DNA of 64,000 nt. Source: Gammaproteobacteria bacterium (GTDB lineage: Bacteria > Pseudomonadota > Gammaproteobacteria > UBA6429 > Thiohalophilaceae). Shown piece after piece: positions 1 to 64,000 of this stretch. Each line of letters starts with the position of its first letter. The stretch's first letter is position 1. The stretch lies in NCBI GenBank assembly GCA_016194635.1, contig JACQBC010000012.1:1-64000 (forward strand), written 5' to 3'. The notes beneath the pieces were generated by a model. That model worked only from the letters and a program-made list of their open reading frames with translations. It was not told the DNA's origin and ran no database searches. The position numbers were made by a program, and so were the translations under genes.

Positions 1-418
1 GGTGTCGACCTTATAACTGTGGTTCCCACTCTCCATGGCTGCGTTATCATAGCAATCACCGCGCTTGCGCATGCTACAAACAAGCCCGTGTTTTGTCAGT
101 AACACTTGACAATCCGCCGAGCAGTACTGGCTCCCGCGGTCACTGTGGACGATAACCTCCCGTGGGAATTTTCGCCGGAACAAGGCCCTCCGTAACGCCG
201 CGATCACCAAGGCGCGATCAATCCGATGGCTCAAGGCATAACCGACAACCAGGCGCGAATATAAATCCAAGACCACAGCCAGGTACAACCAACCCTCGTC
301 GGTCCAGACATAGGTGATATCGCTCACCCACTTCTGATTCGGCGCGTCGGCGTTGAAGTCTTGCTCCAGCCGATGGGGGGGCCACCGGCAACGTGTGATT
401 CGAGTGGGTCGTGGCTTT
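1..418 (-). mobile_element. IS3-family transposase (OrfB, rve/DDE) fragment, frameshifted and truncated
   Basis: Reading the minus strand gives the retroviral-integrase core of an IS3-family OrfB: DITYV with the first catalytic Asp, [16 protein letters not shown] with the second Asp, and AMESG with the Glu, running off the left window edge. Upstream, the family motif [10 protein letters not shown] is present but in another frame. A run of seven C on the minus strand (375-381) has one base too many, so the protein is frameshifted there. Homology stops near 418, where an unrelated hydrophobic reading frame begins, so the element lacks its 5' part (OrfA and the OrfB N-terminus). The identity is clear from the motifs. 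That it is inactive is inferred from the frameshift and truncation. Confidence 0.85.
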
Positions 419-720
419 TTATTATTATTGGAATAGCACTGCCTTGGATCTTGTTGCAGTGGCGAATTCGCTGGCATGGTTTAATAATGATGTTGCCAGT
501 GTTGATGGTGGTTGAAATATTGGATATTCCGATGGTGCTGGTCGGCGCATTGCTGGATTTCATCTACGCCAATTTAGGTTCGTACACTGTCCCCCCTTGG
601 CAGGTAGGCGTAATGACGGCTTTAAATGGTGGAGGGCGACTCGCACTGAGTATTGCCGCTGCCATCAGTGTGAACATTGTTACCGAAAAACTCCCTCACC
701 GCCTACGGATAAATCCGTGA
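419..720 (+). pseudogene. 3' remnant of an integral membrane protein gene
   Basis: An open frame on the plus strand ends at the TGA at 718-720 and encodes about 100 very hydrophobic residues. There are three likely membrane segments: one after the junction at about 419, one around LMMLPVLMVV-like sequence, and one in the ALSIAAAISV region. The frame runs back into the transposase fragment, so its natural start has been lost. I do not recognise the family. It is most simply the tail of a membrane protein gene cut by the IS-related rearrangement. The tail may not be expressed. Confidence 0.45.
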
Positions 721-806
721 AAGGCTTACGTCAAAAAAACAGGAAAAGTTCACCGCGTGGGTAACTCGATTGTCGCGTCACTCCGTTTCACGATGATGAG
801 GCAGGC

Positions 807-2662
807 TCACTGTATTTTACGAATAGTGTAGTTGCCACTATCAGTCATATAGAGATTCTTTCCATTGGTGGTAATGCCATAAGGATAGCCAAACTGCGCC
901 GCACTGCCCGTACCATCCGCTATCCCAGAAGCTCCACCCGCCAGCGTCGTGACCACGCCCGTGGCAATCACAATTTGGCGAATATTGATGTTACCACTAT
1001 CCGAAACGTACAAATTCGTTCCATCGGTGGTGATGTCATTCGGCAACAGAAATTGCGCCGCACTGCTTGTGCCATCGGCAGCGCCATAAACTCCTCCCGC
1101 CAACGTCGTCACTGACGCCGTGGCAATCACAATTTTGCGAATGCGGTCGTTGCCTCTATCGACCACATAAAGATCCGTTCCATCCGTGGTGATACCGGTG
1201 GGATAGGAAAACTGTGCGGCACTGCCTGTGCCATCGGCGGTGCCTTGGATCCCCCCCGCCAGTGTCGTGACTGGCGAATGCGATGGTTGCCGCTATCTGC
1301 TACAAAAAGATTTATCCCATCGGTAGTGATACCGTTGGGATAGTAAAATTGCGCGGCACCGCCCGTGCCATCGGCGTAACCGCCGGTAGGCGAGCCCGCG
1401 AGGGTGGTGACCGACCCGCTTGCGATGCCGATCTGCCGTATCCGGTGATTGTCAGTCATATATAGGTTTGCGCCATCGGTGGTCAGGCCATTGGGGGACT
1501 CAAATTGCGCGGCATTACCCGTGCCATCGGCGGTGCCATAGCTCGACGCGGTTCCCGCGCTGGTGGTTACTGTGGCGGTAGAAATGACTATGTGGCGAAT
1601 CAGATTGTTATTGGAATCCGCGACATAGAGATTCGTGCCGTCGGTGGTAATGCCCGAGGGTGTATTGAATTGCGCCGCACCGCCCGTACCATTGGCGGTA
1701 CCGTAACTTCCAATGTTCGAACCTGCCAGGGGTGTCACCGTTTTTGTGGCGATCACGATTTGACGAATGCCGTTGTGATTGCTATCCGTCACGTATAGGT
1801 TAATACCGTCAGTGGTAATACCGGTAGGGTTGTTCGTGTTAGCCAGCGTTGTCACCACGCCGGAGGCGATCACGATTTGGCGAATATTATTGATGTCACT
1901 GTCTGTTACATAAAGACTCGTTCCAACAAGCGTGATGCCGGTAGGACGATAGAACTGCGCGGCGGTGCCCGTGCCCTCGGCGTAGCCTTGGGTACTCCCC
2001 GCCAGTGTCGTAACGACACCCGAGGCGATCACGATCTGGCGAATACGAGTGTTATACGTATCCGCGACGTACAGGTTTGTACCGTCGGAGGTGATACCGC
2101 TGGGATGATCAAAACGGGCAGCACTGCCTGTGCCATCGGCATAGCCCTGGGTTCCCCCCGCCAGCGTCGTGACCTTACCTGTCGTAATTACAATTTGACG
2201 AATACAGTTGTTGTCACTGTCCGTCACGTACAGGTTTGTACCGTCGGAGATGATACCGCTGGGATGATTAAAACGGGCGGCCGTGCCCATGCCCTCGGCG
2301 TTGCCCGCAGTTCCTCCCGCCAGGGTCGTGACCATGCCCGTGGCAACCACCATCCGTCGTATACTGTTGTTATACGTGTCCGCCACATAGAGATTCGTTC
2401 CGTCGGTGGCGATGCCGGTGGGATGATAAAAATGGGCCGTGGTACCCGTGCCGTCGGCTGCAGGGCCTGACCCCGGAAAAGTGCTGACCGTACCCTGCAC
2501 GGACAGCGCGTTACCTTGAATCGACCCACCCACTAATTTGGAAGGAACGGGCGCAGGAGTATTACCGCCACCCGCACTACCGCTGTTGCCGCCACCGCAC
2601 CCGGCCAACCATCCAATAAAAAGCCCCGTCAAAACACCCCGCCATGCCTGAAGACGTTGCAT
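807..2662 (-). pseudogene. NHL-type beta-propeller lipoprotein, 11 repeats, broken by a frameshift
   Basis: The protein starts at the ATG at 2660-2662, preceded by AGGGA. An ATG at 2701 is the alternative start. It begins with a lipoprotein signal ending LAGC, followed by a Gly/Ser-rich linker and 11 repeats of about 53 residues. Each repeat has the pattern VTTLAG, ADGTG, AAQF, P.GITTDG, NLYV.DS, IRQIVIA, typical of secreted NHL-repeat proteins. Repeat 5 lacks about 15 residues. In the linker between repeats 8 and 9, near 1271, about 22 nt are missing relative to the other repeats. This shifts the frame, so repeats 9-11 (to the TGA at 807-809) lie in a different frame from repeats 1-8. Translation from the first start would end at about 1127 with a nonsense tail. 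It was probably a surface or periplasmic binding protein of unknown partner. Confidence 0.8.
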
Positions 2663-2701
2663 GATTCCCTGCCTATTGTTTACATTAAATGACACCGTCA
2701 A

Positions 2702-3254
2702 GAACGCAACCGGTTACCCAATGGACAAACCACGCGCACCGTTCGATGATAATCACTCTTTGTTACAGAATTAGGAATGTGTCAGGGTTTTAAAGCCACC
2801 TTGAAAAGGCGGTATTTGAGATGGTTCTTGCTGTCCCGGAATGACTCCATTGGTTTGTTATCGTTGATATTGAACTGAATTTTTATGAATAAACATTACT
2901 TGGAAATGTTGCGATAGCACGAAACAATCCGCATTCGTTTGAACCAACCCGCACCCGCATCGCCCTAACCACTTACGCACTGAAAAGTTAGTAAAATGCT
3001 CTGCTATCGCAATGACGCTTTCCAATCACTTGATCGTACACGCGGTAACTATTTGATCTACAACGACCTGAAATTTCAGTAACCGTGACTTTCAAATTTT
3101 TCACGCGATAGAAATGGAGAAAAATCCCCTGCAGAGAATAAAATTTGGAAAATTCACAACGCGAGTGCGCGGCACGAAGTCCACAGGAACCCGCACACTG
3201 CCGCAGGTGTTCGCACCCATTCGGGTACGGAGAGATCGGTTGAAAATTTCGGAG
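2702..3254. other. Intergenic stretch without a recognisable gene
   Basis: This stretch lies between the NHL lipoprotein gene and tRNA-Phe. The open frames here are short, lack ribosome-binding sites and show no recognisable motifs. The composition is more AT-rich than the neighbouring genes. The promoter of the minus-strand lipoprotein gene would lie at its left end. Confidence 0.5.
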
Positions 3255-3330
3255 TGGTGGCCAAGGGCGGAATCGAACCACCGACACGGGGATTTTCAGT
3301 CCCCTGCTCTACCGACTGAGCTACTTGGCC
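3255..3330 (-). tRNA. tRNA-Phe (anticodon GAA)
   Basis: The minus strand folds as a 76-nt cloverleaf with an encoded 3' CCA. The acceptor arm is GGCCAAG/CTTGGCC, the D arm AGCTCAGTCGGTAGAGC, the anticodon loop CTGAAAA (GAA, phenylalanine), and the T arm has GGTTCGATTCC. It lies 69 bp downstream of yggX on the same strand and could be read from the same transcript. Confidence 0.97.
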
Positions 3331-3399
3331 TTTATGCTGTGGGCCGCGTATTAAACCCACTGGGGCGGCGCGAGTCAAGCGGCCTTTGAATTCAAATGC

Positions 3400-3675
3400 T
3401 TATTTGGTTGGCGGAACATAACCGGGCGGGGGGGTGGACGCGGCCCCGCCGAACAGGAATTTTTCCATTTCGCTTTCCAATAACGCCCGGTGTTTGGGGT
3501 CGATGGGGCTAAGGCGATTTTCATTGATCAACATGGTTTGCTGTTTTAGCCATTGTTGCCAGGCGTCCTTGCTGATGTTGTCATAGATCCGCTGCCCGAG
3601 GGGGCCGGGGTAGGGCGCGCGGTCAAGGCCCTCGGCCTGTTTACCTAATTTTGTGCATTGAACCATACGTGCCAT
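3400..3675 (-). CDS. yggX: Fe(2+)-trafficking protein YggX
   Basis: This 91-residue cytosolic protein matches the YggX family in length and layout: the N-terminal MARMVQC with the conserved Cys7, then [27 protein letters not shown] and a C-terminal FLFGG. YggX is thought to protect iron-sulfur clusters from oxidative damage and to help move iron to them. The ATG is 3 nt after the mutY stop. GAGGT at the end of mutY serves as ribosome-binding site, so the two genes are translationally coupled. The mutY-yggX order is the same as in E. coli, and MutY is itself an Fe-S enzyme. Confidence 0.95.
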
Positions 3676-3678
3676 GGA

Positions 3679-4776
3679 TTACCTCGCGGGGTGAAGGGTG
3701 GGGGTGGCGACCTGGTGTTGCCATTGGTCGAGCAGGGTTTGTACCGGCGCAGGCAGTCCACGGGCGTCCGGCTGGCAAGTGTTATACCAAATGAACTGGG
3801 CATTATCCATGACACCTTCGGCAGGGTTGATAACCTGCGCGGCGATGGGCTCGATGTCGAGATGGTAGTGACTAAAACTGTGTTTTAAGGTGGGTAGGGT
3901 AGCCGTGTATTGAACCCGCATTTGCCAGTGGTGATGGCACCACGCCACGGGATCGCTATCGGTGGGGCATTCGGGCAGGCTCCATAAACCTCCCCAAATA
4001 CCCGCCGGTGGACGCTGCTGCAGCAACACGTGCCGGTTGTCCGGGCTGAGCAATAACATCCGGGTGGATTTACGCGGCAGGGTCTTGCGCGGTTTGGGGT
4101 GCGGAAAGGCGGTGGGATGACCAAGTGCACGGGCCTGGCAGTGAGACGCTAATGGACAGTCTCCACAGCGGGGCGCCGAACGGGTACAGAGGGTAGCGCC
4201 TAAATCCATGATGGCCTGGGTGTAATCGGCCAGGCGTTGAGCGGGCGTGTACTGCTCTGCCCAACGCCATAAACGCGCTTCGACCGGGGGTTGTCCGGGC
4301 CAGCCTTCAACGGCGTGATAGCGGCACAGCACACGTTTGACATTGCCGTCGAGGATCGCTTGCCGTTGTTCAAAGCTTTGCGCCAGGATCGCGGCAGCGG
4401 TGGATCGACCTATGCCTGGCAATTCCATCAGCGCCGTAATATCAGCGGGAAACGCGCCGTGGTGCTGTGTCATGATTGTTTGTGCGGCCTTATGTAAATT
4501 GCGTGCCCGCGCGTAATATCCCAGACCACTCCAGAGATGTAATACCTCGTCTAAGGGGGCGGCGGCGAGCGTGGCGACGGTCTCAAAGCGTTGTACAAAG
4601 CGTTGAAAGTACGGGATCACGGTGTTGACCTGGGTCTGTTGCAGCATGATCTCCGACACCCACACCCGGTACGCTGTGCGGGGCGATTGCCAGGGCAGAT
4701 CGTGCCGGCCGTGCTGGTCGTACCAGGTTAAAATCGCCGTGCTGAAATCAGTGGGGTGTGGGTGTGATAGGGGCAT
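3679..4776 (-). CDS. mutY: Adenine DNA glycosylase MutY
   Basis: MutY removes adenine mispaired with 8-oxoguanine. From the ATG at 4774-4776 the protein has 365 residues. The N-terminal glycosylase domain carries SEIMLQQTQV with catalytic Glu42, the helix-hairpin-helix ELPGIGRSTA (about 118-127), and ILDGNVKR with catalytic Asp143. The 4Fe-4S ligands are Cys197, Cys204, Cys207 and Cys213 (C-x6-C-x2-C-x5-C). The C-terminal third is the NUDIX-like domain that reads 8-oxoG. An in-frame ATG at 4827 would add 17 residues inside the upstream gene. The inner start fits the family better and has AAGG upstream. It overlaps the preceding gene by 29 nt. Confidence 0.96.
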   Translation of the reverse strand: MPLSHPHPTDFSTAILTWYDQHGRHDLPWQSPRTAYRVWVSEIMLQQTQVNTVIPYFQRFVQRFETVATLAAAPLDEVLHLWSGLGYYARARNLHKAAQTIMTQHHGAFPADITALMELPGIGRSTAAAILAQSFEQRQAILDGNVKRVLCRYHAVEGWPGQPPVEARLWRWAEQYTPAQRLADYTQAIMDLGATLCTRSAPRCGDCPLASHCQARALGHPTAFPHPKPRKTLPRKSTRMLLLSPDNRHVLLQQRPPAGIWGGLWSLPECPTDSDPVAWCHHHWQMRVQYTATLPTLKHSFSHYHLDIEPIAAQVINPAEGVMDNAQFIWYNTCQPDARGLPAPVQTLLDQWQHQVATPTLHPAR

Positions 4777-5326
4777 GGCTTGCCTTGATGCGGCGTTCGA
4801 CGCCGATAAAAGTTTTTTTGGCCTCATCCAACAGCCGGGATTTTAAAATCGGCGGACCGATCACCGGGGGTACCCAGAAGTTGGGCATATAATCGGCGTA
4901 ATAGTGGATACGGGTGTGGTCGTCTTCGGCCGTGAGTTGCCACTCGGTTTGGCCGTACGCCAGGTCGCTGTCGTCGGGATCGGTCAAGGTGGTGATCTTG
5001 CCGTTGCCCCATTCGGTGACCAGTTGGGTCTGGCCTACCCGTTTGCAAAAAAATAACACGCAACCCTCGGCCTCCATGCGCACGGTGTGCAGATTGTTTT
5101 TGCTGAATAATAATTTGCTGAGTTTGATGTGATCATTCAATTGAGTGGTGTGATCAAAGTCCATTAAGATCGCGTAGACTTGATCGCGTTTGCCGGCGAT
5201 CCGCATTTCCAGGGTCAGTAAATAATGAGCTTGCTTGAGTTCGACATTGTACTGTAATACTTCCGCGGCGTAACTGTCGCTGGTGTAGAAGCACCATAAG
5301 ACGCCGATGCAGCTGAGCCATTTCAT
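4748..5326 (-). CDS. Secreted SRPBCC/START-like protein
   Basis: This 192-residue protein has an N-terminal signal peptide (about 1-20, ending near SYA). A domain resembling the polyketide-cyclase/START-like (SRPBCC) fold follows: an amphipathic RDQVYAILMDFDHTTQLND segment near 50-68, then alternating beta strands and a C-terminal helix with LLDEAKKTFIGVE. Such domains bind hydrophobic ligands in a groove, but the ligand is unknown. Its ATG overlaps the asmA stop as ATGA, and its 3' end overlaps mutY. It therefore belongs to the asmA-mutY-yggX transcription unit and may act with AsmA in envelope lipid handling. The fold assignment is by eye. Confidence 0.75.
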   Translation of the reverse strand: MKWLSCIGVLWCFYTSDSYAAEVLQYNVELKQAHYLLTLEMRIAGKRDQVYAILMDFDHTTQLNDHIKLSKLLFSKNNLHTVRMEAEGCVLFFCKRVGQTQLVTEWGNGKITTLTDPDDSDLAYGQTEWQLTAEDDHTRIHYYADYMPNFWVPPVIGPPILKSRLLDEAKKTFIGVERRIKASHAPITPTPH

Positions 5327-7197
5327 CGGGGCAGTAGTTTCTCGAGTAATTTCTTGGTTTCCTGCTTAACCTTGTCTTTGACTGCGGTGGCTTTTTTTTG
5401 TAATGCCTGTTGCTGCAGGCGTTTAATAACCGCGAGGATGTCCGGCAGCGGTTTGGCGATATTTTGCCAGGAACCGCGCAGCGGGATCGGGATGGGCTCA
5501 TTTTGGAGGTTGAGGCTGGCGTCACCGAGGGTGATTTCCCACGGGGCGGTGCGGGTAAAGAACAAGCTGTAGTCTATCGATTGTTTGAGCAGATTAATCT
5601 CACCGTTGCCACGGAGTTGATCGGTGGCGGTTGTAACCAGCAGATCACGGTTATGCAGTACCCCATTGGTGCAATGGAGCGTGGCGCGAGCGCTGTCGAA
5701 TACCGTGCGGTCCTTGTTGTCCGCCGTCGGGGGCGGCTGTTTTAACTGCGCATAAACTTGACTGAGTAACCAAGCACGCAGATCGAAATTGGGAATTTGC
5801 GTTTTATCCAAGCGGAGCTGCGCCTCGCCGTTGAGATGGCTCAACAATGCGTCGGGGCTAAGTCCTTCAGTGGTGATATCGGCCACGGCTTCGGCGCTAC
5901 CATTTACCCAGGGTTTACCGCTCAGTGCTTGTAACAAGGGTCCTGTCGATACGCCGCGCAACTCATTGTGTAAATGCCAACGCGGCGGTTGTGTCTGGGT
6001 GTTGAGCGACCATTCGCCGCGTAATTCACCGTCGTACAGTGCCATGGTTGGCTGGACTTGGATCCGTGATTGCACGATGGTTAACGGCAGCTGCAGTTTA
6101 GTGACGCGCATTTGCCGCCACCAGAGTTCGCCAATAGAAATATTAGCGTGTAGATTGAGTTGCGCGGGTAAACTAATATGCGCTGTCGTAACCGTAGGGG
6201 CTGGTTTAGAAGTTGCGGCGGCGGTTATTTCGCCGTCGCTGTGCGTAGCCAGCCAGGGGTTGATGTCGAGCTTGGGTATCGTAAGCGCGGCGTTCAGTTT
6301 GGGATGATCAAACGATTGCAGGGTGAATTGGCCTTGCGCACGGGTGGTTTTATCCAGGGACAAGGTGAAACTCGGCAGTGCCACGCGTTGTTGGGCCTGA
6401 TCAAAGGTTGCGGTGGGTATATCCAATCGCACTTGCATGGCGCTGCTGGGCAGGGCGGGGCCTTGCGCATCCAACTGTAGCTGCAGTTCTGCTAGTACGA
6501 TATGTAGTTGTTCCCATTGCGCCGTTAGATTAGTAGTAAGTTGCAATTGACCCTGTAGTGCCGGTTGTTGACTGGCAAATGCCAGCGACACCTGCAACGG
6601 GGTGCTGTTTTGACGCAACGGACCGGCGCGTAGGTTAATACCGGTGATATCCCAGTGTGAATGAGCGGATAGATCCTCCCAGTGCAACGCGGCGTTGTTG
6701 ATCGCGATGGACTCGATGCGAAATTGCTTGTGCTTTTGGTTAGGATTGGTCGAGGACGGCGCCGGGGTCGGCGTAGCAGATGCGTGGTTGAGCAAATCCG
6801 ACCAATTATTACTGCCATCCGGTTGCACCTGTAAATTCAGTTGCAACCCTTGTAACGCCAACTCACCGATATGCAGTTCATTGGAAAATAACGACACTAA
6901 ACGCAACCGCGCCTTGGCGTGTTCGATTTGTATAAAGGTAGGGTTATTCAGCGTGGCGGGATTGTGCAATCGCAGCTGGCCGATATCCACGCCTAGCCAA
7001 GGGAAGACGGACAAGCGGATGGTACCGTCAATCTCTAGATCGCGACCTGTATGGTGTTTAACCCAGGCCGCAATGTCGGTTTTGTAGTCGTTAGGATTAA
7101 TAAGATACGGCAAGGCAAGAATCGCGCTGATAACCAGCAAGACCAGCGCTAACATGACATATAAAAACCGTTTAAAGAACTTTTTCATGGCGGGCAT
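5323..7197 (-). CDS. asmA: AsmA family envelope protein
   Basis: The protein has about 624 residues. An N-terminal membrane anchor (FLYVMLALVLLVISAILALP) is followed by the family signature INPNDYKTDIAAWVKHHTGRDLEIDGTI, then a long beta-rich periplasmic region. The C-terminal AsmA_2-like part contains LRDKTQIPNFDLRAWLL-like and INLLKQSIDYSLFF motifs. AsmA proteins are thought to be bridge-like lipid carriers affecting outer-membrane assembly. The start is ambiguous between ATG 7195-7197 and ATG 7186-7188 (621 residues), and neither has a clear Shine-Dalgarno. The longer frame to 7233 would run through tRNA-Gly and is rejected. The start lies only 8 nt after the tRNA-Gly CCA end, suggesting that the mRNA 5' end is made by tRNA processing. 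Confidence 0.92.
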   Translation of the reverse strand: MPAMKKFFKRFLYVMLALVLLVISAILALPYLINPNDYKTDIAAWVKHHTGRDLEIDGTIRLSVFPWLGVDIGQLRLHNPATLNNPTFIQIEHAKARLRLVSLFSNELHIGELALQGLQLNLQVQPDGSNNWSDLLNHASATPTPAPSSTNPNQKHKQFRIESIAINNAALHWEDLSAHSHWDITGINLRAGPLRQNSTPLQVSLAFASQQPALQGQLQLTTNLTAQWEQLHIVLAELQLQLDAQGPALPSSAMQVRLDIPTATFDQAQQRVALPSFTLSLDKTTRAQGQFTLQSFDHPKLNAALTIPKLDINPWLATHSDGEITAAATSKPAPTVTTAHISLPAQLNLHANISIGELWWRQMRVTKLQLPLTIVQSRIQVQPTMALYDGELRGEWSLNTQTQPPRWHLHNELRGVSTGPLLQALSGKPWVNGSAEAVADITTEGLSPDALLSHLNGEAQLRLDKTQIPNFDLRAWLLSQVYAQLKQPPPTADNKDRTVFDSARATLHCTNGVLHNRDLLVTTATDQLRGNGEINLLKQSIDYSLFFTRTAPWEITLGDASLNLQNEPIPIPLRGSWQNIAKPLPDILAVIKRLQQQALQKKATAVKDKVKQETKKLLEKLLPR

Positions 7198-7205
7198 GGT
7201 GTGAT

Positions 7206-7279
7206 TGGAGCGGGTGATGGGAATCGAACCCACGCTATCGGCTTGGGAAGCCGAAGTTCTACCATTGAACTACACCCGC
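7206..7279 (-). tRNA. tRNA-Gly (anticodon CCC)
   Basis: This 74-nt minus-strand cloverleaf has an encoded CCA. The acceptor stem is GCGGGTG/CACCCGC, the D arm AGTTCAATGGTAGAACT, and the anticodon stem TCGGC/GCCGA encloses the loop TTCCCAA (CCC, glycine). The T arm is GTGGGTTCGATTCCCAT. It closely resembles the E. coli glyU tRNA. It lies immediately upstream of asmA on the same strand. Confidence 0.97.
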
Positions 7280-7347
7280 GTTGTGGTAACACCGCGACAT
7301 TATTATGGAATCCCCAGCATTCTACCAGCGATTACTTCCCGGTTGAC

Positions 7348-7518
7348 GGCGCGACGGGGTGGTGGTGCGCGTTTAGTATGACACGCATGAATACATCCTT
7401 ATAGCTCGGCGGCCGCAGTCGCTCCCGGCATCCTGCCTCTTGCGACACTTGCGCTTCCCTGTGCATCGTCCCTGCGGCCGACGGTCATACCCAACCCGTA
7501 TCACCACCCCGTCGCGCC
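7348..7518. repeat. Palindromic intergenic element, copy A (long core)
   Basis: The outer arms are 35 nt each (7348-7382 and 7484-7518), and the outermost 17 bp are a perfect inverted repeat (GGCGCGACGGGGTGGTG). The core contains TGAATACATCC, CTCGGCGGCCGCA and TCCCTGCGGCCGACGG, which are shared with the copies at 27938, 28365 and 49448. Compared with the two short copies, about 50 nt are inserted in the tip of the internal hairpin. Part of that insert (TTCCCTGTGCATCGT) recurs in the 49448 copy. The element sits between tRNA-Gly and the end of the acyl-CoA synthetase gene. Confidence 0.8.
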
Positions 7519-7539
7519 TACGGTGGCGGAATATACATT

Positions 7540-9345
7540 TTAAGAGTACATCCCCTCCACCTGTTCCGACCAGCGCTGCACGATCAATTGGCGCTTGGTT
7601 TTGAGGGTGGGGGTAAGCAAGCCATTTTCCACCGTCCAGGGTTCAAGCAGTGGGGTAACCCGGCGTACCTTTGCATACCCTGGAAATTCTCGTAGTGCGT
7701 TGGCAATACGGTCCAACAGGGCTAGGTGGATTTGAGGAGCCTGCAAGGCGCGGGGGTCCCGAGGATTGACCCCTTGGGACTGCGCGAAGGGATACCAGGG
7801 TTCAGCATTGAGGACCACCAGCGCAGCGAGGTAGGAGCGGGCTTCACCAATGATTAGGGCTTGCGCGAACAGCGGATCGAAGGTAATCGCCGCTTCCATA
7901 TCGGCCGGAGGGATTTTTTCGCCATTGGATAACACCAAGATATCCTTGATACGGCCGGTGATATAAATCCGGCCATGGTGGATACGCGCCTTATCGCCGG
8001 TGCGCAGCCAGCCGTCCTCGGTTAACGCCGCGTGGGTGGCGGTGGGGTTATTCCAATAACCGAGCATGATACCGGGGCTGCGCGCTTGTAATTCATCATT
8101 ATCGCCGAGCCGCACCTCAACACCGTCGAGCGGTAGGCCCACGCTGCTGGGGTCATTGTTGGTACGGCGATTGGCGGTGATGACGGGGCTGGATTCAGTG
8201 AGGCCGTACCCTTGTAATAGGTTCAGCCCTAAGCCAATAAACATACGCGCGACGGGAAAGGGCAGGGGTGCGCCGCCGCTGACGGCAACCGCTAACTTGC
8301 CGCCCAGCCGCGCGGTAATTTTATCCGCCACCCGGCGTTTCAACCAGGGCCACAACCAGCGGTAAGGTTTGGGTTTGGCGCGGCCTTGTTGGGCTAAAAA
8401 TTCTTGCCATCCCACATGAACGGTTAACCTGTATAACCCGCGTGTTATCCAATGGGCGGTGCGCAGGTAATCGTGAATTTTTTCGTAAAATCGTTCAAAG
8501 ATGCGGGGTACGGCGATCAAGACCTGGGGTTGGATGGCTTGTAGATCCTCGCCCAGCAACGATATTGAACGGCTATAGATCACCTGCAAACCAAACATCA
8601 TCGGAATATAGTAACCACCGGTGCGTTCAAAGGTGTGGGACAGGGGTAGAAACGACAATAATCGCCAGCGGGGTTGCAGCTCCAGGATTTTGCCGGACTC
8701 CTCGGCAATGCTGAGAATATTATGATGGCTGAGCATCACCCCTTTGGGTTTACCCGTGGTCCCCGAGGTGTAGACGATGGTGGCCAGGCTGTGGGGATCT
8801 CCCTCGCGGGGGGATAAGGCTATCGCTTGCAAGGGTAACCAGTGCTTTAAACATTGCACGCGGGTGTGTTGCCACGGGGCAGGAGGGGCTGTTTCTCCCT
8901 CCGCTAATACCACCAAGTGTAAATCCGTGAGTGGCTGTGGGTGGGCCGCATGAATGTTTTCCCAACAGGCGGCGTTGGGGACAACCAATGCTTTGATCCC
9001 GGCGTCTTGCACTATGTAGCGGATATTGTCAGGCCGATCCTCTAAATACAGAGGAACCACCACAAGACCCAGCCCGAGTGCGGCTTGTTCGGCCGCCACC
9101 CATTCGGGGCAGTTGCGTAGTAATATGCCGAACCTATCACCCTGTTGCAGGCCCGTGGGGGCCAGTGCGGCTTGCCAGCGTCCTACCTGTTCGGCCATGT
9201 GCTGCCAGCAGAGGGTTGTCCAGGTTTGCTGGGCGCAGTCGTAGCTCGTATAGGCTTCCCACTGGGGGGTTTGATGCACGCGCTCGCGAAACAAGCCATC
9301 CAGCGTGCCCGCACGCTGGAGCGAAATATGGATAGAACCAATCAT
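7540..9345 (-). CDS. AMP-binding long-chain acyl-CoA synthetase
   Basis: This 601-residue ANL-superfamily adenylating enzyme has the phosphate-binding motif IVYTSGTTGKPKG at about 190-202. It also has the adenine/substrate motif LLQGYGLTESSPVI and the hinge region LRTGDKARIHHGRIYITGRIKD, with the conserved Asp and Arg. The layout fits FadD15-like long-chain fatty acid CoA ligases of about 600 residues, which activate fatty acids as acyl-AMP and then acyl-CoA. The ATG at 9343-9345 is preceded by GAGGGG at good spacing. It is divergent from thiS. The exact substrate cannot be told from the sequence. Confidence 0.9.
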   Translation of the reverse strand: MIGSIHISLQRAGTLDGLFRERVHQTPQWEAYTSYDCAQQTWTTLCWQHMAEQVGRWQAALAPTGLQQGDRFGILLRNCPEWVAAEQAALGLGLVVVPLYLEDRPDNIRYIVQDAGIKALVVPNAACWENIHAAHPQPLTDLHLVVLAEGETAPPAPWQHTRVQCLKHWLPLQAIALSPREGDPHSLATIVYTSGTTGKPKGVMLSHHNILSIAEESGKILELQPRWRLLSFLPLSHTFERTGGYYIPMMFGLQVIYSRSISLLGEDLQAIQPQVLIAVPRIFERFYEKIHDYLRTAHWITRGLYRLTVHVGWQEFLAQQGRAKPKPYRWLWPWLKRRVADKITARLGGKLAVAVSGGAPLPFPVARMFIGLGLNLLQGYGLTESSPVITANRRTNNDPSSVGLPLDGVEVRLGDNDELQARSPGIMLGYWNNPTATHAALTEDGWLRTGDKARIHHGRIYITGRIKDILVLSNGEKIPPADMEAAITFDPLFAQALIIGEARSYLAALVVLNAEPWYPFAQSQGVNPRDPRALQAPQIHLALLDRIANALREFPGYAKVRRVTPLLEPWTVENGLLTPTLKTKRQLIVQRWSEQVEGMYS

Positions 9346-9423
9346 GAAATTTTCCCCTCTGACTCAAACATAATGGCAAAGCCGATTGACGTATGCAAGT
9401 CAGGCCCGATAGGCTATACCGCT

Positions 9424-9624
9424 ATGGACATTGTTGTGAATGGTCAAACACACGTTATCCCGCCGGGCTACACCGCCGCACAACTCATTACTGACTTGGG
9501 ATTGCATGGGCGGCGTGTCGCTATGGAGATCAACCAGACCATTGTCCCGCGCAGTGCCTATGCTCAGCGCCCACTCCAAGCGGGTGATCGGGTAGAAATT
9601 GTGCATGCGGTGGGCGGCGGTTAA
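9424..9624 (+). CDS. thiS: Sulfur carrier protein ThiS
   Basis: This 66-residue ubiquitin-fold sulfur carrier ends in the diagnostic GGG tail. The C-terminal glycine is adenylated and converted to a thiocarboxylate that donates sulfur for the thiazole ring of thiamine. Visible family features are MDIVVNG at the start, a central VAMEINQTIVPRS and VEIVHAVGGG at the end. An in-frame ATG at 9373 would add 17 residues, but neither start has a strong ribosome-binding site. The shorter form matches the usual ThiS length. It lies 15 nt before thiG. Confidence 0.93.
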   Translation: MDIVVNGQTHVIPPGYTAAQLITDLGLHGRRVAMEINQTIVPRSAYAQRPLQAGDRVEIVHAVGGG

Positions 9625-9639
9625 CCTAACGAGAGCTTT

Positions 9640-10434
9640 ATGCTAGACAGCGCAATCTCCGACCCCTTGATCATCGCCGGTGTGAGTTACCACTCGCGAT
9701 TATTAGTCGGTACCGGCAAATATAAAGATATGCAAGAAACTCGCTTGGCAACCCAGGCAAGTGGCGCCCAAATCGTCACCGTGGCGGTACGGCGCAGCAA
9801 CCTTGGGCAACATCCCAACGAACCGAATTTGCTCGACATCCTGCCGCCCGATCACTATACCTTATTGCCCAATACCGCCGGTTGTTACAACGCCGACGAT
9901 GCGATCCGCACCTGTAATCTGGCGCGTGAATTACTCGATGGCCACGACCTGGTAAAACTCGAGGTGCTCGGTGATCCCAAAACATTATTTCCCAATGTGA
10001 GGGAAACCCTCCAGGCGGCCGAAATCTTGATCAGGGATCAGTTCAAGGTGATGGTGTATACCTCCGACGATCTGATCATCGCTAAGGAACTCGAAGCGAT
10101 GGGTTGTGTGGCGGTGATGCCGTTAGCCGCGCCGATCGGCTCGGGATTGGGCATACGTAATCCCTACAACATCGGTTTTATTGTCGAGGCATTAAAGGTG
10201 CCGGTGTTGGTCGATGCCGGGGTGGGCACGGCCTCCGATGCTGCCATTGCGATGGAATTAGGTTGTGCTGGGGTGTTGATGAATACCGCGATTGCCGCGG
10301 CTAAAAATCCCGTGCTCATGGCCAGTGCTATGAAGAAGGCGATCGAGGCCGGCCGCGAGGCTTATTTGGCCGGGCGCATGCCGCGTAAACAATACGCCAG
10401 TGCCTCATCGCCGATCGACGGGACATTTTATTAG
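9640..10434 (+). CDS. thiG: Thiazole synthase ThiG
   Basis: This 264-residue TIM-barrel enzyme combines the ThiS thiocarboxylate, deoxyxylulose 5-phosphate and dehydroglycine into the thiamine thiazole. Family motifs include [33 protein letters not shown] with the Schiff-base lysine at about 106, PLAAPIGSG and [13 protein letters not shown]. The ribosome-binding site is GAGAG before the ATG at 9640. It forms a two-gene unit with thiS. No thiF, thiH/thiO or thiE is adjacent, and no TPP riboswitch is evident upstream. Confidence 0.97.
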
Positions 10435-10568
10435 CAAGCGTAGTTTTAAAGAGTATTGCGTTCCCGATACAAAATATTCACTGAATCTCTGCGTTTGATC
10501 TTTTGTCATCCACTCAACCGACTCTGTCTTCCCAGCGCTGGGCTGAGGTGCGATTACGGCAGGTGATG

Positions 10569-11450
10569 CTAAGGCGAACCTAGGACATGCCCATCCACCT
10601 TGTCGCCGTAGAAGCACTGTTCGTTGTTGTGAAAGGTTTTCTTAGTCGCGGCCACATCGCCTTGAAAACGCGGATCTTGCGGACGTTCGTGGCTGTCAAC
10701 AAAGGCCGCCAGATCCCAGGCCTGTTGATCGCTTAGGCTGTTTGGTTTGCTCAAGGGCATGTTGGCCTTGATAAATCCAGCCGCGATGTCGATGCGATGC
10801 ATGCCCGCTCCCCAGTTGAACGAGTCCTTGCCCCACAGCGGCGGGAACACGTAGCTACCGTCTAGCATGGTCCCGCCGCCGTTTTCTGCGTGACAGAGCG
10901 CGCAGTTGGCGGCGTATAACGTTGCCCCGCGCTCGATGCTCGGCGGTTGGGCGGGTTTGGCGAGTATAGGATAACCTTGGCCCGGTAATGACACCCCGAC
11001 GGGTGCGCCCGTGGCAAGCCAAAAAGCATATGTTGTTAATGCGGTTAACTCGGGGCTGCCGGCCGGTGGCGCCTGACCATTCATGCTGTACTTGAAACAA
11101 CCCTGCAAGCGTTGCTCAAAGGTATTTACCTCGCCGGTTTTTTTGCGATAAGCGGGGTAGATCGTATAGGCCGCCCACAGCGGCGCGGAATTGGCGTGAC
11201 GCCCGGCGTCCAAGTGGCAGTTAGCGCAGGTCAAGCCATTACCAACATACTTGCTGAGTAATTTATCCGTGTGTACGAACATCTCCTTACCCAGCCGCAC
11301 CATGTCACCAAACTTGTTGGCAGGCAAGCTGTCCTCACTGGGGGGCGAGAACGGGATTTTTTCTTGCGCGTATACCCCGCCTGGAATAAGCAACAACGCC
11401 CACACTAACAGCGCCAGGGTCGGACGAGGTTGAAAAACAGCAGTGGTCAT
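10569..11450 (-). CDS. tsdA: Diheme cytochrome c, thiosulfate dehydrogenase TsdA-like
   Basis: This periplasmic protein of about 293 residues has a signal peptide and two heme c sites, CANCH (about 75-79) and CALCH (about 184-188). The TsdA family signature is present: NGLTCANCHLDAGR, APLWAAYTIYPAYRKK, then RLQGCFKYSMNG, whose Cys is the unusual axial heme ligand of TsdA, and PPLWGKDSFNWGAGMHR near the second heme. TsdA oxidises two thiosulfates to tetrathionate or does the reverse. The ATG at 11448-11450 has AAGGAG at ideal spacing. The longer frame from 11480 lacks this. A tsdB-like gene lies directly upstream. The assignment is by motifs, and the reaction direction is unknown. Confidence 0.85.
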   Translation of the reverse strand: MTTAVFQPRPTLALLVWALLLIPGGVYAQEKIPFSPPSEDSLPANKFGDMVRLGKEMFVHTDKLLSKYVGNGLTCANCHLDAGRHANSAPLWAAYTIYPAYRKKTGEVNTFEQRLQGCFKYSMNGQAPPAGSPELTALTTYAFWLATGAPVGVSLPGQGYPILAKPAQPPSIERGATLYAANCALCHAENGGGTMLDGSYVFPPLWGKDSFNWGAGMHRIDIAAGFIKANMPLSKPNSLSDQQAWDLAAFVDSHERPQDPRFQGDVAATKKTFHNNEQCFYGDKVDGHVLGSP

Positions 11451-11537
11451 AACGCAACTCCTTCTCTTTATTACCCTCACCCTAGCCCCGCTGAAAGTGG
11501 AGGGGAACGCGATCAGATATCTTTCACTTGAATACGT

Positions 11538-12179
11538 TTATTTAACGGGCGCAAGGCTCGCGAAATAAGCCGACACAGCGGCGATATCGTCCGCGGGCAT
11601 GCGCTGGGCGATACCTTTCATCAAATCTAGAGGATCATTGCGGCGCGTACCGCTACGCCACGCCTCCATCTGTTTGGTGATATAAACCGCGTGTTGACCG
11701 GCGAGCGCCGGAAAATGCCTGCCAACGCCCTGACCCGCGGGTCCATGACAGCTTACACAAGAGGGGATGTCATGGTCCCAAAGACCGTTAAGTGCAAGGC
11801 GTGCTCCGCGCGCGATCAACACAGTATCCTTATTGATTGGCGCGGTCACGGAGGTTTGCGCGGCGAAGTAGGCCACGACGTCGGTGATCTCGGTATCCGA
11901 CAGGGCCTTGGCAATCGGTTGCATCACAGGGTCGGTACGGCGGCCGTGTTGGAAATCATACAGTTGTTTGGCAAGGTATTCGGCGTTGATACCGGATAGC
12001 CGTGGGAAACCCGCGGCGGCATTGCCCGATCCGTCCGCGGCATGGCAGGTTTGGCAGGCGGTGGCGCCGCGCGTGTTGCCTTTGAGGGCCAGTGTTTTGC
12101 CGATGTCCAGATCCGCGCCACTGGCCGTTACCGTCAACAAGCCACAACACAATCCAGCGATTGCAATCTGTTTCGTCAT
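11538..12179 (-). CDS. tsdB: Diheme cytochrome c4-like protein, probable TsdB
   Basis: This secreted protein has 213 residues with a signal peptide ending near ASG and two cytochrome c domains. Heme sites are CQTCH (42-46) and CVSCH (141-145). Each is followed by the c4-type sequence FPRLSG..AEYLAKQL.DF..G.R or FPALAGQHAVYITKQM.AWRSGTR, and distal Met ligands lie in DPVMQPIA and LMKGIAQRM. Its position 87 nt upstream of tsdA fits TsdB, the electron acceptor that passes thiosulfate electrons to the respiratory chain. It could instead be a general cytochrome c4. Confidence 0.8.
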   Translation of the reverse strand: MTKQIAIAGLCCGLLTVTASGADLDIGKTLALKGNTRGATACQTCHAADGSGNAAAGFPRLSGINAEYLAKQLYDFQHGRRTDPVMQPIAKALSDTEITDVVAYFAAQTSVTAPINKDTVLIARGARLALNGLWDHDIPSCVSCHGPAGQGVGRHFPALAGQHAVYITKQMEAWRSGTRRNDPLDLMKGIAQRMPADDIAAVSAYFASLAPVK

Positions 12180-12408
12180 GATTCAGAGGCCTCGTAAATT
12201 CAGTGGCATAAGCTTACGCTTCAAGCGCCCATCGCGAGCACAGCCAAGCTCACTCGCGAGCATTTTAGCGGAAGTCAAACCGGTGGTGCAATTAAGCTCC
12301 ATGAGAGAGGTTACATAACTGTTCGGTAAGGATGATCAAGCATACCGCGCCACCCTTTGGAAACGCTTAATGGTTTATTCCCAACAACAGGCCCAGAGGC
12401 AGGGTGTA

Positions 12409-13719
12409 TCACGGTGGCGGTATTTCCATGCGTCCTGGCAATCCTTTTATATTGACATCGTGTTGCGGATAGGGAAAATGAATATTGTTGGATTTAAATT
12501 CGTTCCAGATGCGGATATTGATTTGCGAGCGAACATTGGCCATGCCGTTTTCAGGGTCATCGATCCACACATACAATTCTAGTTTCAGACCGTTGTCGCC
12601 AAACTGCACCAGCTGCGCATCCACGGGGGGATCCGCCAACACCCGCGGGTGATCGTCGGCGATCTTTTTAAGCATTTGCAATACCCGCTCTGGATCATCG
12701 TCATAACTGATTTCCACGGGGATCTTTAACCGTATCTTATGTTCGCCATAACTCCAGTTGACAACATCATTGGTGATTAGATTCTCATTGGGGATCAGGG
12801 TTGAGACCCCGTCGAAATCTTTCACGACGATATAACGGGCGTGTAATTCCAGTACTTGTCCTAGACGGTCGCCGATCTTAATCAGGTCACCGGGGCGGAT
12901 CGAGCGGTCAAACAACACCAGGAAACCGCTGATAAAATTGCTGGCAATACGTTGTAGACCAAAGCCTAGGCCCACACCGATGGCCCCGCCGAACACCGCG
13001 AAGGCGGTGAGGCTGATACCGGCCGCGTCCAATGCGATCATCACCGCCAAGGTGATTAATACCACACGGGTAATTTTCGCCAGACCCACGCGCCAACCCA
13101 CCGAGATGTGGTCACTGTTGTATAAGCGCCGTTCCATATGAGTGGATAACCAGATGGCCAGGGAAAACAAGATGGCCACCAAGATGACAAAATTAATCGC
13201 GGATAACAGCGAGATACGGCTGTCGCCAACGCTCAGCGCGAGGCTATCGAGGAAGGCGAGCAGGGTGCTCAGTAGATCGGTGAGATACAACAGCACCGCT
13301 AACCAGATAAGAATACTGATGATGCGTTGCCAGGTCTTGAACGTGGGGGTAGGGGCAAATTGTTTACCCAGCCAAAAAAATAATATCCGTACCCCCGCAA
13401 ACGTGCTGAGCAGTATGCTGGCGATACGCAGCCACTGCACCGATTCATCCAACAGGTGAAACAGGCTATAAAACGCGCTTACCAATACCAAGGCCAGAGC
13501 CGGAAACACCACGCGTTGCACCGCGGGTGTCAGCAACGGCCGCATCCCATCGTGTGGGCCAAGCCGACGCTTGGTTAACACCTGTCCAAGAAAGCGGGTG
13601 ATGCTAAACGCGACGATGATTGCGACACCGATACCGCCAAATTGCCACCAACTCTCCGCTGTATTCCAATGGATCAGGGTTGTGCTCAGTTGATTAGTTA
13701 ATTGTGTTATTCTAGGCAT
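12409..13719 (-). CDS. MscS-family mechanosensitive ion channel
   Basis: This 436-residue inner-membrane protein has several N-terminal transmembrane segments. The MscS pore helix and signature follow: AVFGGAIGVGLGFGLQRIASNFISGF, then DRSIRPGDLIKIGDRLGQV, and a C-terminal beta/alpha-beta region with VPVEISYDDDPERVLQ-like sequence. Such channels open under membrane tension and release solutes on hypo-osmotic shock. It is divergent from trmB, with 49 bp between the starts. It has more N-terminal helices than the 286-residue E. coli MscS, resembling YbdG-like members. Confidence 0.9.
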   Translation of the reverse strand: MPRITQLTNQLSTTLIHWNTAESWWQFGGIGVAIIVAFSITRFLGQVLTKRRLGPHDGMRPLLTPAVQRVVFPALALVLVSAFYSLFHLLDESVQWLRIASILLSTFAGVRILFFWLGKQFAPTPTFKTWQRIISILIWLAVLLYLTDLLSTLLAFLDSLALSVGDSRISLLSAINFVILVAILFSLAIWLSTHMERRLYNSDHISVGWRVGLAKITRVVLITLAVMIALDAAGISLTAFAVFGGAIGVGLGFGLQRIASNFISGFLVLFDRSIRPGDLIKIGDRLGQVLELHARYIVVKDFDGVSTLIPNENLITNDVVNWSYGEHKIRLKIPVEISYDDDPERVLQMLKKIADDHPRVLADPPVDAQLVQFGDNGLKLELYVWIDDPENGMANVRSQINIRIWNEFKSNNIHFPYPQHDVNIKGLPGRMEIPPP

Positions 13720-13768
13720 AACTCATCTTGAAACGTCGTTTACCGATTGTCAATCACCGCATCCTTAC

Positions 13769-14458
13769 ATGACGACTATTGTCAGACCACAACAGGGTAT
13801 ACGCACGTTTGTGCGGCGTCAGGGCCGGATCTCCGCGGCCTACCGCGCCGCGCTCATTGAGCTCGCGCCGCACTACACCATTCCCTGTACGGGTGGTCAA
13901 CTCGATTTAGATAAGGTGTTTGCACGCCAGGCACCGCGAATATTAGAAATTGGTTTTGGCAACGGCGCGGCCTTGTATGAAATGGCGCGGCAACAACCTG
14001 ATCACGATTTTCTTGGTGTGGAAGTGCACTCTCCGGGTATCGCGAATGTTTTTGTAAATGCGCGGCGCTTGGGGTTGACAAATCTGCGGGTGATCTGCGC
14101 CGATATCCATACGGTGTTGCAGCAGATGATCCCGGCTGAGAGTTTTGAAGCGGTGTGGATTTTTTTTCCCGATCCCTGGCCGAAGCAACGGCACCACAAG
14201 CGGCGGCTGATTCAGCCGGTTTTTATTGAGCTAGTGGTGAACAAGTTATGCCGCGGGGGAATATTGCACTTGGCGACGGACTGGCAGGACTATGCCAGTC
14301 AAATGCTCAAGGTGATTGCATCCCAGCCGCGCTTGGTGAATCGGGCCGGGCCGGAGCAATACAGCGCGCGGCCCAGGTACCGGCCGCTGACAAAATATGA
14401 ATTACGCGGCGTGCGGCAAGGGCACGTGGTGCGTGATCTGATCTTTGAAAAAAATTAA
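13769..14458 (+). CDS. trmB: tRNA (guanine46-N7)-methyltransferase TrmB
   Basis: This 229-residue class I methyltransferase has the SAM-binding motif ILEIGFGNG at about 55-63, and FLGVEVHSPGIA follows. The family signature WIFFPDPWPKQRHHKRRLIQP is near 130-150, and a YEL.G...GH.V.DL.F end is present. It methylates G46 in the tRNA variable loop. The stop codon overlaps the stop of the convergent CRP-family gene in a TTAA. Confidence 0.96.
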   Translation: MTTIVRPQQGIRTFVRRQGRISAAYRAALIELAPHYTIPCTGGQLDLDKVFARQAPRILEIGFGNGAALYEMARQQPDHDFLGVEVHSPGIANVFVNARRLGLTNLRVICADIHTVLQQMIPAESFEAVWIFFPDPWPKQRHHKRRLIQPVFIELVVNKLCRGGILHLATDWQDYASQMLKVIASQPRLVNRAGPEQYSARPRYRPLTKYELRGVRQGHVVRDLIFEKN

Positions 14459-15141
14459 TTGGGTAGGTCTTTGTGTAACATTGAATTTAACACAATGACT
14501 TCCATGCCATTGGTTGCGAGTAATTGTTCTTCTTCCATATGTTTAAACACGCGCCCCACCGTTTCGCGTTTACAACCGACGATGCGGGCGATCTCTTGGC
14601 GTGATACACGTAACACTACCCCACGTTGATGCGGGCTGGCGTCGGGTTCGGCGCACAACTCCAGCAGGGTGCGCGCGATCCGGCCGGCGACATCCATGAA
14701 GGCCATGCGGGTGACACGGCGGCTGGTTTGCAATAAGCGTTGTGATAGTTGCAGCCCCACCGCTTGTAAGATGTGGGAATGCTCTTCGCGTAGTTCGCCG
14801 TTAAACAATTGATGTAAATTTTGGTATTCAATCTCCGCCAGCACGCAGGCGGTGCGCGCGCGGATATTCGCGGTATGCGCCTTGAGCTTGTAAAACAGGC
14901 CGATCTCACCGATAAAATCGCCAGCGTTTAAATACGCCAAGATAATTTCATTGCCATCCTCATCGCTGTCGATCACCGAGGCCGAGCCCTGCACCAGGTA
15001 ATAGAGCCGGTCGGTCGGTCCGCCCGCGCGCAGGATCAAGCCCTTTTTGGGTATCTTGCGTTGCGTGCAAAACGACAGGAAACGTTCAATGGCCTGTGGG
15101 TGAATACTCACGGTTTTTTCATGTTCAGCGGCGCGTTGCAT
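14455..15141 (-). CDS. CRP/Vfr-like cyclic-nucleotide-responsive transcription regulator
   Basis: The protein has 228 residues. The N-terminal cyclic-nucleotide-binding beta-roll contains IILAYLNAGDFIGEIGLF and RARTACVLAEIEY, the phosphate-binding-cassette region. A dimerisation helix and a helix-turn-helix with RVSRQEIARIVGCKRETVGRVFKHMEEE follow. The C-terminal half is closest to CRP/Vfr, with MAFMDVAGRIARTLLEL, rather than to Fnr, and the N-terminal cysteines of Fnr are missing. It probably controls carbon or stress genes in response to cAMP, but the ligand is inferred from the family only. AAGG stands just before the ATG. Confidence 0.85.
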   Translation of the reverse strand: MQRAAEHEKTVSIHPQAIERFLSFCTQRKIPKKGLILRAGGPTDRLYYLVQGSASVIDSDEDGNEIILAYLNAGDFIGEIGLFYKLKAHTANIRARTACVLAEIEYQNLHQLFNGELREEHSHILQAVGLQLSQRLLQTSRRVTRMAFMDVAGRIARTLLELCAEPDASPHQRGVVLRVSRQEIARIVGCKRETVGRVFKHMEEEQLLATNGMEVIVLNSMLHKDLPN

Positions 15142-15241
15142 ACCCTTGGCGTATCGGCCGGCGGATCACCAAGCTTTATAGTAACTCTACAAAAAATAGA
15201 CGGTTATACCTTACCTGCAGCAAGGACTCCGTGGGCAGTGC

Positions 15242-16150
15242 TTAGTCGCTGGCGTTTACCGGCCATAACCAGGCGGCGCCGCGTACCCCGCTGGAATCTC
15301 CATGGACCGGCGGGCGTAATTGGGTGGCAACCTGATCCGAAAATACATACTGCCCCCAGCGTTGTGGGACGTTATCGTACAAACGTTGGATATTGGACAT
15401 GCCCCCACCCAAGACAATCACCTCGGGATCCAGCACGTTGATGATGGTTGCCAAGGCACGCGCCATGCGGTCTTCGTAACGCTGCAACGAGGCCTCGGCA
15501 ATCACATCCCCCTGCTGCGCCCGCGTCAGTATCGCAATGGGGGTGTCACCATGACCTTGGTGCAACTGATGGTCGCGGCTAAATCCCGGTCCGGATAAAA
15601 AGGTTTCGATACAAGCGTGTTTACCGCAATAACAACGTGGCCCGGGCAGTTCGTCGGCGCGTGGCCAGGGCAGTGGGTTGTGTCCCCATTCTCCGCTGAT
15701 GGCGTTCACGCCGCTAATCACCTGTTTATGAACCGCGATACCCCCGCCCGTGCCGGTACCGACAATAACCCCAAATACCACGTCGGCGTCTTGGCCGGCG
15801 CCATCGCTGGCTTCCGAGACGGTAAAACAATTGGCGTCGTTGCTCACCCGCACCGGGCGCCGCAGTAATTCGCCCAGATCCTGTTGCAGGGGGTGACCGA
15901 TGAGACAGGTTGTATTGGCGTTTTTTACCAGTCCCGTGGCGGGCGAGATCATGCCGGGAATACCCACACCGACACTCCCCTGTGTACCACAGTAGTGTTC
16001 GGTATTCGTCACCAAGGTTTGAATCGCGTCTAGGATCGCATGGTAGTCATGCGCGGGGGTAGGCGTGCGTTGTCGATAACGCTCTACGCCCTTATTGTCC
16101 AGGGCGATGACTTCAATCTTGGTGCCGCCTAAATCAATTCCAATGCGCAT
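15242..16150 (-). CDS. mak: ROK-family fructokinase Mak
   Basis: This 302-residue sugar kinase matches E. coli Mak almost throughout. Shared segments are MRIGIDLGGTKIEVIAL at the ATP site, VGVGIPGMISP, NDANCFTVSEA with the catalytic Asp, IVGTGTGGGIAV, GEWGHNPLPWP, the zinc-binding CYCGKHACIETFLSG and the C-terminal GDSSGVRGAAWLWP. It phosphorylates fructose (and weakly mannose or glucose) with ATP. It stands 25 nt downstream of the PrcB-like lipoprotein gene, at the end of the minus-strand cluster that starts with the protein kinase. Confidence 0.93.
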   Translation of the reverse strand: MRIGIDLGGTKIEVIALDNKGVERYRQRTPTPAHDYHAILDAIQTLVTNTEHYCGTQGSVGVGIPGMISPATGLVKNANTTCLIGHPLQQDLGELLRRPVRVSNDANCFTVSEASDGAGQDADVVFGVIVGTGTGGGIAVHKQVISGVNAISGEWGHNPLPWPRADELPGPRCYCGKHACIETFLSGPGFSRDHQLHQGHGDTPIAILTRAQQGDVIAEASLQRYEDRMARALATIINVLDPEVIVLGGGMSNIQRLYDNVPQRWGQYVFSDQVATQLRPPVHGDSSGVRGAAWLWPVNASD

Positions 16151-16175
16151 GCGCGGGTCTCAGGTAATGGGCGGA

Positions 16176-16643
16176 TTATGATTTATCCTTGTCCCAAACG
16201 AATTCCACCCTCAAGGGGGTTTTGGCGGTTTTAATGATTACATAGGGCTGAGTCAGTTGCATCGTCGTAATCGTATCTTGCGGGGGGGTATCCATATGTA
16301 AATTCACCAACAGCCAGCTGGGTGTTATTTGCAGGGATTGTACCTTTACACTGTGTCCACCGGTCGGCCGTTCACCGGCAAACACCGCAATGATCATTTC
16401 TTTGGTGAAATCGATCGGTGGAGCGGGTGGGGTGCGACGCCGAAACGATTGGTGTACGTTCCAGAGTTCTTGCCAGTCTTGGTTGGTGTTAATCACCAGG
16501 TGCTTGGGGATAGTCAAGCCGCTGCGTACACCTTGATCGATAACCGTGAAACTGGGTTGTGTTTCTGACTCCGGCGGGGGTGGCGGGGTGGTGCAGGCGG
16601 TTGCGATTAAACCAATCAATAAAATTGAAATTAATTTCCGCAT
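16176..16643 (-). CDS. Lipoprotein with PrcB-like C-terminal domain
   Basis: From the ATG at 16641-16643 (AGGA upstream) the protein has 155 residues. It has a lipoprotein signal with the box IATAC, then a proline-rich linker PPPPP. A globular domain follows with MIIAVFAGERPTGGHSVKV, the pattern of the PrcB C-terminal domain, known from a protease-complex-associated polypeptide of Treponema. Upstream in-frame ATGs overlap the Rof-like gene and spoil the signal peptide. The function is unknown. A partner might be the trypsin-like protease encoded 2.4 kb upstream in the same cluster, but that is a guess. Confidence 0.75.
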   Translation of the reverse strand: MRKLISILLIGLIATACTTPPPPPESETQPSFTVIDQGVRSGLTIPKHLVINTNQDWQELWNVHQSFRRRTPPAPPIDFTKEMIIAVFAGERPTGGHSVKVQSLQITPSWLLVNLHMDTPPQDTITTMQLTQPYVIIKTAKTPLRVEFVWDKDKS

Positions 16644-16644
16644 C

Positions 16645-16905
16645 TTATGGTCCTGTGATGATAGGCCGTGCCGTGTGGATACGATCCAAGCGCAGGCGGA
16701 TGGTTTGCCCGGTGTGGTCACGGCCAATTAGGAATTCTTCACCACGTTCGGTCCTAAGGTCAATGGGTAATAAGTTGCAGACGTGATCTTGTCCTTGCGG
16801 GTCACGCCAGACCACCCGCAACTGGGTGCGGTGCATGATTGCCAATTCATATTGACTATGCAGGTCACAATCGATGGGGGTGTAGGGTTCGTTGTTGTTG
16901 CTCAT
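16645..16905 (-). CDS. Rho-binding antiterminator (Rof/YaeO family)
   Basis: This 86-residue cytosolic protein has the Rof pattern: YTPIDCDLHSQYELA, then RTQLRVVWRD, a central acidic strand, GEEFLIGRD and IRLRLDRI. Rof binds transcription terminator Rho near its primary RNA site and blocks it. The start codon is the ATG at 16903-16905. The GTG just before it is in frame but not needed. It lies between hemW (10 nt gap) and the PrcB-like lipoprotein gene (1 nt gap), so all three are probably co-transcribed. Confidence 0.85.
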   Translation of the reverse strand: MSNNNEPYTPIDCDLHSQYELAIMHRTQLRVVWRDPQGQDHVCNLLPIDLRTERGEEFLIGRDHTGQTIRLRLDRIHTARPIITGP

Positions 16906-16915
16906 CACGATTTGG

Positions 16916-18100
16916 TTAGGTAAAGATCGTTAATAGGTCGTTGAGAAAATTTCGTCCCCTCGCCGTGGGGTAGATCCGATCCGCGTCGACGCACAATAAG
17001 CCGCGCGACTGGGCTTGTTGCAGTTGCGCTTGCAGCAGCTGCAGGGGTAACCCGGTGCGTTCGGTAAACAGCGTTGGGCTAAAACCGTCATGCAGACGCA
17101 GGTTATTCATCATAAATTCAAGTACACAATCCGACCAGGATAGGGTTTGCTGTCCCGCTGTGGCCTGGGCTGTTCCCGCGAGTTGTTGGTATTCACGCGG
17201 ATGTTTGACATTCCACTGCCGGCTGATCTGTTGCTGCGCGGCCTGGGTTAATTTGCTATGCGCTCCGGCACCCAACCCCAAATAATCACCAAACTGCCAG
17301 TAATTAAGGTTGTGCGCGCACTGCCGTCCTGGGCGGGCAAACGCCGAGATTTCATAGTGAGTATAGCCTGCCTGTTGTAATTGCGTGCGACAGGCGGTTT
17401 CGATCTCACTGACGGTGACATCGGCCGGTAACCGCGGAGGTCGATGGGCAAAGGCGGTATTGGGTTCGATGCTGAGTTGATAATGCGATATATGCGGCGG
17501 GTCCAAATCGATCGCCTGTGTAATATCGGCCAGCGCGGCATTGGGGTCTTGTCCGGGAAGTCCATACATTAAATCTAAATTGAAATTATCAAAACCGGCT
17601 TGGCGCGCGGTCGCTACCGCGTGGATGGCTTGGTGGTGGTCATGAATCCGACCCAATTGTTGCAGTTGCGCGGGGTCGAAACTTTGAATCCCAATGGACA
17701 GGCGGTTAATTCCTAAGGCGCGATACTCACCAAAACGCTGCTGTTCAAACGTGCCGGGGTTGGCTTCGAGGGTGATCTCGGCGCTCGGCAAGATGGTTAA
17801 ACGCGCGCGCAATTGCCCAAACAACTGGTCTAGGGCCGCGGCCGAGAATAAGCTCGGGGTGCCACCGCCCATGAAGATACTGCGGATCGGACGGCCCCAG
17901 ATTAAGGGCAAGTGTTGGTCCAATTCACGCACCAGTGCGCCGATGTAATCGCGCTCGGGCAAGGTATTTTTGAGTTCGTGGGAATTAAAATCACAGTACG
18001 GGCATTTGCGCGCGCACCAGGGAAAATGCACATACAACGCCAGGGGCGGTGCAAGCAAGGTTGTTGTATTAATTGTCGCTGTTGTTGTCATCAGTGTCAT
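16916..18100 (-). CDS. hemW: Heme chaperone HemW (radical SAM, HemN-like)
   Basis: This 394-residue radical SAM protein has the cluster motif CARKCPYC, with the extra Cys typical of HemW. Also visible are FMGGGTPSLF, ITLEANPGTFE, INRLSIGIQSFD, FNLDLMYGLPGQ, YQLSIEPNTAF and NLNYWQFGDYLGLGAGAHS. HemW inserts heme into target proteins and is not a coproporphyrinogen oxidase. I chose the ATG at 18098-18100 because GAGGAA stands 7-8 nt before it. Other ATGs (18106, 18091) are possible. The start overlaps the end of the FHA gene. It sits in the usual rph-rdgB-hemW order, but with two other genes inserted. Confidence 0.93.
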   Translation of the reverse strand: MTLMTTTATINTTTLLAPPLALYVHFPWCARKCPYCDFNSHELKNTLPERDYIGALVRELDQHLPLIWGRPIRSIFMGGGTPSLFSAAALDQLFGQLRARLTILPSAEITLEANPGTFEQQRFGEYRALGINRLSIGIQSFDPAQLQQLGRIHDHHQAIHAVATARQAGFDNFNLDLMYGLPGQDPNAALADITQAIDLDPPHISHYQLSIEPNTAFAHRPPRLPADVTVSEIETACRTQLQQAGYTHYEISAFARPGRQCAHNLNYWQFGDYLGLGAGAHSKLTQAAQQQISRQWNVKHPREYQQLAGTAQATAGQQTLSWSDCVLEFMMNNLRLHDGFSPTLFTERTGLPLQLLQAQLQQAQSRGLLCVDADRIYPTARGRNFLNDLLTIFT

Positions 18101-19049
18101 TTGCATTTCCTCGCAGCGATACACTGTCGGCAAAAAAAGTGTCGATGTCCTTACCGTGGCGGATCACAAACGCTGGGGGTTTAAGCACGCCGGAGTATTG
18201 GGGTTGGTTATTAAAATCCGGCTGGGCTAAATAACTCGATAATTGAATCACTAAGGTCAAGACCAGTCCCGTACTAGTACCGATAATCGCCGCGGTGCGT
18301 TTGTTATAGGTCGTGCTGTAGTGCAGATGACCATAAAACAAAACCGCGATAAAGATCACGTCGGTGAACAAGGTGACCCGGTCGGCGAGAAAATCAATCG
18401 CGCTCATGAATTCGATATATTGCATCAGCGTATCAAATAAGATGATAGCGATGGCAAGCACACTTACCCAGACGGCATGGTATAAATAATAAAACCGGTG
18501 CGTGACGATCTTGCTGACAATGGACCAGGCAAAGGCCCACAATGGCAAGAAAATCAGCCAGGGCAGGGTTTTAGACAATACCTGGCCAAAACTTGCGTCG
18601 CTCACCGTGTCCAGATAATTATTCCACAGCAATAAACCACTTATCAATGCCCAGGCTATTGGTAATAACAACATAGTGAACGCCTTGCCCACGGTGCCAC
18701 GTGGTTTGGTCAGGTCCAGCACGGTTTTTTTGACAGGAAAGGCGCAGGAGCGAAAGCGTAGATCGGTATGCCCAATACGAACCCGCTGATTCTCGTGTAA
18801 CATGACCGAATCCAAGCGCTGTAACGGGTGGATGTTATACACGCCGTTATCGCTGGCGTTATCGTTGAGAATTAAATGTTGATTACCGTCGAGGATGAGC
18901 TCAAGGTGCGTGGGCGAGATATACGGGTCGTCGATGATAATGTCATTGTCATAACCTCGCCCCAGCCGCAATGGGAATTGGGTGAGCCGATGACGTTCGC
19001 GGATCTTACCGAAGCGATCCAGTATTTCAAGGATTATGGGCGGTTCCAT
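18069..19049 (-). CDS. FHA-domain integral membrane protein
   Basis: This protein has 326 residues. The N-terminal third is a forkhead-associated domain with FPLRLGRGYDNDIIIDDPYISPTHLEL: Gly-Arg, then Ser and His of the phosphothreonine pocket, and ASDNGVYN further on. About five transmembrane segments follow between residues 130 and 290. FHA domains bind phosphothreonine peptides, so this is a candidate membrane receptor or substrate-binding partner for the Ser/Thr kinase encoded 3.5 kb upstream in the same cluster. It overlaps the trypsin-like protease gene by 16 nt and hemW by 32 nt. I do not know a described family with this exact layout. Confidence 0.85.
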   Translation of the reverse strand: MEPPIILEILDRFGKIRERHRLTQFPLRLGRGYDNDIIIDDPYISPTHLELILDGNQHLILNDNASDNGVYNIHPLQRLDSVMLHENQRVRIGHTDLRFRSCAFPVKKTVLDLTKPRGTVGKAFTMLLLPIAWALISGLLLWNNYLDTVSDASFGQVLSKTLPWLIFLPLWAFAWSIVSKIVTHRFYYLYHAVWVSVLAIAIILFDTLMQYIEFMSAIDFLADRVTLFTDVIFIAVLFYGHLHYSTTYNKRTAAIIGTSTGLVLTLVIQLSSYLAQPDFNNQPQYSGVLKPPAFVIRHGKDIDTFFADSVSLRGNANDTDDNNSDN

Positions 19050-20305
19050 GCCAGGGTTCCTAGATAGGCCTTGCCGAAGGCAACAGCGTTGTCATAGCTG
19101 ACACCGCCCAACACCAGGGTGGTGACTATTCCCTGTTTGGGTTCAGTTAAGGTGGCGGCGGTGAGTACCATATCGTAAATTCCGGGAAAATCCTGGTATT
19201 CGCGCAAACAAAACGCCACCTTCATGTGCATGCTTTTATGGGTCACAAAATCACTCTGGCAATTGAATTCACCTACATCTTCCTTGTCGCCACTAAGGCT
19301 CAAGCTGGGATTAGAAAAATATTGTTGCATGACGGAATAAAAACGTAGGCTATTCATGTTTTCGCCGCTGAGGTGATGATGGCTGTAGCGTATTTCGCCG
19401 GTGGAAAAATGATTATTCAGAAAAATATCGTTTTTTATCGCACAAAAATTGGTCGAGCCGCGATACGGTTTATTTTCCTGTTCACTGTCGCCCCAACAAT
19501 TCAAATAGGGTGCGATCTTGTCCGGCACGGTGTAATCACCCAGTAGTTTTGTCGCTAACGGTTTGGCCAGTAGGTTGTGAATATAGTCATTTTGGTTGGC
19601 CAATAACTGTGCTCGTACCAGTTCAAGTAAGTTTTTGATATCGGGGTCGACGCGGGTAGTTAAAAGTTTTTTTAAATAGTGCACCGGGACTAGAAACCCG
19701 ATGTTATTGCCGGTAGCCGCGACGTTAATCCCCACCACCAGGCCATCGTCGGTCAACGAGGGGCCGCCGCTCATGCCGGGGTTGAGCGCGCCGGAAAGCA
19801 AAATTCGCTCGTGCATGGTGTCATCGGTCAGCCCATTGTAGGTGCTCTCTACAATCGTCATGCCTAAGTCGAGTGGATTGCCCAAGGTATAAATGCGTTC
19901 ACCCTTGCTGATTTCATTACCCATTAATTCTAAATGCGGTGAGGCAATCCGTTTACCGTCGAGTACCGCCAGATCATGGATGACATCGATATTGATTAAA
20001 ACCGCGGGGTGTACGCTAGCGTCGTTCATGACGTATTCGATGCGGTATTGTTGCGGCGCGAAGATGTGTTTGGAAATGACGTGGTAATTAGTCACGATAG
20101 TCCCAAAGCTGTCGACAAAAAAACCGCTTCCGATGGTTGATTGTGAATTGGTGGTGGTGTCGATAATACGGATTTGTAGCAGCCGATCTTTGTATTGACT
20201 GAAGATGGTTTTGGTTTCCACCGCCTGGCTGGGGCTGGCGTAGAGCACCAGGGCCAGTAATAGGCATTTGAATAAAAATGCAAGGATATTGGGCGACGCG
20301 GGCAT
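19034..20305 (-). CDS. Secreted trypsin-like serine protease (S1C-like), no PDZ seen
   Basis: This 423-residue protein has a signal peptide (about 1-28, SPSQA-V). The trypsin-like domain carries the triad His75 (TNYHVIS), Asp111 (IHDLAVLD) and Ser179 (LNPGMSGGP), the arrangement of Deg/HtrA proteases. No PDZ domain is recognisable. Instead there is a C-terminal domain of about 200 residues with several Cys (YLNCWGDS, NFCAIK, FNCQSDF, AFCLREY) that may form disulfides. The active site looks intact. It is translationally coupled to the FHA gene, so both may act in one envelope signalling process with the kinase and phosphatase of the same cluster. Confidence 0.85.
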   Translation of the reverse strand: MPASPNILAFLFKCLLLALVLYASPSQAVETKTIFSQYKDRLLQIRIIDTTTNSQSTIGSGFFVDSFGTIVTNYHVISKHIFAPQQYRIEYVMNDASVHPAVLINIDVIHDLAVLDGKRIASPHLELMGNEISKGERIYTLGNPLDLGMTIVESTYNGLTDDTMHERILLSGALNPGMSGGPSLTDDGLVVGINVAATGNNIGFLVPVHYLKKLLTTRVDPDIKNLLELVRAQLLANQNDYIHNLLAKPLATKLLGDYTVPDKIAPYLNCWGDSEQENKPYRGSTNFCAIKNDIFLNNHFSTGEIRYSHHHLSGENMNSLRFYSVMQQYFSNPSLSLSGDKEDVGEFNCQSDFVTHKSMHMKVAFCLREYQDFPGIYDMVLTAATLTEPKQGIVTTLVLGGVSYDNAVAFGKAYLGTLAWNRP

Positions 20306-20317
20306 AGGTATGAATGA

Positions 20318-20914
20318 TTATGCGATCTGTTTTAATTTTTGCAACAAACACATTAAGGCTTGGCCGCGATGGCTCATGGCGTTTTTACGTTCGGGGGATA
20401 ACTCGGCGGAGGTACAACCCTCGGTGGCGACATAAAAGATGGGATCGTAACCAAATCCGTTCGCGCCACGCGGGCGATCAATCAGGGTGCCTTGCCAGGT
20501 GCCCTGACAAATCAGCGGGGTGGGATCATTCGCATGGCGCATATAGACCAACAGGCATTGGAACCTGGCGGCACGGTTGCGGGACCCGCTGGCTTTTACA
20601 TCGGCCAATAGTTTGTCGAGGTTCGCCGCATCGCTGGCCCCTTTGCCCGCGTACCGCGCGGAGTAGATGCCGGGGGCGCCCTGTAAGGCGTCGACTTCAA
20701 TCCCCGAGTCATCCGCGATCGCCGCCAGTCCCGTAGCCAAGGCGGCATGACGCGCCTTGAGAATCGCGTTCTCGACAAAGCTAAGCCCGGTTTCTTCCAC
20801 TTCCGGCACATTCATACTTGCTTGCGATACGATTTCAATGCCGGCATTCGCCAGGAGTTGGCTGAACTCGCGGACTTTCCCCGGATTGTTGCTGGCCAGT
20901 ACAATTTTTTTCAT
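20318..20914 (-). CDS. rdgB: XTP/dITP pyrophosphatase RdgB
   Basis: This 198-residue Ham1/RdgB protein hydrolyses XTP, ITP and dITP to the monophosphates, keeping deaminated purines out of nucleic acids. Motifs are [16 protein letters not shown] at the start, [32 protein letters not shown] with the catalytic Asp, [20 protein letters not shown], and SHRGQAL near the end. It starts 3 nt after the rph stop, the usual rph-rdgB pairing. Confidence 0.97.
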
Positions 20915-20917
20915 GGG

Positions 20918-21637
20918 TTAGGGTTGCTGTAATGCGCTACGTTGTTGCGCGATCAATTGCGCGATGCTGTCTTTGGCCAGCGATAACATCTGTTGTAACT
21001 GTTGTTCGCTGAAGGCCCCCGCTTCCGCGGTACCTTGTACTTCAATGAACTGACCGGCATCGTTCATTACAATATTCATATCGGTATCGCAGCTGGAATC
21101 TTCGGCATAATCCAAATCCGCTACGGCAACGCCGTTATACACACCCACTGAGATAGAGGCAATATGATGTTTTATCGGATTGGAGGTTACGCCGGTGGTG
21201 GTTTGCAGATAGGCAATGGCATCGGCTAAGGCGACAAAACCACCGGTAATCGCGGCGGTGCGCGTGCCCCCATCGGCTTGGATGACGTCACAATCAATAA
21301 CGATGGTATTCTCACCCAAGGCGCTAAGGTCAACCGCAGCACGCAGCGACCGGCCGATTAAACGTTGGATCTCCATGGTGCGGCCTGCTTGTTTGCCCTT
21401 GCTGGCTTCGCGGCTCATGCGCGAGCCGGTGGAACGGGGCAACATACCGTATTCAGCGGTGATCCATCCTTTACCACTGCCTTTAAGAAAGCCCGGCACA
21501 CCGCTGTCCGCGCTGGCGGTGCAGATGACCTTGGTCTCCCCGAATTCCACCAATACCGAACCTTCAGCGTGTTTGGTGTAACGGCGGGTAAGGGTAACCG
21601 GACGAATTTGATTCGGGGCACGTCCGCTTGGGCGCAT
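20918..21637 (-). CDS. rph: Ribonuclease PH
   Basis: This 239-residue phosphorolytic 3'-5' exoribonuclease trims tRNA precursors. Family motifs are [75 protein letters not shown], and [17 protein letters not shown]. The length is normal and no defect is visible. An AGGAT ribosome-binding site precedes the ATG. It opens the rph-rdgB pair downstream of the PP2C phosphatase gene (66 nt gap). Confidence 0.97.
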
Positions 21638-21703
21638 AAGATTTTATCCTGGATTAAAATGGGGGACGAAAGTATAGCGTATTGTGCGGTGTACTACCGG
21701 CGC

Positions 21704-22564
21704 TTACTTCATTTCATTTTCGTATAACTTAATCGTTTCTTCGATGATATCGATGGCGTTTTGCACCGGGTCGGCGCGCGCGACCTGTTTTTCGATCGGT
21801 TCGTTGATTGCCTTGGCGACTAATTGTAAAGATAAAATCTGCAGCGCGGCGGCCGAGATATTATCCGAGTTGGGATAACTTTTTTGTTCGGCGCACTCGG
21901 CGGTCTTGTTTAAGGCATCACTGAGTTTGCCCTCGATCAGCATGCTGCCTAACAGCATGTCATCCAAGGGTTCCCACAACCCGTCGGTACATAACAACAT
22001 TATATCGCCGGGGAGCAGATGAATGTCGTTGCTTACGCTTACTTCTGGGACCGTATCGGTAAACCCGATGCAACGGGTCATATAATTTTTCATTGGGTGG
22101 GTGCCGCGCTTGTGCATGCTGATTTGACCTTTTTCATACATGCTTTCCACCACCGAGTGGTCGCGGGTGCGGTAGATAGGCACACCCCCACGAAATAAAT
22201 ACAAGCGGCTGTCACCGACGTGCGCCCAGGTGGCGACACCTTCTTGGATTAAACATACCACCGCGGTGGTACCAGGATTTACCGGGGGTGTTTGCAGTCG
22301 TCCCGCTTCGATGACATTAAAATGCGCTTTGTGTAATAACCCGGTGAGCAATGCCTTGGGATCAGGAATCGGCAAGCGGCTGGTTTTGAAACCATTGGCC
22401 ATGGTGGTTATCAGCGTTTGCGCCGCGAGTTCGCCGCCGCTTTTACCGCCCAGTCCATCACCGACCACCAGCAGTACCGTGTTTTCGCGTTCCAACACCG
22501 ACACCCGATCTTGGTTGACCGAGCGGTTGCCTAAACGTGAGGTGCGGCCGATGACGTATTGCAT
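21704..22564 (-). CDS. PP2C-type Ser/Thr protein phosphatase
   Basis: This 286-residue phosphatase has the PPM metal-binding motifs NQDRV (Asp18), VVGDGLGGKSGG (Asp35 and Gly), TWAHVGDSRLYLFR, TRDHS and LLCTDGLWE, with a final SDNIS. It removes phosphate from Ser/Thr and should reverse the kinase encoded immediately upstream: the kinase stop and the phosphatase ATG are 2 nt apart. About 45 C-terminal residues after the catalytic core form a predicted helix without a membrane segment. Confidence 0.93.
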   Translation of the reverse strand: MQYVIGRTSRLGNRSVNQDRVSVLERENTVLLVVGDGLGGKSGGELAAQTLITTMANGFKTSRLPIPDPKALLTGLLHKAHFNVIEAGRLQTPPVNPGTTAVVCLIQEGVATWAHVGDSRLYLFRGGVPIYRTRDHSVVESMYEKGQISMHKRGTHPMKNYMTRCIGFTDTVPEVSVSNDIHLLPGDIMLLCTDGLWEPLDDMLLGSMLIEGKLSDALNKTAECAEQKSYPNSDNISAAALQILSLQLVAKAINEPIEKQVARADPVQNAIDIIEETIKLYENEMK

Positions 22565-22566
22565 AA

Positions 22567-23475
22567 CTAAAAATTAAACAAGCGCTTTTTGTCTTGGCGC
22601 GGTGAATTACCATTGATAGCCTCGAGCAACTGGTCGACGTTCTGCGGCCGTAGCAAGGGGTCAACCTCCATGGCCCAATCGATGGCACCCAATAAGTGCG
22701 AGGAATAACGTTTTTTAAAAGCACTGGCAGCGGATTTTAGCAGGTCTTTTTCGCGTCGCTTGGGCGAGGGTGGCGGGGCATTGCCTTCGATCGAGGCACG
22801 CATGGTAGCGCCCATGGCGTATAAATCCGTCCAGGGGCCGACATACCCCCCTGGGTCGAGTTGTTCTATAGGCGAAAACCCGGGGGTGACCACTTGATTG
22901 GGTTGAAACTGGCGGGTTTGCATGATTTCATGTACCGCGCCAAAATCCAGTAACAGTGGATTAGCGCCGGCGCGCAGGTGGATGTTGCTGGGTTTAATAT
23001 CCAAATGTAATAGACCCTGGCTGTGGATCAGTTTTACACCGTCTAAGAGTGGTAAAAAAACCGCTTTAATAAACGGTTCACTTAAACTACCCTTGTGTTT
23101 CTTGATATAGGTTTGCAGGTTGACCCCTTCTTCATACTCCATGACCATGTAGACCGTGTCGTTGGCACGAAAGAAATTGATCACATTGACGATATTGGGG
23201 TGTTTGAGGGTAGTGAGGGTATTGGCCTCTTGGAAGAACAGTCGTCGACCGTGGGTAAAACGTTCATTGTTTTGGCTATCGCGACACACAACCGTCTGAT
23301 CCGGGGCGCGCGTGGCCAGACTGCTGGGCAGGTATTCTTTAATTACCACCTGCTGGTTGGCGCGCGAACGGCCCAGGTAAACGATGCTAAAGCCACCCCC
23401 ACCCAGTACCTGCTCAAGGGTATATTCATCTACTTTGGTGCCCGCCGCGAGGGCGAGTTCTGACGGTGTATTCAT
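22567..23475 (-). CDS. Hanks-type Ser/Thr protein kinase
   Basis: From the ATG at 23473-23475 the kinase has 302 residues. It shows a glycine loop LGGGGFSIVYLG, catalytic lysine in VVIKEYLP (about 46), HLDIKPSNIHL (HxDxKxxN), LLLDFGAV (DFG) and a P+1 region with TPGFSPIEQ, so it looks active. There is no transmembrane segment or sensor domain at the C-terminus. An upstream in-frame ATG at 23643 would overlap the start of divergent yicC and is less likely. It opens the minus-strand cluster kinase-phosphatase-rph-rdgB-protease-FHA, suggesting that phosphothreonine signalling is passed to the FHA protein. Confidence 0.9.
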   Translation of the reverse strand: MNTPSELALAAGTKVDEYTLEQVLGGGGFSIVYLGRSRANQQVVIKEYLPSSLATRAPDQTVVCRDSQNNERFTHGRRLFFQEANTLTTLKHPNIVNVINFFRANDTVYMVMEYEEGVNLQTYIKKHKGSLSEPFIKAVFLPLLDGVKLIHSQGLLHLDIKPSNIHLRAGANPLLLDFGAVHEIMQTRQFQPNQVVTPGFSPIEQLDPGGYVGPWTDLYAMGATMRASIEGNAPPPSPKRREKDLLKSAASAFKKRYSSHLLGAIDWAMEVDPLLRPQNVDQLLEAINGNSPRQDKKRLFNF

Positions 23476-23598
23476 CACAACAACAGGGTAACCGTGGTTC
23501 GACAAGGTTAGCACATCTGGTTGCGGGCAGGCAGTCGATCGATCCAAAAGCTTAGTTAAAGTGTGAACAACAAGCCATTCATTATAGAAGGAAAATAC

Positions 23599-24465
23599 AT
23601 GATACGTAGTATGACGGGGTATGCCCGCCAAGAATCCTCCCATAGCTGGGGGACGTTGAGCCTGGAATTACGTTCGGTCAATCATCGTTATTTAGAATTG
23701 GGTTTTCGCTTGCCCGAGGAGCTGCGTTGCCATGAGGCGCGCCTGCGTGAACAACTGCAACAACACTTGCAGCGCGGCAAGGTCGATTGCAATGTGCGTT
23801 TTCAGTCGGCGGCCAGTGGAATCCTGGGGTTTCAAATCAATCAACCGCTGGTCGAGCAGTTGGCGAGAGCCTGTGATTCCATTAACCGCGTGTTGCATGA
23901 ACACTCGCCGGTGAATGCCTTGGAAGTATTGCGTTGGCCGGAGGTATTACAAACCCCAACGGTAGAACCGGAGGTATTGCAGCAGACTTTGATGCGGCTG
24001 TTGCAAAAGGCGCTGCACGAGATGATCGCGATGCGCGAGCGCGAAGGCGATAAACTCCAACAATTGCTGTTACAACGGTTGCACGCTATTACCCAGGTGG
24101 TCGCCAATGTGCGTGCGGTCTTACCTGAAATTCGTACGCTGTTGCGTGAAAAATTGCAGGCGCGGATCCGGGATCTAAGCTTGGAAGTCAACTCGGAGCG
24201 TATCGATCAAGAGCTGGTGTTGTTGGTGCAAAAGATGGACGTGGATGAAGAATTGGATCGTCTCAATACCCATATCAGCGAAGTCAGGCATGTGCTCAAC
24301 AGTAAAGAGCCAGTGGGACGCCGGCTGGATTTTTTAATGCAAGAGTTCAACCGTGAAGCCAATACCCTCGGCTCAAAATCCGCGGATGTGCGTACCAGCA
24401 ACGCGGCGGTTGACCTCAAAGTGTTAATCGAACAAATGCGCGAGCAGGTACAGAATATTGAATAG
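23599..24465 (+). CDS. yicC: YicC-family endoribonuclease
   Basis: This 288-residue protein has the family features MIRSMTGYAR at the N-terminus, LELRSVNHRYLE, a long coiled-coil middle and the conserved end GRRLDFLMQEFNREANTLGSKS, VDLKVLIEQMREQVQNIE. YicC proteins are endoribonucleases involved in RNA turnover. The ATG at 23599 has GAAGGA upstream. An ATG at 23563 adds 12 residues not found in the family. It is divergent from the kinase gene and precedes gmk, as in many proteobacteria. Confidence 0.95.
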   Translation: MIRSMTGYARQESSHSWGTLSLELRSVNHRYLELGFRLPEELRCHEARLREQLQQHLQRGKVDCNVRFQSAASGILGFQINQPLVEQLARACDSINRVLHEHSPVNALEVLRWPEVLQTPTVEPEVLQQTLMRLLQKALHEMIAMREREGDKLQQLLLQRLHAITQVVANVRAVLPEIRTLLREKLQARIRDLSLEVNSERIDQELVLLVQKMDVDEELDRLNTHISEVRHVLNSKEPVGRRLDFLMQEFNREANTLGSKSADVRTSNAAVDLKVLIEQMREQVQNIE

Positions 24466-24583
24466 CGAGTCACCCGCACCGCGGTGGCCGACTTCCTCCA
24501 TCGCCACCCGCGTGATCCCCTCGTCGCTGCATTGGGCTTTGTCTTTGTGGGATTCTAAGCAAACATAGATTAGAATAATCGCA

Positions 24584-25207
24584 ATGACCTTATCCACCGG
24601 TACCTTATATATCTTCTCCGCTCCCTCCGGTGCGGGTAAGACCTCCTTGGTGAAGGCACTACTCGAACAACTGCCACACCTTGCCGTGTCGGTTTCCCAC
24701 ACGACACGGCCGATGCGGCCAGGGGAGCAGGACGGGGTGAATTATCATTTTGTCAGCGTGCCTGACTTTGAAAAAATGGTGACGGCGCAAGCCTTCGTCG
24801 AACACGCCAAGGTGTTCGATAATTATTACGGCACGTCCAAAGCCGCGCTGGAACAACAACTGGCCGCCGGTATAGATGTCATTTTGGAAATTGATTGGCA
24901 GGGTGCGCGCCAGATCCGCCACTGGCAACCGCAAGCCCTTGGGGTATTTATTCTACCTCCCTCTCGTCAGGCGCTGCTGCAGCGTCTGACGGATCGCAAG
25001 ACCGACAGCGCGGAGGTGATTGCGCGGCGGATGCGCGCTGCGGTCGATGAAATCCGCCACTTTGACGAGTATGATTATGTGGTGGTCAACGATGAATTCA
25101 GTCTGGCGCTGGCGCAACTGTGCTGCATTATCACCAATCAGCGGCTACGCTTGGCAGCGCAGAAAAGTGCCCTGGCGGGGGTGTTGCCGGGTTTGCTGGC
25201 GGATTGA
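24584..25207 (+). CDS. gmk: Guanylate kinase
   Basis: This 207-residue enzyme phosphorylates GMP to GDP. The P-loop is FSAPSGAGKTSLVKAL. GMP-binding motifs are SVSHTTRPMRPGEQDGVNYHFV and FVEHAKVFDNYYGTS, with VILEIDWQGARQIR following. The end YDYVVVNDEF is typical. It stands at the head of gmk-rpoZ-spoT, a conserved order linking guanine nucleotide supply and ppGpp metabolism. Confidence 0.97.
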   Translation: MTLSTGTLYIFSAPSGAGKTSLVKALLEQLPHLAVSVSHTTRPMRPGEQDGVNYHFVSVPDFEKMVTAQAFVEHAKVFDNYYGTSKAALEQQLAAGIDVILEIDWQGARQIRHWQPQALGVFILPPSRQALLQRLTDRKTDSAEVIARRMRAAVDEIRHFDEYDYVVVNDEFSLALAQLCCIITNQRLRLAAQKSALAGVLPGLLAD

Positions 25208-25396
25208 ACCCCAGACGGGTATAATCCCGCCCCCTAAATAACTATCCTCGTTTTACGCAGGGGCAAGGTTGATGCCTGTCACACGGGGATAGATTCGGTT
25301 TTATGCCCTTCGGGTACTTTACCGATGGCGGGGTGGGGGAAAGTGTTATCTAGCCCGGTAATATCGTTAAATGTCATTGTTTCTGGAGTACACACT

Positions 25397-25732
25397 ATGG
25401 CCCGCGTGACCATTGAAGATTGTTTAAAGCACGTCCGCAACCGTTTCGAGCTGGTATTATTGGCCAGCAAACGTTCGCGTCAACTAGCCTATGGTAAGGA
25501 ATCGATGTTGCCTTGGGAGAATGACAAGCCCACGGTATTGGCGCTACGTGAAATCGCCGAGGGATTGGTCGACGTGGCTATTTTAGAATTACCAGACGAA
25601 CCGCCCTTGCCACCACAAGAACGGGTAGTACACCCGGATATTCTGCAAGAAGACATTGAAGATGTAGCCGGGGTACAAGTTGAAGCGGGCGCGGAAATTG
25701 AAGCACCCGCACCCGATGAGGATGCAATTTAA
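25397..25732 (+). CDS. rpoZ: RNA polymerase omega subunit
   Basis: This 111-residue protein begins [20 protein letters not shown], followed by [13 protein letters not shown] and [13 protein letters not shown], the RpoZ signature. It helps fold and hold the beta' subunit and forms part of a ppGpp site on RNA polymerase. The ATG at 25397 has GGAG at a suitable distance; the frame is open further upstream to 25325. The C-terminal tail (about residues 70-111) is longer and more acidic than in E. coli. Its stop is followed directly by the spoT ribosome-binding site. Confidence 0.95.
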
Positions 25733-25738
25733 AGGGGA
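25732..25738 (+). promoter_or_regulatory. Ribosome-binding site placed for an ATT start of spoT
   Basis: AAGGGGA directly follows the rpoZ stop codon. It lies 7 nt before an ATT codon at 25745-25747 that is in frame with spoT. No ATG, GTG or TTG in the spoT frame lies within reach of it. The next usual start is GTG 25814, which has no ribosome-binding site. Confidence 0.55.
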
Positions 25739-25744
25739 TCGACG

Positions 25745-27907
25745 ATTGCCACACCAGTAACAGCACTGGGGGCGAGCGACCCTGCCGAGTTTCGCATCAG
25801 CCATCTGTGCGAAGTGCTCGAACAATATCTTGAGCCCGATAAGATCGCTGAGATCTATCGGGCTTATTTATTTGGGGCCGAAGTGCATGACGGTCAGCAC
25901 CGTCTAAGCGGTGAACCGTATATCTACCATCCGGTGGCGGTGGCGCGCATCTTGGCCGATATGCGCATGGATCACCTCAGCATCATCGCCGCCTTATTGC
26001 ACGACGTCATCGAAGATACACCCACCGCAAAAGACCAATTGGTTAAATTATTCGGTACCGAAGTGGCCGAATTGGTCGATGGTGTCAGTAAACTAACCCA
26101 TATCGAATTTGAAAGCCGCCAAGAGGCGCAGGCGGAAAACTTCCGCAAGATGATGTTGGCGATGACGCGTGATATCCGCGTGATCCTGATCAAACTCGCC
26201 GACCGGCTCCACAATATGCGTACCCTCAACGCCATGTCACCCGAAAAACGCCGGCGGATTGCGCGCGAAACCTTGGAAATCTACGCACCGATTGCCAATC
26301 GCCTGGGAATGAATCAAGTCCGTTTGGAACTCGAAGATTTAGGTTTCGCGGCCTTATATCCCTTGCGTTCGCGGGTACTGGCCGATCATATTCGTAAAGT
26401 GCGCGGTAATCGTAAGGAGATCGTCAAAAAGATCGAGTTGTCGATCACCGAACGTTTACACCAGGAAGATCTCACCGGTCAGGTGATTGGACGGGAGAAA
26501 CACCTCTACAGTATTTATAAGAAAATGGGTGATAAACAATTACCGTTTAGTGAAGTCACCGATGTCTATGCGTTTCGTATCATCGTCGATAGCGTCGACA
26601 TGTGTTATCGCGTGCTGGGTGTCGTGCATAATCTTTATAAACCCGTACCGGGAAAATTTAAAGATTATATTGCGATCCCCAAGGCCAACGGTTACCAATC
26701 CTTACACACTGTGCTGTTCAGTCCTTATGGGGTTCCTATTGAGGTACAAATTCGCACCGAAGATATGCACAAGGTCGCCGAAGGCGGGATCGCCGCGCAT
26801 TGGTTGTATAAAAGCGGCAGCGACGCTGGCAGTAGCGCCCAGGCCCGCGCGCGCCAATGGTTGCACAATGTGTTGGAGATTCAGCAACACGCTGGTAATT
26901 CGGTGGAGTTTCTGGAAAATGTCAAAATCGATTTGTTCCCCGACGAGGTGTATGTGTTCACCCCCAAGGGTGAAATCATGGTGTTGCCCAGCGGTGCCAC
27001 CGCGATTGATTTTGCCTACGCGGTACATACCGATGTAGGCAATCGTTGCGTGGCGGTCAAGATCGATCGGCGCTTAACTCCGTTGCGCAGCGAATTATAT
27101 AACGGCCAAACCGTGGAGATTATTACCTCCCCCGGAGCGCGGCCCAATCCGGCCTGGCTCAACTTCGTGCAAACCGTCAAGGCCCGCTCCAATATCCGCA
27201 ATTATTTAAAAAATCTGAAACACGACGATGCGGTACGGCTGGGCCGTCATTTGTTGAATAAAAGTCTGGAAGTGTACGAGACCAACCTTGATAAACTCGA
27301 TGTCAAACGAATTGAACACGTCATACAAGAATTTAAAGTAACGGCTTTAGATACGCTGCTCGAAGAAATTGGTTTGGGTAATCATATTTCGATCGTTATC
27401 GCCCGCGCGCTGATGCAAGGTGAAGAAGAGCGTGTCAGTCACGACGACACGAATTCACATCCGCGTCCACTGGCAATCAAAGGCACCGAAGGCGCGGTGG
27501 TGACCTTCGCCAAGTGTTGCCGTCCGATCCCCGGTGATCCCATCTTGGGTTTTGTCAGCGCCGGGCGGGGTATTGTTATCCATACCCAGGGTTGTAAAAA
27601 TGTCGCTGAATTTCGCACTCGGCCCGAGAAGTGGATCGACGTGGAGTGGGAACGCCACGTCGAGGCCGATTTTCCGGTCGAGCTGCGTCTGTTGGTGCAA
27701 AACCAACGTGGTGTGTTGGCGACTGTGGCGGCGGCGATTGCCGATATGGAATCCAATATCGAGAATGTCAGTATCGATGAACGCGATGGGTCACAATCGG
27801 AAATGCGGTTTACAGTGTCGGTGAAGCATCGCAAACACCTGGCGGGTATCTTGCGGCGGTTACGTCACATCGATAAAGTTATGCGGATTTATCGGGCTAG
27901 CCGATGA
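25745..27907 (+). CDS. spoT: Bifunctional (p)ppGpp synthetase/hydrolase SpoT
   Basis: This RelA/SpoT homologue has an HD hydrolase domain (HPVAVARILADM, LLHDVIEDT, KLADRLHNMRTL) and a synthetase domain (GREKHLYSIYKKM, YAFRIIVDSVD, DYIAIPKANGYQSLHT, EVQIRTEDMH). The TGS domain reads DEVYVFTPKG, the conserved-Cys region FAKCCRPIPGD, and a C-terminal ACT domain closes the protein. The intact HD motif marks it as SpoT-like. The start is uncertain. The GTG at 25814 gives 697 residues but removes the conserved helix ISHLCEVLEQYLEP. An ATT at 25745 with a good ribosome-binding site gives about 720 residues. It follows rpoZ by 12 nt. Confidence 0.93.
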   Translation: MATPVTALGASDPAEFRISHLCEVLEQYLEPDKIAEIYRAYLFGAEVHDGQHRLSGEPYIYHPVAVARILADMRMDHLSIIAALLHDVIEDTPTAKDQLVKLFGTEVAELVDGVSKLTHIEFESRQEAQAENFRKMMLAMTRDIRVILIKLADRLHNMRTLNAMSPEKRRRIARETLEIYAPIANRLGMNQVRLELEDLGFAALYPLRSRVLADHIRKVRGNRKEIVKKIELSITERLHQEDLTGQVIGREKHLYSIYKKMGDKQLPFSEVTDVYAFRIIVDSVDMCYRVLGVVHNLYKPVPGKFKDYIAIPKANGYQSLHTVLFSPYGVPIEVQIRTEDMHKVAEGGIAAHWLYKSGSDAGSSAQARARQWLHNVLEIQQHAGNSVEFLENVKIDLFPDEVYVFTPKGEIMVLPSGATAIDFAYAVHTDVGNRCVAVKIDRRLTPLRSELYNGQTVEIITSPGARPNPAWLNFVQTVKARSNIRNYLKNLKHDDAVRLGRHLLNKSLEVYETNLDKLDVKRIEHVIQEFKVTALDTLLEEIGLGNHISIVIARALMQGEEERVSHDDTNSHPRPLAIKGTEGAVVTFAKCCRPIPGDPILGFVSAGRGIVIHTQGCKNVAEFRTRPEKWIDVEWERHVEADFPVELRLLVQNQRGVLATVAAAIADMESNIENVSIDERDGSQSEMRFTVSVKHRKHLAGILRRLRHIDKVMRIYRASR

Positions 27908-27937
27908 GGTTATGGCGGTGATTAAACCGAAGTGCTA

Positions 27938-28057
27938 ATTACCTTTGGACGGCCCCCGCGGCTGGCGTGACTCGCCGTAAATACGTCCCTGTAGGCTCGG
28001 CGGCCGCATCCTTGCGGCGACGGTCACGCCAGCCGCGGGGGGCCGTCCAAAGGTAAT
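27938..28057. repeat. Palindromic intergenic element, copy B (short core)
   Basis: The left arm 27938-27971 and right arm 28023-28057 are inverted complements except for one extra G. The tips read ATTACCTTT/AAAGGTAAT, and the inner ends GCGTGAC/GTCACGC. The 51-nt core has TCGCCGTAAATACGTCCC, TGTAGGCTCGGCGG and a small hairpin GCCGC-ATCCTT-GCGGC. It lies 30 nt after spoT and could act as a strong transcript-ending or stabilising hairpin. No gene is visible in the 307 nt between this copy and copy C. Confidence 0.88.
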
Positions 28058-28364
28058 CGGTTACGCTGTTTAGATTCTAAAAGAAATGCGCAACTGCATC
28101 CTTATTATTTATTGATTAACATGCGCTGATGAATCAGTGTGGTGGCAATGTACCAAAGTATCATAGGCTGGATATTCGCATGCTGAGTTGTCGGCAGAAG
28201 CACCCTGACGGGTAGAAACTCGGCCTGCCATTCATTGCATGCAACGTGATTAAATAAACAGAATTGGAAACCGGTAACAGTTATTTAGTAACTTACAATC
28301 AACCTGTAGTTGAGGGTTATACAAGGAGTTGGTTTGGGATATATTAAATATTATTGACGTGATC

Positions 28365-28482
28365 GTTACCTTTAGCCGGTCACCGCCAGGGCGTGACCGT
28401 CGGCGACAGGGATGTCGCCGCCGAGCCTACAGGGATGTATTCACGGCGAGTCACGCCCTGGCGGTGACCGGCTAAAGGTAAC
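28365..28482. repeat. Palindromic intergenic element, copy C (short core, inverted)
   Basis: The 33-nt arms (28365-28397 and 28450-28482) are perfect inverted complements. Their tips (GTTACCTTT/AAAGGTAAC) and inner ends (GCGTGAC/GTCACGC) match copy B, but the middle 17 nt or so are unrelated to copy B. The core is the reverse complement of the copy B core with few changes. The internal hairpin is GGCGAC-ATCCCT-GTCGCC, a different but again complementary stem. It ends 55 nt upstream of ridA. Confidence 0.9.
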
Positions 28483-28537
28483 ATGCTCCCATACCACTGA
28501 TATTTATTTTTATAGCGGATACATATAGGGAACCACG

Positions 28538-28921
28538 ATGACACGACAAATCATTCATTCAAATAACGCCCCTAAGGCGATTGGTACGTATTCACAAGCG
28601 GTGAAGGTGGATAAAACCGTCTACCTCTCGGGACAAATCCCACTTGACCCGACGAGCATGGAATTGGTCAAGGGTGAGATCGAGGTACATATCCGCCGAG
28701 TGTTCGATAACCTGCGGGCCGTGGCGCAGGCGGCGGGAGGAGACTTGCAGCAGGTGGTAAAACTCAATGTCTTTCTCATTGACCTGGCTAACTTCGCCAA
28801 GGTGAATCAGATTATGGCTGAATATTTTAAAGAACCGTATCCAGCCCGCGCCGCCGTAGGCGTAGCGTCATTGCCGCGCGGCTCGCTGCTGGAGATGGAT
28901 GCCATTATGGTGATCGAATAG
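28538..28921 (+). CDS. ridA: Enamine/imine deaminase RidA
   Basis: This 127-residue YjgF/RidA protein hydrolyses reactive enamines and imines such as 2-aminoacrylate formed by PLP enzymes. The conserved PKAIGTYSQAV, VYLSGQIPLDP, VFDNLRAV and YPARAAVGVASLPRG (with the key Arg) are present, as is the C-terminal MDAIMVIE. AGGGAACC lies before the ATG. It is 3 nt upstream of recG, so the two are co-transcribed downstream of spoT. Confidence 0.97.
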   Translation: MTRQIIHSNNAPKAIGTYSQAVKVDKTVYLSGQIPLDPTSMELVKGEIEVHIRRVFDNLRAVAQAAGGDLQQVVKLNVFLIDLANFAKVNQIMAEYFKEPYPARAAVGVASLPRGSLLEMDAIMVIE

Positions 28922-28924
28922 GTA

Positions 28925-31036
28925 ATGAACGATGTCGTCCAGGGGGTGGCCGCGCGTGTGTTTCCTACCCCAATTACTAAACTCAAAGGCGTCGGCCCGC
29001 GCTTGGCGGAACGCCTGGCGAATCTGAATCTTCATTCGGTGGAAGATTTATTATTCCATTTACCGTTTCGTTACGAAGATCGTACCCGCCTGGTGCCGAT
29101 CGGCACCTTACGCCCCGGTGATCACGCCGTGATACAGGGAAACGTAGAACTTAACCAAATCAAATTTGGTAAACGGCGGATGTTGCTGGTGCATGTGAGT
29201 GATGGTAGCGGTATGTTGCTGCTACGCTTCTTCCACTTTAATGCGCAGCAACAACAGTTATTGGCGCGCGGGGTGAGTGTGCGCTGTTTTGGCGAAATTC
29301 GCCGTGGGCAGAAGTCGATTGAAATGATCCACCCCGAGTACCGGGTCATCACCGAACCGGCGCAAATCCCCCAGGTCGATGAGCATCTTACCCCGGTGTA
29401 TCCCACCACCGAGCAACTGCACCAATTGTCGATGCGCCAGCTTACTCAACAGGCGTTGCAGTGGTTGAACGAGGGTAGGTTACAGTTACAAGAATGCTTA
29501 CCTCAAGCGGTGTTGCAAGAAATGCAATTTGTGGATTTGGTTTCGGCTCTGGTGTATTTACACCGGCCGCCGCCGGATGTATCGCATGAATTGCTTGAGA
29601 CCCGTCGTCATCCCATGCAGCTACGTTTGGCGTTTGAAGAATTATTGGCGCAGGCGGTGAGTTTACGCCAACGGCGGCTGCGTGCTCATCGTGATCAGGC
29701 CAGGGGGTTAAACGTCGCGGGTGATTACAGCGGGCAATTACTCGCGCAATTACCCTTTGTGCTTACCGCGGCACAGCAGCGGGTGTGGCAGGAGATCCGT
29801 GTTGACCTCGCCCGCGCCGAACCAATGCAACGTCTGGTGCAAGGCGATGTGGGCTCGGGTAAAACCATTGTGGCGGTGTTGGCGGCCTTACAGGCCATCG
29901 AGGCCGGTTATCAAGTGGCGATGATGGCTCCTACCGAGCTTTTGGCGGAACAGCATTATCAAAATGTGCTGCGTTGGTTGGCGCCACTGTCGATTTCCAT
30001 TGCTTGGTTGTCAGGTAAACTTAAGGGCAAGGCGCGTCAACAGACCTGCGCTGAGATTGCACAGGGGCAAGTGCAACTGGTGGTAGGGACCCATGCCTTG
30101 TTTCAGGACGATGTGGAGTTTGCTACATTGGCGCTTGTTATCATTGATGAGCAACACCGGTTTGGCGTGCATCAACGATTGGCCTTGCGTGAGAAAGGGG
30201 TGCGGGATCAGCTGCATCCCCATCAATTGATCATGACAGCCACACCGATACCACGGACTCTGGCGATGACCATTTACGCTGATTTAGATGTTTCCGTCAT
30301 CGATGAGTTACCGCCGGGACGCAAACCGGTCGAGACGGTGGCGATCCCCGATGCGCGACGCGCGCAAGTGGTACAACGGGTGGCCCAGGCGTGCCGTCAG
30401 GGGCGGCAAATCTATTGGGTGTGCAGTTTGATCGAGGAGTCCGAGGTTTTACAGTGTCAGGCCGCTGAAGATACCGCCGGGCAATTGACCGAGGCCCTGC
30501 CGCAGGTTCGGGTGGGCTTGTTACATGGGCGATTGAGTAATGAGATAAAAGAACGCGTGATGCAACAGTTTAAATCCCATGCAATCGATTTATTGGTAGC
30601 CACCACCGTGGTTGAAGTGGGCGTGGATGTCCCCAACGCGAGTTTGATGATCATCGAGAATGCCGAACGTTTTGGTCTGGCGCAGTTACATCAACTGCGC
30701 GGTCGTGTCGGTCGCGGCAGCCACGACAGTGTCTGTGTCTTGTTGTATCATGGCAACCTGTCTACCCTGGCGCGCGCCAGGATTAAAGCGATGCGCGAGA
30801 CCAACGATGGATTTGAGATCGCGCGCCGTGACTTGGAAATTCGCGGACCCGGCGAGATGTTGGGGATCAAACAAACCGGGATGATGCAATTACGCGTGGC
30901 CGATCTCAGGCAACATCAAGCCTTATTACCCGCGGTGAATCGCTGGGCGGATAAATTGCTGCGCGAATCACCGCAACTGGCGGAGGGATTAGTACAACGC
31001 TGGATCGGCGCGGGGACGCGGTTTGCGGACGTGTGA
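28925..31036 (+). CDS. recG: ATP-dependent DNA helicase RecG
   Basis: This 703-residue superfamily 2 helicase remodels stalled replication forks and Holliday junctions. The N-terminal wedge domain contains LKGVGPRLAERL and FHLPFRYEDRT. The helicase core has Walker A GDVGSGKT, the DEQH box IIDEQHRFGV, TATPIPRTLAMT, and the second RecA-like domain with LLHGRLS, VATTVVEVGVDVPNAS and QLRGRVGRG. A C-terminal TRG-like motif region ends the protein. Length and motifs are normal. It starts 3 nt after the ridA stop. Confidence 0.97.
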   Translation: MNDVVQGVAARVFPTPITKLKGVGPRLAERLANLNLHSVEDLLFHLPFRYEDRTRLVPIGTLRPGDHAVIQGNVELNQIKFGKRRMLLVHVSDGSGMLLLRFFHFNAQQQQLLARGVSVRCFGEIRRGQKSIEMIHPEYRVITEPAQIPQVDEHLTPVYPTTEQLHQLSMRQLTQQALQWLNEGRLQLQECLPQAVLQEMQFVDLVSALVYLHRPPPDVSHELLETRRHPMQLRLAFEELLAQAVSLRQRRLRAHRDQARGLNVAGDYSGQLLAQLPFVLTAAQQRVWQEIRVDLARAEPMQRLVQGDVGSGKTIVAVLAALQAIEAGYQVAMMAPTELLAEQHYQNVLRWLAPLSISIAWLSGKLKGKARQQTCAEIAQGQVQLVVGTHALFQDDVEFATLALVIIDEQHRFGVHQRLALREKGVRDQLHPHQLIMTATPIPRTLAMTIYADLDVSVIDELPPGRKPVETVAIPDARRAQVVQRVAQACRQGRQIYWVCSLIEESEVLQCQAAEDTAGQLTEALPQVRVGLLHGRLSNEIKERVMQQFKSHAIDLLVATTVVEVGVDVPNASLMIIENAERFGLAQLHQLRGRVGRGSHDSVCVLLYHGNLSTLARARIKAMRETNDGFEIARRDLEIRGPGEMLGIKQTGMMQLRVADLRQHQALLPAVNRWADKLLRESPQLAEGLVQRWIGAGTRFADV

Positions 31037-31157
31037 CCTGGTTTCATTAACTTCACTCTCACCCCAGGCCATTGCCTGGCGAGTCCCTCTGTCGGCTTAA
31101 AGGCCGACCTACCGTGTAGGGCTGTTGCGGAATATCGGTTTAAACGATTATGAGTTT

Positions 31158-31718
31158 ATGAAAACAAATTTACCGGTGTGGCGTGCCCAACAGCAAATAC
31201 TTGCCAGCGCTATTCCTGAATCGATCCGTTGCTGGTTATTTGATCCCGGATCACTCACTGCACGGGCTATCGCCGCCTGCCGTGGCAAGTTTCGGGTCGA
31301 GGTGGTGGCGCAGGCTTGGCGGCGTGCCAGTGTGGAAGAAGCCCGACGTCTGACGATGCCGCGCCATGCCCTGGCCTGGGTACGGGAGGTGTATCTCTAT
31401 TGTAATGACACCCCGTGGGTATTCGCGCGCACGGTGATCCCACGTCGCACGTTATCGGGAAGGCAGAAGCCGCTGGCGCATTTAGGTTCGCGTCCATTAG
31501 GCGCGGTGTTATTCGCCGATCCGTGGATGCGCCGTGATCCTATTGAGGTATGCTGCTTGAATCCTCAGCATCAACTCTTCGCGGCGGCAACACATTTCAC
31601 CGGCGACGGTAGCACTTTGATGTGGGGCCGACGCTCGGTGTTTTATCTTGATCACAAACCACTGTTGGTGAATGAAATTTTCCTACCCAGCATCGCCCGG
31701 TGTAAACTTACGCCATGA
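31158..31718 (+). CDS. ubiC: Chorismate lyase UbiC
   Basis: This 186-residue enzyme converts chorismate to 4-hydroxybenzoate and pyruvate, the first committed step of ubiquinone synthesis. Family features are [34 protein letters not shown] with the substrate-binding Arg, [11 protein letters not shown] and the C-terminal LVNEIFLPS with the catalytic Glu. The ATG at 31158 lacks a clear ribosome-binding site. The frame is open to 31125. Its stop overlaps ubiA as ATGA. The 121 nt before it hold two small tandem hairpins (CCAGG/CCTGG and GTCGG/CCGAC). Confidence 0.92.
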
Positions 31719-32611
31719 TACGGTCATTATTAACCCCCGCGCTAAAAGAACGCTTACGTCAATATTATTATCTGACGCGTTTACACCGCCCGATTGGGAT
31801 CTTTTTATTGTTATGGCCGACCTTATGGGCGTTGTGGATTGCCAGCGCGGGAAAACCTTCCTGGGGTGTTTTGGCGATTTTTATCGCGGGCGTGGTATTG
31901 ATGCGCTCGGCAGGCTGTGTGATCAATGATTACGCCGATCGGAATATCGATCCGCACGTGGCGCGCACCCGCGAACGCCCCATGGGTACCGGCAAGGTAG
32001 CGCCGCGGGAGGCGTTAATATTGTTCGTGGTGTTGTGTCTGTGTGCCTTTGGGTTGGTGTTATTGACCAATCGCTTAACCGTGTATTTATCGGTGGGGGC
32101 GTTGAGCCTGGCGGTGCTCTACCCGTTTGCCAAGCGTTACACCCATTTGCCGCAAGTGGTGCTGGGCATGGCCTTCGCTTTGGCGGTACCCATGGCCTAT
32201 GCGGCACAAACCGGGGCGTTGAATAAATTGGCCTGGTTGATCTATGTGGTCACCGTGGTCTGGGCGGTGATTTATGACACCATGTATGCGATGGCGGATC
32301 GGGAAGATGACCTAAAAATTGGAGTCAAGTCGACGGCAATTTTATTCGGCGAGGCGGACCGCGTTATCCTGCTGGTATTACAGGTGTTGTTATTTCTTGG
32401 TTTATTTTTAGTGGGGCGGCAAGCCGAGTTAGGCTGGCCTTATGACACTGCGGTCGGAGTGGCCGGGCTGTTTGCCCTCTACCAGCAATTCTTAATCCGT
32501 CGACGCGAACCGCAAGGCTGTCTTGCCGCTTTTATAAATAATCATTGGTTAGGACTCAGCGTCTTTGTGGGGATTGTCATAAGTTATTCGGGACTGATCG
32601 GTAAGACCTGA
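31715..32611 (+). CDS. ubiA: 4-hydroxybenzoate octaprenyltransferase UbiA
   Basis: This 298-residue membrane prenyltransferase with about nine transmembrane helices attaches the polyprenyl tail to 4-hydroxybenzoate. The first Asp-rich motif is [19 protein letters not shown] (NDxxD) and the second [22 protein letters not shown] (DxxxD). [18 protein letters not shown] at the N-terminus is typical. The 4-nt overlap with ubiC indicates translational coupling, so the product of one enzyme is the substrate of the next. Confidence 0.97.
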
Positions 32612-32705
32612 TCGGTGTTGGGTGCATATTCACGTAGAATCTGTGATCGATTGGGCTGACAGACGCGCAAATTTGTCTACACTGTGCAAAATCACGGTTG
32701 TGACA

Positions 32706-32792
32706 TAGGTGCGCCTACAACAGCTTCTTTGCGCGGGAAAAGCCCGTGGAGGAGGTATGCGGTGGGTTCGCAGCGCCTGGTGTAGGCGCTAT
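32706..32792. repeat. Imperfect 87-nt palindrome upstream of the barrel-protein gene
   Basis: ATAGGTGCGCCTACA at 32706-32720 is matched by TGTAGGCGCTAT at 32781-32792, with an inner stem GCGGG-AAAA-CCCGT-like sequence at 32733-32748. It lies 84 nt before the start of the outer-membrane protein gene and could be a 5' leader structure or a degenerate palindromic element. No known riboswitch consensus was recognised. Confidence 0.45.
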
Positions 32793-32875
32793 TCCTTAAA
32801 GGATACTCACCAACAACGTGGTTTTTCCTATGATCCTGTTTGTTGTTTAATTTGCTAACCCACGAGATAGTTCGG

Positions 32876-33445
32876 ATGACACGTAGTACGCTGGTCTTAG
32901 GATTGTGGTGCAGTTTCGGCCTGGCGCTGGGCGCTGGCAAGGATAACGCACAAGACTATCTATGGCACCCGGTATTCCAATTTCAACAACAAGGCGGCGC
33001 AGTCGACGCTGTCCCCGCCGTGTTATTGGATCGGCAACATGCCAGCACGGCACGGATCAATCAATACAATGCCACATTAAGTTATCCTTGGCGTAATGAT
33101 AATGTGAACCTAGGCATCGGTATCAATCTTCGCTTTATCGAAGGCGATGTCCGCAGCAGCACGGATAGTTCACAAAGTATTAGCGCAGCCATGCCGATGG
33201 TATACGCGAGTGCCTGGTTCGATTTACCCTTAAATGGATTGCGCGCCGGTGTGATCGGTCGTCATATGGATTATGACCAATGGCGGGCTTACGATTATCG
33301 CGCCAAACTTATCTATTCCTTCGATAGCGGTTTTGGTATGCAAGGCGGCTGGCAGCTGCAACAACTCAATCTTGACACCGGCACCGATAATCGTGGTCGT
33401 TTTGAGAATAAAGGTCCGTTTATGGATCTATATTGGCGGTTTTAA
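32876..33445 (+). CDS. Small outer-membrane beta-barrel protein
   Basis: This protein of about 189 residues has a signal peptide (about 1-20, SFGLALGAG). Alternating amphipathic strands follow, for example NLGIGINLRFIEGDV, PMVYASAWFDLPL, RAGVIGRHMDY, YRAKLIYSF and GGWQLQQLNLD. It ends in WRF, the aromatic C-terminus recognised by the BAM machinery. This layout resembles the 8-stranded outer-membrane proteins of the TIGR04219 type. The function is unknown. The ATG at 32876 is preferred over a TTG at 32840. The GbsR-like regulator gene lies 150 nt downstream. Confidence 0.75.
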   Translation: MTRSTLVLGLWCSFGLALGAGKDNAQDYLWHPVFQFQQQGGAVDAVPAVLLDRQHASTARINQYNATLSYPWRNDNVNLGIGINLRFIEGDVRSSTDSSQSISAAMPMVYASAWFDLPLNGLRAGVIGRHMDYDQWRAYDYRAKLIYSFDSGFGMQGGWQLQQLNLDTGTDNRGRFENKGPFMDLYWRF

Positions 33446-33564
33446 TCGTTGTTGCGATACCGTCCGTGGATAATCGGCCGGGCTGAACTCCCAAAATTTT
33501 GACCTGCCTACCCTAAACATAAACAATAGGCCCATGCTTGACAGCCACTGTTTTAATCACTATA

Positions 33565-33580
33565 TTCTGTTATAACAGAA
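33565..33580. promoter_or_regulatory. Palindromic operator upstream of the GbsR-like gene
   Basis: TTCTGTTATAACAGAA is a perfect 16-bp palindrome ending 16 nt before the regulator ATG. It is followed at once by a second half-site, ATAACAGAAT (33581-33590). MarR/GbsR-type dimers bind such sites, and its place over the start region suggests autorepression. Confidence 0.7.
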
Positions 33581-33595
33581 ATAACAGAATTCATT

Positions 33596-34123
33596 ATGAA
33601 ACTTACTCCGATCATGCAGAAATACGTGTTGCACTGGGGGGAAATGGGCACCCGCTGGGGGGTTAATCGTACCGTAGCGCAAATCCATGCCTTGTTATAC
33701 CTAGCACCGCAACCGCTGCATGCCGAAGAGATCTCCGAGACCCTAGGGGTGGCGCGCTCCAATGTCAGCACCAGTCTCAAGGAATTGCAAGGTTGGAACC
33801 TAGTCAAAGTAGTACACGTGATGGGGGATCGGCGCGATCACTTTGAATCGCTGCAAGACCTCTGGGAAATGTCCACAGTGATTATCGAGGAACGCAAACG
33901 CCGCGAGATCGACCCTACCCTGACCATGTTACGCAACTGTGTATTGGAAGGTGAACAGGATAAATCCACCCCCGATGCGATTAAACAACGTATCACCGAC
34001 GTATTAGAGATGATGGAAATCCTGTCGTCATGGTATGAACAGATGCGTGGGGTACCCAAACCCACCTTAATCAAGTTGCTGAAACTTGGCGCAAAGGTGA
34101 CGAGATTCTTAGGTAAAAAGTAA
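33596..34123 (+). CDS. GbsR/MarR-family transcription regulator
   Basis: This 175-residue winged-helix protein starts MKLTPIMQKYVLHWGEMGTRWGVNRTVAQIHALLYL. A helix-turn-helix follows (LHAEEISETLGVARSNVSTSLKELQGWNLVK) and a wing (VHVMGDRRDHFES), the pattern of GbsR-type regulators. The C-terminal helical part probably makes the dimer. A palindrome directly upstream is the likely binding site. The targets are not shown by the sequence beyond its own gene. The next gene (DCC family) is broken. Confidence 0.88.
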   Translation: MKLTPIMQKYVLHWGEMGTRWGVNRTVAQIHALLYLAPQPLHAEEISETLGVARSNVSTSLKELQGWNLVKVVHVMGDRRDHFESLQDLWEMSTVIIEERKRREIDPTLTMLRNCVLEGEQDKSTPDAIKQRITDVLEMMEILSSWYEQMRGVPKPTLIKLLKLGAKVTRFLGKK

Positions 34124-34211
34124 AATTTTTTGCCGATAATTTTCTGTTTATACGGACAACAATGTCGCTATAGAGCAGGTAGTCTAAACAACAGCAAGCA
34201 GCAAAGCACGA

Positions 34212-34389
34212 ATGAATAGCTTGAAGGTTTTGTACGATGCGCAATGTGGATTTTGTACCCAATGCGTGTTGTGGCTAGTTATCGCGCTGGTTTAAATGTA
34301 CCCCAGTGGCACGACTCCAAGCACAGCGTGTGCAACTACCGCCCGTAAGTTGCAGGGCAGAAACAGGGTGTAATACAAAGCCGTCTTAG
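34212..34389 (+). pseudogene. DCC-family (DUF393) thiol-disulfide protein, decayed remnant
   Basis: The ATG at 34212 begins MNSLKVLYDAQCGFCTQCVLWL, the start of the DCC family (YDxxCxFC). The frame then ends at the TAA at 34293-34295 after 27 residues. A change of frame near 34276-34281 would continue with SRWFKCTPVARLQAQRVQ, which reads like the next part of the family, up to a TAG at 34387-34389. The remainder (usually about 100 residues) is missing. It follows the GbsR-like gene by 88 nt and was probably its co-transcribed partner. Confidence 0.65.
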
Positions 34390-36221
34390 GGCGATAAAAT
34401 CAGTTGTTGCAGTTTGATCAGATCCTTGTTAGCGGGTTCTTTAGATAGGGCTTGGTTGATGTAGATCTTGGCGGAGGCATACTCTCGCTTATCATACGCC
34501 ACACGGGCAAGTCCCGCGAATCCACTGGCGCGATTGGGGATGATGTGTGTTACCGCTTTAAAATCCCGTTCACTGGATGAAAAATCCTTTAATTGCAACA
34601 TGAGATAGCCGTGGGTTAATAATGCCCGCGCGTTAGTTGGATCATAGGCGAGGGCTTTTTCTATTACAAAGAATGTACGATTAAACTCCGCGGGGCAGAA
34701 ACTATAAATAATGATCTGCAGCGTTTTAGAGGCAAAGTCAAAACCAAAACTCCCCATATCTTTATCAATTGCCGCCATGGCCGCGGGGCAATCTTTTTTG
34801 CTTAAACTGTTTTCAGCGATCAGTAAGTTTCTACTTCCTACAAAATACGTTGAATAGAAATAAATATTAAATACCAAAAACACACTAGAAAATACCATTA
34901 ATATAGAATACATGGTCGAGGATAATGGTTTGGAGTTGAAGTTGTTACTGCGCGCGTGTAGACCCAAGATAATTCCCATCAATACCCAGAACAACACGGC
35001 TGACGAAGGCTTGCGTAGAGGAAAATCCACCGCCGCGTGCGCCAGGCTGGCCACCAATGCGAGCAGAATACCTAGTTGCATAAGTTTGGCGCTAGGGTCC
35101 GATTCATTTTTTAATAGCCGATAGGCTGATCGAAGCGCGGTAATAGCTATTATGCAAAATAAAATACCCCCGGGCAGTCCAAGCTCGACGAATATCTGCA
35201 TAAGATCATTGTGCAATCGTTCCAGGGTGAGATCTTCTGTAGCCTCATTGATTTCGTGGCCGGGCCAGGAAAACATATAAGGACGAAACGCCTGCCGGAA
35301 ATCACCAAACCCCGTTCCTAAAATAGGTTTGTCTTTGATGAGATTGAGTGCGTTAAAATAGGCATTAATACGAATATTTGCCGATCCCAAACGCTCAAGC
35401 GGTTTGTCACCTTCCATCACCCCGGTTCCAAGTTGCGGGATCAGTCCCGCTAAGAGACTAAAAATAATGATCGGTTTAAGCGCTGTCGCCAGCCTAGAAC
35501 GCATTATGTCACGCAGGGGTTTGTCCAAAGTTACTAGAATAATGGCAAGCAGTAGCGCGGCGGATAAACCCAACCACGAGCCCCGGGTATGAGTGCAAAT
35601 AACGAACGTCAGGCAGATGCAGTAAAAGAGTCCATATAACCATTGTTTTTTGGTTGTGTCTTGTATGACAACATATATCAACGTTAAGGGCAAAACCAGA
35701 TCAAAATACAAGGCGGCGAAATTCTTATTCGTGAATGTCGAGGCCGGCGCCGCGAGCTGCATAAAACCAAGCGGGTTGAAAAAAAAGTACTGCAGGATTC
35801 CAAGCAAGGCGGCCGCTGTTGCGCCAAGGATAATAAATTTAATCGTATTTAGTAACGAGTTGTTATCCAAATACTGAGCCGCGAGAAATGCCAACAGACC
35901 CATGGCGACGAGTTGTGTAATTTCGATTAACGAGTTATGCGGGTCGCCGCTCCAAGAAACGGATATTGACGCGTAGGCGATAAACAAGATGATTAATCCC
36001 AATCCGCGGTGCCATACAATTGGGGTGGGTGATTGTTTTTGCAGCCACGCCCAACTGATCAATCCACAACACGCGAATACACCGATCAGAAAATAGCGTG
36101 GCATGGAGGATGGATCACGTATTCCGTAAACATATAAAAGTGGCAGTACAAGCAACATGTAATCAAACAAAAGCACGGACAATTTTTGGGTGGTTCGCGG
36201 GGAATTCATGCTGTTGGTCAT
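34386..36221 (-). CDS. O-antigen ligase/Wzy-like membrane protein with C-terminal TPR
   Basis: This 611-residue protein has about ten to twelve transmembrane segments. The Wzy_C signature region contains CTHTRGSWLGLSAALLLAII, PILGTGFGDFRQAF, a large periplasmic loop and ERLHNDLMQIFVELGLPGGILF, which holds the conserved His. The last 150 residues are soluble and TPR-like (ALAYDPTNARALLTHGYLMLQLKDFSSSERDF, ASAKIYINQALSKEP). Such proteins polymerise or ligate polysaccharides or transfer glycans to proteins. No other glycan genes are nearby, which favours a stand-alone ligase. AGAGGT is very close to the ATG at 36219-36221. The gene is more AT-rich than its neighbours and may be acquired. Confidence 0.85.
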   Translation of the reverse strand: MTNSMNSPRTTQKLSVLLFDYMLLVLPLLYVYGIRDPSSMPRYFLIGVFACCGLISWAWLQKQSPTPIVWHRGLGLIILFIAYASISVSWSGDPHNSLIEITQLVAMGLLAFLAAQYLDNNSLLNTIKFIILGATAAALLGILQYFFFNPLGFMQLAAPASTFTNKNFAALYFDLVLPLTLIYVVIQDTTKKQWLYGLFYCICLTFVICTHTRGSWLGLSAALLLAIILVTLDKPLRDIMRSRLATALKPIIIFSLLAGLIPQLGTGVMEGDKPLERLGSANIRINAYFNALNLIKDKPILGTGFGDFRQAFRPYMFSWPGHEINEATEDLTLERLHNDLMQIFVELGLPGGILFCIIAITALRSAYRLLKNESDPSAKLMQLGILLALVASLAHAAVDFPLRKPSSAVLFWVLMGIILGLHARSNNFNSKPLSSTMYSILMVFSSVFLVFNIYFYSTYFVGSRNLLIAENSLSKKDCPAAMAAIDKDMGSFGFDFASKTLQIIIYSFCPAEFNRTFFVIEKALAYDPTNARALLTHGYLMLQLKDFSSSERDFKAVTHIIPNRASGFAGLARVAYDKREYASAKIYINQALSKEPANKDLIKLQQLILSP

Positions 36222-36320
36222 TACCTCTTATGGCGGGGGATATTGTTTTGGTATGGATAAAGGATAGCTTAGGCGATTTACGCTGCCTAGCATTTAGGCG
36301 CTTCCAAGGTAAAATATACG

Positions 36321-37028
36321 TCAGCAAATTACCCGCGCCACACACCACACGTCCACCCGCCGCGCACCGGCGCGTTTTAGCAGTTTGGCGATTTCATTGG
36401 CGGTGTTGCCGGTGGTGACCACGTCATCCACGATGGCGAGGTGCTGATAATCGAGGTTTTTTTTCAAGCTGAACGCGCCGCGTACATTGCCAGGACGGGC
36501 GGCGGCATCGAGGTCGGATTGTGCCGCGGTTGCGCGGTGACGTCGTAGTGATAGGTGATCTATCGGTATGGCGAGTTGTTTGCCTACCATGCGGGTAATT
36601 TCCAGTGCCTGGTTGTAACCACGGTATCGCTGGCGTTGCGGATGCAGGGGTACGGGAAGAAGTATTTCCGGCAGGGGATGTTCTCTCTGGGTAACCTCGC
36701 GAATTAAATCGGCGAACAAACGCGCGTGGTGTAACTGCCGATGAAATTTATAACCACCGATCAGGGCCGACAACGGCGCGTCGTAACGGTGCGCGGCCAA
36801 CAACCGGTCGAACGCCGGGGGTGATGTGAGGCAATGGCCGCAACGCTGTAATGTTGGGGAGTCTGTGGGCAGGGGTAAGCCGCACTGTATACAGGGATGG
36901 ATAATTTTTGGTAACGCGGCTTGACAGATCGCGCAGAGCCGTCGTCGTGGTTCAAGCGCTGTATCACAGAATGGGCAGCAGGCGGGTAGAAATCGCGATA
37001 GAATAGAAAATAACCATCGGTTAACCAT
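36321..37028 (-). CDS. comF: ComF family phosphoribosyltransferase-like protein
   Basis: This 235-residue protein has an N-terminal zinc ribbon (CPFC, CAIC, CIQC, CGHC) and a type I phosphoribosyltransferase domain with VPLHPQRQRYRGYNQALEI and the PRPP motif LAIVDDVVTTGNTANE. ComF/GntX proteins take part in DNA uptake or its regulation, but the molecular role is unclear. AAGGGA precedes the ATG. It is divergent from the biotin gene cluster, the common comF-bioB arrangement of gammaproteobacteria. Confidence 0.93.
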   Translation of the reverse strand: MVNRWLFSILSRFLPACCPFCDTALEPRRRLCAICQAALPKIIHPCIQCGLPLPTDSPTLQRCGHCLTSPPAFDRLLAAHRYDAPLSALIGGYKFHRQLHHARLFADLIREVTQREHPLPEILLPVPLHPQRQRYRGYNQALEITRMVGKQLAIPIDHLSLRRHRATAAQSDLDAAARPGNVRGAFSLKKNLDYQHLAIVDDVVTTGNTANEIAKLLKRAGARRVDVWCVARVIC

Positions 37029-37092
37029 TGAATTCCCTTTCTGTTGACAGCTATGCTAGTGGACCGTCCCTCAACCCTAGCCATCCTACCAT

Positions 37093-37488
37093 ATGTCCGA
37101 CCACCCACCCGTACCGCGGGTTATTCCCGCAAGATCCTCCCGCGCGGCCGCGCGGCTATTCAACTATGGCAACCTCAGCGCGATACTGCTGCCAATCCCC
37201 TTGGGTATCTTATGGTTTGGAGCTTCGATCGTGGTGTATGCCATGAATCGACATCATCCCAATCCCCGTGTAGGCCATTACACCCAACAAGCGGCATACC
37301 GTTTTTACGGGTTGCTTGGGCTCACCTTGGTGGTGGGGACGTTTTTTAGCACCGGGTTTAAAACCTGGCTGATCACCTGGGGGGTGGTGGTGGCGATACT
37401 CCTGCCCTGGACACTGTGGGATCTGTGGCGGATCCAACAAGAAAACTGGCACGACACCAATTTTACGACCGAGGAACCAAGCGTATGA
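37093..37488 (+). CDS. Small three-helix membrane protein coupled to bioB
   Basis: This 131-residue protein has three likely transmembrane segments: about 28-52 ([20 protein letters not shown]), 73-89 ([14 protein letters not shown]) and 93-112 ([17 protein letters not shown]). The N-terminus is basic and proline-rich and the C-terminus acidic. Its stop overlaps the bioB start as ATGA, so the two are translationally coupled. I do not recognise the family. Its position at the head of the biotin operon could mean a role in substrate or product transport, but nothing in the sequence proves it. Confidence 0.75.
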
Positions 37489-38453
37489 CAGCTGCTGTAC
37501 CCATGCAAGTGATGGAGTTCCGTTATAACTGGCGACGTGACGAGATTCAGGCATTTTTTGAATTACCCTTCGCCGATCTGTTGTTTCAGGCACAACAAGT
37601 ACATCGAACCTATTTTGATCCTAATCGGGTGCAGGTGAGTACATTGTTGAGCATCAAGACCGGCCGTTGTCCGGAGGACTGCGCCTATTGTCCGCAAAGC
37701 GTGCATTTTGATACTGGCTTACAAACAGAAGCTCTATTACCGCTTGATCAAGTAATCGACTCCGCGCGGCGCGCTAAACAAAATGGATCCTCTCGGTTCT
37801 GCATGGGCGCGGCCTGGCGAAGTCCCAAAGATAAAGATCTCGATCAGGTAATCGCCATGGTGCAAGCCGTCAAGGCCGAAGGCTTAGAAACTTGTTTGAC
37901 CTTGGGCATGTTAACCCGTCAACAAGCGCAACGGCTGAAAGATTCGGGTCTGGATTATTACAATCATAATTTGGATACTTCTCCGGAATATTATCCAACC
38001 ATCATCAGTACTCGCACCTACCAGGATCGGCTCGCCACGCTTGCCCATGTGCGTGCGGCCGGAATCCATGTGTGTTGCGGCGGTATTTTGGGGATGGGTG
38101 AATCGCGCCAAGATAGGGTCGGTCTATTACACACATTAGTGAACCAACGACCGCATCCAGAGAGTGTCCCGATCAATCAATTGGTCCGCGTCGAAGGCAC
38201 ACCCTTGGCGATGGCGGAAGATTTTGATGCGTTTGAATTCGTGCGCACCCTTGCGGTGGCGCGGATCCTTATGCCTAAATCGTACCTGCGTTTATCCGCC
38301 GGTCGCGAAGCGATGAGCGATGCCGTGCAAGCCTTGTGTTTTCTTGCTGGCGCCAATTCTATATTTTATGGTGAAAAACTCCTAACCACCCCCAATCCTG
38401 ACACACAGCATGACCAGGCCTTGTTCACCAAGCTCGGAATTCAGCCGCAGTAA
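37485..38453 (+). CDS. bioB: Biotin synthase BioB
   Basis: This 322-residue radical SAM enzyme inserts sulfur into dethiobiotin. The 4Fe-4S motif is [13 protein letters not shown] (CxxxCxxC). The 2Fe-2S ligands and active site are in [47 protein letters not shown] and RLSAGRE. The ATG at 37485 has GAGGA upstream. An in-frame start at 37416 would lie inside the preceding gene. It is first of the biotin genes proper: bioB, F, H, C, D. Confidence 0.97.
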
Positions 38454-38459
38454 TACGCC

Positions 38460-39623
38460 ATGCGCGCGGATCAATTGGAAGCGTATCTTGCTGGACTAAA
38501 ACAGCAGCAGCGTTACCGATCACGTCTGCTGGTTGATGGTCCGCAGGGTATCGAAATTTGCATCGAGGGCAACTCGTATTTAAATTTTTGCAGCAACGAT
38601 TACTTGGGGTTGGCGGCGCATCCCGAAGTGGTCGACGCCTTGCAACAGGGCGCAAATCGCTACGGTGTGGGCAGTGGCGCCTCACATTTGATCAATGGTC
38701 ACTCCCGTGCCCATCACGCCCTGGAAGAAGAACTGGCGGCATTTGTGCAGCGGCCGCGCGCCTTATTATTCTCCACCGGCTACATGGCCAATCTAGGCGT
38801 GATGAGCGCCTTATTAGAAAAAGGTGATCAGGTATGGGCTGATCGACTTAACCATGCCTCGTTATTGGACGGTGGATTATTATCACAAGCGCGCTTGCAA
38901 CGTTACCCACATAACGATAGCGCGGCGTTAGATGCCAAACTCCAGCACAGCCACGCGCGAACTAAACTGGTTGCGAGCGATGGGGTGTTTAGTATGGACG
39001 GTGATCTGGCGAATCTGAGTGCGTTGGCGCGGGTTTGCACGCAACACCAAGCCTGGCTGATGATCGACGATGCGCATGGGCTGGGAGTGGTTGGTCAGAC
39101 GGGACGCGGCGTCGTGGAAGTATGTCAATTAAGTCATCAACAGGTACCCATCTTGGTGGGCACCCTGGGTAAGGCGTTTGGTACGTTTGGCGCGTTTGTG
39201 GCGGGCAGCGAGGTCTTGATTGAAACGTTAATTCAACGCGCTCGCAGTTATATTTATACCACGGCGTTGCCACCCGCCGTGGCTGAGGCTACGCGTACGA
39301 GTCTGCGGCTGGTTATTCAAGAATCTTGGCGGCGCGAAAAATTACAGACCAATATCGCCTTGTTTCGCCGTATCGCGATTGCCGCGGAGTTACCCCTGTT
39401 GCCGTCCAATACGCCGATTCAACCCATTGTGTTAGGGGATGTGGCCCGTGTCATGGCGGTGAGCGCGGCCTTGCGTGAGCGCGGGATATTACTCAGCGCG
39501 ATCCGTCCTCCCACCGTACCCGAAGGCTCGGCGCGGTTGCGAGTTACGTTATGCGCCCATCACGAGAGCGAACATATCGAACGGTTGGTGGGGGAATTGA
39601 GCATGTTGGGGTTAAATATTTAG
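38460..39623 (+). CDS. bioF: 8-amino-7-oxononanoate synthase BioF
   Basis: This 387-residue PLP-dependent alpha-oxoamine synthase joins pimeloyl-ACP and L-alanine. Motifs are NFCSNDYLGLAAHPEV, GVGSGASHLINGHSRAHH, FSTGYMANLGV, DRLNHASLLDGG, SDGVFSMDGD, MIDDAHGLGVVG and GTLGKAFGTFGAF with the PLP lysine. It starts 6 nt after the bioB stop. Length is normal. Confidence 0.97.
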   Translation: MRADQLEAYLAGLKQQQRYRSRLLVDGPQGIEICIEGNSYLNFCSNDYLGLAAHPEVVDALQQGANRYGVGSGASHLINGHSRAHHALEEELAAFVQRPRALLFSTGYMANLGVMSALLEKGDQVWADRLNHASLLDGGLLSQARLQRYPHNDSAALDAKLQHSHARTKLVASDGVFSMDGDLANLSALARVCTQHQAWLMIDDAHGLGVVGQTGRGVVEVCQLSHQQVPILVGTLGKAFGTFGAFVAGSEVLIETLIQRARSYIYTTALPPAVAEATRTSLRLVIQESWRREKLQTNIALFRRIAIAAELPLLPSNTPIQPIVLGDVARVMAVSAALRERGILLSAIRPPTVPEGSARLRVTLCAHHESEHIERLVGELSMLGLNI

Positions 39624-39677
39624 ATTGATCGGCTCAACATTACGAAGTCGATTGTGAGACGGAGAATACAATTATTT

Positions 39678-40490
39678 ATGGATTCAATGCTTCAACCAGC
39701 CTTGCTACCTGACCCGTCAACGTTATTTATAGAACGACGTGGTGTTGGCAGTACTATCATAGTGTTTCTACACGGTTGGGGAATGCAGCGCTGTTTGTTT
39801 TACTCCCTGGCGGAGGCGTTAGGTACACGCTACCAATGTTGGTTAATCGATCTGCCGGGGCATGGCAAGAGTCCTGCGTATCAACAAGCTGAGGATATAC
39901 AGGCGTACGCTGAATATCTGCTGGGGTATCTCCCACAAGTGCCGTGTGTGTTATGCGGCTGGTCGATGGGAGCCTTGCTAGCGTTGGCGATGGTGCAACG
40001 TTGCTCCGCGCGGATCAGTAAATTGTTGTTATTCGCCGCCACGCCGTGTTTTACAAATACGACCGAGTGGTCCTACGGTATCGATAAAACCGTGCTGCGG
40101 CAGGTGGCGGCGGAGTTGTCGCAAGATTATCCGCGTGCCTTGACGCGATTCTTGGGTTTGCAGCTAAAAAATTTACCGCGGTCGCGTGACTACCTGCGGA
40201 AGATTAAATCGCTGCTGGAATATGCACCGGCGCCGGTGGTTGGCGCCTTGCTGCAAGGCTTGGTGTTATTAGAGAACACCGATCTGCACGGGGTCGCGGC
40301 CACGATTACGCTACCAACCTTAATTATTAACGGTGATCGTGACCCCTTGGTACCCAGCCCCGCCGCGAGAGTGTTGGCGGAGTTATTGCCGAACGCCAAG
40401 GCGGTTATTGTGCATGGCAGTGGCCACTTACCGTTTGTAACCCATCAAGCCTTGTGTTTGGGGTGGATAGAAGCATTTTTGCATGAATAA
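39678..40490 (+). CDS. bioH: Pimeloyl-ACP methyl ester carboxylesterase BioH
   Basis: This protein of about 270 residues has an alpha/beta-hydrolase fold: the oxyanion motif FLHGWGMQRC, the nucleophile elbow CGWSMGALLA with the catalytic Ser, INGDRDPLVP with the Asp and HGSGHLPF with the His. It removes the methyl group from pimeloyl-ACP methyl ester, ending the BioC-BioH route. The start is uncertain: ATG 39678 is used, and GTG 39654 or ATG 39687 are possible. It overlaps bioC by 8 nt. Confidence 0.92.
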   Translation: MDSMLQPALLPDPSTLFIERRGVGSTIIVFLHGWGMQRCLFYSLAEALGTRYQCWLIDLPGHGKSPAYQQAEDIQAYAEYLLGYLPQVPCVLCGWSMGALLALAMVQRCSARISKLLLFAATPCFTNTTEWSYGIDKTVLRQVAAELSQDYPRALTRFLGLQLKNLPRSRDYLRKIKSLLEYAPAPVVGALLQGLVLLENTDLHGVAATITLPTLIINGDRDPLVPSPAARVLAELLPNAKAVIVHGSGHLPFVTHQALCLGWIEAFLHE

Positions 40491-41304
40491 AATATTACTC
40501 ATCGATAAAACCTTGGTGCGACGTTCGTTTGAAAAAGCCGCGTTACATTACGACGAGGCGGCGTTTTTACAACGTGAAATCGCCGATCGTTTATTGGAAC
40601 GATTAAACCTGATGCGATTTATGCCTCGTCGTATTGTGGATGTGGGCGCGGGGACGGGGTATTGCGCGCGAAAATTACTGCAGCGTTATTCCAAGGCAGG
40701 TATTGTCGCGCTCGATTTGGCCCAGGCGATGTTACAGGTTGCCAAGGCCGAACTTTCTTGGTTGTCGCGGCTTGGATCAAAATTACAGTATATTGTGGCG
40801 GACGCCGAATCTTTACCGCTGGCCAGCGCCAGTGTTGATATGATTTTTTCCAATTTAACCTTGCAGTGGTGTAATGATCTGCCAGGCGTGTTCGCCGAAT
40901 TTGAACGGGTATTGGCTCCGGGCGGTATGCTCCTGTTTACCACTTTCGGCCCCGATACCTTGCGTGAATTGCGCGAGAGTTGGCGGCAAGTGAACGGTTA
41001 TAGCCACGTCAATGGATTTTTTGATATGCACGACATCGGTGATCTGCTGCTGCGTGCTCGATTTGCCGAGCCGGTGATGGATGTGGAGAGCTTAACGGTG
41101 AATTATCCCGAAGTCATACGTCTGATGCGCGATATCAAACAATTGGGCGCGCATAATGTTACCGCCAAACGGCCGCGCGGATTAACCGGACGCCGACAGT
41201 TGCAGCAATTGCAATCCAACTATGAAAAATTTCGCAAAGACGGGGTATTGCCGGCGACCTACGAAGTGATTTACGGACATGCCTGGAAGGGGCGGAAGCC
41301 ATGA
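40483..41304 (+). CDS. bioC: Malonyl-ACP O-methyltransferase BioC
   Basis: This 273-residue class I methyltransferase begins KTLVRRSFEKAALHYDEAAFLQREIADRLLERL, the BioC N-terminus. The SAM motif IVDVGAGTGYCAR follows, then VALDLAQAML, ADAESLPLASASVDMIFSNLTLQWC and GGMLLFTTFGPDTLREL. It methylates malonyl-ACP so that the fatty acid system can make the pimeloyl chain. It overlaps bioH (8 nt) and bioD (4 nt), showing tight coupling. Confidence 0.96.
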   Translation: MNKILLIDKTLVRRSFEKAALHYDEAAFLQREIADRLLERLNLMRFMPRRIVDVGAGTGYCARKLLQRYSKAGIVALDLAQAMLQVAKAELSWLSRLGSKLQYIVADAESLPLASASVDMIFSNLTLQWCNDLPGVFAEFERVLAPGGMLLFTTFGPDTLRELRESWRQVNGYSHVNGFFDMHDIGDLLLRARFAEPVMDVESLTVNYPEVIRLMRDIKQLGAHNVTAKRPRGLTGRRQLQQLQSNYEKFRKDGVLPATYEVIYGHAWKGRKP

Positions 41305-41987
41305 CAAGTTTTTTTATCACCGGGACAGACACTGGTATTGGCAAAACCCATGTCACGGTGCAGTTGTTACGCCAATTAGGCGCTCGCGGTCAGCGTGTCG
41401 CGGGGTTAAAACCCGTGGCGACTGGGGCGCAGTGGCGCAATGAGCAATTGTGTAACGACGACGCGTTGCAACTGCAAGCCGCAAGCAATGTTGAATTGCC
41501 ATACGCCGTGATCAATCCTTTTTGTTTCGCCCCGGCGGTAGCGCCACAGATGGCGGCGGCACGGGAGCAGCGTGTGATCGATACGGCCGTGATTGTTAAA
41601 ACCGTAGAACAGGCACGGTCTATTTCGGACTTGGTGTTGGTGGAAGGGGTGGGGGGGTGGTTAACCCCCTTGAGTGAAAATACCACGCTGGCGGATTTGG
41701 CGCGGGTATTACATTTACCCGTGATTTTGGTGGTTGGTTTGCGGTTGGGCTGTATGAACCATGCGTTATTAACCGCTCGGGCGATTAATCAGGCGGGTTG
41801 CCGTTTGCATGCCTGGGTGGCCAATCAGCTCGACCCGCAGTATAGCGAAACTGAAGCCACGGTCAGTTATTTGCGCCGACACTTACCATCACCGTGTATA
41901 GGGACAGTACAGCACATGAATCGTGAGGATGGCTCAGCCTCAAAACTCGATCTGGATAGGTTTACCAACACCTTAATATCGTATTAA
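41301..41987 (+). CDS. bioD: Dethiobiotin synthetase BioD
   Basis: This 228-residue P-loop ligase has FFITGTDTGIGKTHVTVQLL (ATP site), GLKPVATGAQ, LVLVEGVGGWLTPL and VILVVGLRLGCMNHALLTARAI. It closes the ureido ring of dethiobiotin from diaminopelargonate, CO2 and ATP. It is the last gene of the cluster. bioA, needed for the preceding step, is not in the window. Confidence 0.96.
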   Translation: MTSFFITGTDTGIGKTHVTVQLLRQLGARGQRVAGLKPVATGAQWRNEQLCNDDALQLQAASNVELPYAVINPFCFAPAVAPQMAAAREQRVIDTAVIVKTVEQARSISDLVLVEGVGGWLTPLSENTTLADLARVLHLPVILVVGLRLGCMNHALLTARAINQAGCRLHAWVANQLDPQYSETEATVSYLRRHLPSPCIGTVQHMNREDGSASKLDLDRFTNTLISY

Positions 41988-42346
41988 AACACTCAGTAAT
42001 TAATATTAAAAACAAATAGTTGGTGCATTCACCATGATTTTATATGTTTTTATTATTGCGCGTTGGTACGGTGAAATTGAAAATCTATTTTAGTATATTA
42101 TTATTAACTGATATATCGCTAAGTTATAGACCTATATCTTACTTTTTTATTGATAGTTGTAGGGGCTTTGCTATAGCATGCCGCGCGCCAATCAGGCGCA
42201 ACGGTGGATAACGCAGCGATGCAACAATGAATATAAAAATTCTGCGAAGTGGGAGTACAATACTGCGGCTCGAGGTGTGGCCCAGGTGCGAATTCATGTC
42301 AGTCCAGATTTTCTTTTTATAAAATTCCAAACTTAATGAGGTGAGT
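41988..42346. other. AT-rich intergenic region ahead of the cytochrome oxidase operon
   Basis: The first 180 nt are strikingly AT-rich (for example around 42080-42160), and no gene is visible. The region must contain the promoter of the cox operon. Several TATA-rich -10-like hexamers exist, but I cannot choose one. No clear terminator follows bioD. The coxB ribosome-binding site GAGGTGA lies at 42338-42344. Confidence 0.5.
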
Positions 42347-43537
42347 ATGTCAGTAATAAAGACAATGAAAATACTCCGCAGCCTGTTTGCGGTGGCCTTG
42401 CTGATTGGGCCAGCACTGGCAAAGGCGAATTACGGGCTGAACATGACCCGTGGTGTGACCGCCAACAGTCATACAATGTATGACCTGCATATGATGGTGT
42501 TGTGGATTTGTGTTGTTGTTGGGGTGGCTGTATTTGGCGTCATTATCTATTCAATTATTTATCACCGTAAATCCAAAGGTGTTACCCCGGCGAGTTTTCA
42601 CGAGAGTACCACGGTAGAAGTGATTTGGACGATTATTCCGTTTGCCATCTTAGTGGCGATTGCCGTGCCTACCACCACCTCGTTGCTGGCTTATGAAGAT
42701 GTGTCGAATTCCGACATTGACATCAAGGCGACCGGCTGGCAGTGGAAGTGGGAATACGAATATATCAGTGATAAGGTGGGCGACGGCGCGGGGGTTCGCT
42801 TCATGAGCCAACTCGATAAAGACAGTGATGCCGCGCGTAAACCGCATTCAGGCGTGGACGTAACCAAAATTGACCATTATCTGTTGAATGTGGATAATCC
42901 CTTGGTGGTGCCGGTCGGGAAGAAAGTGCGTATTCTTACCACTGGCAAAGACGTAATCCATTCGTGGTGGGTCCCTGCCTTAGGTGTCAAGCGCGATGCG
43001 ATTCCCGGTTATATCAATGAAAGCCAGTTCACGGTCGAAAAGGCCGACTGGGACAAGGTACAGAAAGACGGTGAGGCCATCTTCCGCGGTCAATGCGCCG
43101 AGTTGTGTGGTAGAGAGCACGGCTTCATGCCCATCGTGGTGAAGGTGGTGTCCGAAGATAAATACAAAGATTGGGTTAAAACCCAAAAAGGCGCTGCCTT
43201 AGCCGCCGCGGCCGATTCCAATAAGGTCTGGACCAAAGACGAATTGATCCAACACGGTGCCGAGGTGTATGCCAAGAATTGCGCCGCCTGCCATCAACCC
43301 AGCGGTGAAGGCCTGCCCCCCATGTTCCCCGCGTTAAAGGGCAGCAAGATCGTTAAAGGCCCGATCGAAAATCACATCCATATCGTAGTCAAAGGCAAAC
43401 CCGGTACGGCAATGGCGCCTTTTGGCACGATGTTAAGCGACGCGGATATTGCCGCGGCTATTACCTATGAACGTAATTCCTGGGGTAATAACGATGGCGA
43501 TATGGCACAACCTTCTCAAATTAAAGCAGCACATTAA
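42347..43537 (+). CDS. coxB: Cytochrome c oxidase subunit II with fused cytochrome c (caa3 type)
   Basis: This 396-residue protein has a signal-like first helix and two transmembrane segments, then the CuA cupredoxin domain. CuA ligands are the His in VIHSWWVPALGVKRD plus Cys250, Cys254, His258 and Met261 in CAELCGREHGFM. A C-terminal cytochrome c domain carries CAACH at about 312-316 and a later Met ligand (TAMAPFG region). This fused heme domain marks a caa3-type oxidase that can take electrons directly from soluble cytochromes. It is first in the operon coxB-coxA-small ORF-ctaG-coxC. The start is the ATG after GAGGTGA. Confidence 0.96.
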   Translation: MSVIKTMKILRSLFAVALLIGPALAKANYGLNMTRGVTANSHTMYDLHMMVLWICVVVGVAVFGVIIYSIIYHRKSKGVTPASFHESTTVEVIWTIIPFAILVAIAVPTTTSLLAYEDVSNSDIDIKATGWQWKWEYEYISDKVGDGAGVRFMSQLDKDSDAARKPHSGVDVTKIDHYLLNVDNPLVVPVGKKVRILTTGKDVIHSWWVPALGVKRDAIPGYINESQFTVEKADWDKVQKDGEAIFRGQCAELCGREHGFMPIVVKVVSEDKYKDWVKTQKGAALAAAADSNKVWTKDELIQHGAEVYAKNCAACHQPSGEGLPPMFPALKGSKIVKGPIENHIHIVVKGKPGTAMAPFGTMLSDADIAAAITYERNSWGNNDGDMAQPSQIKAAH

Positions 43538-43555
43538 GTGCGGAGGACGTAGACT

Positions 43556-45130
43556 ATGAGCGACAATCATCAGCATCACGATCATCCAACGGGTATCAAG
43601 CGTTGGTTGTTTACGACCAACCACAAGGATATCGGCACCTTATACCTGTGGTTCTCCTTTACCATGCTACTCATCGGCGGCTCGTTTGCCATGGTGATCC
43701 GCGCCGAGTTGATGTATCCCGGCATGCAGTTAGTTGATCCTAACTTCTTTAATATGATGACCACGCTGCACGGCTTGGTGATGGTGTTCGGTGCCATCAT
43801 GCCCTCGACCGTGGGTTTAGCCAACTGGTGTATACCGATGATGATCGGCGCGCCCGACATGGCCCTGCCGCGGATGAATAACTGGAGTTTCTGGATACTA
43901 CCCTTCGCCGCACTTATGCTGTTAATGCCCATGTTCATGGGCGGGAACTTCATGTCGGGTCAAGGCCCGGCCTTCGGCTGGACCTTCTACGAACCGCTTT
44001 CCGGGCAATACAACAAGCTGGCGTTTTTCGTCTTTGCGATTCACTTGTTGGGTATCTCGTCGATCATGGGTTCGATCAATATCATCGCCACGATCTTAAA
44101 TATGCGCGCCCCCGGTATGACGCTAATGAAGATGCCGCTGTTCGTATGGACCTGGTTGATCACCGCCTTCCTGTTGATCGCGGTAATGCCGGTGTTGGCC
44201 GGCGCGGTAACCATGATGCTGACCGATAAATACTTCGGCACCAGTTTCTTCAACGCCGCCGGTGGCGGTGACCCGGTGCTGTTCCAGCACGTGTTCTGGT
44301 TCTTCGGTCACCCCGAGGTGTATATCATGATTCTGCCGTCGTTTGGGATCGTATCGCAGATCATCCCCACGTTTGCGCGTAAGAAATTATTTGGTTATGC
44401 CTCGATGGTATACGCTACCGCCGCCATCGCGTTCTTATCGTTCATCGTTTGGGCCCATCATATGTTCACGGTCGGCATGCCGGTGGCCGGTGAGTTGTAT
44501 TTCACCTACGCGACCGTGATGATCGCCGTACCTACCGCGGTGAAGGTCTTCAACTGGACCGCCACCATGTGGAAAGGCGCGATGACCTTTGAAACCCCGA
44601 TGTTATGGGCAATTGCCTTCGTGGTGCTGTTCACGATTGGCGGTTTCACCGGTTTGATGCTGGGCGTGGCGACGTCCGACTTCCAATACCAAGACACCTA
44701 TTTCGTGGTGGCGCATTTTCACTATGTCTTAGTGACCGGCGCGTTGTTTGGTGTCATCGGCGGGGTGTATTACTGGTTACCCAAGTGGACCGGTAATATG
44801 TACAACGAAAAATTGTCGAAGCTGCATTTCTGGATATCTGCCATCTCCGTCAATGTGTTGTTCTTCCCGCAACACTTTATCGGCCTGCAAGGTATGCCAA
44901 GGCGCGTGCCTGACTATAACCCGATGTTCGCGGACTGGAACTTTGTATCCTCCATCGGCGGCTTCGTGTTTGGCGCATCACAGCTCTTGTTTTTGTACAT
45001 CGTGATCAGCACCATTCGCGGCGGAGCCAAGGCTACGTCCCAGGTGTGGGAAGGTGCGGAAGGGTTGGAATGGACGGTTCCATCCCCCGCGCCGTACCAT
45101 ACCTTTGAAAATCCACCGCTGATTAAATAA
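43556..45130 (+). CDS. coxA: Cytochrome c oxidase subunit I
   Basis: This 524-residue, 12-helix heme-copper oxidase core subunit has low-spin heme ligands in MMTTLHGLVMVF and VAHFHYVLV. CuB ligands and the cross-linked His-Tyr are in FWFFGHPEVYIMILP and IVWAHHMFTVGM, with the D-channel Glu of GHPEVY present (A1-type). It reduces O2 to water and pumps protons. It begins 18 nt after coxB with GGAGGA upstream. Confidence 0.98.
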   Translation: MSDNHQHHDHPTGIKRWLFTTNHKDIGTLYLWFSFTMLLIGGSFAMVIRAELMYPGMQLVDPNFFNMMTTLHGLVMVFGAIMPSTVGLANWCIPMMIGAPDMALPRMNNWSFWILPFAALMLLMPMFMGGNFMSGQGPAFGWTFYEPLSGQYNKLAFFVFAIHLLGISSIMGSINIIATILNMRAPGMTLMKMPLFVWTWLITAFLLIAVMPVLAGAVTMMLTDKYFGTSFFNAAGGGDPVLFQHVFWFFGHPEVYIMILPSFGIVSQIIPTFARKKLFGYASMVYATAAIAFLSFIVWAHHMFTVGMPVAGELYFTYATVMIAVPTAVKVFNWTATMWKGAMTFETPMLWAIAFVVLFTIGGFTGLMLGVATSDFQYQDTYFVVAHFHYVLVTGALFGVIGGVYYWLPKWTGNMYNEKLSKLHFWISAISVNVLFFPQHFIGLQGMPRRVPDYNPMFADWNFVSSIGGFVFGASQLLFLYIVISTIRGGAKATSQVWEGAEGLEWTVPSPAPYHTFENPPLIK

Positions 45131-45143
45131 AAGCATTAGGTAT

Positions 45144-45245
45144 ATGCAACGCGACGCTAAAATAAAACGCGCCAACTTGATTACCGCTTGGGTAATTGGG
45201 TTGGTTGCGTTAGCGTTCTTCCTGCTACCGTTTGTGCGTTGGTGA
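45144..45245 (+). CDS. Small single-helix cytochrome oxidase assembly-type protein
   Basis: This 33-residue ORF reads MQRDAKIKRANLITAWVIG and then a hydrophobic helix LVALAFFLLPFVRW. TAGGT lies before the ATG at 45144. Short single-helix proteins of this kind are regularly found between coxA and ctaG in proteobacteria and are annotated as small oxidase assembly proteins. The TGA lies 5 nt before the ctaG start. Confidence 0.75.
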   Translation: MQRDAKIKRANLITAWVIGLVALAFFLLPFVRW

Positions 45246-45250
45246 ACACC

Positions 45251-45850
45251 ATGACTAAACATATACATCGACGCACGGTATTGGGTTTATCCCTGGTGGC
45301 AGTGCTAATGTTTGGTTTTGGTTTTGCCCTGGTGCCGTTGTACAACGTGTTTTGTCAGGCGTTTGGTTTTAATGGACGTAATATCGAGGTGGAAAACGGT
45401 ACCTACCAGGTGCGAGAAGAAGTTGTGCGGACTTTACGTGATGGGGTGGATAAAAACCGTACTATCACGGTACAGTTTCTAGCCAATGAGAACAAAGACC
45501 TGCCGTGGGAATTTCGTCCATTACAAAGGGAAATCAACGTCCATCCGGGCGAGGTGAAACAAGTGCGGTTTTACGCCAGAAACCTCAGCGATAAAACCGT
45601 CGTGGCGCGGGCGATTCCTAGCATGCAGCCGAGTGTGGCAATCAAGTATTTCACCAAGGTGGAATGTTTTTGTTTTAACAACCAAATATTTAAACCGGGT
45701 GAGGCCAAGGAAATGCCGTTGATCTTTGTGGTTGACCGTAAATTACCGCAGGGTATCGACAAACTTACCCAATCCTATACATTTTTTGATACACAGCAAG
45801 GTAAGTCGGATTCCGTGGCGGCGGCTGTTAAGTCCTTGGTCCACGGTTAG
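45251..45850 (+). CDS. ctaG: Cytochrome c oxidase assembly protein CtaG/Cox11
   Basis: This 199-residue protein has one N-terminal transmembrane helix and a periplasmic immunoglobulin-like domain. It carries the copper motif ECFCFNNQ (CFCF) and the preceding VFCQAFGFNG. Cox11 delivers copper to the CuB site of subunit I. Family strands VQFLANENKDLPWEFRP and IPSMQPSVAIKYFTK are present. The ATG at 45251 gives the usual length. Confidence 0.96.
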   Translation: MTKHIHRRTVLGLSLVAVLMFGFGFALVPLYNVFCQAFGFNGRNIEVENGTYQVREEVVRTLRDGVDKNRTITVQFLANENKDLPWEFRPLQREINVHPGEVKQVRFYARNLSDKTVVARAIPSMQPSVAIKYFTKVECFCFNNQIFKPGEAKEMPLIFVVDRKLPQGIDKLTQSYTFFDTQQGKSDSVAAAVKSLVHG

Positions 45851-45903
45851 CGGGCGGGTTTTACTTACGGGTTTAAGATTTTAATTTAAAAAGCGAGGTA
45901 AAC

Positions 45904-46800
45904 ATGGCAGAACAAAAATATTACTTACCACAACCCAGCTACTGGCCGCTGATCGGTTCGGTGGGATTATTCACCACGACCTTCGGTTTTGCCAGCGCCT
46001 TACCAGGTAAAGCCGGTGATCCCATGGGCAATATGTTAATGATGTATATCGGCCTGGCGATTCTCGCGTTTATGATGTTCGGGTGGTTCAGCACGGTGGT
46101 ACGCGAAAGCGAAGCGGGTAAATACAACATGCAGGTGGACATGTCCTTCCGCATGGGCATGATGTGGTTTATTTTCTCCGAGGTCATGTTCTTCGCTGCT
46201 TTCTTCGGTGCATTGTTCTATGCGCGGCAGTTGTCGGTACCCTGGTTGGCCGGAGGCGATCCGGGAACCAATGAGTTGTTATGGAAGGGTTTCCAGCAAA
46301 ATTGGCCGTTATTGCAGACCCCGGAAATGGCCGTGAAACCGGATGCGGATTTAACCTTTAGCAAGGCCTCGGGTGTTATTGAAGCATGGGGGGTACCGTT
46401 TTATAACACCCTTATTTTATTAACCTCGGGGTTGACGGTAACCTTTGCGCATTGGGCGTTAAAACAAAAAAACCGTACGGGACTGATCCTATGGCTGTGT
46501 GCCACCGTGGTGCTGGGTTACCTGTTCGTTGGATTGCAAGCCAGCGAATACGGTCATGCTTATCATGCGCTAAACCTCAAGCTCAGCAGCGGAATCTACG
46601 GCACGACATTTTTTATGTTAACCGGCTTCCACGGGTTGCACGTGACCATTGGCGCAACCATGTTGCTGATTATTACCTTGCGTTCGATCAAGGGACACTT
46701 TACACCCGAGCGGCATTTCGCGTTTGAGGCCGTGGCGTGGTACTGGCATTTTGTGGACGTGGTATGGTTAGGGTTATTTATTTTCGTCTACTGGTTGTAG
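45904..46800 (+). CDS. coxC: Cytochrome c oxidase subunit III
   Basis: This 298-residue, seven-helix protein has the subunit III motifs QPSYWPLIGSVG, MWFIFSEVMFFAAFFGALFYAR, LQASEYGHAYH, GTTFFMLTGFHGLHVTIG and WHFVDVVWLGLFIFVYWL. Subunit III stabilises the oxidase during turnover. GAGGT precedes the ATG. It closes the structural part of the operon and is followed by a terminator. Confidence 0.97.
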   Translation: MAEQKYYLPQPSYWPLIGSVGLFTTTFGFASALPGKAGDPMGNMLMMYIGLAILAFMMFGWFSTVVRESEAGKYNMQVDMSFRMGMMWFIFSEVMFFAAFFGALFYARQLSVPWLAGGDPGTNELLWKGFQQNWPLLQTPEMAVKPDADLTFSKASGVIEAWGVPFYNTLILLTSGLTVTFAHWALKQKNRTGLILWLCATVVLGYLFVGLQASEYGHAYHALNLKLSSGIYGTTFFMLTGFHGLHVTIGATMLLIITLRSIKGHFTPERHFAFEAVAWYWHFVDVVWLGLFIFVYWL

Positions 46801-46822
46801 TCAGGAAAATAAAACCTAAGGA

Positions 46823-46856
46823 AAAGGTGCCGATCTGAACATCGGCGCCTTTTTTA
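46823..46856 (+). terminator. Rho-independent terminator after coxC
   Basis: The stem AAAGGTGCCGAT/ATCGGCGCCTTT (one G-T pair) with loop CTGAAC is followed by a run of T. It lies 23 nt after the coxC stop and 10 nt from the end of the convergent small membrane-protein gene, which it may also serve. Confidence 0.85.
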
Positions 46857-46866
46857 TTTCGAGAAT

Positions 46867-47067
46867 TTAGAATCCGCGGTTGGGTGTAATCAATCCAGCT
46901 TTGTAACTGATGATGAGTACTACAATCAGGCCAATCGATAGGCTGATCCGCAGGGTAAGGGCCCGCACGGTGCGGTTACTCTGACCACGATCTTTGATAA
47001 GGGTATACAGGGCGGTGCCTAAGCTAACTAAGATGAGTAGTAAAAAACCCAGCACGACAATTTTCAT
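46867..47067 (-). CDS. Twin-transmembrane protein (DUF2909-like)
   Basis: This 66-residue protein has two transmembrane helices (VVLGFLLLILVSLGTALYTL and ISLSIGLIVVLIISYKAG) joined by a short basic loop. This matches the DUF2909 type of small protein, found with cytochrome oxidase genes in many proteobacteria. The start lies just left of the surf1 gene and is divergent from it. GAGGT is upstream of the ATG. The function is unknown, but its place suggests a link to oxidase assembly. Confidence 0.8.
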   Translation of the reverse strand: MKIVVLGFLLLILVSLGTALYTLIKDRGQSNRTVRALTLRISLSIGLIVVLIISYKAGLITPNRGF

Positions 47068-47154
47068 GATGGACCTCGTTATAGTGTAATAGTGTGATCT
47101 GCAGTATACGGCAACGGTTAGAAATAAACAGCTTATACAAAGTGGTGTACAGGC

Positions 47155-47892
47155 ATGCAGTTTGGTGTATTTGAGTTTAGACCCGGTTGGGTGCCCTCGC
47201 TGGCCACGCTGCTACTTAGTGTGTTGTTTGTGGGGTTAGGTTTTTGGCAGAATTGGCGCGGTGATTACAAACAAGGTGTTGTGCTTGCGGAACAGCAGCG
47301 CAGCATGCTTCCCGCCATCGAAATCAACGGCGCCGCACTGGATATGAATTCTATGCAATACCGTCAAGTCAGTGTCACCGGAAATTTTGATGCCAGCCAT
47401 ACGTTGTTTATCGACAATAAAATTCATCAAGGGATGGTTGGCTATCAGGTGGTTACCCCGTTGCAGATCGCGAATACCAATACCTATGTCATGGTGAATC
47501 GCGGCTGGGTACCGTTAGGTATGTCGCGGCAACATTTACCCGTTATTGCGACACCACCCATCCGGCTTACTATCCACGGCCGATTACAGTTGCCTACGGC
47601 AGGGGTGAGTAAACTGGGTTTAAATCGTAGTAATCCAGGTTGGCCGGCGTTGGTTCGGTGGTTGGATATCCCGAGCATTACAGCGGAAACCGGCCTAGCG
47701 TTAAAACCCTATATTATTCTGCAAGCTCCCTCCGATACCGATGGATTTGTACGCGACTGGCCCATGCTCAGCGATTCGCCGGACAGGAACTACGCCTACG
47801 CCTTACAATGGTTTAGCTTTGCGGTAATAGTTGTATTCTTATGGATTAAATTAAATTTGCGGCGTAGCGATAGAGGAAAAACCCATGCATAA
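47155..47892 (+). CDS. SURF1 family heme-copper oxidase assembly protein
   Basis: This 245-residue protein has one transmembrane helix at each end (about 15-32 and 220-238). The family motifs are QYRQVSVTGNFDASHTLFIDN, GYQVVTPLQ, MVNRGWVP and the C-terminal NYAYALQWFSFA. SURF1 helps insert heme into subunit I. It overlaps the next gene by 8 nt. It begins the assembly block surf1, Sco-like, ctaB. Confidence 0.93.
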   Translation: MQFGVFEFRPGWVPSLATLLLSVLFVGLGFWQNWRGDYKQGVVLAEQQRSMLPAIEINGAALDMNSMQYRQVSVTGNFDASHTLFIDNKIHQGMVGYQVVTPLQIANTNTYVMVNRGWVPLGMSRQHLPVIATPPIRLTIHGRLQLPTAGVSKLGLNRSNPGWPALVRWLDIPSITAETGLALKPYIILQAPSDTDGFVRDWPMLSDSPDRNYAYALQWFSFAVIVVFLWIKLNLRRSDRGKTHA

Positions 47893-48499
47893 CGATAATA
47901 TTTCGCCCGTAACAAAACACAACCGCCGGGTATTGCTCTTGGTCGTGGGGGTGTTTGTGTTACCGATCGCGCTTGCGGCTTTATTCAAAATAGCCCCGCA
48001 GTGGCTACCCAACAAAACAAAAAACCACGGTGAGTTAATCACCCCGGCGCGCGAATTGCCAGAATTCAACTTGGTCGATAACACCGGCAAACCGTTCACC
48101 CGCGCGTCGTTGCGGGGGAAATGGAACATCCTATTCATAGGTGGTGTAAGCTGCACTGCCGAATGTGGCCAGACACTTTACACTATTCGCCAGGCGCGGC
48201 TGGCCCAAGGTGCTAATGTCGATAGGGTAGGTTATGTTTATCTTATGGATGCGGCCCAGTTACCATCCAACCTAACGAGTCTGTTTGAACAACACCCCGA
48301 CATGTTGATCGTTACGGGGCCGGATAGTGAACGCCAAAAACTTATCGAGCAATTGCGTGGTCCGATGGATAACGGGCAGGGCGCGCAGCCTGTACTGTAC
48401 TTGGTCGATCCATTGCAACGTGTCATGATGCGTTATAAAACCGGATTTAGGCCCAAGGGGCTGATTAAGGATCTGGAATTACTGGTAAAATTACCGTAA
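47885..48499 (+). CDS. Sco1-like thioredoxin-fold membrane protein
   Basis: This 204-residue protein has one N-terminal transmembrane helix and a periplasmic thioredoxin-like domain: [33 protein letters not shown], then [12 protein letters not shown] with a CxxxC pair and [16 protein letters not shown]. This position, between surf1 and ctaA/ctaB, is usual for a Sco-related oxidase assembly protein involved in copper or redox handling. The downstream His of true Sco1 is not obvious, so copper binding is uncertain. Confidence 0.8.
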
Positions 48500-48528
48500 C
48501 TGTAACTGATATACATCGAGGTAGCTGC

Positions 48529-49446
48529 ATGAGCCATGGTATCCAAAGTACAGTGCGAATATCCTCCTTGATCCCCAATGGTCTGCGGCATTGGCGCGAT
48601 TATTATGAATTGTGTAAGCCGCGGGTGGTGGCCTTGATTGTATTCACCGCGATTGTCGGCATGTTTCTGGCCGTACCCGGTATGGTACCCTGGCAACCGT
48701 TCATTTTCGGGACCCTGGGTATCGCATTAGCGGCGGCCTCGGCGGCGGCGATCAACCAAGTGGTGGATCAACAGGCGGACTCGATCATGCGACGTACCCG
48801 CAAGCGGCCCTTGCCCAAGGGTAACTTGAGTCATCGTCAAGCCCTTGTGTTCGCCATGGTCATCGGTGTGATTGCGATGTTACTATTGATCCTGCTAGTG
48901 AATACCTTAACCGCCGTATTGACCTTTGCCTCCTTGATTGGTTACGCGGTTATTTATACCGTATTTCTCAAACATGCCACCCCGCAAAATATAGTGATCG
49001 GTGGAGCGGCGGGGGCGGCACCGCCGGTCTTAGGTTGGTCCGCCGTCACCGGCACCATCGATCCCAACAGCTTATTACTCTTTTTAATTATTTTTGCCTG
49101 GACCCCACCGCATTTCTGGGCGCTGGCAATCCATCGCCGTGACGAATACGCCAAGGTGGACATTCCGATGTTGCCCGTGACCCACGGTGTCGCCTTTACC
49201 CGCCTGCACGTGCTGCTTTACACGATTATTCTTGTTATTGTGTCATTACTGCCTTATCTGACCGCGATGTGCGGCCTGATCTATCTCGTCTCCACCGTCG
49301 TTTTGGATACGGTATTTTTATATTACGCTATCCGCATGCAACGGGGCGAAAACGACGGCATCGCCATGCGTACTTTCGGTTATTCGATCCTGTATTTGAT
49401 GCTGATGTTCGTGGCGTTGTTGTTAGATCACTACGTGCGGCTATGA
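48529..49446 (+). CDS. ctaB: Protoheme IX farnesyltransferase (heme O synthase)
   Basis: This 305-residue membrane prenyltransferase of the UbiA superfamily has the motifs [24 protein letters not shown] (NxxxDxxxD), the cytoplasmic loop [26 protein letters not shown] and about nine helices. It farnesylates heme B to heme O. The heme A synthase gene ctaA, normally next to it, is absent here, and ctaB directly follows the Sco-like gene. The palindromic element D begins 2 nt after its stop. Confidence 0.96.
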
Positions 49447-49447
49447 T

Positions 49448-49573
49448 GTTGGTGGTCACTAGGTTCGCCCGGTGGGTGTGACTTGCCGTAAATACCTGCT
49501 TCGACAATTGCTCCCTGTGCATCGTTCCCGCCGCCCACGGTCATCTGCACCGAATAACCCAGTCATCACCAAC
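49448..49573. repeat. Palindromic intergenic element, copy D (degenerate)
   Basis: The arms 49448-49482 and 49540-49573 are imperfect inverted complements (GTTGGTG tips). The core contains TTGCCGTAAATACCT, CTCCCTGTGCATCGT and GCCCACGGTCAT, aligning with copy A at 7348. It fills the space between convergent ctaB and the glutaredoxin gene and could end transcription from both sides. Confidence 0.7.
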
Positions 49574-49598
49574 AGCACCACGACACACCAGGGTTAAT

Positions 49599-49856
49599 CT
49601 AAGCTTGGATCAACTCGTCGAGTTTCCCATCCATATGCAATTCCGTTAGATCGGAAAAGCCGCCGATCCATTTACCGTCAATCACAATTTGCGGCACGGT
49701 GCGCGCGCCATGGGTGACTTCAGCCATTTCTTTTAATTGCGCGCGATCTACATCCACCCGCGCTTCATCATACGGAATATGCCATTTCTTCAATAAACTC
49801 TTGGTGTTCTCACAGATCGGGCAAGTGCCCGTTGAGTAAATCTTTAACCGCGCCAT
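49599..49856 (-). CDS. grxC: Glutaredoxin (GrxC type)
   Basis: This 85-residue dithiol glutaredoxin has the active site CPIC (Tyr of the usual CPYC replaced by Ile), the glutathione-binding TVPQIVIDG and the GGFSDL motif. It reduces disulfides and mixed disulfides using glutathione. It is a single gene, convergent with ctaB. Confidence 0.93.
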   Translation of the reverse strand: MARLKIYSTGTCPICENTKSLLKKWHIPYDEARVDVDRAQLKEMAEVTHGARTVPQIVIDGKWIGGFSDLTELHMDGKLDELIQA

Positions 49857-49908
49857 AACAACCTCTACTGAAATGAATACTATCCGCCACTATTATGCCG
49901 CAGCCTGG

Positions 49909-51339
49909 TCAACGGTAAAATAGCAATACCGGGCCTAAACTCAATAGATTGCCCGCGGCATGGATTAATATCCCCGGCAAGAGGCTGTGATACCGTTCAT
50001 AGGCATAGGCCAGGATCAGACCGCTCCAGAACACCGAAAGAAACCCCGCCACCGAATATAAATGCAATGCAGAGAATAACAATGCGCTGATGACGATTGC
50101 CGTGGTGGGTGTTAGACGCTGGCGCAGCGTCGTATACACCAAGCCGCGAAAACCAATTTCTTCAAACACGGCGGCCCAGACTACGATGTTTATCGTACTC
50201 AGTAAGACCGTTTGGGTGGGACCAAATACCAAACGTTCTTGCATCCCTTCACTCCAATGGTTGCCTACCCCCAGTTGCCAGGTGCCCCAGCCGATGACCA
50301 CCTGGCCTAACCAATCTAAAGCCATCAGCGCGCCAGTGGTGGTAAACAAGGCCAACCAGCCCGCTTCCGGCCGACGCAAACCGAAGGCGCGGCGATAATT
50401 CCAACCGTGGGGCTTGAGCAGATAACGGTAAATCAGCACTATCATTGGCAGCGAAGCGAACAGGGTTGACCAACTGGTGATAAGGTTCGGGGTGAAAAAC
50501 GGATTATGGGGGATCACATGCAGCAATAACGTGATGATCAATCCGCACAGCGCTGCGCTGATCGTCACGGCCAGGCCATCAATAAATGGCCAGGGGCCGT
50601 CGAGCACGCCGTGGTGCCAGGGAATGCCTTCGTGCAAGATGCGTAGCCTGAACACGAGGAATAATCCCAGAGTAATGATTAGCCCCACAATGATAACCAT
50701 TTGCAGGACGAAGCGGCGGTACTTAGCACCATTGGCTTCGAGTTGCTCCAATATCGTTCGTGCTTGCCGGTCATGGCCAGTTTTCAAGGCGATTTGATAC
50801 CGCAAGCGGTTCGCTGCCCAGCCCAGGGGTAATAAATTCACTCCGGTATAGATCTCGGCAGAGAATTCACCTGCGTCTTTATCGAGATAAGCAAAACGCA
50901 GCGCCGCGGCGACCACCTCTTCTTCGGGGTCGTTATTAAATAATTTGAGTGCCTCAATGAGCTCGGCGCGGCTGCGTTTTTCGGCGATGGTAATACATAA
51001 CCGTGCCTTAATGTTTAATTGCTCGACATGACGGGTATCATCGTCCGCCTTGCCTAAATGTTGTAACACCTCGCGGAAACTATCGATGGCATCCTGTTCG
51101 ACTTGGTGTTTTGGGCCAAACAAGAATTCATACAAGCTACGTTCAAGGGCCGGGACTTGGGTATAACCTTCGTAGAAATGCATATGCCGATCCATCATCC
51201 GGCCGGCGGACACGCTCAGATAACGTAACTTATCCAGGTGATTAATGTTATGGAAGGGGTTAACCACATAATATAACAACATCACCAGGATCACGCTGGT
51301 GATGATTATCCATAAGAATTTAATGTTTAGGCGCGGCAC
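49909..51339 (-). CDS. CPBP-family membrane protease (CAAX/ABI) with large N-terminal domain
   Basis: This protein has 476 residues. A first transmembrane helix is followed by about 180 soluble, helical residues with Glu/Lys-rich repeats, perhaps TPR-like. About seven membrane helices follow. The CPBP signature is VFEEIGFRGLVYTTL (EExxxR), followed by LFSALHL and GILIHAAGN with the conserved His/Asn, so the catalytic site looks intact. Family members are membrane proteases, some linked to prenyl-protein processing or bacteriocin immunity. The substrate is unknown. It is followed by a rhomboid-family gene on the same strand, upstream in transcription order. Confidence 0.85.
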   Translation of the reverse strand: MPRLNIKFLWIIITSVILVMLLYYVVNPFHNINHLDKLRYLSVSAGRMMDRHMHFYEGYTQVPALERSLYEFLFGPKHQVEQDAIDSFREVLQHLGKADDDTRHVEQLNIKARLCITIAEKRSRAELIEALKLFNNDPEEEVVAAALRFAYLDKDAGEFSAEIYTGVNLLPLGWAANRLRYQIALKTGHDRQARTILEQLEANGAKYRRFVLQMVIIVGLIITLGLFLVFRLRILHEGIPWHHGVLDGPWPFIDGLAVTISAALCGLIITLLLHVIPHNPFFTPNLITSWSTLFASLPMIVLIYRYLLKPHGWNYRRAFGLRRPEAGWLALFTTTGALMALDWLGQVVIGWGTWQLGVGNHWSEGMQERLVFGPTQTVLLSTINIVVWAAVFEEIGFRGLVYTTLRQRLTPTTAIVISALLFSALHLYSVAGFLSVFWSGLILAYAYERYHSLLPGILIHAAGNLLSLGPVLLFYR

Positions 51340-51372
51340 AAACGCACCTGTGGGAAAACGATTTTTTATCGG

Positions 51373-52074
51373 TCATTGCGAGTGGTTGCCCGAGTTAAAC
51401 AGCGCAAGGTTGGATTTTTTAAAAATGGGTATCAGCACGATACCAGCGACGAATCCGCCGATATGCGCGGCCCAGGCGACACCGCCGCCGCCATGTCCCA
51501 CGGTTGCGATGCTATTCACGATTTGTAATACGAACCATATGCCCAATACTAAAATCGCCGGTAGCCATACCGCCTGACTCATAAAACCGATCGGCACAAA
51601 TACTTGCACGTGGGCGCGCGGAAACAGCAGCGCATACGCGCCTAACACCCCGGAAATAGCTCCGCTGGCCCCGATCATCGGAATGGTGGAGTGCGTATTG
51701 AGTAAGGCGTTGGCAAGTAACGCAGCAATCCCGCAGAGTAGATAAAAAATAATGAACCGCACATGGCCCATGGCGTCTTCGATATTGTTACCAAAGATCC
51801 ATAAGTACAACATATTGCCGATCAGGTGCATCCATCCACCGTGCATGAACATCGAGGTGAATGCGGTCATCCAACCGGGTACCAACACGAGTTGTGCGGG
51901 TAGTTGCTCATAACCAAACAATACCGCAGGAATTGCCCCCAGCGCATAGATGGCGGATTCTTGCCGTGTTCCTAGGCTCAGTTGCCAGAAGAACGCCAGC
52001 GCACAGGCAACGATAATGAGCGCGGTGACCAGAGGTGGAAGTGTGGTGGGATTATCGTCGCGTAATGGAATCAT
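51373..52074 (-). CDS. Rhomboid-family intramembrane serine protease
   Basis: This 233-residue protein has about six to seven helices: TSMFMHGGWMHLIGNMLYLWIFG (L1 and first His residues), GASGAISGVLGAYALLFPRA with the catalytic Ser (GASGAI), and AAHIGGFVAGIVLI with the catalytic His. It should cut membrane proteins within the lipid bilayer. It stands 33 nt upstream of the CPBP protease gene on the same strand. Confidence 0.93.
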   Translation of the reverse strand: MIPLRDDNPTTLPPLVTALIIVACALAFFWQLSLGTRQESAIYALGAIPAVLFGYEQLPAQLVLVPGWMTAFTSMFMHGGWMHLIGNMLYLWIFGNNIEDAMGHVRFIIFYLLCGIAALLANALLNTHSTIPMIGASGAISGVLGAYALLFPRAHVQVFVPIGFMSQAVWLPAILVLGIWFVLQIVNSIATVGHGGGGVAWAAHIGGFVAGIVLIPIFKKSNLALFNSGNHSQ

Positions 52075-52177
52075 AAGCGGTACCGGCTTAGTGGTAGCCC
52101 ATAGTAGAGTGTGGGTACATGAGATTCAATAGTTTTGTCGTTCAATTAAAATGCAAACTTGTGTATGATGGGGCAAG

Positions 52178-53041
52178 ATGATAAATCAACCTATTACCAC
52201 CACAGTGGAATTTACCCCGGCTTGGACTGCGTTACTCAGCCGTCCAAGGACGGATTGGCGTGTTGCCGAGGCGGCTTTATGTGCCGCCAATCAGTACGAT
52301 CCACCGCTTGTGATTGCGGATTACTTGCTTAGACTGGATGCCATGGTGGCGGATGTCGCTACGCGTATCGTGCCGCACGCGACGGTGGCTAGCCGTATCG
52401 CCGCCTTGAATCAGTACTTTTATATCGAACAGGGTTATGCGGGAAATAATAGCGATTATTTTGATATTCAAAACAGTTTTCTGAACGCGGTGATGGATCG
52501 AAAACTGGGCATTCCGATTACCCTGGCCATTTTATATTTAGAATTGGCGCGCGCTATGCAAATGGATGCTTATGGAATAGGTTTTCCAGGACATTTTTTG
52601 GTGGGCATACGTGCGGCGGATCGGCATTGGTATATCGATGTGTTTAATCAGGGGCGGGTGTTGCAAAGCCCCGAACTTAAAACCCTGTTATTAGCGACTC
52701 ACAAGGATACACCACCAAGTGTTATCGATCTATCCGCGTATTTAAAACCAGCCACCGAACTGCAGATCGTGGTGCGTCTGCTGCGTAATCTCAAAAAAAT
52801 ATATATAGAAAAAACCGCGGTGGCGGAATCATTACAAGTGATCGCGATGATATTGTCGCTGTTACCCGACTCGCCCGATGAATTACGTGATCGAGGTATG
52901 ATTTATCAACATATCGATTACACCCGCGGGGCGCTGGCGGATTTGTCGCGGTTCTTGGAGTTGGTGTCACAAGCACAAGAACGGCCGTTAATCGAGTCTA
53001 TAGTAGAGTCGTTGCGTCAACGTCCGACCCATTTACATTAA
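52178..53041 (+). CDS. SirB1-like transglutaminase-fold/TPR protein
   Basis: This 287-residue soluble protein has the SirB1 family segment NSFLNAVMDRKLGIPITLAILYLELARAMQMDAYGIGFPGHFLVG. A C-terminal TPR-like part follows (SPDELRDRGMIYQHIDYTRGALADLSRFLEL). The family is related to transglutaminases, but its biochemical role is not established. In many proteobacteria it occurs next to prmC-prfA; here it precedes sixA. Confidence 0.85.
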   Translation: MINQPITTTVEFTPAWTALLSRPRTDWRVAEAALCAANQYDPPLVIADYLLRLDAMVADVATRIVPHATVASRIAALNQYFYIEQGYAGNNSDYFDIQNSFLNAVMDRKLGIPITLAILYLELARAMQMDAYGIGFPGHFLVGIRAADRHWYIDVFNQGRVLQSPELKTLLLATHKDTPPSVIDLSAYLKPATELQIVVRLLRNLKKIYIEKTAVAESLQVIAMILSLLPDSPDELRDRGMIYQHIDYTRGALADLSRFLELVSQAQERPLIESIVESLRQRPTHLH

Positions 53042-53053
53042 TTCATTAGTATC

Positions 53054-53557
53054 ATGATGCAGCGTCAGTTAATCATTGTTCGCCACGCCAAGGCGGAATC
53101 CGTTGGGCCCAACGACCAGCAACGGGTGTTAAATATCCTCGGGATGGAAGAAGCCGAAGCGCTGGGAGGCTGGTGCCTCGCACAGGGCTTGCATCCCGAC
53201 GCGGTGTATTGTTCCAGCGCGATTCGCACCCGCCAAACCTGGGAAACCCTCTGTCGTATCACTACCTGGGATACGGTGGTGGTGCACTACGATGCCAAGT
53301 TATATTTGGCCGAGATTTCGTATTTATTGCGCTGGCTGACCACCTTAGCGCCTAATCAATACCAGGTGATGTTAATCGGACATAATCCCGGGCTGGAGCA
53401 GTTGGCTAACCAACTTTCCAGCCTATCCTTGCCGCGTAATAGTCACGGCGAACTCCTGGCAACCGCGAATTTGATGCAATTCGAGTTTCCCGGTGATTGG
53501 CACAAGGTATTAACCCAGGGGACATTATTGCGGGTATTTCGCCCCCAAAATTACTAA
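53054..53557 (+). CDS. sixA: Phosphohistidine phosphatase SixA
   Basis: This 167-residue histidine phosphatase has the motif LIIVRHAKAES with catalytic His11 and Arg10. Further motifs are YCSSAIRTRQTWETL and LMLIGHNPGLEQLANQL. SixA removes phosphate from histidine on HPt domains or the nitrogen PTS. It starts 12 nt after the SirB1-like gene. Confidence 0.92.
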   Translation: MMQRQLIIVRHAKAESVGPNDQQRVLNILGMEEAEALGGWCLAQGLHPDAVYCSSAIRTRQTWETLCRITTWDTVVVHYDAKLYLAEISYLLRWLTTLAPNQYQVMLIGHNPGLEQLANQLSSLSLPRNSHGELLATANLMQFEFPGDWHKVLTQGTLLRVFRPQNY

Positions 53558-53591
53558 CCCATCAGCACGTTAATCAGCAAGGAAATTATTC

Positions 53592-54185
53592 ATGAGCACT
53601 GACAATCTCGATGAAAAATCACTGGATATCTTGTTTCGCAGCGCGCGTAGCCATAACGGCTGGCAAGACAAAGCGCTGACAGACCGGCAATTGCAACAGA
53701 TCTACGATCTGATGAAACTAGGACCGACCAGCGCCAATTCTTGTCCGGCGAGGTTGGTCTTTGTGAAAAGCGCGCCGGCCAAGGAAAAGCTTAAACCGTG
53801 TTTGGCCCCGGGCAACGTCGAGAAATCCATGACGGCGCCGGTGGTGGCGATCATCGGCATGGATATGGAGTTCTACGACAAACTTCCAATGCTGTTTCCG
53901 CATACCGATGCGCGCAGTTGGTTTGTCGGCAGTCCCGAAAAAATTCGCGACAATGCTTTTCGTAACAGCTCTTTACAGGGGGCGTACTTTATTATGGCGG
54001 TACGATCCCTCGGTTTGGATGCTGGACCGATGAGCGGCTTCGACGCGGCACTGGTCAATCAACAATTTTTTACCGGCACCAAGGTGCTAGTAAATTTCAT
54101 CTGTGCCATAGGCTATGGTGATACCACTAAATTACACCCACGGCTTCCGCGGCTGAGTTTTAACGAGGCATGCCGGGTTGTTTAA
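53592..54185 (+). CDS. Nitroreductase-family protein, RutE/HadB type
   Basis: This 197-residue FMN-dependent oxidoreductase has the family pattern LDILFRSARSHNGW, LKLGPTSANSCPARLVFV, a middle segment with RNSSLQGAYFIMAVRSLGLDAGPMSGFD and the C-terminal FICAIGYGD. It is closest to the malonic semialdehyde reductase/RutE branch. Because no rut genes are near, the true substrate is uncertain. Confidence 0.88.
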   Translation: MSTDNLDEKSLDILFRSARSHNGWQDKALTDRQLQQIYDLMKLGPTSANSCPARLVFVKSAPAKEKLKPCLAPGNVEKSMTAPVVAIIGMDMEFYDKLPMLFPHTDARSWFVGSPEKIRDNAFRNSSLQGAYFIMAVRSLGLDAGPMSGFDAALVNQQFFTGTKVLVNFICAIGYGDTTKLHPRLPRLSFNEACRVV

Positions 54186-54245
54186 AGAAGTATCACAACC
54201 GTTTGCCGTTATGCACGAATAACAGAATTGATGAGCGGTTGCGTT

Positions 54246-55328
54246 ATGACACCCAAGCAACGCTACTCCACGGATCTCAAGCGGCCGGATTTTGCTGCCG
54301 ATGCCATCCAGGCGGCCGCGGTTGAGCAATTAAATAACCTATATCAGCAATTAGAAATGTCTGCGGTGCCATCCACCGGGGTGTTGTCGCGTTGGTGGCG
54401 TAAGCCGGTACCCATCAAGGGTTTGTATCTGTGGGGCAGCGTCGGCCGGGGCAAAACCTATTTAATGGATTGTTTTTATGATGGCCTACAAGCCACCCGT
54501 AAGCAGCGAGTCCATTACCACCGTTTCATGCTCGATATCCACGCCCAACTGAAACACCTGCCAAAATCACCTAATCCCTTGCCCATCATTGGGCGGCAGA
54601 TCGCCGCCAAGATCCAGGTGTTATGTTTGGATGAATTTCATGTCAGCGACGTGGCGGACGCGATGTTGCTCGCCGGTTTATTACAAGCCATGCTGGATAA
54701 CGGTATGACCTTGGTGGCTACCTCTAATACGGCTATAGATAATCTGTATCTGAACGGACTACAGCGGGAACGTTTTATGGCGGCGATTCAGCTATTAAAA
54801 AACCATACCATCGAGATCGATTTGCAACAGGGGGTTGATTATCGTCTGGCGCATTTGGAAAAAGGCCAGACCTATATGGTGGCGATCGACGGGGCGATGT
54901 ACGATCTATTGGCGGCGCGGTTAAACGAGCTTGCCCCCGCGCAAGTGCAACACAACTGTACCCTCGATATTAATGGCCGTGCGGTACATGCCCGTGCCGA
55001 GTCCGACGATGTGGTGTGGTTTGACTTTGAGGAAATTTGTAATACCCCACGGGCCGCGCAGGACTATTTAGAGATCGCCTGCCATTATCACACGGTGCTC
55101 ATTTCAGCGATCCCGAAGATGGGTGAAGCGCAGGAAAGTGCGGCCAAGCGTTTTATGCATTTAATTGATGCGCTGTATGATCATCATGTGAAACTGCTGG
55201 CCACCGCGCAGGCCCCGCCGCAAGGTCTGTATTTCGGCCGGCAGCTCAAAGGGGCGTTTGACCGCACCGTCAGTCGTTTGATTGAAATGAATACCCGGGA
55301 CTACCTGGCCCTACCTCACAAGCTTTGA
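54246..55328 (+). CDS. zapE: Cell division protein ZapE (AFG1-like ATPase)
   Basis: This protein of about 360 residues has an AAA-type ATPase core: Walker A LWGSVGRGKTYLMD, HYHRFMLDIHA, Walker B QVLCLDEFHVSDVADAML and LVATSNTA, then a C-terminal part with RFMHLIDALYDHHVKLL and FDRTVSRLIEM. ZapE binds and destabilises FtsZ at the constricting ring. The ATG at 54246 gives MTPKQRY. A start at 54228 is also possible and is not separated by a ribosome-binding site. Confidence 0.94.
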   Translation: MTPKQRYSTDLKRPDFAADAIQAAAVEQLNNLYQQLEMSAVPSTGVLSRWWRKPVPIKGLYLWGSVGRGKTYLMDCFYDGLQATRKQRVHYHRFMLDIHAQLKHLPKSPNPLPIIGRQIAAKIQVLCLDEFHVSDVADAMLLAGLLQAMLDNGMTLVATSNTAIDNLYLNGLQRERFMAAIQLLKNHTIEIDLQQGVDYRLAHLEKGQTYMVAIDGAMYDLLAARLNELAPAQVQHNCTLDINGRAVHARAESDDVVWFDFEEICNTPRAAQDYLEIACHYHTVLISAIPKMGEAQESAAKRFMHLIDALYDHHVKLLATAQAPPQGLYFGRQLKGAFDRTVSRLIEMNTRDYLALPHKL

Positions 55329-55339
55329 GATTACAGGGC

Positions 55340-55813
55340 TTATGCGACCACCCGTTGCGGGTACAATTGGTTTTCAACTTTGACAAACAATTCCCCCCGA
55401 ACGATAGGTTTGCCTATAAAGTCATTGGCGCCTAATTTGGTCAGCCAAAATTGTTCGGTAGGTTGTTCAGTGCCACTAATAATAATAATGGGAATAGCCT
55501 GAGTGATTTGATCTTTGCGGATTTTACGGGTGGCTTGGAAACCATTCAAACCCGGCATGATCACATCCATCAAAATAAGATCAGGACGCTGGCGTCTCGC
55601 CAGCTCAATGCCGGTCATGCCGTCATTGGCTTCAAGAACGTAGTAACCATCCTGTTCCAACATGGTACGCAGGTTGTGAACCACGGTCAGCGAGTCATCA
55701 ACCACCAAAATTTTAATGACTTTGTTCTTAGGCAGACGCTGTTTAGTACGCCGCTCCGCACCGCCACTGCGGCGGTTACGGTTGAACAAGTCACGTAATG
55801 ATAATTTCTCCAT
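55340..55813 (-). CDS. Single-domain response regulator (PilG/PilH-like)
   Basis: This 157-residue protein has a basic N-terminal extension of about 33 residues, then one receiver domain: KILVVDDSLTVVHNL with the acidic pocket, DLILMDVIMPGLNGF with the phosphorylated Asp, IIIISGT with Thr, and DFIGKPI with Lys. There is no output domain, as in twitching-motility PilG/PilH or CheY proteins. No partner kinase is in the window. It is convergent with zapE. Confidence 0.9.
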   Translation of the reverse strand: MEKLSLRDLFNRNRRSGGAERRTKQRLPKNKVIKILVVDDSLTVVHNLRTMLEQDGYYVLEANDGMTGIELARRQRPDLILMDVIMPGLNGFQATRKIRKDQITQAIPIIIISGTEQPTEQFWLTKLGANDFIGKPIVRGELFVKVENQLYPQRVVA

Positions 55814-56114
55814 CACCTATCCCCGTAACTGCACAAAGTCTATTGGTCTATTCCAGTTTAGTACATACTCACTTCCTAGTATTCAGTTACTGATCAAGTT
55901 AACACTCCTGTTAATAGTATGTTTTTCAGGATTGACCAAACTATATGCACCATAACAACTATTCCATTCTATTGGAACAGGATATTTGTTACAAAATGCA
56001 AATTCAGTAAGTTTGTCGCACCAGGAATGATATGTTGGTTAGGTATGAAGCGGTACTGCGTCACATTAATCTGTGCGCGCGGTTATTCTTATAAAGATGT
56101 TGGGTGCAAATTTT
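55814..56114. other. Intergenic stretch between the response regulator and the alcohol dehydrogenase remnant
   Basis: AT-rich sequence lies upstream of the response-regulator gene and would hold its promoter. No frame here shows a recognisable motif. The 5' part of the alcohol dehydrogenase gene may once have been here, but no match is visible. Confidence 0.4.
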
Positions 56115-56858
56115 GCGGTGGAGTATTAGGGGGCCTGAGGATCGCAACTCCCTCGCCTTGGCCCTGCTGTGCCGTTTATCGCGGTACCCACCACGATGGG
56201 GACGGGCAGCGAGGCGATCAAAAACACAGTCCTCCCTCCCGCCCTGCAACGCTGATCGCCACCAATGGCAAGGATGCCTTAACCCAATTATCGAATCCTC
56301 TGTCTCCACCCGCGCGAATGTGTTTACCGATTCCCTGGTTATTAGCGGATTGCGTGCCGTACGGGACGGGTTATCACCCTGATCACCCGGGAGGCTAAGG
56401 TTGTGTTACAGCCCAGGAAAAGATGGCCTATGCAGCCTTGCTCTCGGGCATCACCCTCGCCCAGGCCGGAGTGGGTTGCGTCCATGGCTTGGCGGCACTG
56501 TTAGGGCTGTTTTTCCCCATACTTCATAGGGTTATCTGTGGCAGCCTATTGAGCAGTGCCATCCAATCCAACCTGGAGAGCTAGTTACAACGTGAACCGG
56601 AAAGCCCGGCCTTGGATAAATATGCCCGCCTGAGTGAGGTATTATGGGAACGCCACCGTCGCGCGCGAAAACGCTTGGCAGGCGCTGCTGGAATTCTCAC
56701 CGCCTGACACAACAACTGCGTTTGCCGCGGTTAGGGAGTACGGGTACCCAGGAGCAGCTTGATACCTTGTGGCGAACGCCCGGGGCAATAGCATGAAAAC
56801 CAACCCCATCGTATTACACGACAACGAGCTGCGACAGATCGTATTAAACCCTGTGTAA
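56115..56858 (+). pseudogene. Iron-containing alcohol dehydrogenase, decayed
   Basis: Several frames together spell the Fe-ADH family. They are PFIAVPTTMGTGSEAIKNTV near 56165-56230, GKDALTQLIESSVSTRANVFTDSLV near 56265-56340, AALLSGITLAQAGVGCVHGL with the metal-binding His near 56430-56490, and SMKTNPIVLHDNELRQIV at the end (TAA 56856-56858). Stops (for example TGA near 56390, TAG near 56581) and frame changes interrupt it, and the N-terminal half is missing. It is therefore a clear pseudogene. It lies 10 nt before trmO. Confidence 0.88.
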
Positions 56859-56868
56859 AGGATCCTCA

Positions 56869-57585
56869 ATGTCAGAAACTCGGTTTCAATTTGATTGTAT
56901 CGGTATTATTCGCTCACCCTGCAAGGAAAAATTCGCTGTTCCCCGCCAGGCTGGGCTGGCGCCGGCGTTAATCGCCAGTATTGATATCTTGCCAGCGTTT
57001 GCACGCCCGGAGGCATTTAAACAGATCGAGGGTTTCTCTCACCTATGGTTAATCAGCGTGTTTCACCAGGCCCAGCGTCAAGGCTGGCAGCCAACGGTGC
57101 GCCCGCCGCGTTTGGGTGGAAATAACCGCGTCGGCGTATTTGCTTCCCGTGCCCCCTATCGGCCTAATCCCATTGGTATGTCGGTAGTGGAATTACAGCA
57201 GGTAATCACCGAGGCTGGGGCTATCCGCTTGCTGATCCGCGGGTGTGATTTAATCGATGGGACACCGATCCTCGATATCAAACCTTATCTAGCCTATGCC
57301 GATAGTCACCCCCAGGCGCGGGGCGGGTATACAGAAAATCTACCTCCGCCTTGCATGGGCGTAGAGTTTTCTCCACCGGCGCGACAGGCCTGCGAGGTGT
57401 TTGGAGTGGAACAGTCCCAGGATCTCGCAGTATTAATCACCCAGTTGATTCAACACGACCCGCGACCCGCTTATATTGAGCTTAAGCAGGAACGGCACTA
57501 TGCCTTCCGGTTATTCGATTACGATGTACGGTTTCATATTAACGCCGGGGTGGCACGCGTGGATACCGTACGGCGTATTGAGTAA
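56869..57585 (+). CDS. trmO: tRNA (N6-threonylcarbamoyladenosine37-N6)-methyltransferase TrmO
   Basis: This 238-residue protein of the TsaA/YaeB family has the motifs IGIIRSPCKEKFAVPRQ, FSHLWLISVFHQ, GVFASRAPYRPNPIGMSVVEL, DLIDGTPILDIKPYLAYAD and a C-terminal substrate domain. It methylates t6A37 in tRNA-Thr. The ATG at 56869 follows AAAGGATCC. It is intact although the gene just before it is decayed. Confidence 0.93.
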   Translation: MSETRFQFDCIGIIRSPCKEKFAVPRQAGLAPALIASIDILPAFARPEAFKQIEGFSHLWLISVFHQAQRQGWQPTVRPPRLGGNNRVGVFASRAPYRPNPIGMSVVELQQVITEAGAIRLLIRGCDLIDGTPILDIKPYLAYADSHPQARGGYTENLPPPCMGVEFSPPARQACEVFGVEQSQDLAVLITQLIQHDPRPAYIELKQERHYAFRLFDYDVRFHINAGVARVDTVRRIE

Positions 57586-57673
57586 TATCTATCCAATCCC
57601 CCCTAAAAATCTGTGCTGAACCCCCAGTTTTTATACGCTATCCTTTCTTAGTAGCCGCAACCCGTGGAAAGCA

Positions 57674-60232
57674 ATGACTAACCATTCAAGTTGGAAAGAT
57701 CGGTTGCAGGGATTTCCGATCTTCCACAGTTTACGCAAGCAATTTCTCTTCCTGGCCATCCTCTTGGGGACGGTGGTGATTGCGTACACTTGGATTGCCG
57801 GTAATACCGTGTCACGCAGTAGTAAAATCAGCACCACTAATATCGAAGAGCGGATTACGGTCGCGGATTTAATCCACCGCTTGCGGCGTGCGATCATCGT
57901 GGCCGATGATGCTTTGAATTTGTACCTGCTCGCGCCCAGCGAACCAACCCGCAACACCTTTCGCGATCGGCTCGCCCATGCGCAGCATTTGCTTGATCAA
58001 TTGTTAGAGATTCAATGGGCGGGTCAGGGCGAAATGCTCAGCATATTGCATGTATTAAAACCCTTATTGTCAAATCTAGCCGCGGCGGGCGAAACCGTGA
58101 TGACGGTGCGGCAAGACGCCAATCTCATGTACCCATCGATGCGCCTGGCCAACGGTCACATGTTAGATGACCATCTGAATTTCTTAGGCGGAGCAAACAC
58201 CATTATTCAGTTACTAAAGAAAAATAATTTAACCATAAATAAAAAGTACGACCAGCAACTATTAGGTCAGTTATATGAATTGCGGGATGTCTGGCATAGG
58301 ATGATTTCTTCTTATCGGCTCTATCTAATAAACCGGATTGGATCTTTGTACAATGAGACATTGCCTGGGCAGATCCACGATGTTGAGATGTTATATGCAA
58401 CTAGTCAAAACGACCTGAAAAAAATCACCCGCTTGACACAGCGCAATTATAGCGATATCGAGATTCTTACCTCGGTCGAACAGTTGAATAACGCGGCATC
58501 GAATTGGATGTCGGGTTACAAGGAGGTGTTGAAAATTAACGCCGATAACCATTGGCGCGGTGATTTATCGCTCATGCAAGATATTATTCACCCGTCGATG
58601 GATAAGGTGTATGAAAAACTCGACCAACTTGAAAACGAGATCAAACAATCGGCCAACTTAAACTTGGTGGAACAAAATGATATTGGTGACAGGGTTATCC
58701 ATTCGTTATGGGGGATGGCGGCGTTTGTATTATTCATAGCAGTGGCCAGTCTGATCGTAGTTGAATTTAATTTTATTCGCCCGATCGCCGAGGTTGCGCG
58801 CAGTTTAAAAGACGAGGCCCATGGACGTACTGTAGAATTACCCTTGCGGGTGCAGGCCGAGGAGATCCGTGATCTCACCGATGCCTTCCGCGAGTTACGC
58901 CATCAAGTGCATAGCCGGCAGATGGCGCTGGAACATATTGCCATGCACGATTCGTTGACATCCTTACCCAACCGCGCCTTGCTGATGGATCGTTTACAAC
59001 AAGCAATTGAAAACGCCCGCAAACGCGAACGCCATTTGGCGCTGATCATGCTCGATCTAGACCGCTTTAAAGAAATCAATGACACCCTCGGTCACCAAAT
59101 CGGTGATGCCCTGTTACAACAAGTAGGTTCCCGGTTGCGCGGGGTATTGCGCGATTCCGATACCGTGGCGCGCTTGGGGGGCGATGAATTCGCGATATTA
59201 CTGACCAACGTTAACGACGCCAACGCGTTGCGGATCGCCACCTCGATCCATGATACTTTGGAAAAGGTGTACGAGGTGTACGAACATTCTCTCTATGTGG
59301 GGGTGAGCCTGGGGGTTGCGGTATACCCGCATCACGGCGATAGCGCCGATATGTTGTTGCAACATTCAGATGTGGCCATGTACATGGCGAAACGCAGTAA
59401 TACCGGCCTGGCCCTGTATGATATCAGCCGCGACCAGCACAGTGTTTCGCAACTCTCAGTTTTGTCGGATTTGCGGTCCGCGATCGAGAACGACGAATTG
59501 TATCTGGAATATCAACCCAAACTGTCATTGGCCGACGGCCGCGTCACCGGAGTCGAAGCGTTAGTGCGCTGGCGGCATCCCGTGCATGGCAGGGTTATGC
59601 CGGATGATTTTATCCCGACCGCGGAACAGACCGGTTTAATAAAACGCCTGTCCCCCTGGTTGTTGGAGAAAGCGGTGCGTGATTGCAAACACTTACATGA
59701 GCTAGGGCATAAAATCAGTGTGTCGATTAATCTATCGGTGTGGGATGTGCAAGATGGAAAATTGGCGGATTCGATCCGTTTGATCCTGGAACAAGCGCAA
59801 TTCCCCGCTGAGTTTCTGCTGTTGGAAATCACCGAACGCGTCATGATGGCTGAACCCGATCGTGCCTACCAGATACTGGTCGAGATCGATAAGATGGGCG
59901 TGAAAATCGTTATTGATGACTTTGGTACGGGATTTTCTTCTTTGGTCTACCTGAAACAAATGCCGGTGGATACATTGAAGATCGACAAATCTTTTGTTAT
60001 TAATATGCTCCACGACGAAAGCGACTCGACCATCGTACACTCGATTATCGAATTGGCCCACAACCTGGGGCTTGATGTGGTGGCCGAGGGGGTGGAAAAT
60101 GATCAGACCTGGATGTGGTTGAAAAAATGGCGTTGTGATTATGCGCAAGGGTATTATGTCAGTCATCCGCTGGGGTTGCAGGAGTTGGAAAATTACCTAA
60201 ACACCTTTGATCAGAAAATCATGTTGAATTAG
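57674..60232 (+). CDS. Membrane sensor with HAMP-like, GGDEF and EAL domains
   Basis: This protein has 852 residues. One transmembrane helix near 20-42 and another near 350-373 enclose a helical periplasmic sensor. A HAMP-like linker follows, then a diguanylate cyclase domain with LGGDEFAILL at about 500-510 and a c-di-GMP phosphodiesterase domain with GVEALVRWRHP at about 625 and IDDFGTGFSSLVYLKQMPVDTLKID. Both signature motifs are intact, so both activities are possible. It probably changes c-di-GMP, and hence adhesion or motility, in response to an unknown periplasmic signal. Confidence 0.94.
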   Translation: MTNHSSWKDRLQGFPIFHSLRKQFLFLAILLGTVVIAYTWIAGNTVSRSSKISTTNIEERITVADLIHRLRRAIIVADDALNLYLLAPSEPTRNTFRDRLAHAQHLLDQLLEIQWAGQGEMLSILHVLKPLLSNLAAAGETVMTVRQDANLMYPSMRLANGHMLDDHLNFLGGANTIIQLLKKNNLTINKKYDQQLLGQLYELRDVWHRMISSYRLYLINRIGSLYNETLPGQIHDVEMLYATSQNDLKKITRLTQRNYSDIEILTSVEQLNNAASNWMSGYKEVLKINADNHWRGDLSLMQDIIHPSMDKVYEKLDQLENEIKQSANLNLVEQNDIGDRVIHSLWGMAAFVLFIAVASLIVVEFNFIRPIAEVARSLKDEAHGRTVELPLRVQAEEIRDLTDAFRELRHQVHSRQMALEHIAMHDSLTSLPNRALLMDRLQQAIENARKRERHLALIMLDLDRFKEINDTLGHQIGDALLQQVGSRLRGVLRDSDTVARLGGDEFAILLTNVNDANALRIATSIHDTLEKVYEVYEHSLYVGVSLGVAVYPHHGDSADMLLQHSDVAMYMAKRSNTGLALYDISRDQHSVSQLSVLSDLRSAIENDELYLEYQPKLSLADGRVTGVEALVRWRHPVHGRVMPDDFIPTAEQTGLIKRLSPWLLEKAVRDCKHLHELGHKISVSINLSVWDVQDGKLADSIRLILEQAQFPAEFLLLEITERVMMAEPDRAYQILVEIDKMGVKIVIDDFGTGFSSLVYLKQMPVDTLKIDKSFVINMLHDESDSTIVHSIIELAHNLGLDVVAEGVENDQTWMWLKKWRCDYAQGYYVSHPLGLQELENYLNTFDQKIMLN

Positions 60233-60239
60233 GAGTTGT

Positions 60240-60584
60240 ATGAAACTGTTGTCAGTTCGATCGGTGGTTGCCGAGTTTGGGATATTGCGGGTATTGTTGA
60301 TCGGCGGGGCGGTGTTCAGCCTGTTACTGCGCCCCACCCCTATGATTGACCCCTCCTATAGCGGCTGGAACATATTGTTCTATTTATTGGTTCCGGTGCT
60401 GGCCCCGATTCAATTTATGCTGCATGCCTTGGATGCCTTGATGGGACTGGTACTGATGTCCGATAAGATCGGCAGTGAACGGTTGCGTTATCGCCGTATC
60501 GTGATGACCCAAAGTATCCTCGCCTTGGTCTTGTTAGCGTATTGGGGGCCCTATTTTATTGCGATCAACGGTAACCTTAAATAA
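60240..60584 (+). CDS. Small membrane protein downstream of the GGDEF-EAL gene
   Basis: This 114-residue protein has three to four hydrophobic segments (around 14-31, 45-75 and 93-110). It starts 7 nt after the GGDEF-EAL stop with GGAG upstream, so it is co-transcribed with it. The family is not recognised. It may be an accessory of the sensor. Confidence 0.7.
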   Translation: MKLLSVRSVVAEFGILRVLLIGGAVFSLLLRPTPMIDPSYSGWNILFYLLVPVLAPIQFMLHALDALMGLVLMSDKIGSERLRYRRIVMTQSILALVLLAYWGPYFIAINGNLK

Positions 60585-60685
60585 TTCATTGTAATTGAAG
60601 GATCCGCGTAGTTTAGCTTCTGCTACATTAACTTTTTCCCACCTCGGACGATAACCGGGTTATCACGTCGTCGGATCTTAAGGTT

Positions 60686-60844
60686 ATGCTGGTACGCAAC
60701 ACGCACTTCCTGCAAAGGCGCTGGTCGCTCGTCTGTCCCTGGCTCAAGCGGATTGGGCTATATGGGGTTGGGTTTTTTTTGCTAAAAGGGTTGCTATGGT
60801 TAGTGCTGCCGGCCGTATTGACCTATTGGGGCTTGCGCGGCTAA
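60686..60844 (+). CDS. 52-residue small membrane protein
   Basis: ATG at 60686 with AAGG close upstream, basic N-terminus (FLQRRWSLVCPWLKRIGLYG), one helix (GFFLLKGLLWLVLPAVLTYW) and end GLRG. The positively charged start and single helix are typical of small membrane proteins, and it is too regular to be chance. Its stop overlaps the stop of the convergent thioredoxin gene. The function is unknown. Confidence 0.55.
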   Translation: MLVRNTHFLQRRWSLVCPWLKRIGLYGVGFFLLKGLLWLVLPAVLTYWGLRG

Positions 60845-61188
60845 TGTTTCGGACCGAGGTGCTTGGCGATCATGGCCATGATCGCCACTTTGGATTGCGC
60901 CCCACTAAAACGATCCGCCTCGTTGCCGTTGATAAATAAAATTACCGTGGGAAACCCGCGTACCTGGTAACGGCCGGCGAGTTTCATATTATCACCCGCG
61001 TCGACCTCCAATTTTGCCAGGCCAATAACCCCCGCGTACTCGCGGATCAGCTGTTCCAAGATAGGGGATAAAACCCGGCACGGACCGCACCAATCGGCCC
61101 AGAAATCCACGAGGATCGGCCGACTGTGGGATGCGGTAATGACCCGGGAGTCAAATTCTTCAAGCTGGATCACGACACTATTTGTCAT
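60841..61188 (-). CDS. Thioredoxin
   Basis: This 115-residue thioredoxin has the active site WCGPC (33-37), the preceding VDFWADW, the cis-proline region VRGFPTVILFINGNEADRFSGAQSK and the buried Asp in ILVDFW. There is no signal peptide, so it is cytosolic and reduces protein disulfides with thioredoxin reductase. It is slightly longer than E. coli TrxA. Confidence 0.93.
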   Translation of the reverse strand: MTNSVVIQLEEFDSRVITASHSRPILVDFWADWCGPCRVLSPILEQLIREYAGVIGLAKLEVDAGDNMKLAGRYQVRGFPTVILFINGNEADRFSGAQSKVAIMAMIAKHLGPKH

Positions 61189-61329
61189 TTAAAGCCTACC
61201 CCTAGCCCGTGGATGGGTAGGATTATACTGTAGTTATCCCGTGCAGGTGAATTATCCCGTGCGAACAATGGCGGGCGTCTCTGATATAATGTCCCTAAGC
61301 ACATCCCACTGATACGTCCACCTTTACCC

Positions 61330-63495
61330 ATGCAACACACCGCCCGCGATATCTTTTCCTATAAGGCCTATTGGGCTGCACGGCTACTGCCCGCACCGGT
61401 ATTGCCGATGTCGCGGGCTGAAATGGATACGTTGGGCTGGGACAGCTGTGACATTATCATTGTGACCGGGGATGCCTATGTGGATCATCCTAGTTTTGGG
61501 ATGGCCGTGATCGGGCGTGTGTTGGAAGCGCAAGGATTCCGCGTCGGTATTATCGCCCAACCGGATTGGCGTTCAACAGAAGATTTCCAACGCCTGGGTA
61601 AACCCAATTTATTTTTTGGGGTAACCGCCGGCAATATGGATTCGATGGTAAATCGTTACACCTCGGATCGAAAAATCCGTAGTAACGATGCCTATACACC
61701 GGCAGGCACCGCGGGCAAACGCCCGGATCGCTCCGTCACCGTGTATGCCCAACGTTGTCGTGAGACGTATCACCAGGTACCGATCATCATCGGAGGTATT
61801 GAAGCCAGTCTGCGGCGGATTGCGCATTACGATTATTGGCAAGACAAGGTCCGCCGTTCGGTATTACTGGATAGCAAGGCCGATCTGCTGGTATACGGCA
61901 ATGCCGAGCGGCAGATCACCGAAATCGCCCATCGCCTGGCCAAGGGTGAAGCGATCAACACCCTTACCGATATTCGCGGCACCGCCATTGTGGCATCCGG
62001 ACTCCCGGCGGATTGGGCTGTGATCGATTCGACCCAGATCGATACACCCGGTGCCGTAACAGCCCCGCTTGATCCTTATGTGGATCAAAGCGTGGCCTGT
62101 CAGCCAGACAATACCCTGGGCACGTTCGTGCCGTTCCAACGGCGGGTGCTCAAACACGATCGCAGCAAGACCGCGATCCGGTTACCGGAATATGACGCGG
62201 TTAAACAAGACCCGGTACTGTATGCCCATGCCTCGCGGGTGTTTCATTTGGAAACCAATCCCGGCAATGCCCGGGTGATCATTCAAGGCCACGGTGATCG
62301 CGATGTGTGGATCAATCCACCGCCATTACCTTTGACCACCAAGGAATTGGACAAGGTTTTTGAATTGCCCTATACCCGCGTTGCACACCCACACTACGGT
62401 ACGAATCAAATCCCAGCCTATGAGATGATCCGTTTTTCGGTGAATATCATGCGCGGTTGTTTTGGTGGGTGCACCTTTTGTTCGATCACCGAACACGAGG
62501 GTCGTATTATTCAGAGCCGTTCGCAGGCATCGATCCTGCGCGAGATCGAAACCATCCGTGATACCGTACCGGGTTTTACCGGGGTGATCTCAGACCTAGG
62601 TGGTCCCACCGCCAATATGTATCGCCTGGCCTGCAAGGATCAAGAAATCGAATCCTCGTGCCGGCGCCTATCTTGTGTGTTTCCAGAGATTTGTTCCAAT
62701 CTGAATACCAATCATGAGCATTTGATTGAGCTATATCGTCGCGCACGCGCCTTGCCAGGGGTTAAAAAAATCTTAATCGCCTCGGGATTACGTTACGACT
62801 TGGCGAATCGTTCTCCTGAATACGTTAAAGAATTAGTCACCCATCATGTCGGCGGTTATTTAAAGATTGCTCCTGAACATACCGAAGCCGCGCCGTTATC
62901 AAAAATGATGAAGCCGGGGATCGGTGCCTATGATCGGTTTAAAGAATTATTCGATAAATATTCCAAAGAAGCGGGTAAAGAGCAATACTTGATACCGTAT
63001 TTCATCGCCGCGCACCCCGGCAGCCGCGATGAAGATATGTTGCACTTGGCCGTGTGGTTGAAGCAACACGGATTTCGCGCCGATCAAGTCCAAACTTTTT
63101 TACCCTCACCGATGGCCTTGGCCACGGCCATGTATCATTCCGGCAAGAACCCGCTTAAAAAAGTCAAACACAGCAGTGATAACGTGGATGTACCCAAGGG
63201 GCTGCGGCAACGTCGTTTACACAAGGCATTTTTGCGCTATCATGATCCGGAGAATTGGCCCTTGCTGCGTCAAGCCTTAAAGGACATGGGACGCGCCGAT
63301 TTAATTGGTAATGGCAAACGCCATTTAATACCGTTGTGGCAACCGCAAGGAACTGTAGCCCGGTCACAAGGTCCCAGGCAGGGTAACAAAGCCCGGCCAT
63401 TTTTAACCCAACACACAGGATTACCTAAAGTTCCCGCGCTGCCAAAAATTAAAAATCCACAAAGCGCGAAACGGCGCACACCTCGTACCCCTTGA
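61330..63495 (+). CDS. ygiQ: YgiQ-family radical SAM protein
   Basis: This 721-residue radical SAM protein has an N-terminal cobalamin-binding-like region ([30 protein letters not shown]). The central cluster motif is [12 protein letters not shown] at about 377-384, and [11 protein letters not shown] and LKIAPEHTE follow. The C-terminus is basic (residues about 690-721, rich in Pro, Arg and Lys). The YgiQ family is conserved in bacteria, but its reaction is not firmly known. Its length fits the family. Confidence 0.93.
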
Positions 63496-63597
63496 AATAT
63501 CAAGGTTGCGTCGGCATCAACAGTAACGTAACAATTTTCTGGTAACATTTATTTAGCTGGGAGAGGGTGTAACCTTTTTATTATGGAGAAGAACGAT

Positions 63598-64000
63598 ATG
63601 GAAATAGAAGAACTCGTCTTGAAAGAAAGCCTGGTGAGTGTTGTGGGTGTTAATTCCGATAGCTTGCAGGTTGGGATCCGCGGTGATCCTTCCATGCGTG
63701 AAACCACCTGCGAACGTAAACGCTACAGCTCCAGCGTGGATGAATACATCGACGCCTTGTTACCCAACTTTGAAGAGTTATTGCTTAAGCGTAGCGCCTA
63801 CCAGTTATTCATTGGTTTTAACAACGGTGAGATCCGCGTGCGTTCGGTATTTGACCCGATGCGGGAAGAGGTCCACGCGGCGGATAAAATGGCCGACGGC
63901 GAGTATTTACGGCGGCAATTCCCCGCGATTAGTTACGATGACAAAATAAAATTGATCCGCGATACTTATGTAGGCTTGCGCGCGCATCCTTATTATCAAC
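63598..64000 (+). CDS. Unrecognised soluble protein, cut by the window end
   Basis: The visible 134 residues start MEIEELVLKESLVSVVGVN after GGAG at 63585-63588. A second in-frame ATG at 63583 is less likely, since it has no ribosome-binding site. It continues with charged alpha/beta sequence, for example YQLFIGFNNGEIRVRSVFDP. No signal peptide, membrane helix or known motif is seen. The frame is still open at the right edge. It lies 102 nt after ygiQ. Confidence 0.75.
   Translation, partial: MEIEELVLKESLVSVVGVNSDSLQVGIRGDPSMRETTCERKRYSSSVDEYIDALLPNFEELLLKRSAYQLFIGFNNGEIRVRSVFDPMREEVHAADKMADGEYLRRQFPAISYDDKIKLIRDTYVGLRAHPYYQ

Follow-up and report, generated by a model that had tools for sequence, protein, structure and literature searches.

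How can the two arms of a palindromic element differ from one copy to the next and still remain complementary within each copy? This question is raised by two elements, copies B and C, in the window, the whole 64,000-nt stretch of DNA that was analysed. B (27938-28057, plus strand) and C (28365-28482, minus strand) are located between genes that we take, from our own reading of the ORFs, to be spoT (25814-27907) and a ridA-like gene (28538), with the core of copy C upstream of the ridA-like ORF. In copy B, the left arm (27938-27971, plus strand) begins with the tip ATTACCTTTGG.. and has a GCGTGAC end that overlaps the conserved core of 61 nt (27967-28027, plus strand; GTGACTCGCC..GGTCAC), whose GGA strand is the minus strand; the right arm (28023-28057, plus strand) starts with GTCAC and contains one G that has no counterpart in the left arm. 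A spacer of 307 nt (28058-28364) leads to copy C, in which arm 1 (33 nt, 28365-28397) and arm 2 (33 nt, 28450-28482), both given on the plus strand, flank a conserved core of 62 nt (28393-28454, minus strand), which has its '+' orientation on the minus strand and its GGA strand on the plus strand of the window.

The opposite orientation and 307-nt gap reported in an initial annotation are confirmed by these coordinates, and the GCGTGAC inner ends, near-identical core and ATCCYT loop of B and C are as it described. The complementarity of the arms within a copy also stands (33/33 positions in C; 20/20 and 19/19 flanking the one extra base in B), as does the covariation of the inner hairpin, GCCGC/GCGGC in B versus GGCGAC/GTCGCC in C. 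The tips TTACCTTT are common to B and C but were not seen as a family-wide feature in the arms listed, and where four copies had been implied, the window gave two good ones and a third, decayed or variant copy (49447-49574, plus strand), a covariance-model match with E=0.007. This third interval has an alternative form of the core, in which part of it is swapped for a module with CAATTGCTC, also present at locus L254 and, in the source genome (G000), at C19:47425, C21:28831, C27:167419 and C31:156392. Folded as single-stranded DNA, B and C had z scores of -11.4 to -15.7, with 0 of 200 shuffles as stable. Matches in the window at the gathering scores of Rfam 15 were two tRNAs only, none of them on the copies.

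A dispersed family of structured repeats

With copy B as query, blastn found 42 places in G000, the source genome of the window, B itself being counted twice. An alignment (A1) and a covariance model (R1) were built from 29 of 30 blastn loci, all from G000. In the 29 copies of A1, paired cells make up 92.6%, a share that falls to 29.5-40.4% once the partners are slid by 1-3 columns, and doubly changed cells number 335, compared with 95.6 in shuffles. The R1 search of G000 returned at least 147 matches, at least 141 of them at E<1e-9; this count is a floor, 150 of 1683 first-look candidates having been scored, and says little on decayed copies. Two arm matches about 100 bases apart at C37:94702-94829 of G000 suggest a type II copy (see below) outside the 147. 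The dispersed structured family with arm-pair covariation that the initial annotation had proposed is thereby borne out genome-wide, and the covariance-model search extended it to relatives: R1 matches were present in 22 of the 58 genomes searched, G000 included, under strict filters. With the same filters and at most 61 candidates scored per genome, there were at least 59 copies in G007, 55 in G012 and 43 in G029. Within one genus, the strict filters gave 4 copies in G001, compared with at least 141 in G000.

A search of named genomes with a core pattern matched at least 115 stretches. The 80 matches listed are labelled Gammaproteobacteria or come from taxa that belong to this class, and the genera include Methylomonas, Methylotuvimicrobium, Nitrococcus, Aquisalimonas, Reinekea and Thiohalomonas; Methylotuvimicrobium buryatense 5G carries the core. 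One core pattern had no match in viral contigs, and one 76-base query had none in plasmids and phages. The best Rfam similarity of copies, at three other loci, was a sub-threshold one to RF02770 (Yersinia Ysr224; at most 32.5 bits versus a gathering score of 70), for example at L197:448-546 and L001:1960-2051, and another sub-threshold match was to MIR8670. In the literature searched, no paper was recognised as describing the repeat family; the available parts of PMC5864184 and PMC9788540 concern CsrA-type sRNAs other than the present repeat.

Anatomy, ends and insertion

The core of about 62 nt is a three-way junction with two small hairpins, P2 (GCN, a GTRAA bulge, then TACNTCCNTGTA and NGC) and P3 (CGRC..GCNTCCNTGC..GACG), and the stem is about 25-43 bp long and of free sequence. 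When the 147 G000 matches were extracted and 12 odd cores dropped, the rest comprised 60 type II and 75 type I copies, the type I set still holding a few long or mis-sorted ones. Type II copies have a core AAGAC..GTCTT, near-identical arms and TA at both ends. Type I arms have a median length of 29 nt and are often unrelated between copies; 76 of their 2020 arm pairs are mismatched, a floor since arms were extended until pairing failed. Some type I arms, and the arms in G007, follow a family consensus. Near-identical arms are confined to type II, and neither of the outcomes that had been named as contrary to the proposal, arms that fail to complement each other or a single arm sequence in almost every copy, was obtained.

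A long form of about 170 nt with extra hairpins occurs in G000 and G007 (L085, L092, L196, L197 and L229). Among 13 close pairs (at most 304 nt apart), sorted by eye, 10 are in + then - orientation. All nine close pairs that have no type II member show this order, as do B and C. The spacers of the close pairs compared, that of B/C included, have no mutual similarity.

Many G007 units have, by eye, terminal inverted repeats (CTAAATRG..GTTCCGAAT) on both sides with the hairpin central, so that these units, together with the type II ends, show the terminal inverted repeats of a MITE; for type I such repeats are not clear. As to target-site duplications, type II has TA at both ends, and no consistent one was found in 64 type I copies. 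Neither Y1 (RAYT; Y1_Tnp) nor DDE_3 (IS630) domains were found in G000. Mobilisation by a RAYT or an IS630 transposase was rejected because these domains were absent from the G000 search and their presence in relatives did not, by eye, track copy number. A larger unit shared by flanks or spacers was likewise rejected, with four weak matches among flanks and none among spacers, and no general unit was found in the type I flanks.

G021 has an orthologous site without a G007 copy, with a junction that is not clean, and no clean empty site was found among the sites compared. The orthologous flank was not found in G012 or G023, and in G001, of the same genus, only pieces of the one locus tried matched. 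At folA (G000 C1:10498; L070:2708-3280), the element arm starts at residue 179, and 20 of 23 matches to folA homologues end by residue 183. Since the reading frame continues beyond the end of those 20 matches, the element was probably inserted at folA. Lying at the 3' end of the gene, it lengthens the predicted protein by about ten residues. That the left arm is the coding tail of a conserved protein was rejected as a general account, as open frames of at least 100 codons reach the arms in only 14 of 135 copies (15 frames) and are therefore not a feature of the family.

CsrA/RsmA-like loops in the core

On the strand opposite to the core of the initial annotation, both hairpin loops read C-[ANGGAN]-G. 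Variation falls mainly on the two N, with the A, the GGA and the closing C-G almost invariant, in type I (73 copies), type II (60), G007 (49, among them three long forms in which P3 is disturbed) and 18 loci from further genomes, the latter out of 20 tried and found by the G000-trained model rather than by a loop pattern. Two loci under the guide score (L051 and L052) also have both loops, by eye. The weakest of the fixed loop bases is the A of P2 (51 of 60 type II copies, six of the exceptions being alignment gaps), and the N of the P3 loop vary little in types I and II; for 73 cores of named genomes only P3 counts, the search pattern having fixed P2. The GGA triplets of the model core are 20 nt apart.

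The available parts of PMC7652899 give for CsrA the SELEX consensus RUACARGGAUGU, with a hexaloop and AC/GU pairing, for RsmE an ANGGAN hexaloop, and for bridging by CsrA a distance between sites of 10-63 nt with an optimum above 18 nt; ANGGAN is also given for RsmN in the part of PMC3791407 available. The repeat has an ANGGAN hexaloop with C-G closure and fixed A and GGA, and its 20-nt distance lies in this range and above the optimum's lower limit. Genes for csrA (PF02599) number one in G000 and one or more in 36 of 40 genomes. From these sequence features, the core is predicted to be a dual-site CsrA-binding RNA module. The GTRAA bulge and a GCTCGAC linker are conserved as well and have no explanation in CsrA binding.

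In minimum free energy (MFE) folds of the GGA strand, hairpin loops held both GGAs for 27/73 type I, 11/60 type II and 21/46 G007 copies, and at least one for 66/73, 46/60 and 43/46, respectively; in shuffled type I cores both were in loops in 0/73 and one in 17/73. The predicted fold of the GGA strand of copy B departs from the two-loop form. When 11 long copies were folded, the GGA of the first added hairpin was unpaired in 11/11 and that of the second added loop in 9/11 (one copy has GAA), and that of P2 in about 3/11. SELEX ligands mostly have four pairs or fewer (PMC7652899, available part), from which it follows that very stable stems may hinder CsrA binding.

The main alternative is that a transposase or host protein recognises the core hairpins at the DNA level, in single-stranded or cruciform form, the pairing of the arms being selected for mobility and the ANGGAN match being coincidental. 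We regard this explanation as doubtful, and several results are in its favour. The TCC strand formed both loops in the MFE folds of 49/73 type I, 14/60 type II and 34/46 G007 copies, equal to or better than the GGA strand. There is no strand bias with respect to genes: for 118 G000 elements with a defined direction, based on simple ORF calls, the strand that would be read is GGA in 55 and TCC in 63. In convergent regions type I leans to TCC (20 versus 9) and type II to GGA (13 versus 5). The absence of orientation bias also led us to discard the idea of a strand-specific RNA in 3' UTRs. Mismatches in type I arms show no wobble bias (30 versus 25), copy numbers are patchy among genomes, type II has TA at both ends, and terminal inverted repeats close many G007 units. 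Against the DNA explanation are the missing Y1_Tnp and DDE_3 domains in G000 and the near fixation, in both hexaloops, of the A and GGA with two free N, which is what CsrA reads.

Wobble pairs, counted over cells that are non-independent, lean to the GGA strand in P2 (51 versus 10, with 40 of the 51 from type II and largely one inherited change), weakly in P3 (42 versus 30) and in pooled arms (121 versus 91, p=.046). Since there is no strand bias and the folds do not favour the GGA strand, the CsrA reading rests on the loop signature. The structured RNA family suggested at the outset is sustained in a different sense, in that the loops match the CsrA/RsmA recognition hairpin, and is weakened by the lack of strand bias relative to genes.

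How the arms change

The G007 family has 49 copies, 46 of which were analysed after three long forms were dropped. Their mean pairwise difference is.36/.35 in the arms,.078 in the core and.65/.60 in the outer regions. In a fixed 26-nt window, the arms of the same copy differ in 70 of 1196 columns, 41 of these being the outermost base, which is asymmetric across the G007 family; when arms were instead extended outwards starting at the core, mismatches numbered 23 among 1152 pairs. The one-arm differences per copy pair stay at.92-1.71 across all five distance bins, and the two-arm differences climb from.43 to 8.67 with distance, the pairs being non-independent. The five closest of 15 disjoint nearest pairs have 6 two-arm and 7 one-arm changes, and two-arm changes are absent from the two closest, which would be the outcome if a mutation began in a single arm and was later either lost or copied to the other.

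In the 15 disjoint nearest G007 pairs, the two-arm changes consist of 23 transitions, 32 transversions and 9 indel positions, and the one-arm changes of 9 transitions, 10 transversions and 2 indel positions. The 41 of 64 two-arm changes that are transversions or indel positions could not have passed through a single wobble intermediate, which argues against stepwise compensation. Relative to the outer tips, the orientation of the core is reversed in 3 of 49 G007 copies (8 of 49 being unclassifiable) and, in type II, in 7 of the 58 copies for which one or both tips were read, or 2 of 29 with both. Examples that resemble spacer inversions are G000 C30:101590 and L217, L199 and L235. Type II copies have mostly one-arm changes, which indicates that arms are not converted rapidly in all cases.

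When template switching takes place between inverted repeats, its two known products are homogenised arms and inverted spacers, and transversions were favoured in bacterial data, according to the available part of PMC8604942; the maintenance of RNA stems by template switching has been proposed (PMC8794818, available part). Judged from the sequences of the copies, the arm changes probably fit template switching between the arms during replication better than stepwise compensation. The copying mechanism rebuilding both arms that the initial annotation had offered is thus favoured by the pattern of arm changes; its further suggestion, copying by an enzyme encoded in trans, is not, given that no Y1 (RAYT) or DDE_3 (IS630) domains were found in G000, and ordinary replication template switching is preferred.

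It is in our judgement unlikely that selection maintains a structured RNA copy by copy, the arms being matched one step at a time by ordinary compensatory mutations in the absence of template switching. The contrast in G007 between a core difference of.078 and outer differences of.60-.65 does indicate that the core is constrained, as this explanation would have it, but the transversions and indel positions among the two-arm changes, the core inversions, the lack of strand bias, arms without a clear wobble preference and the 4 copies in another genome of the genus against at least 141 in G000 all argue against it. A very improbable source of the arms is host DNA flanking the inserted core and copied in inverted form, which would agree with the many mutually unrelated type I arms but not with the family consensus in part of the type I and in the G007 arms, with the failure of type I arms of at least 20 nt to find any outside match better than E=0.01 in 577 kb (bar one unlisted type II copy), or with folA, where the ends of the homologue matches by residue 183 imply that most of the left arm, starting at residue 179, is not old folA sequence, evidence that concerns the left arm and leaves the right flank as a possible arm source.

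Comparison with known systems

CsrB/CsrC and RsmX/Y/Z are one or a few genes with their own promoters. The present repeats resemble them in their GGA-loop hairpins, ANGGAN hexaloop and sites spaced for a CsrA dimer, and differ in having tens to more than 140 dispersed copies with two or about four sites each, placed on a long stem of free sequence. With MITEs they share the character of short, non-coding, dispersed and mostly intergenic inverted repeats, with terminal inverted repeats in many G007 units and TA ends in type II; unlike MITEs, they have one central core between unrelated arms and ends in different genera, and no DDE_3 or Y1 transposase was found in G000. Integron attC sites have R'/R'' core sites and form cassette arrays, whereas the present copies are dispersed.

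REPINs are the subject of PMC3116915. The repeats are like GTAG/CGTC REP repeats and REPINs in being high-copy extragenic palindromes and in their preference for convergent over divergent regions (47 versus 10 elements); the available part of PMC3733652 places REPs mainly in unidirectional and convergent regions and also describes CGTC dimers inside longer palindromes in H. neapolitanus. They differ from REPs and REPINs by their hexaloops, three-way junction and copy-specific arms, and by the lack of a RAYT domain in the G000 search. The combination of a conserved GTAG tag and a RAYT was not found: GTAG stands at the P2 end of many cores, with its last G in 28 of 73 type I copies. By eye, the GGA strand has CGTC just before P3, a hairpin whose stem opens with GGC and whose loop has six bases, whereas CGTC REPs have a stem of 8-9 bp starting with A/T pairs, a loop of 4-5 and a CCA tail (PMC3733652, available part). 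In the portions of PMC8604942 and PMC8794818 available, the likeness to arm homogenisation by template switching lies in identical arms, spacer inversions and transversions that are not disfavoured; those studies treat many separate genes or RNAs, whereas here one dispersed repeat family shows homogenisation in parallel copies.

Interpretation and significance

The explanation that we consider somewhat more probable than the contrary is that the copies are MITE-like palindromes with concerted evolution of their arms and a core that is a predicted dual-site CsrA-binding RNA. As the pattern of changes suggests, template switching while the hairpin is being replicated would transfer a mutation from one arm to the other, or the mutation would be reverted, and the arms would thus drift fast and yet remain complementary, with the core occasionally inverted. 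On the GGA strand, the conserved core has two C-G-closed ANGGAN hexaloops 20 nt apart, the sequence signature of a dual CsrA/RsmA site. Transcripts running through this strand, if made, would bind CsrA and might act as a scattered sponge or as a local tag on mRNAs.

A more tentative extension, possible in our view, is a transposable CsrA sponge, in which the load of mobile repeats, and not a dedicated sRNA gene, would set part of the CsrA titre. Many Gammaproteobacteria would then carry tens to more than a hundred palindromes with two to four CsrA sites each, whose stems template switching would keep perfect.

Traits known from other systems come together in the family, whose MITE-like palindromes carry a predicted CsrA-binding module and whose arms evolve in concert in many parallel copies. 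With well over a hundred copies, it is a natural data set on covarying stems whose origin seems to owe little to stepwise selection. This is a caution against taking covariation as proof of RNA function, and the copies may be used to probe the template-switch model in bacteria. If the CsrA reading is true, the genome-wide repeats of many Gammaproteobacteria would be linked to a global post-transcriptional regulator.
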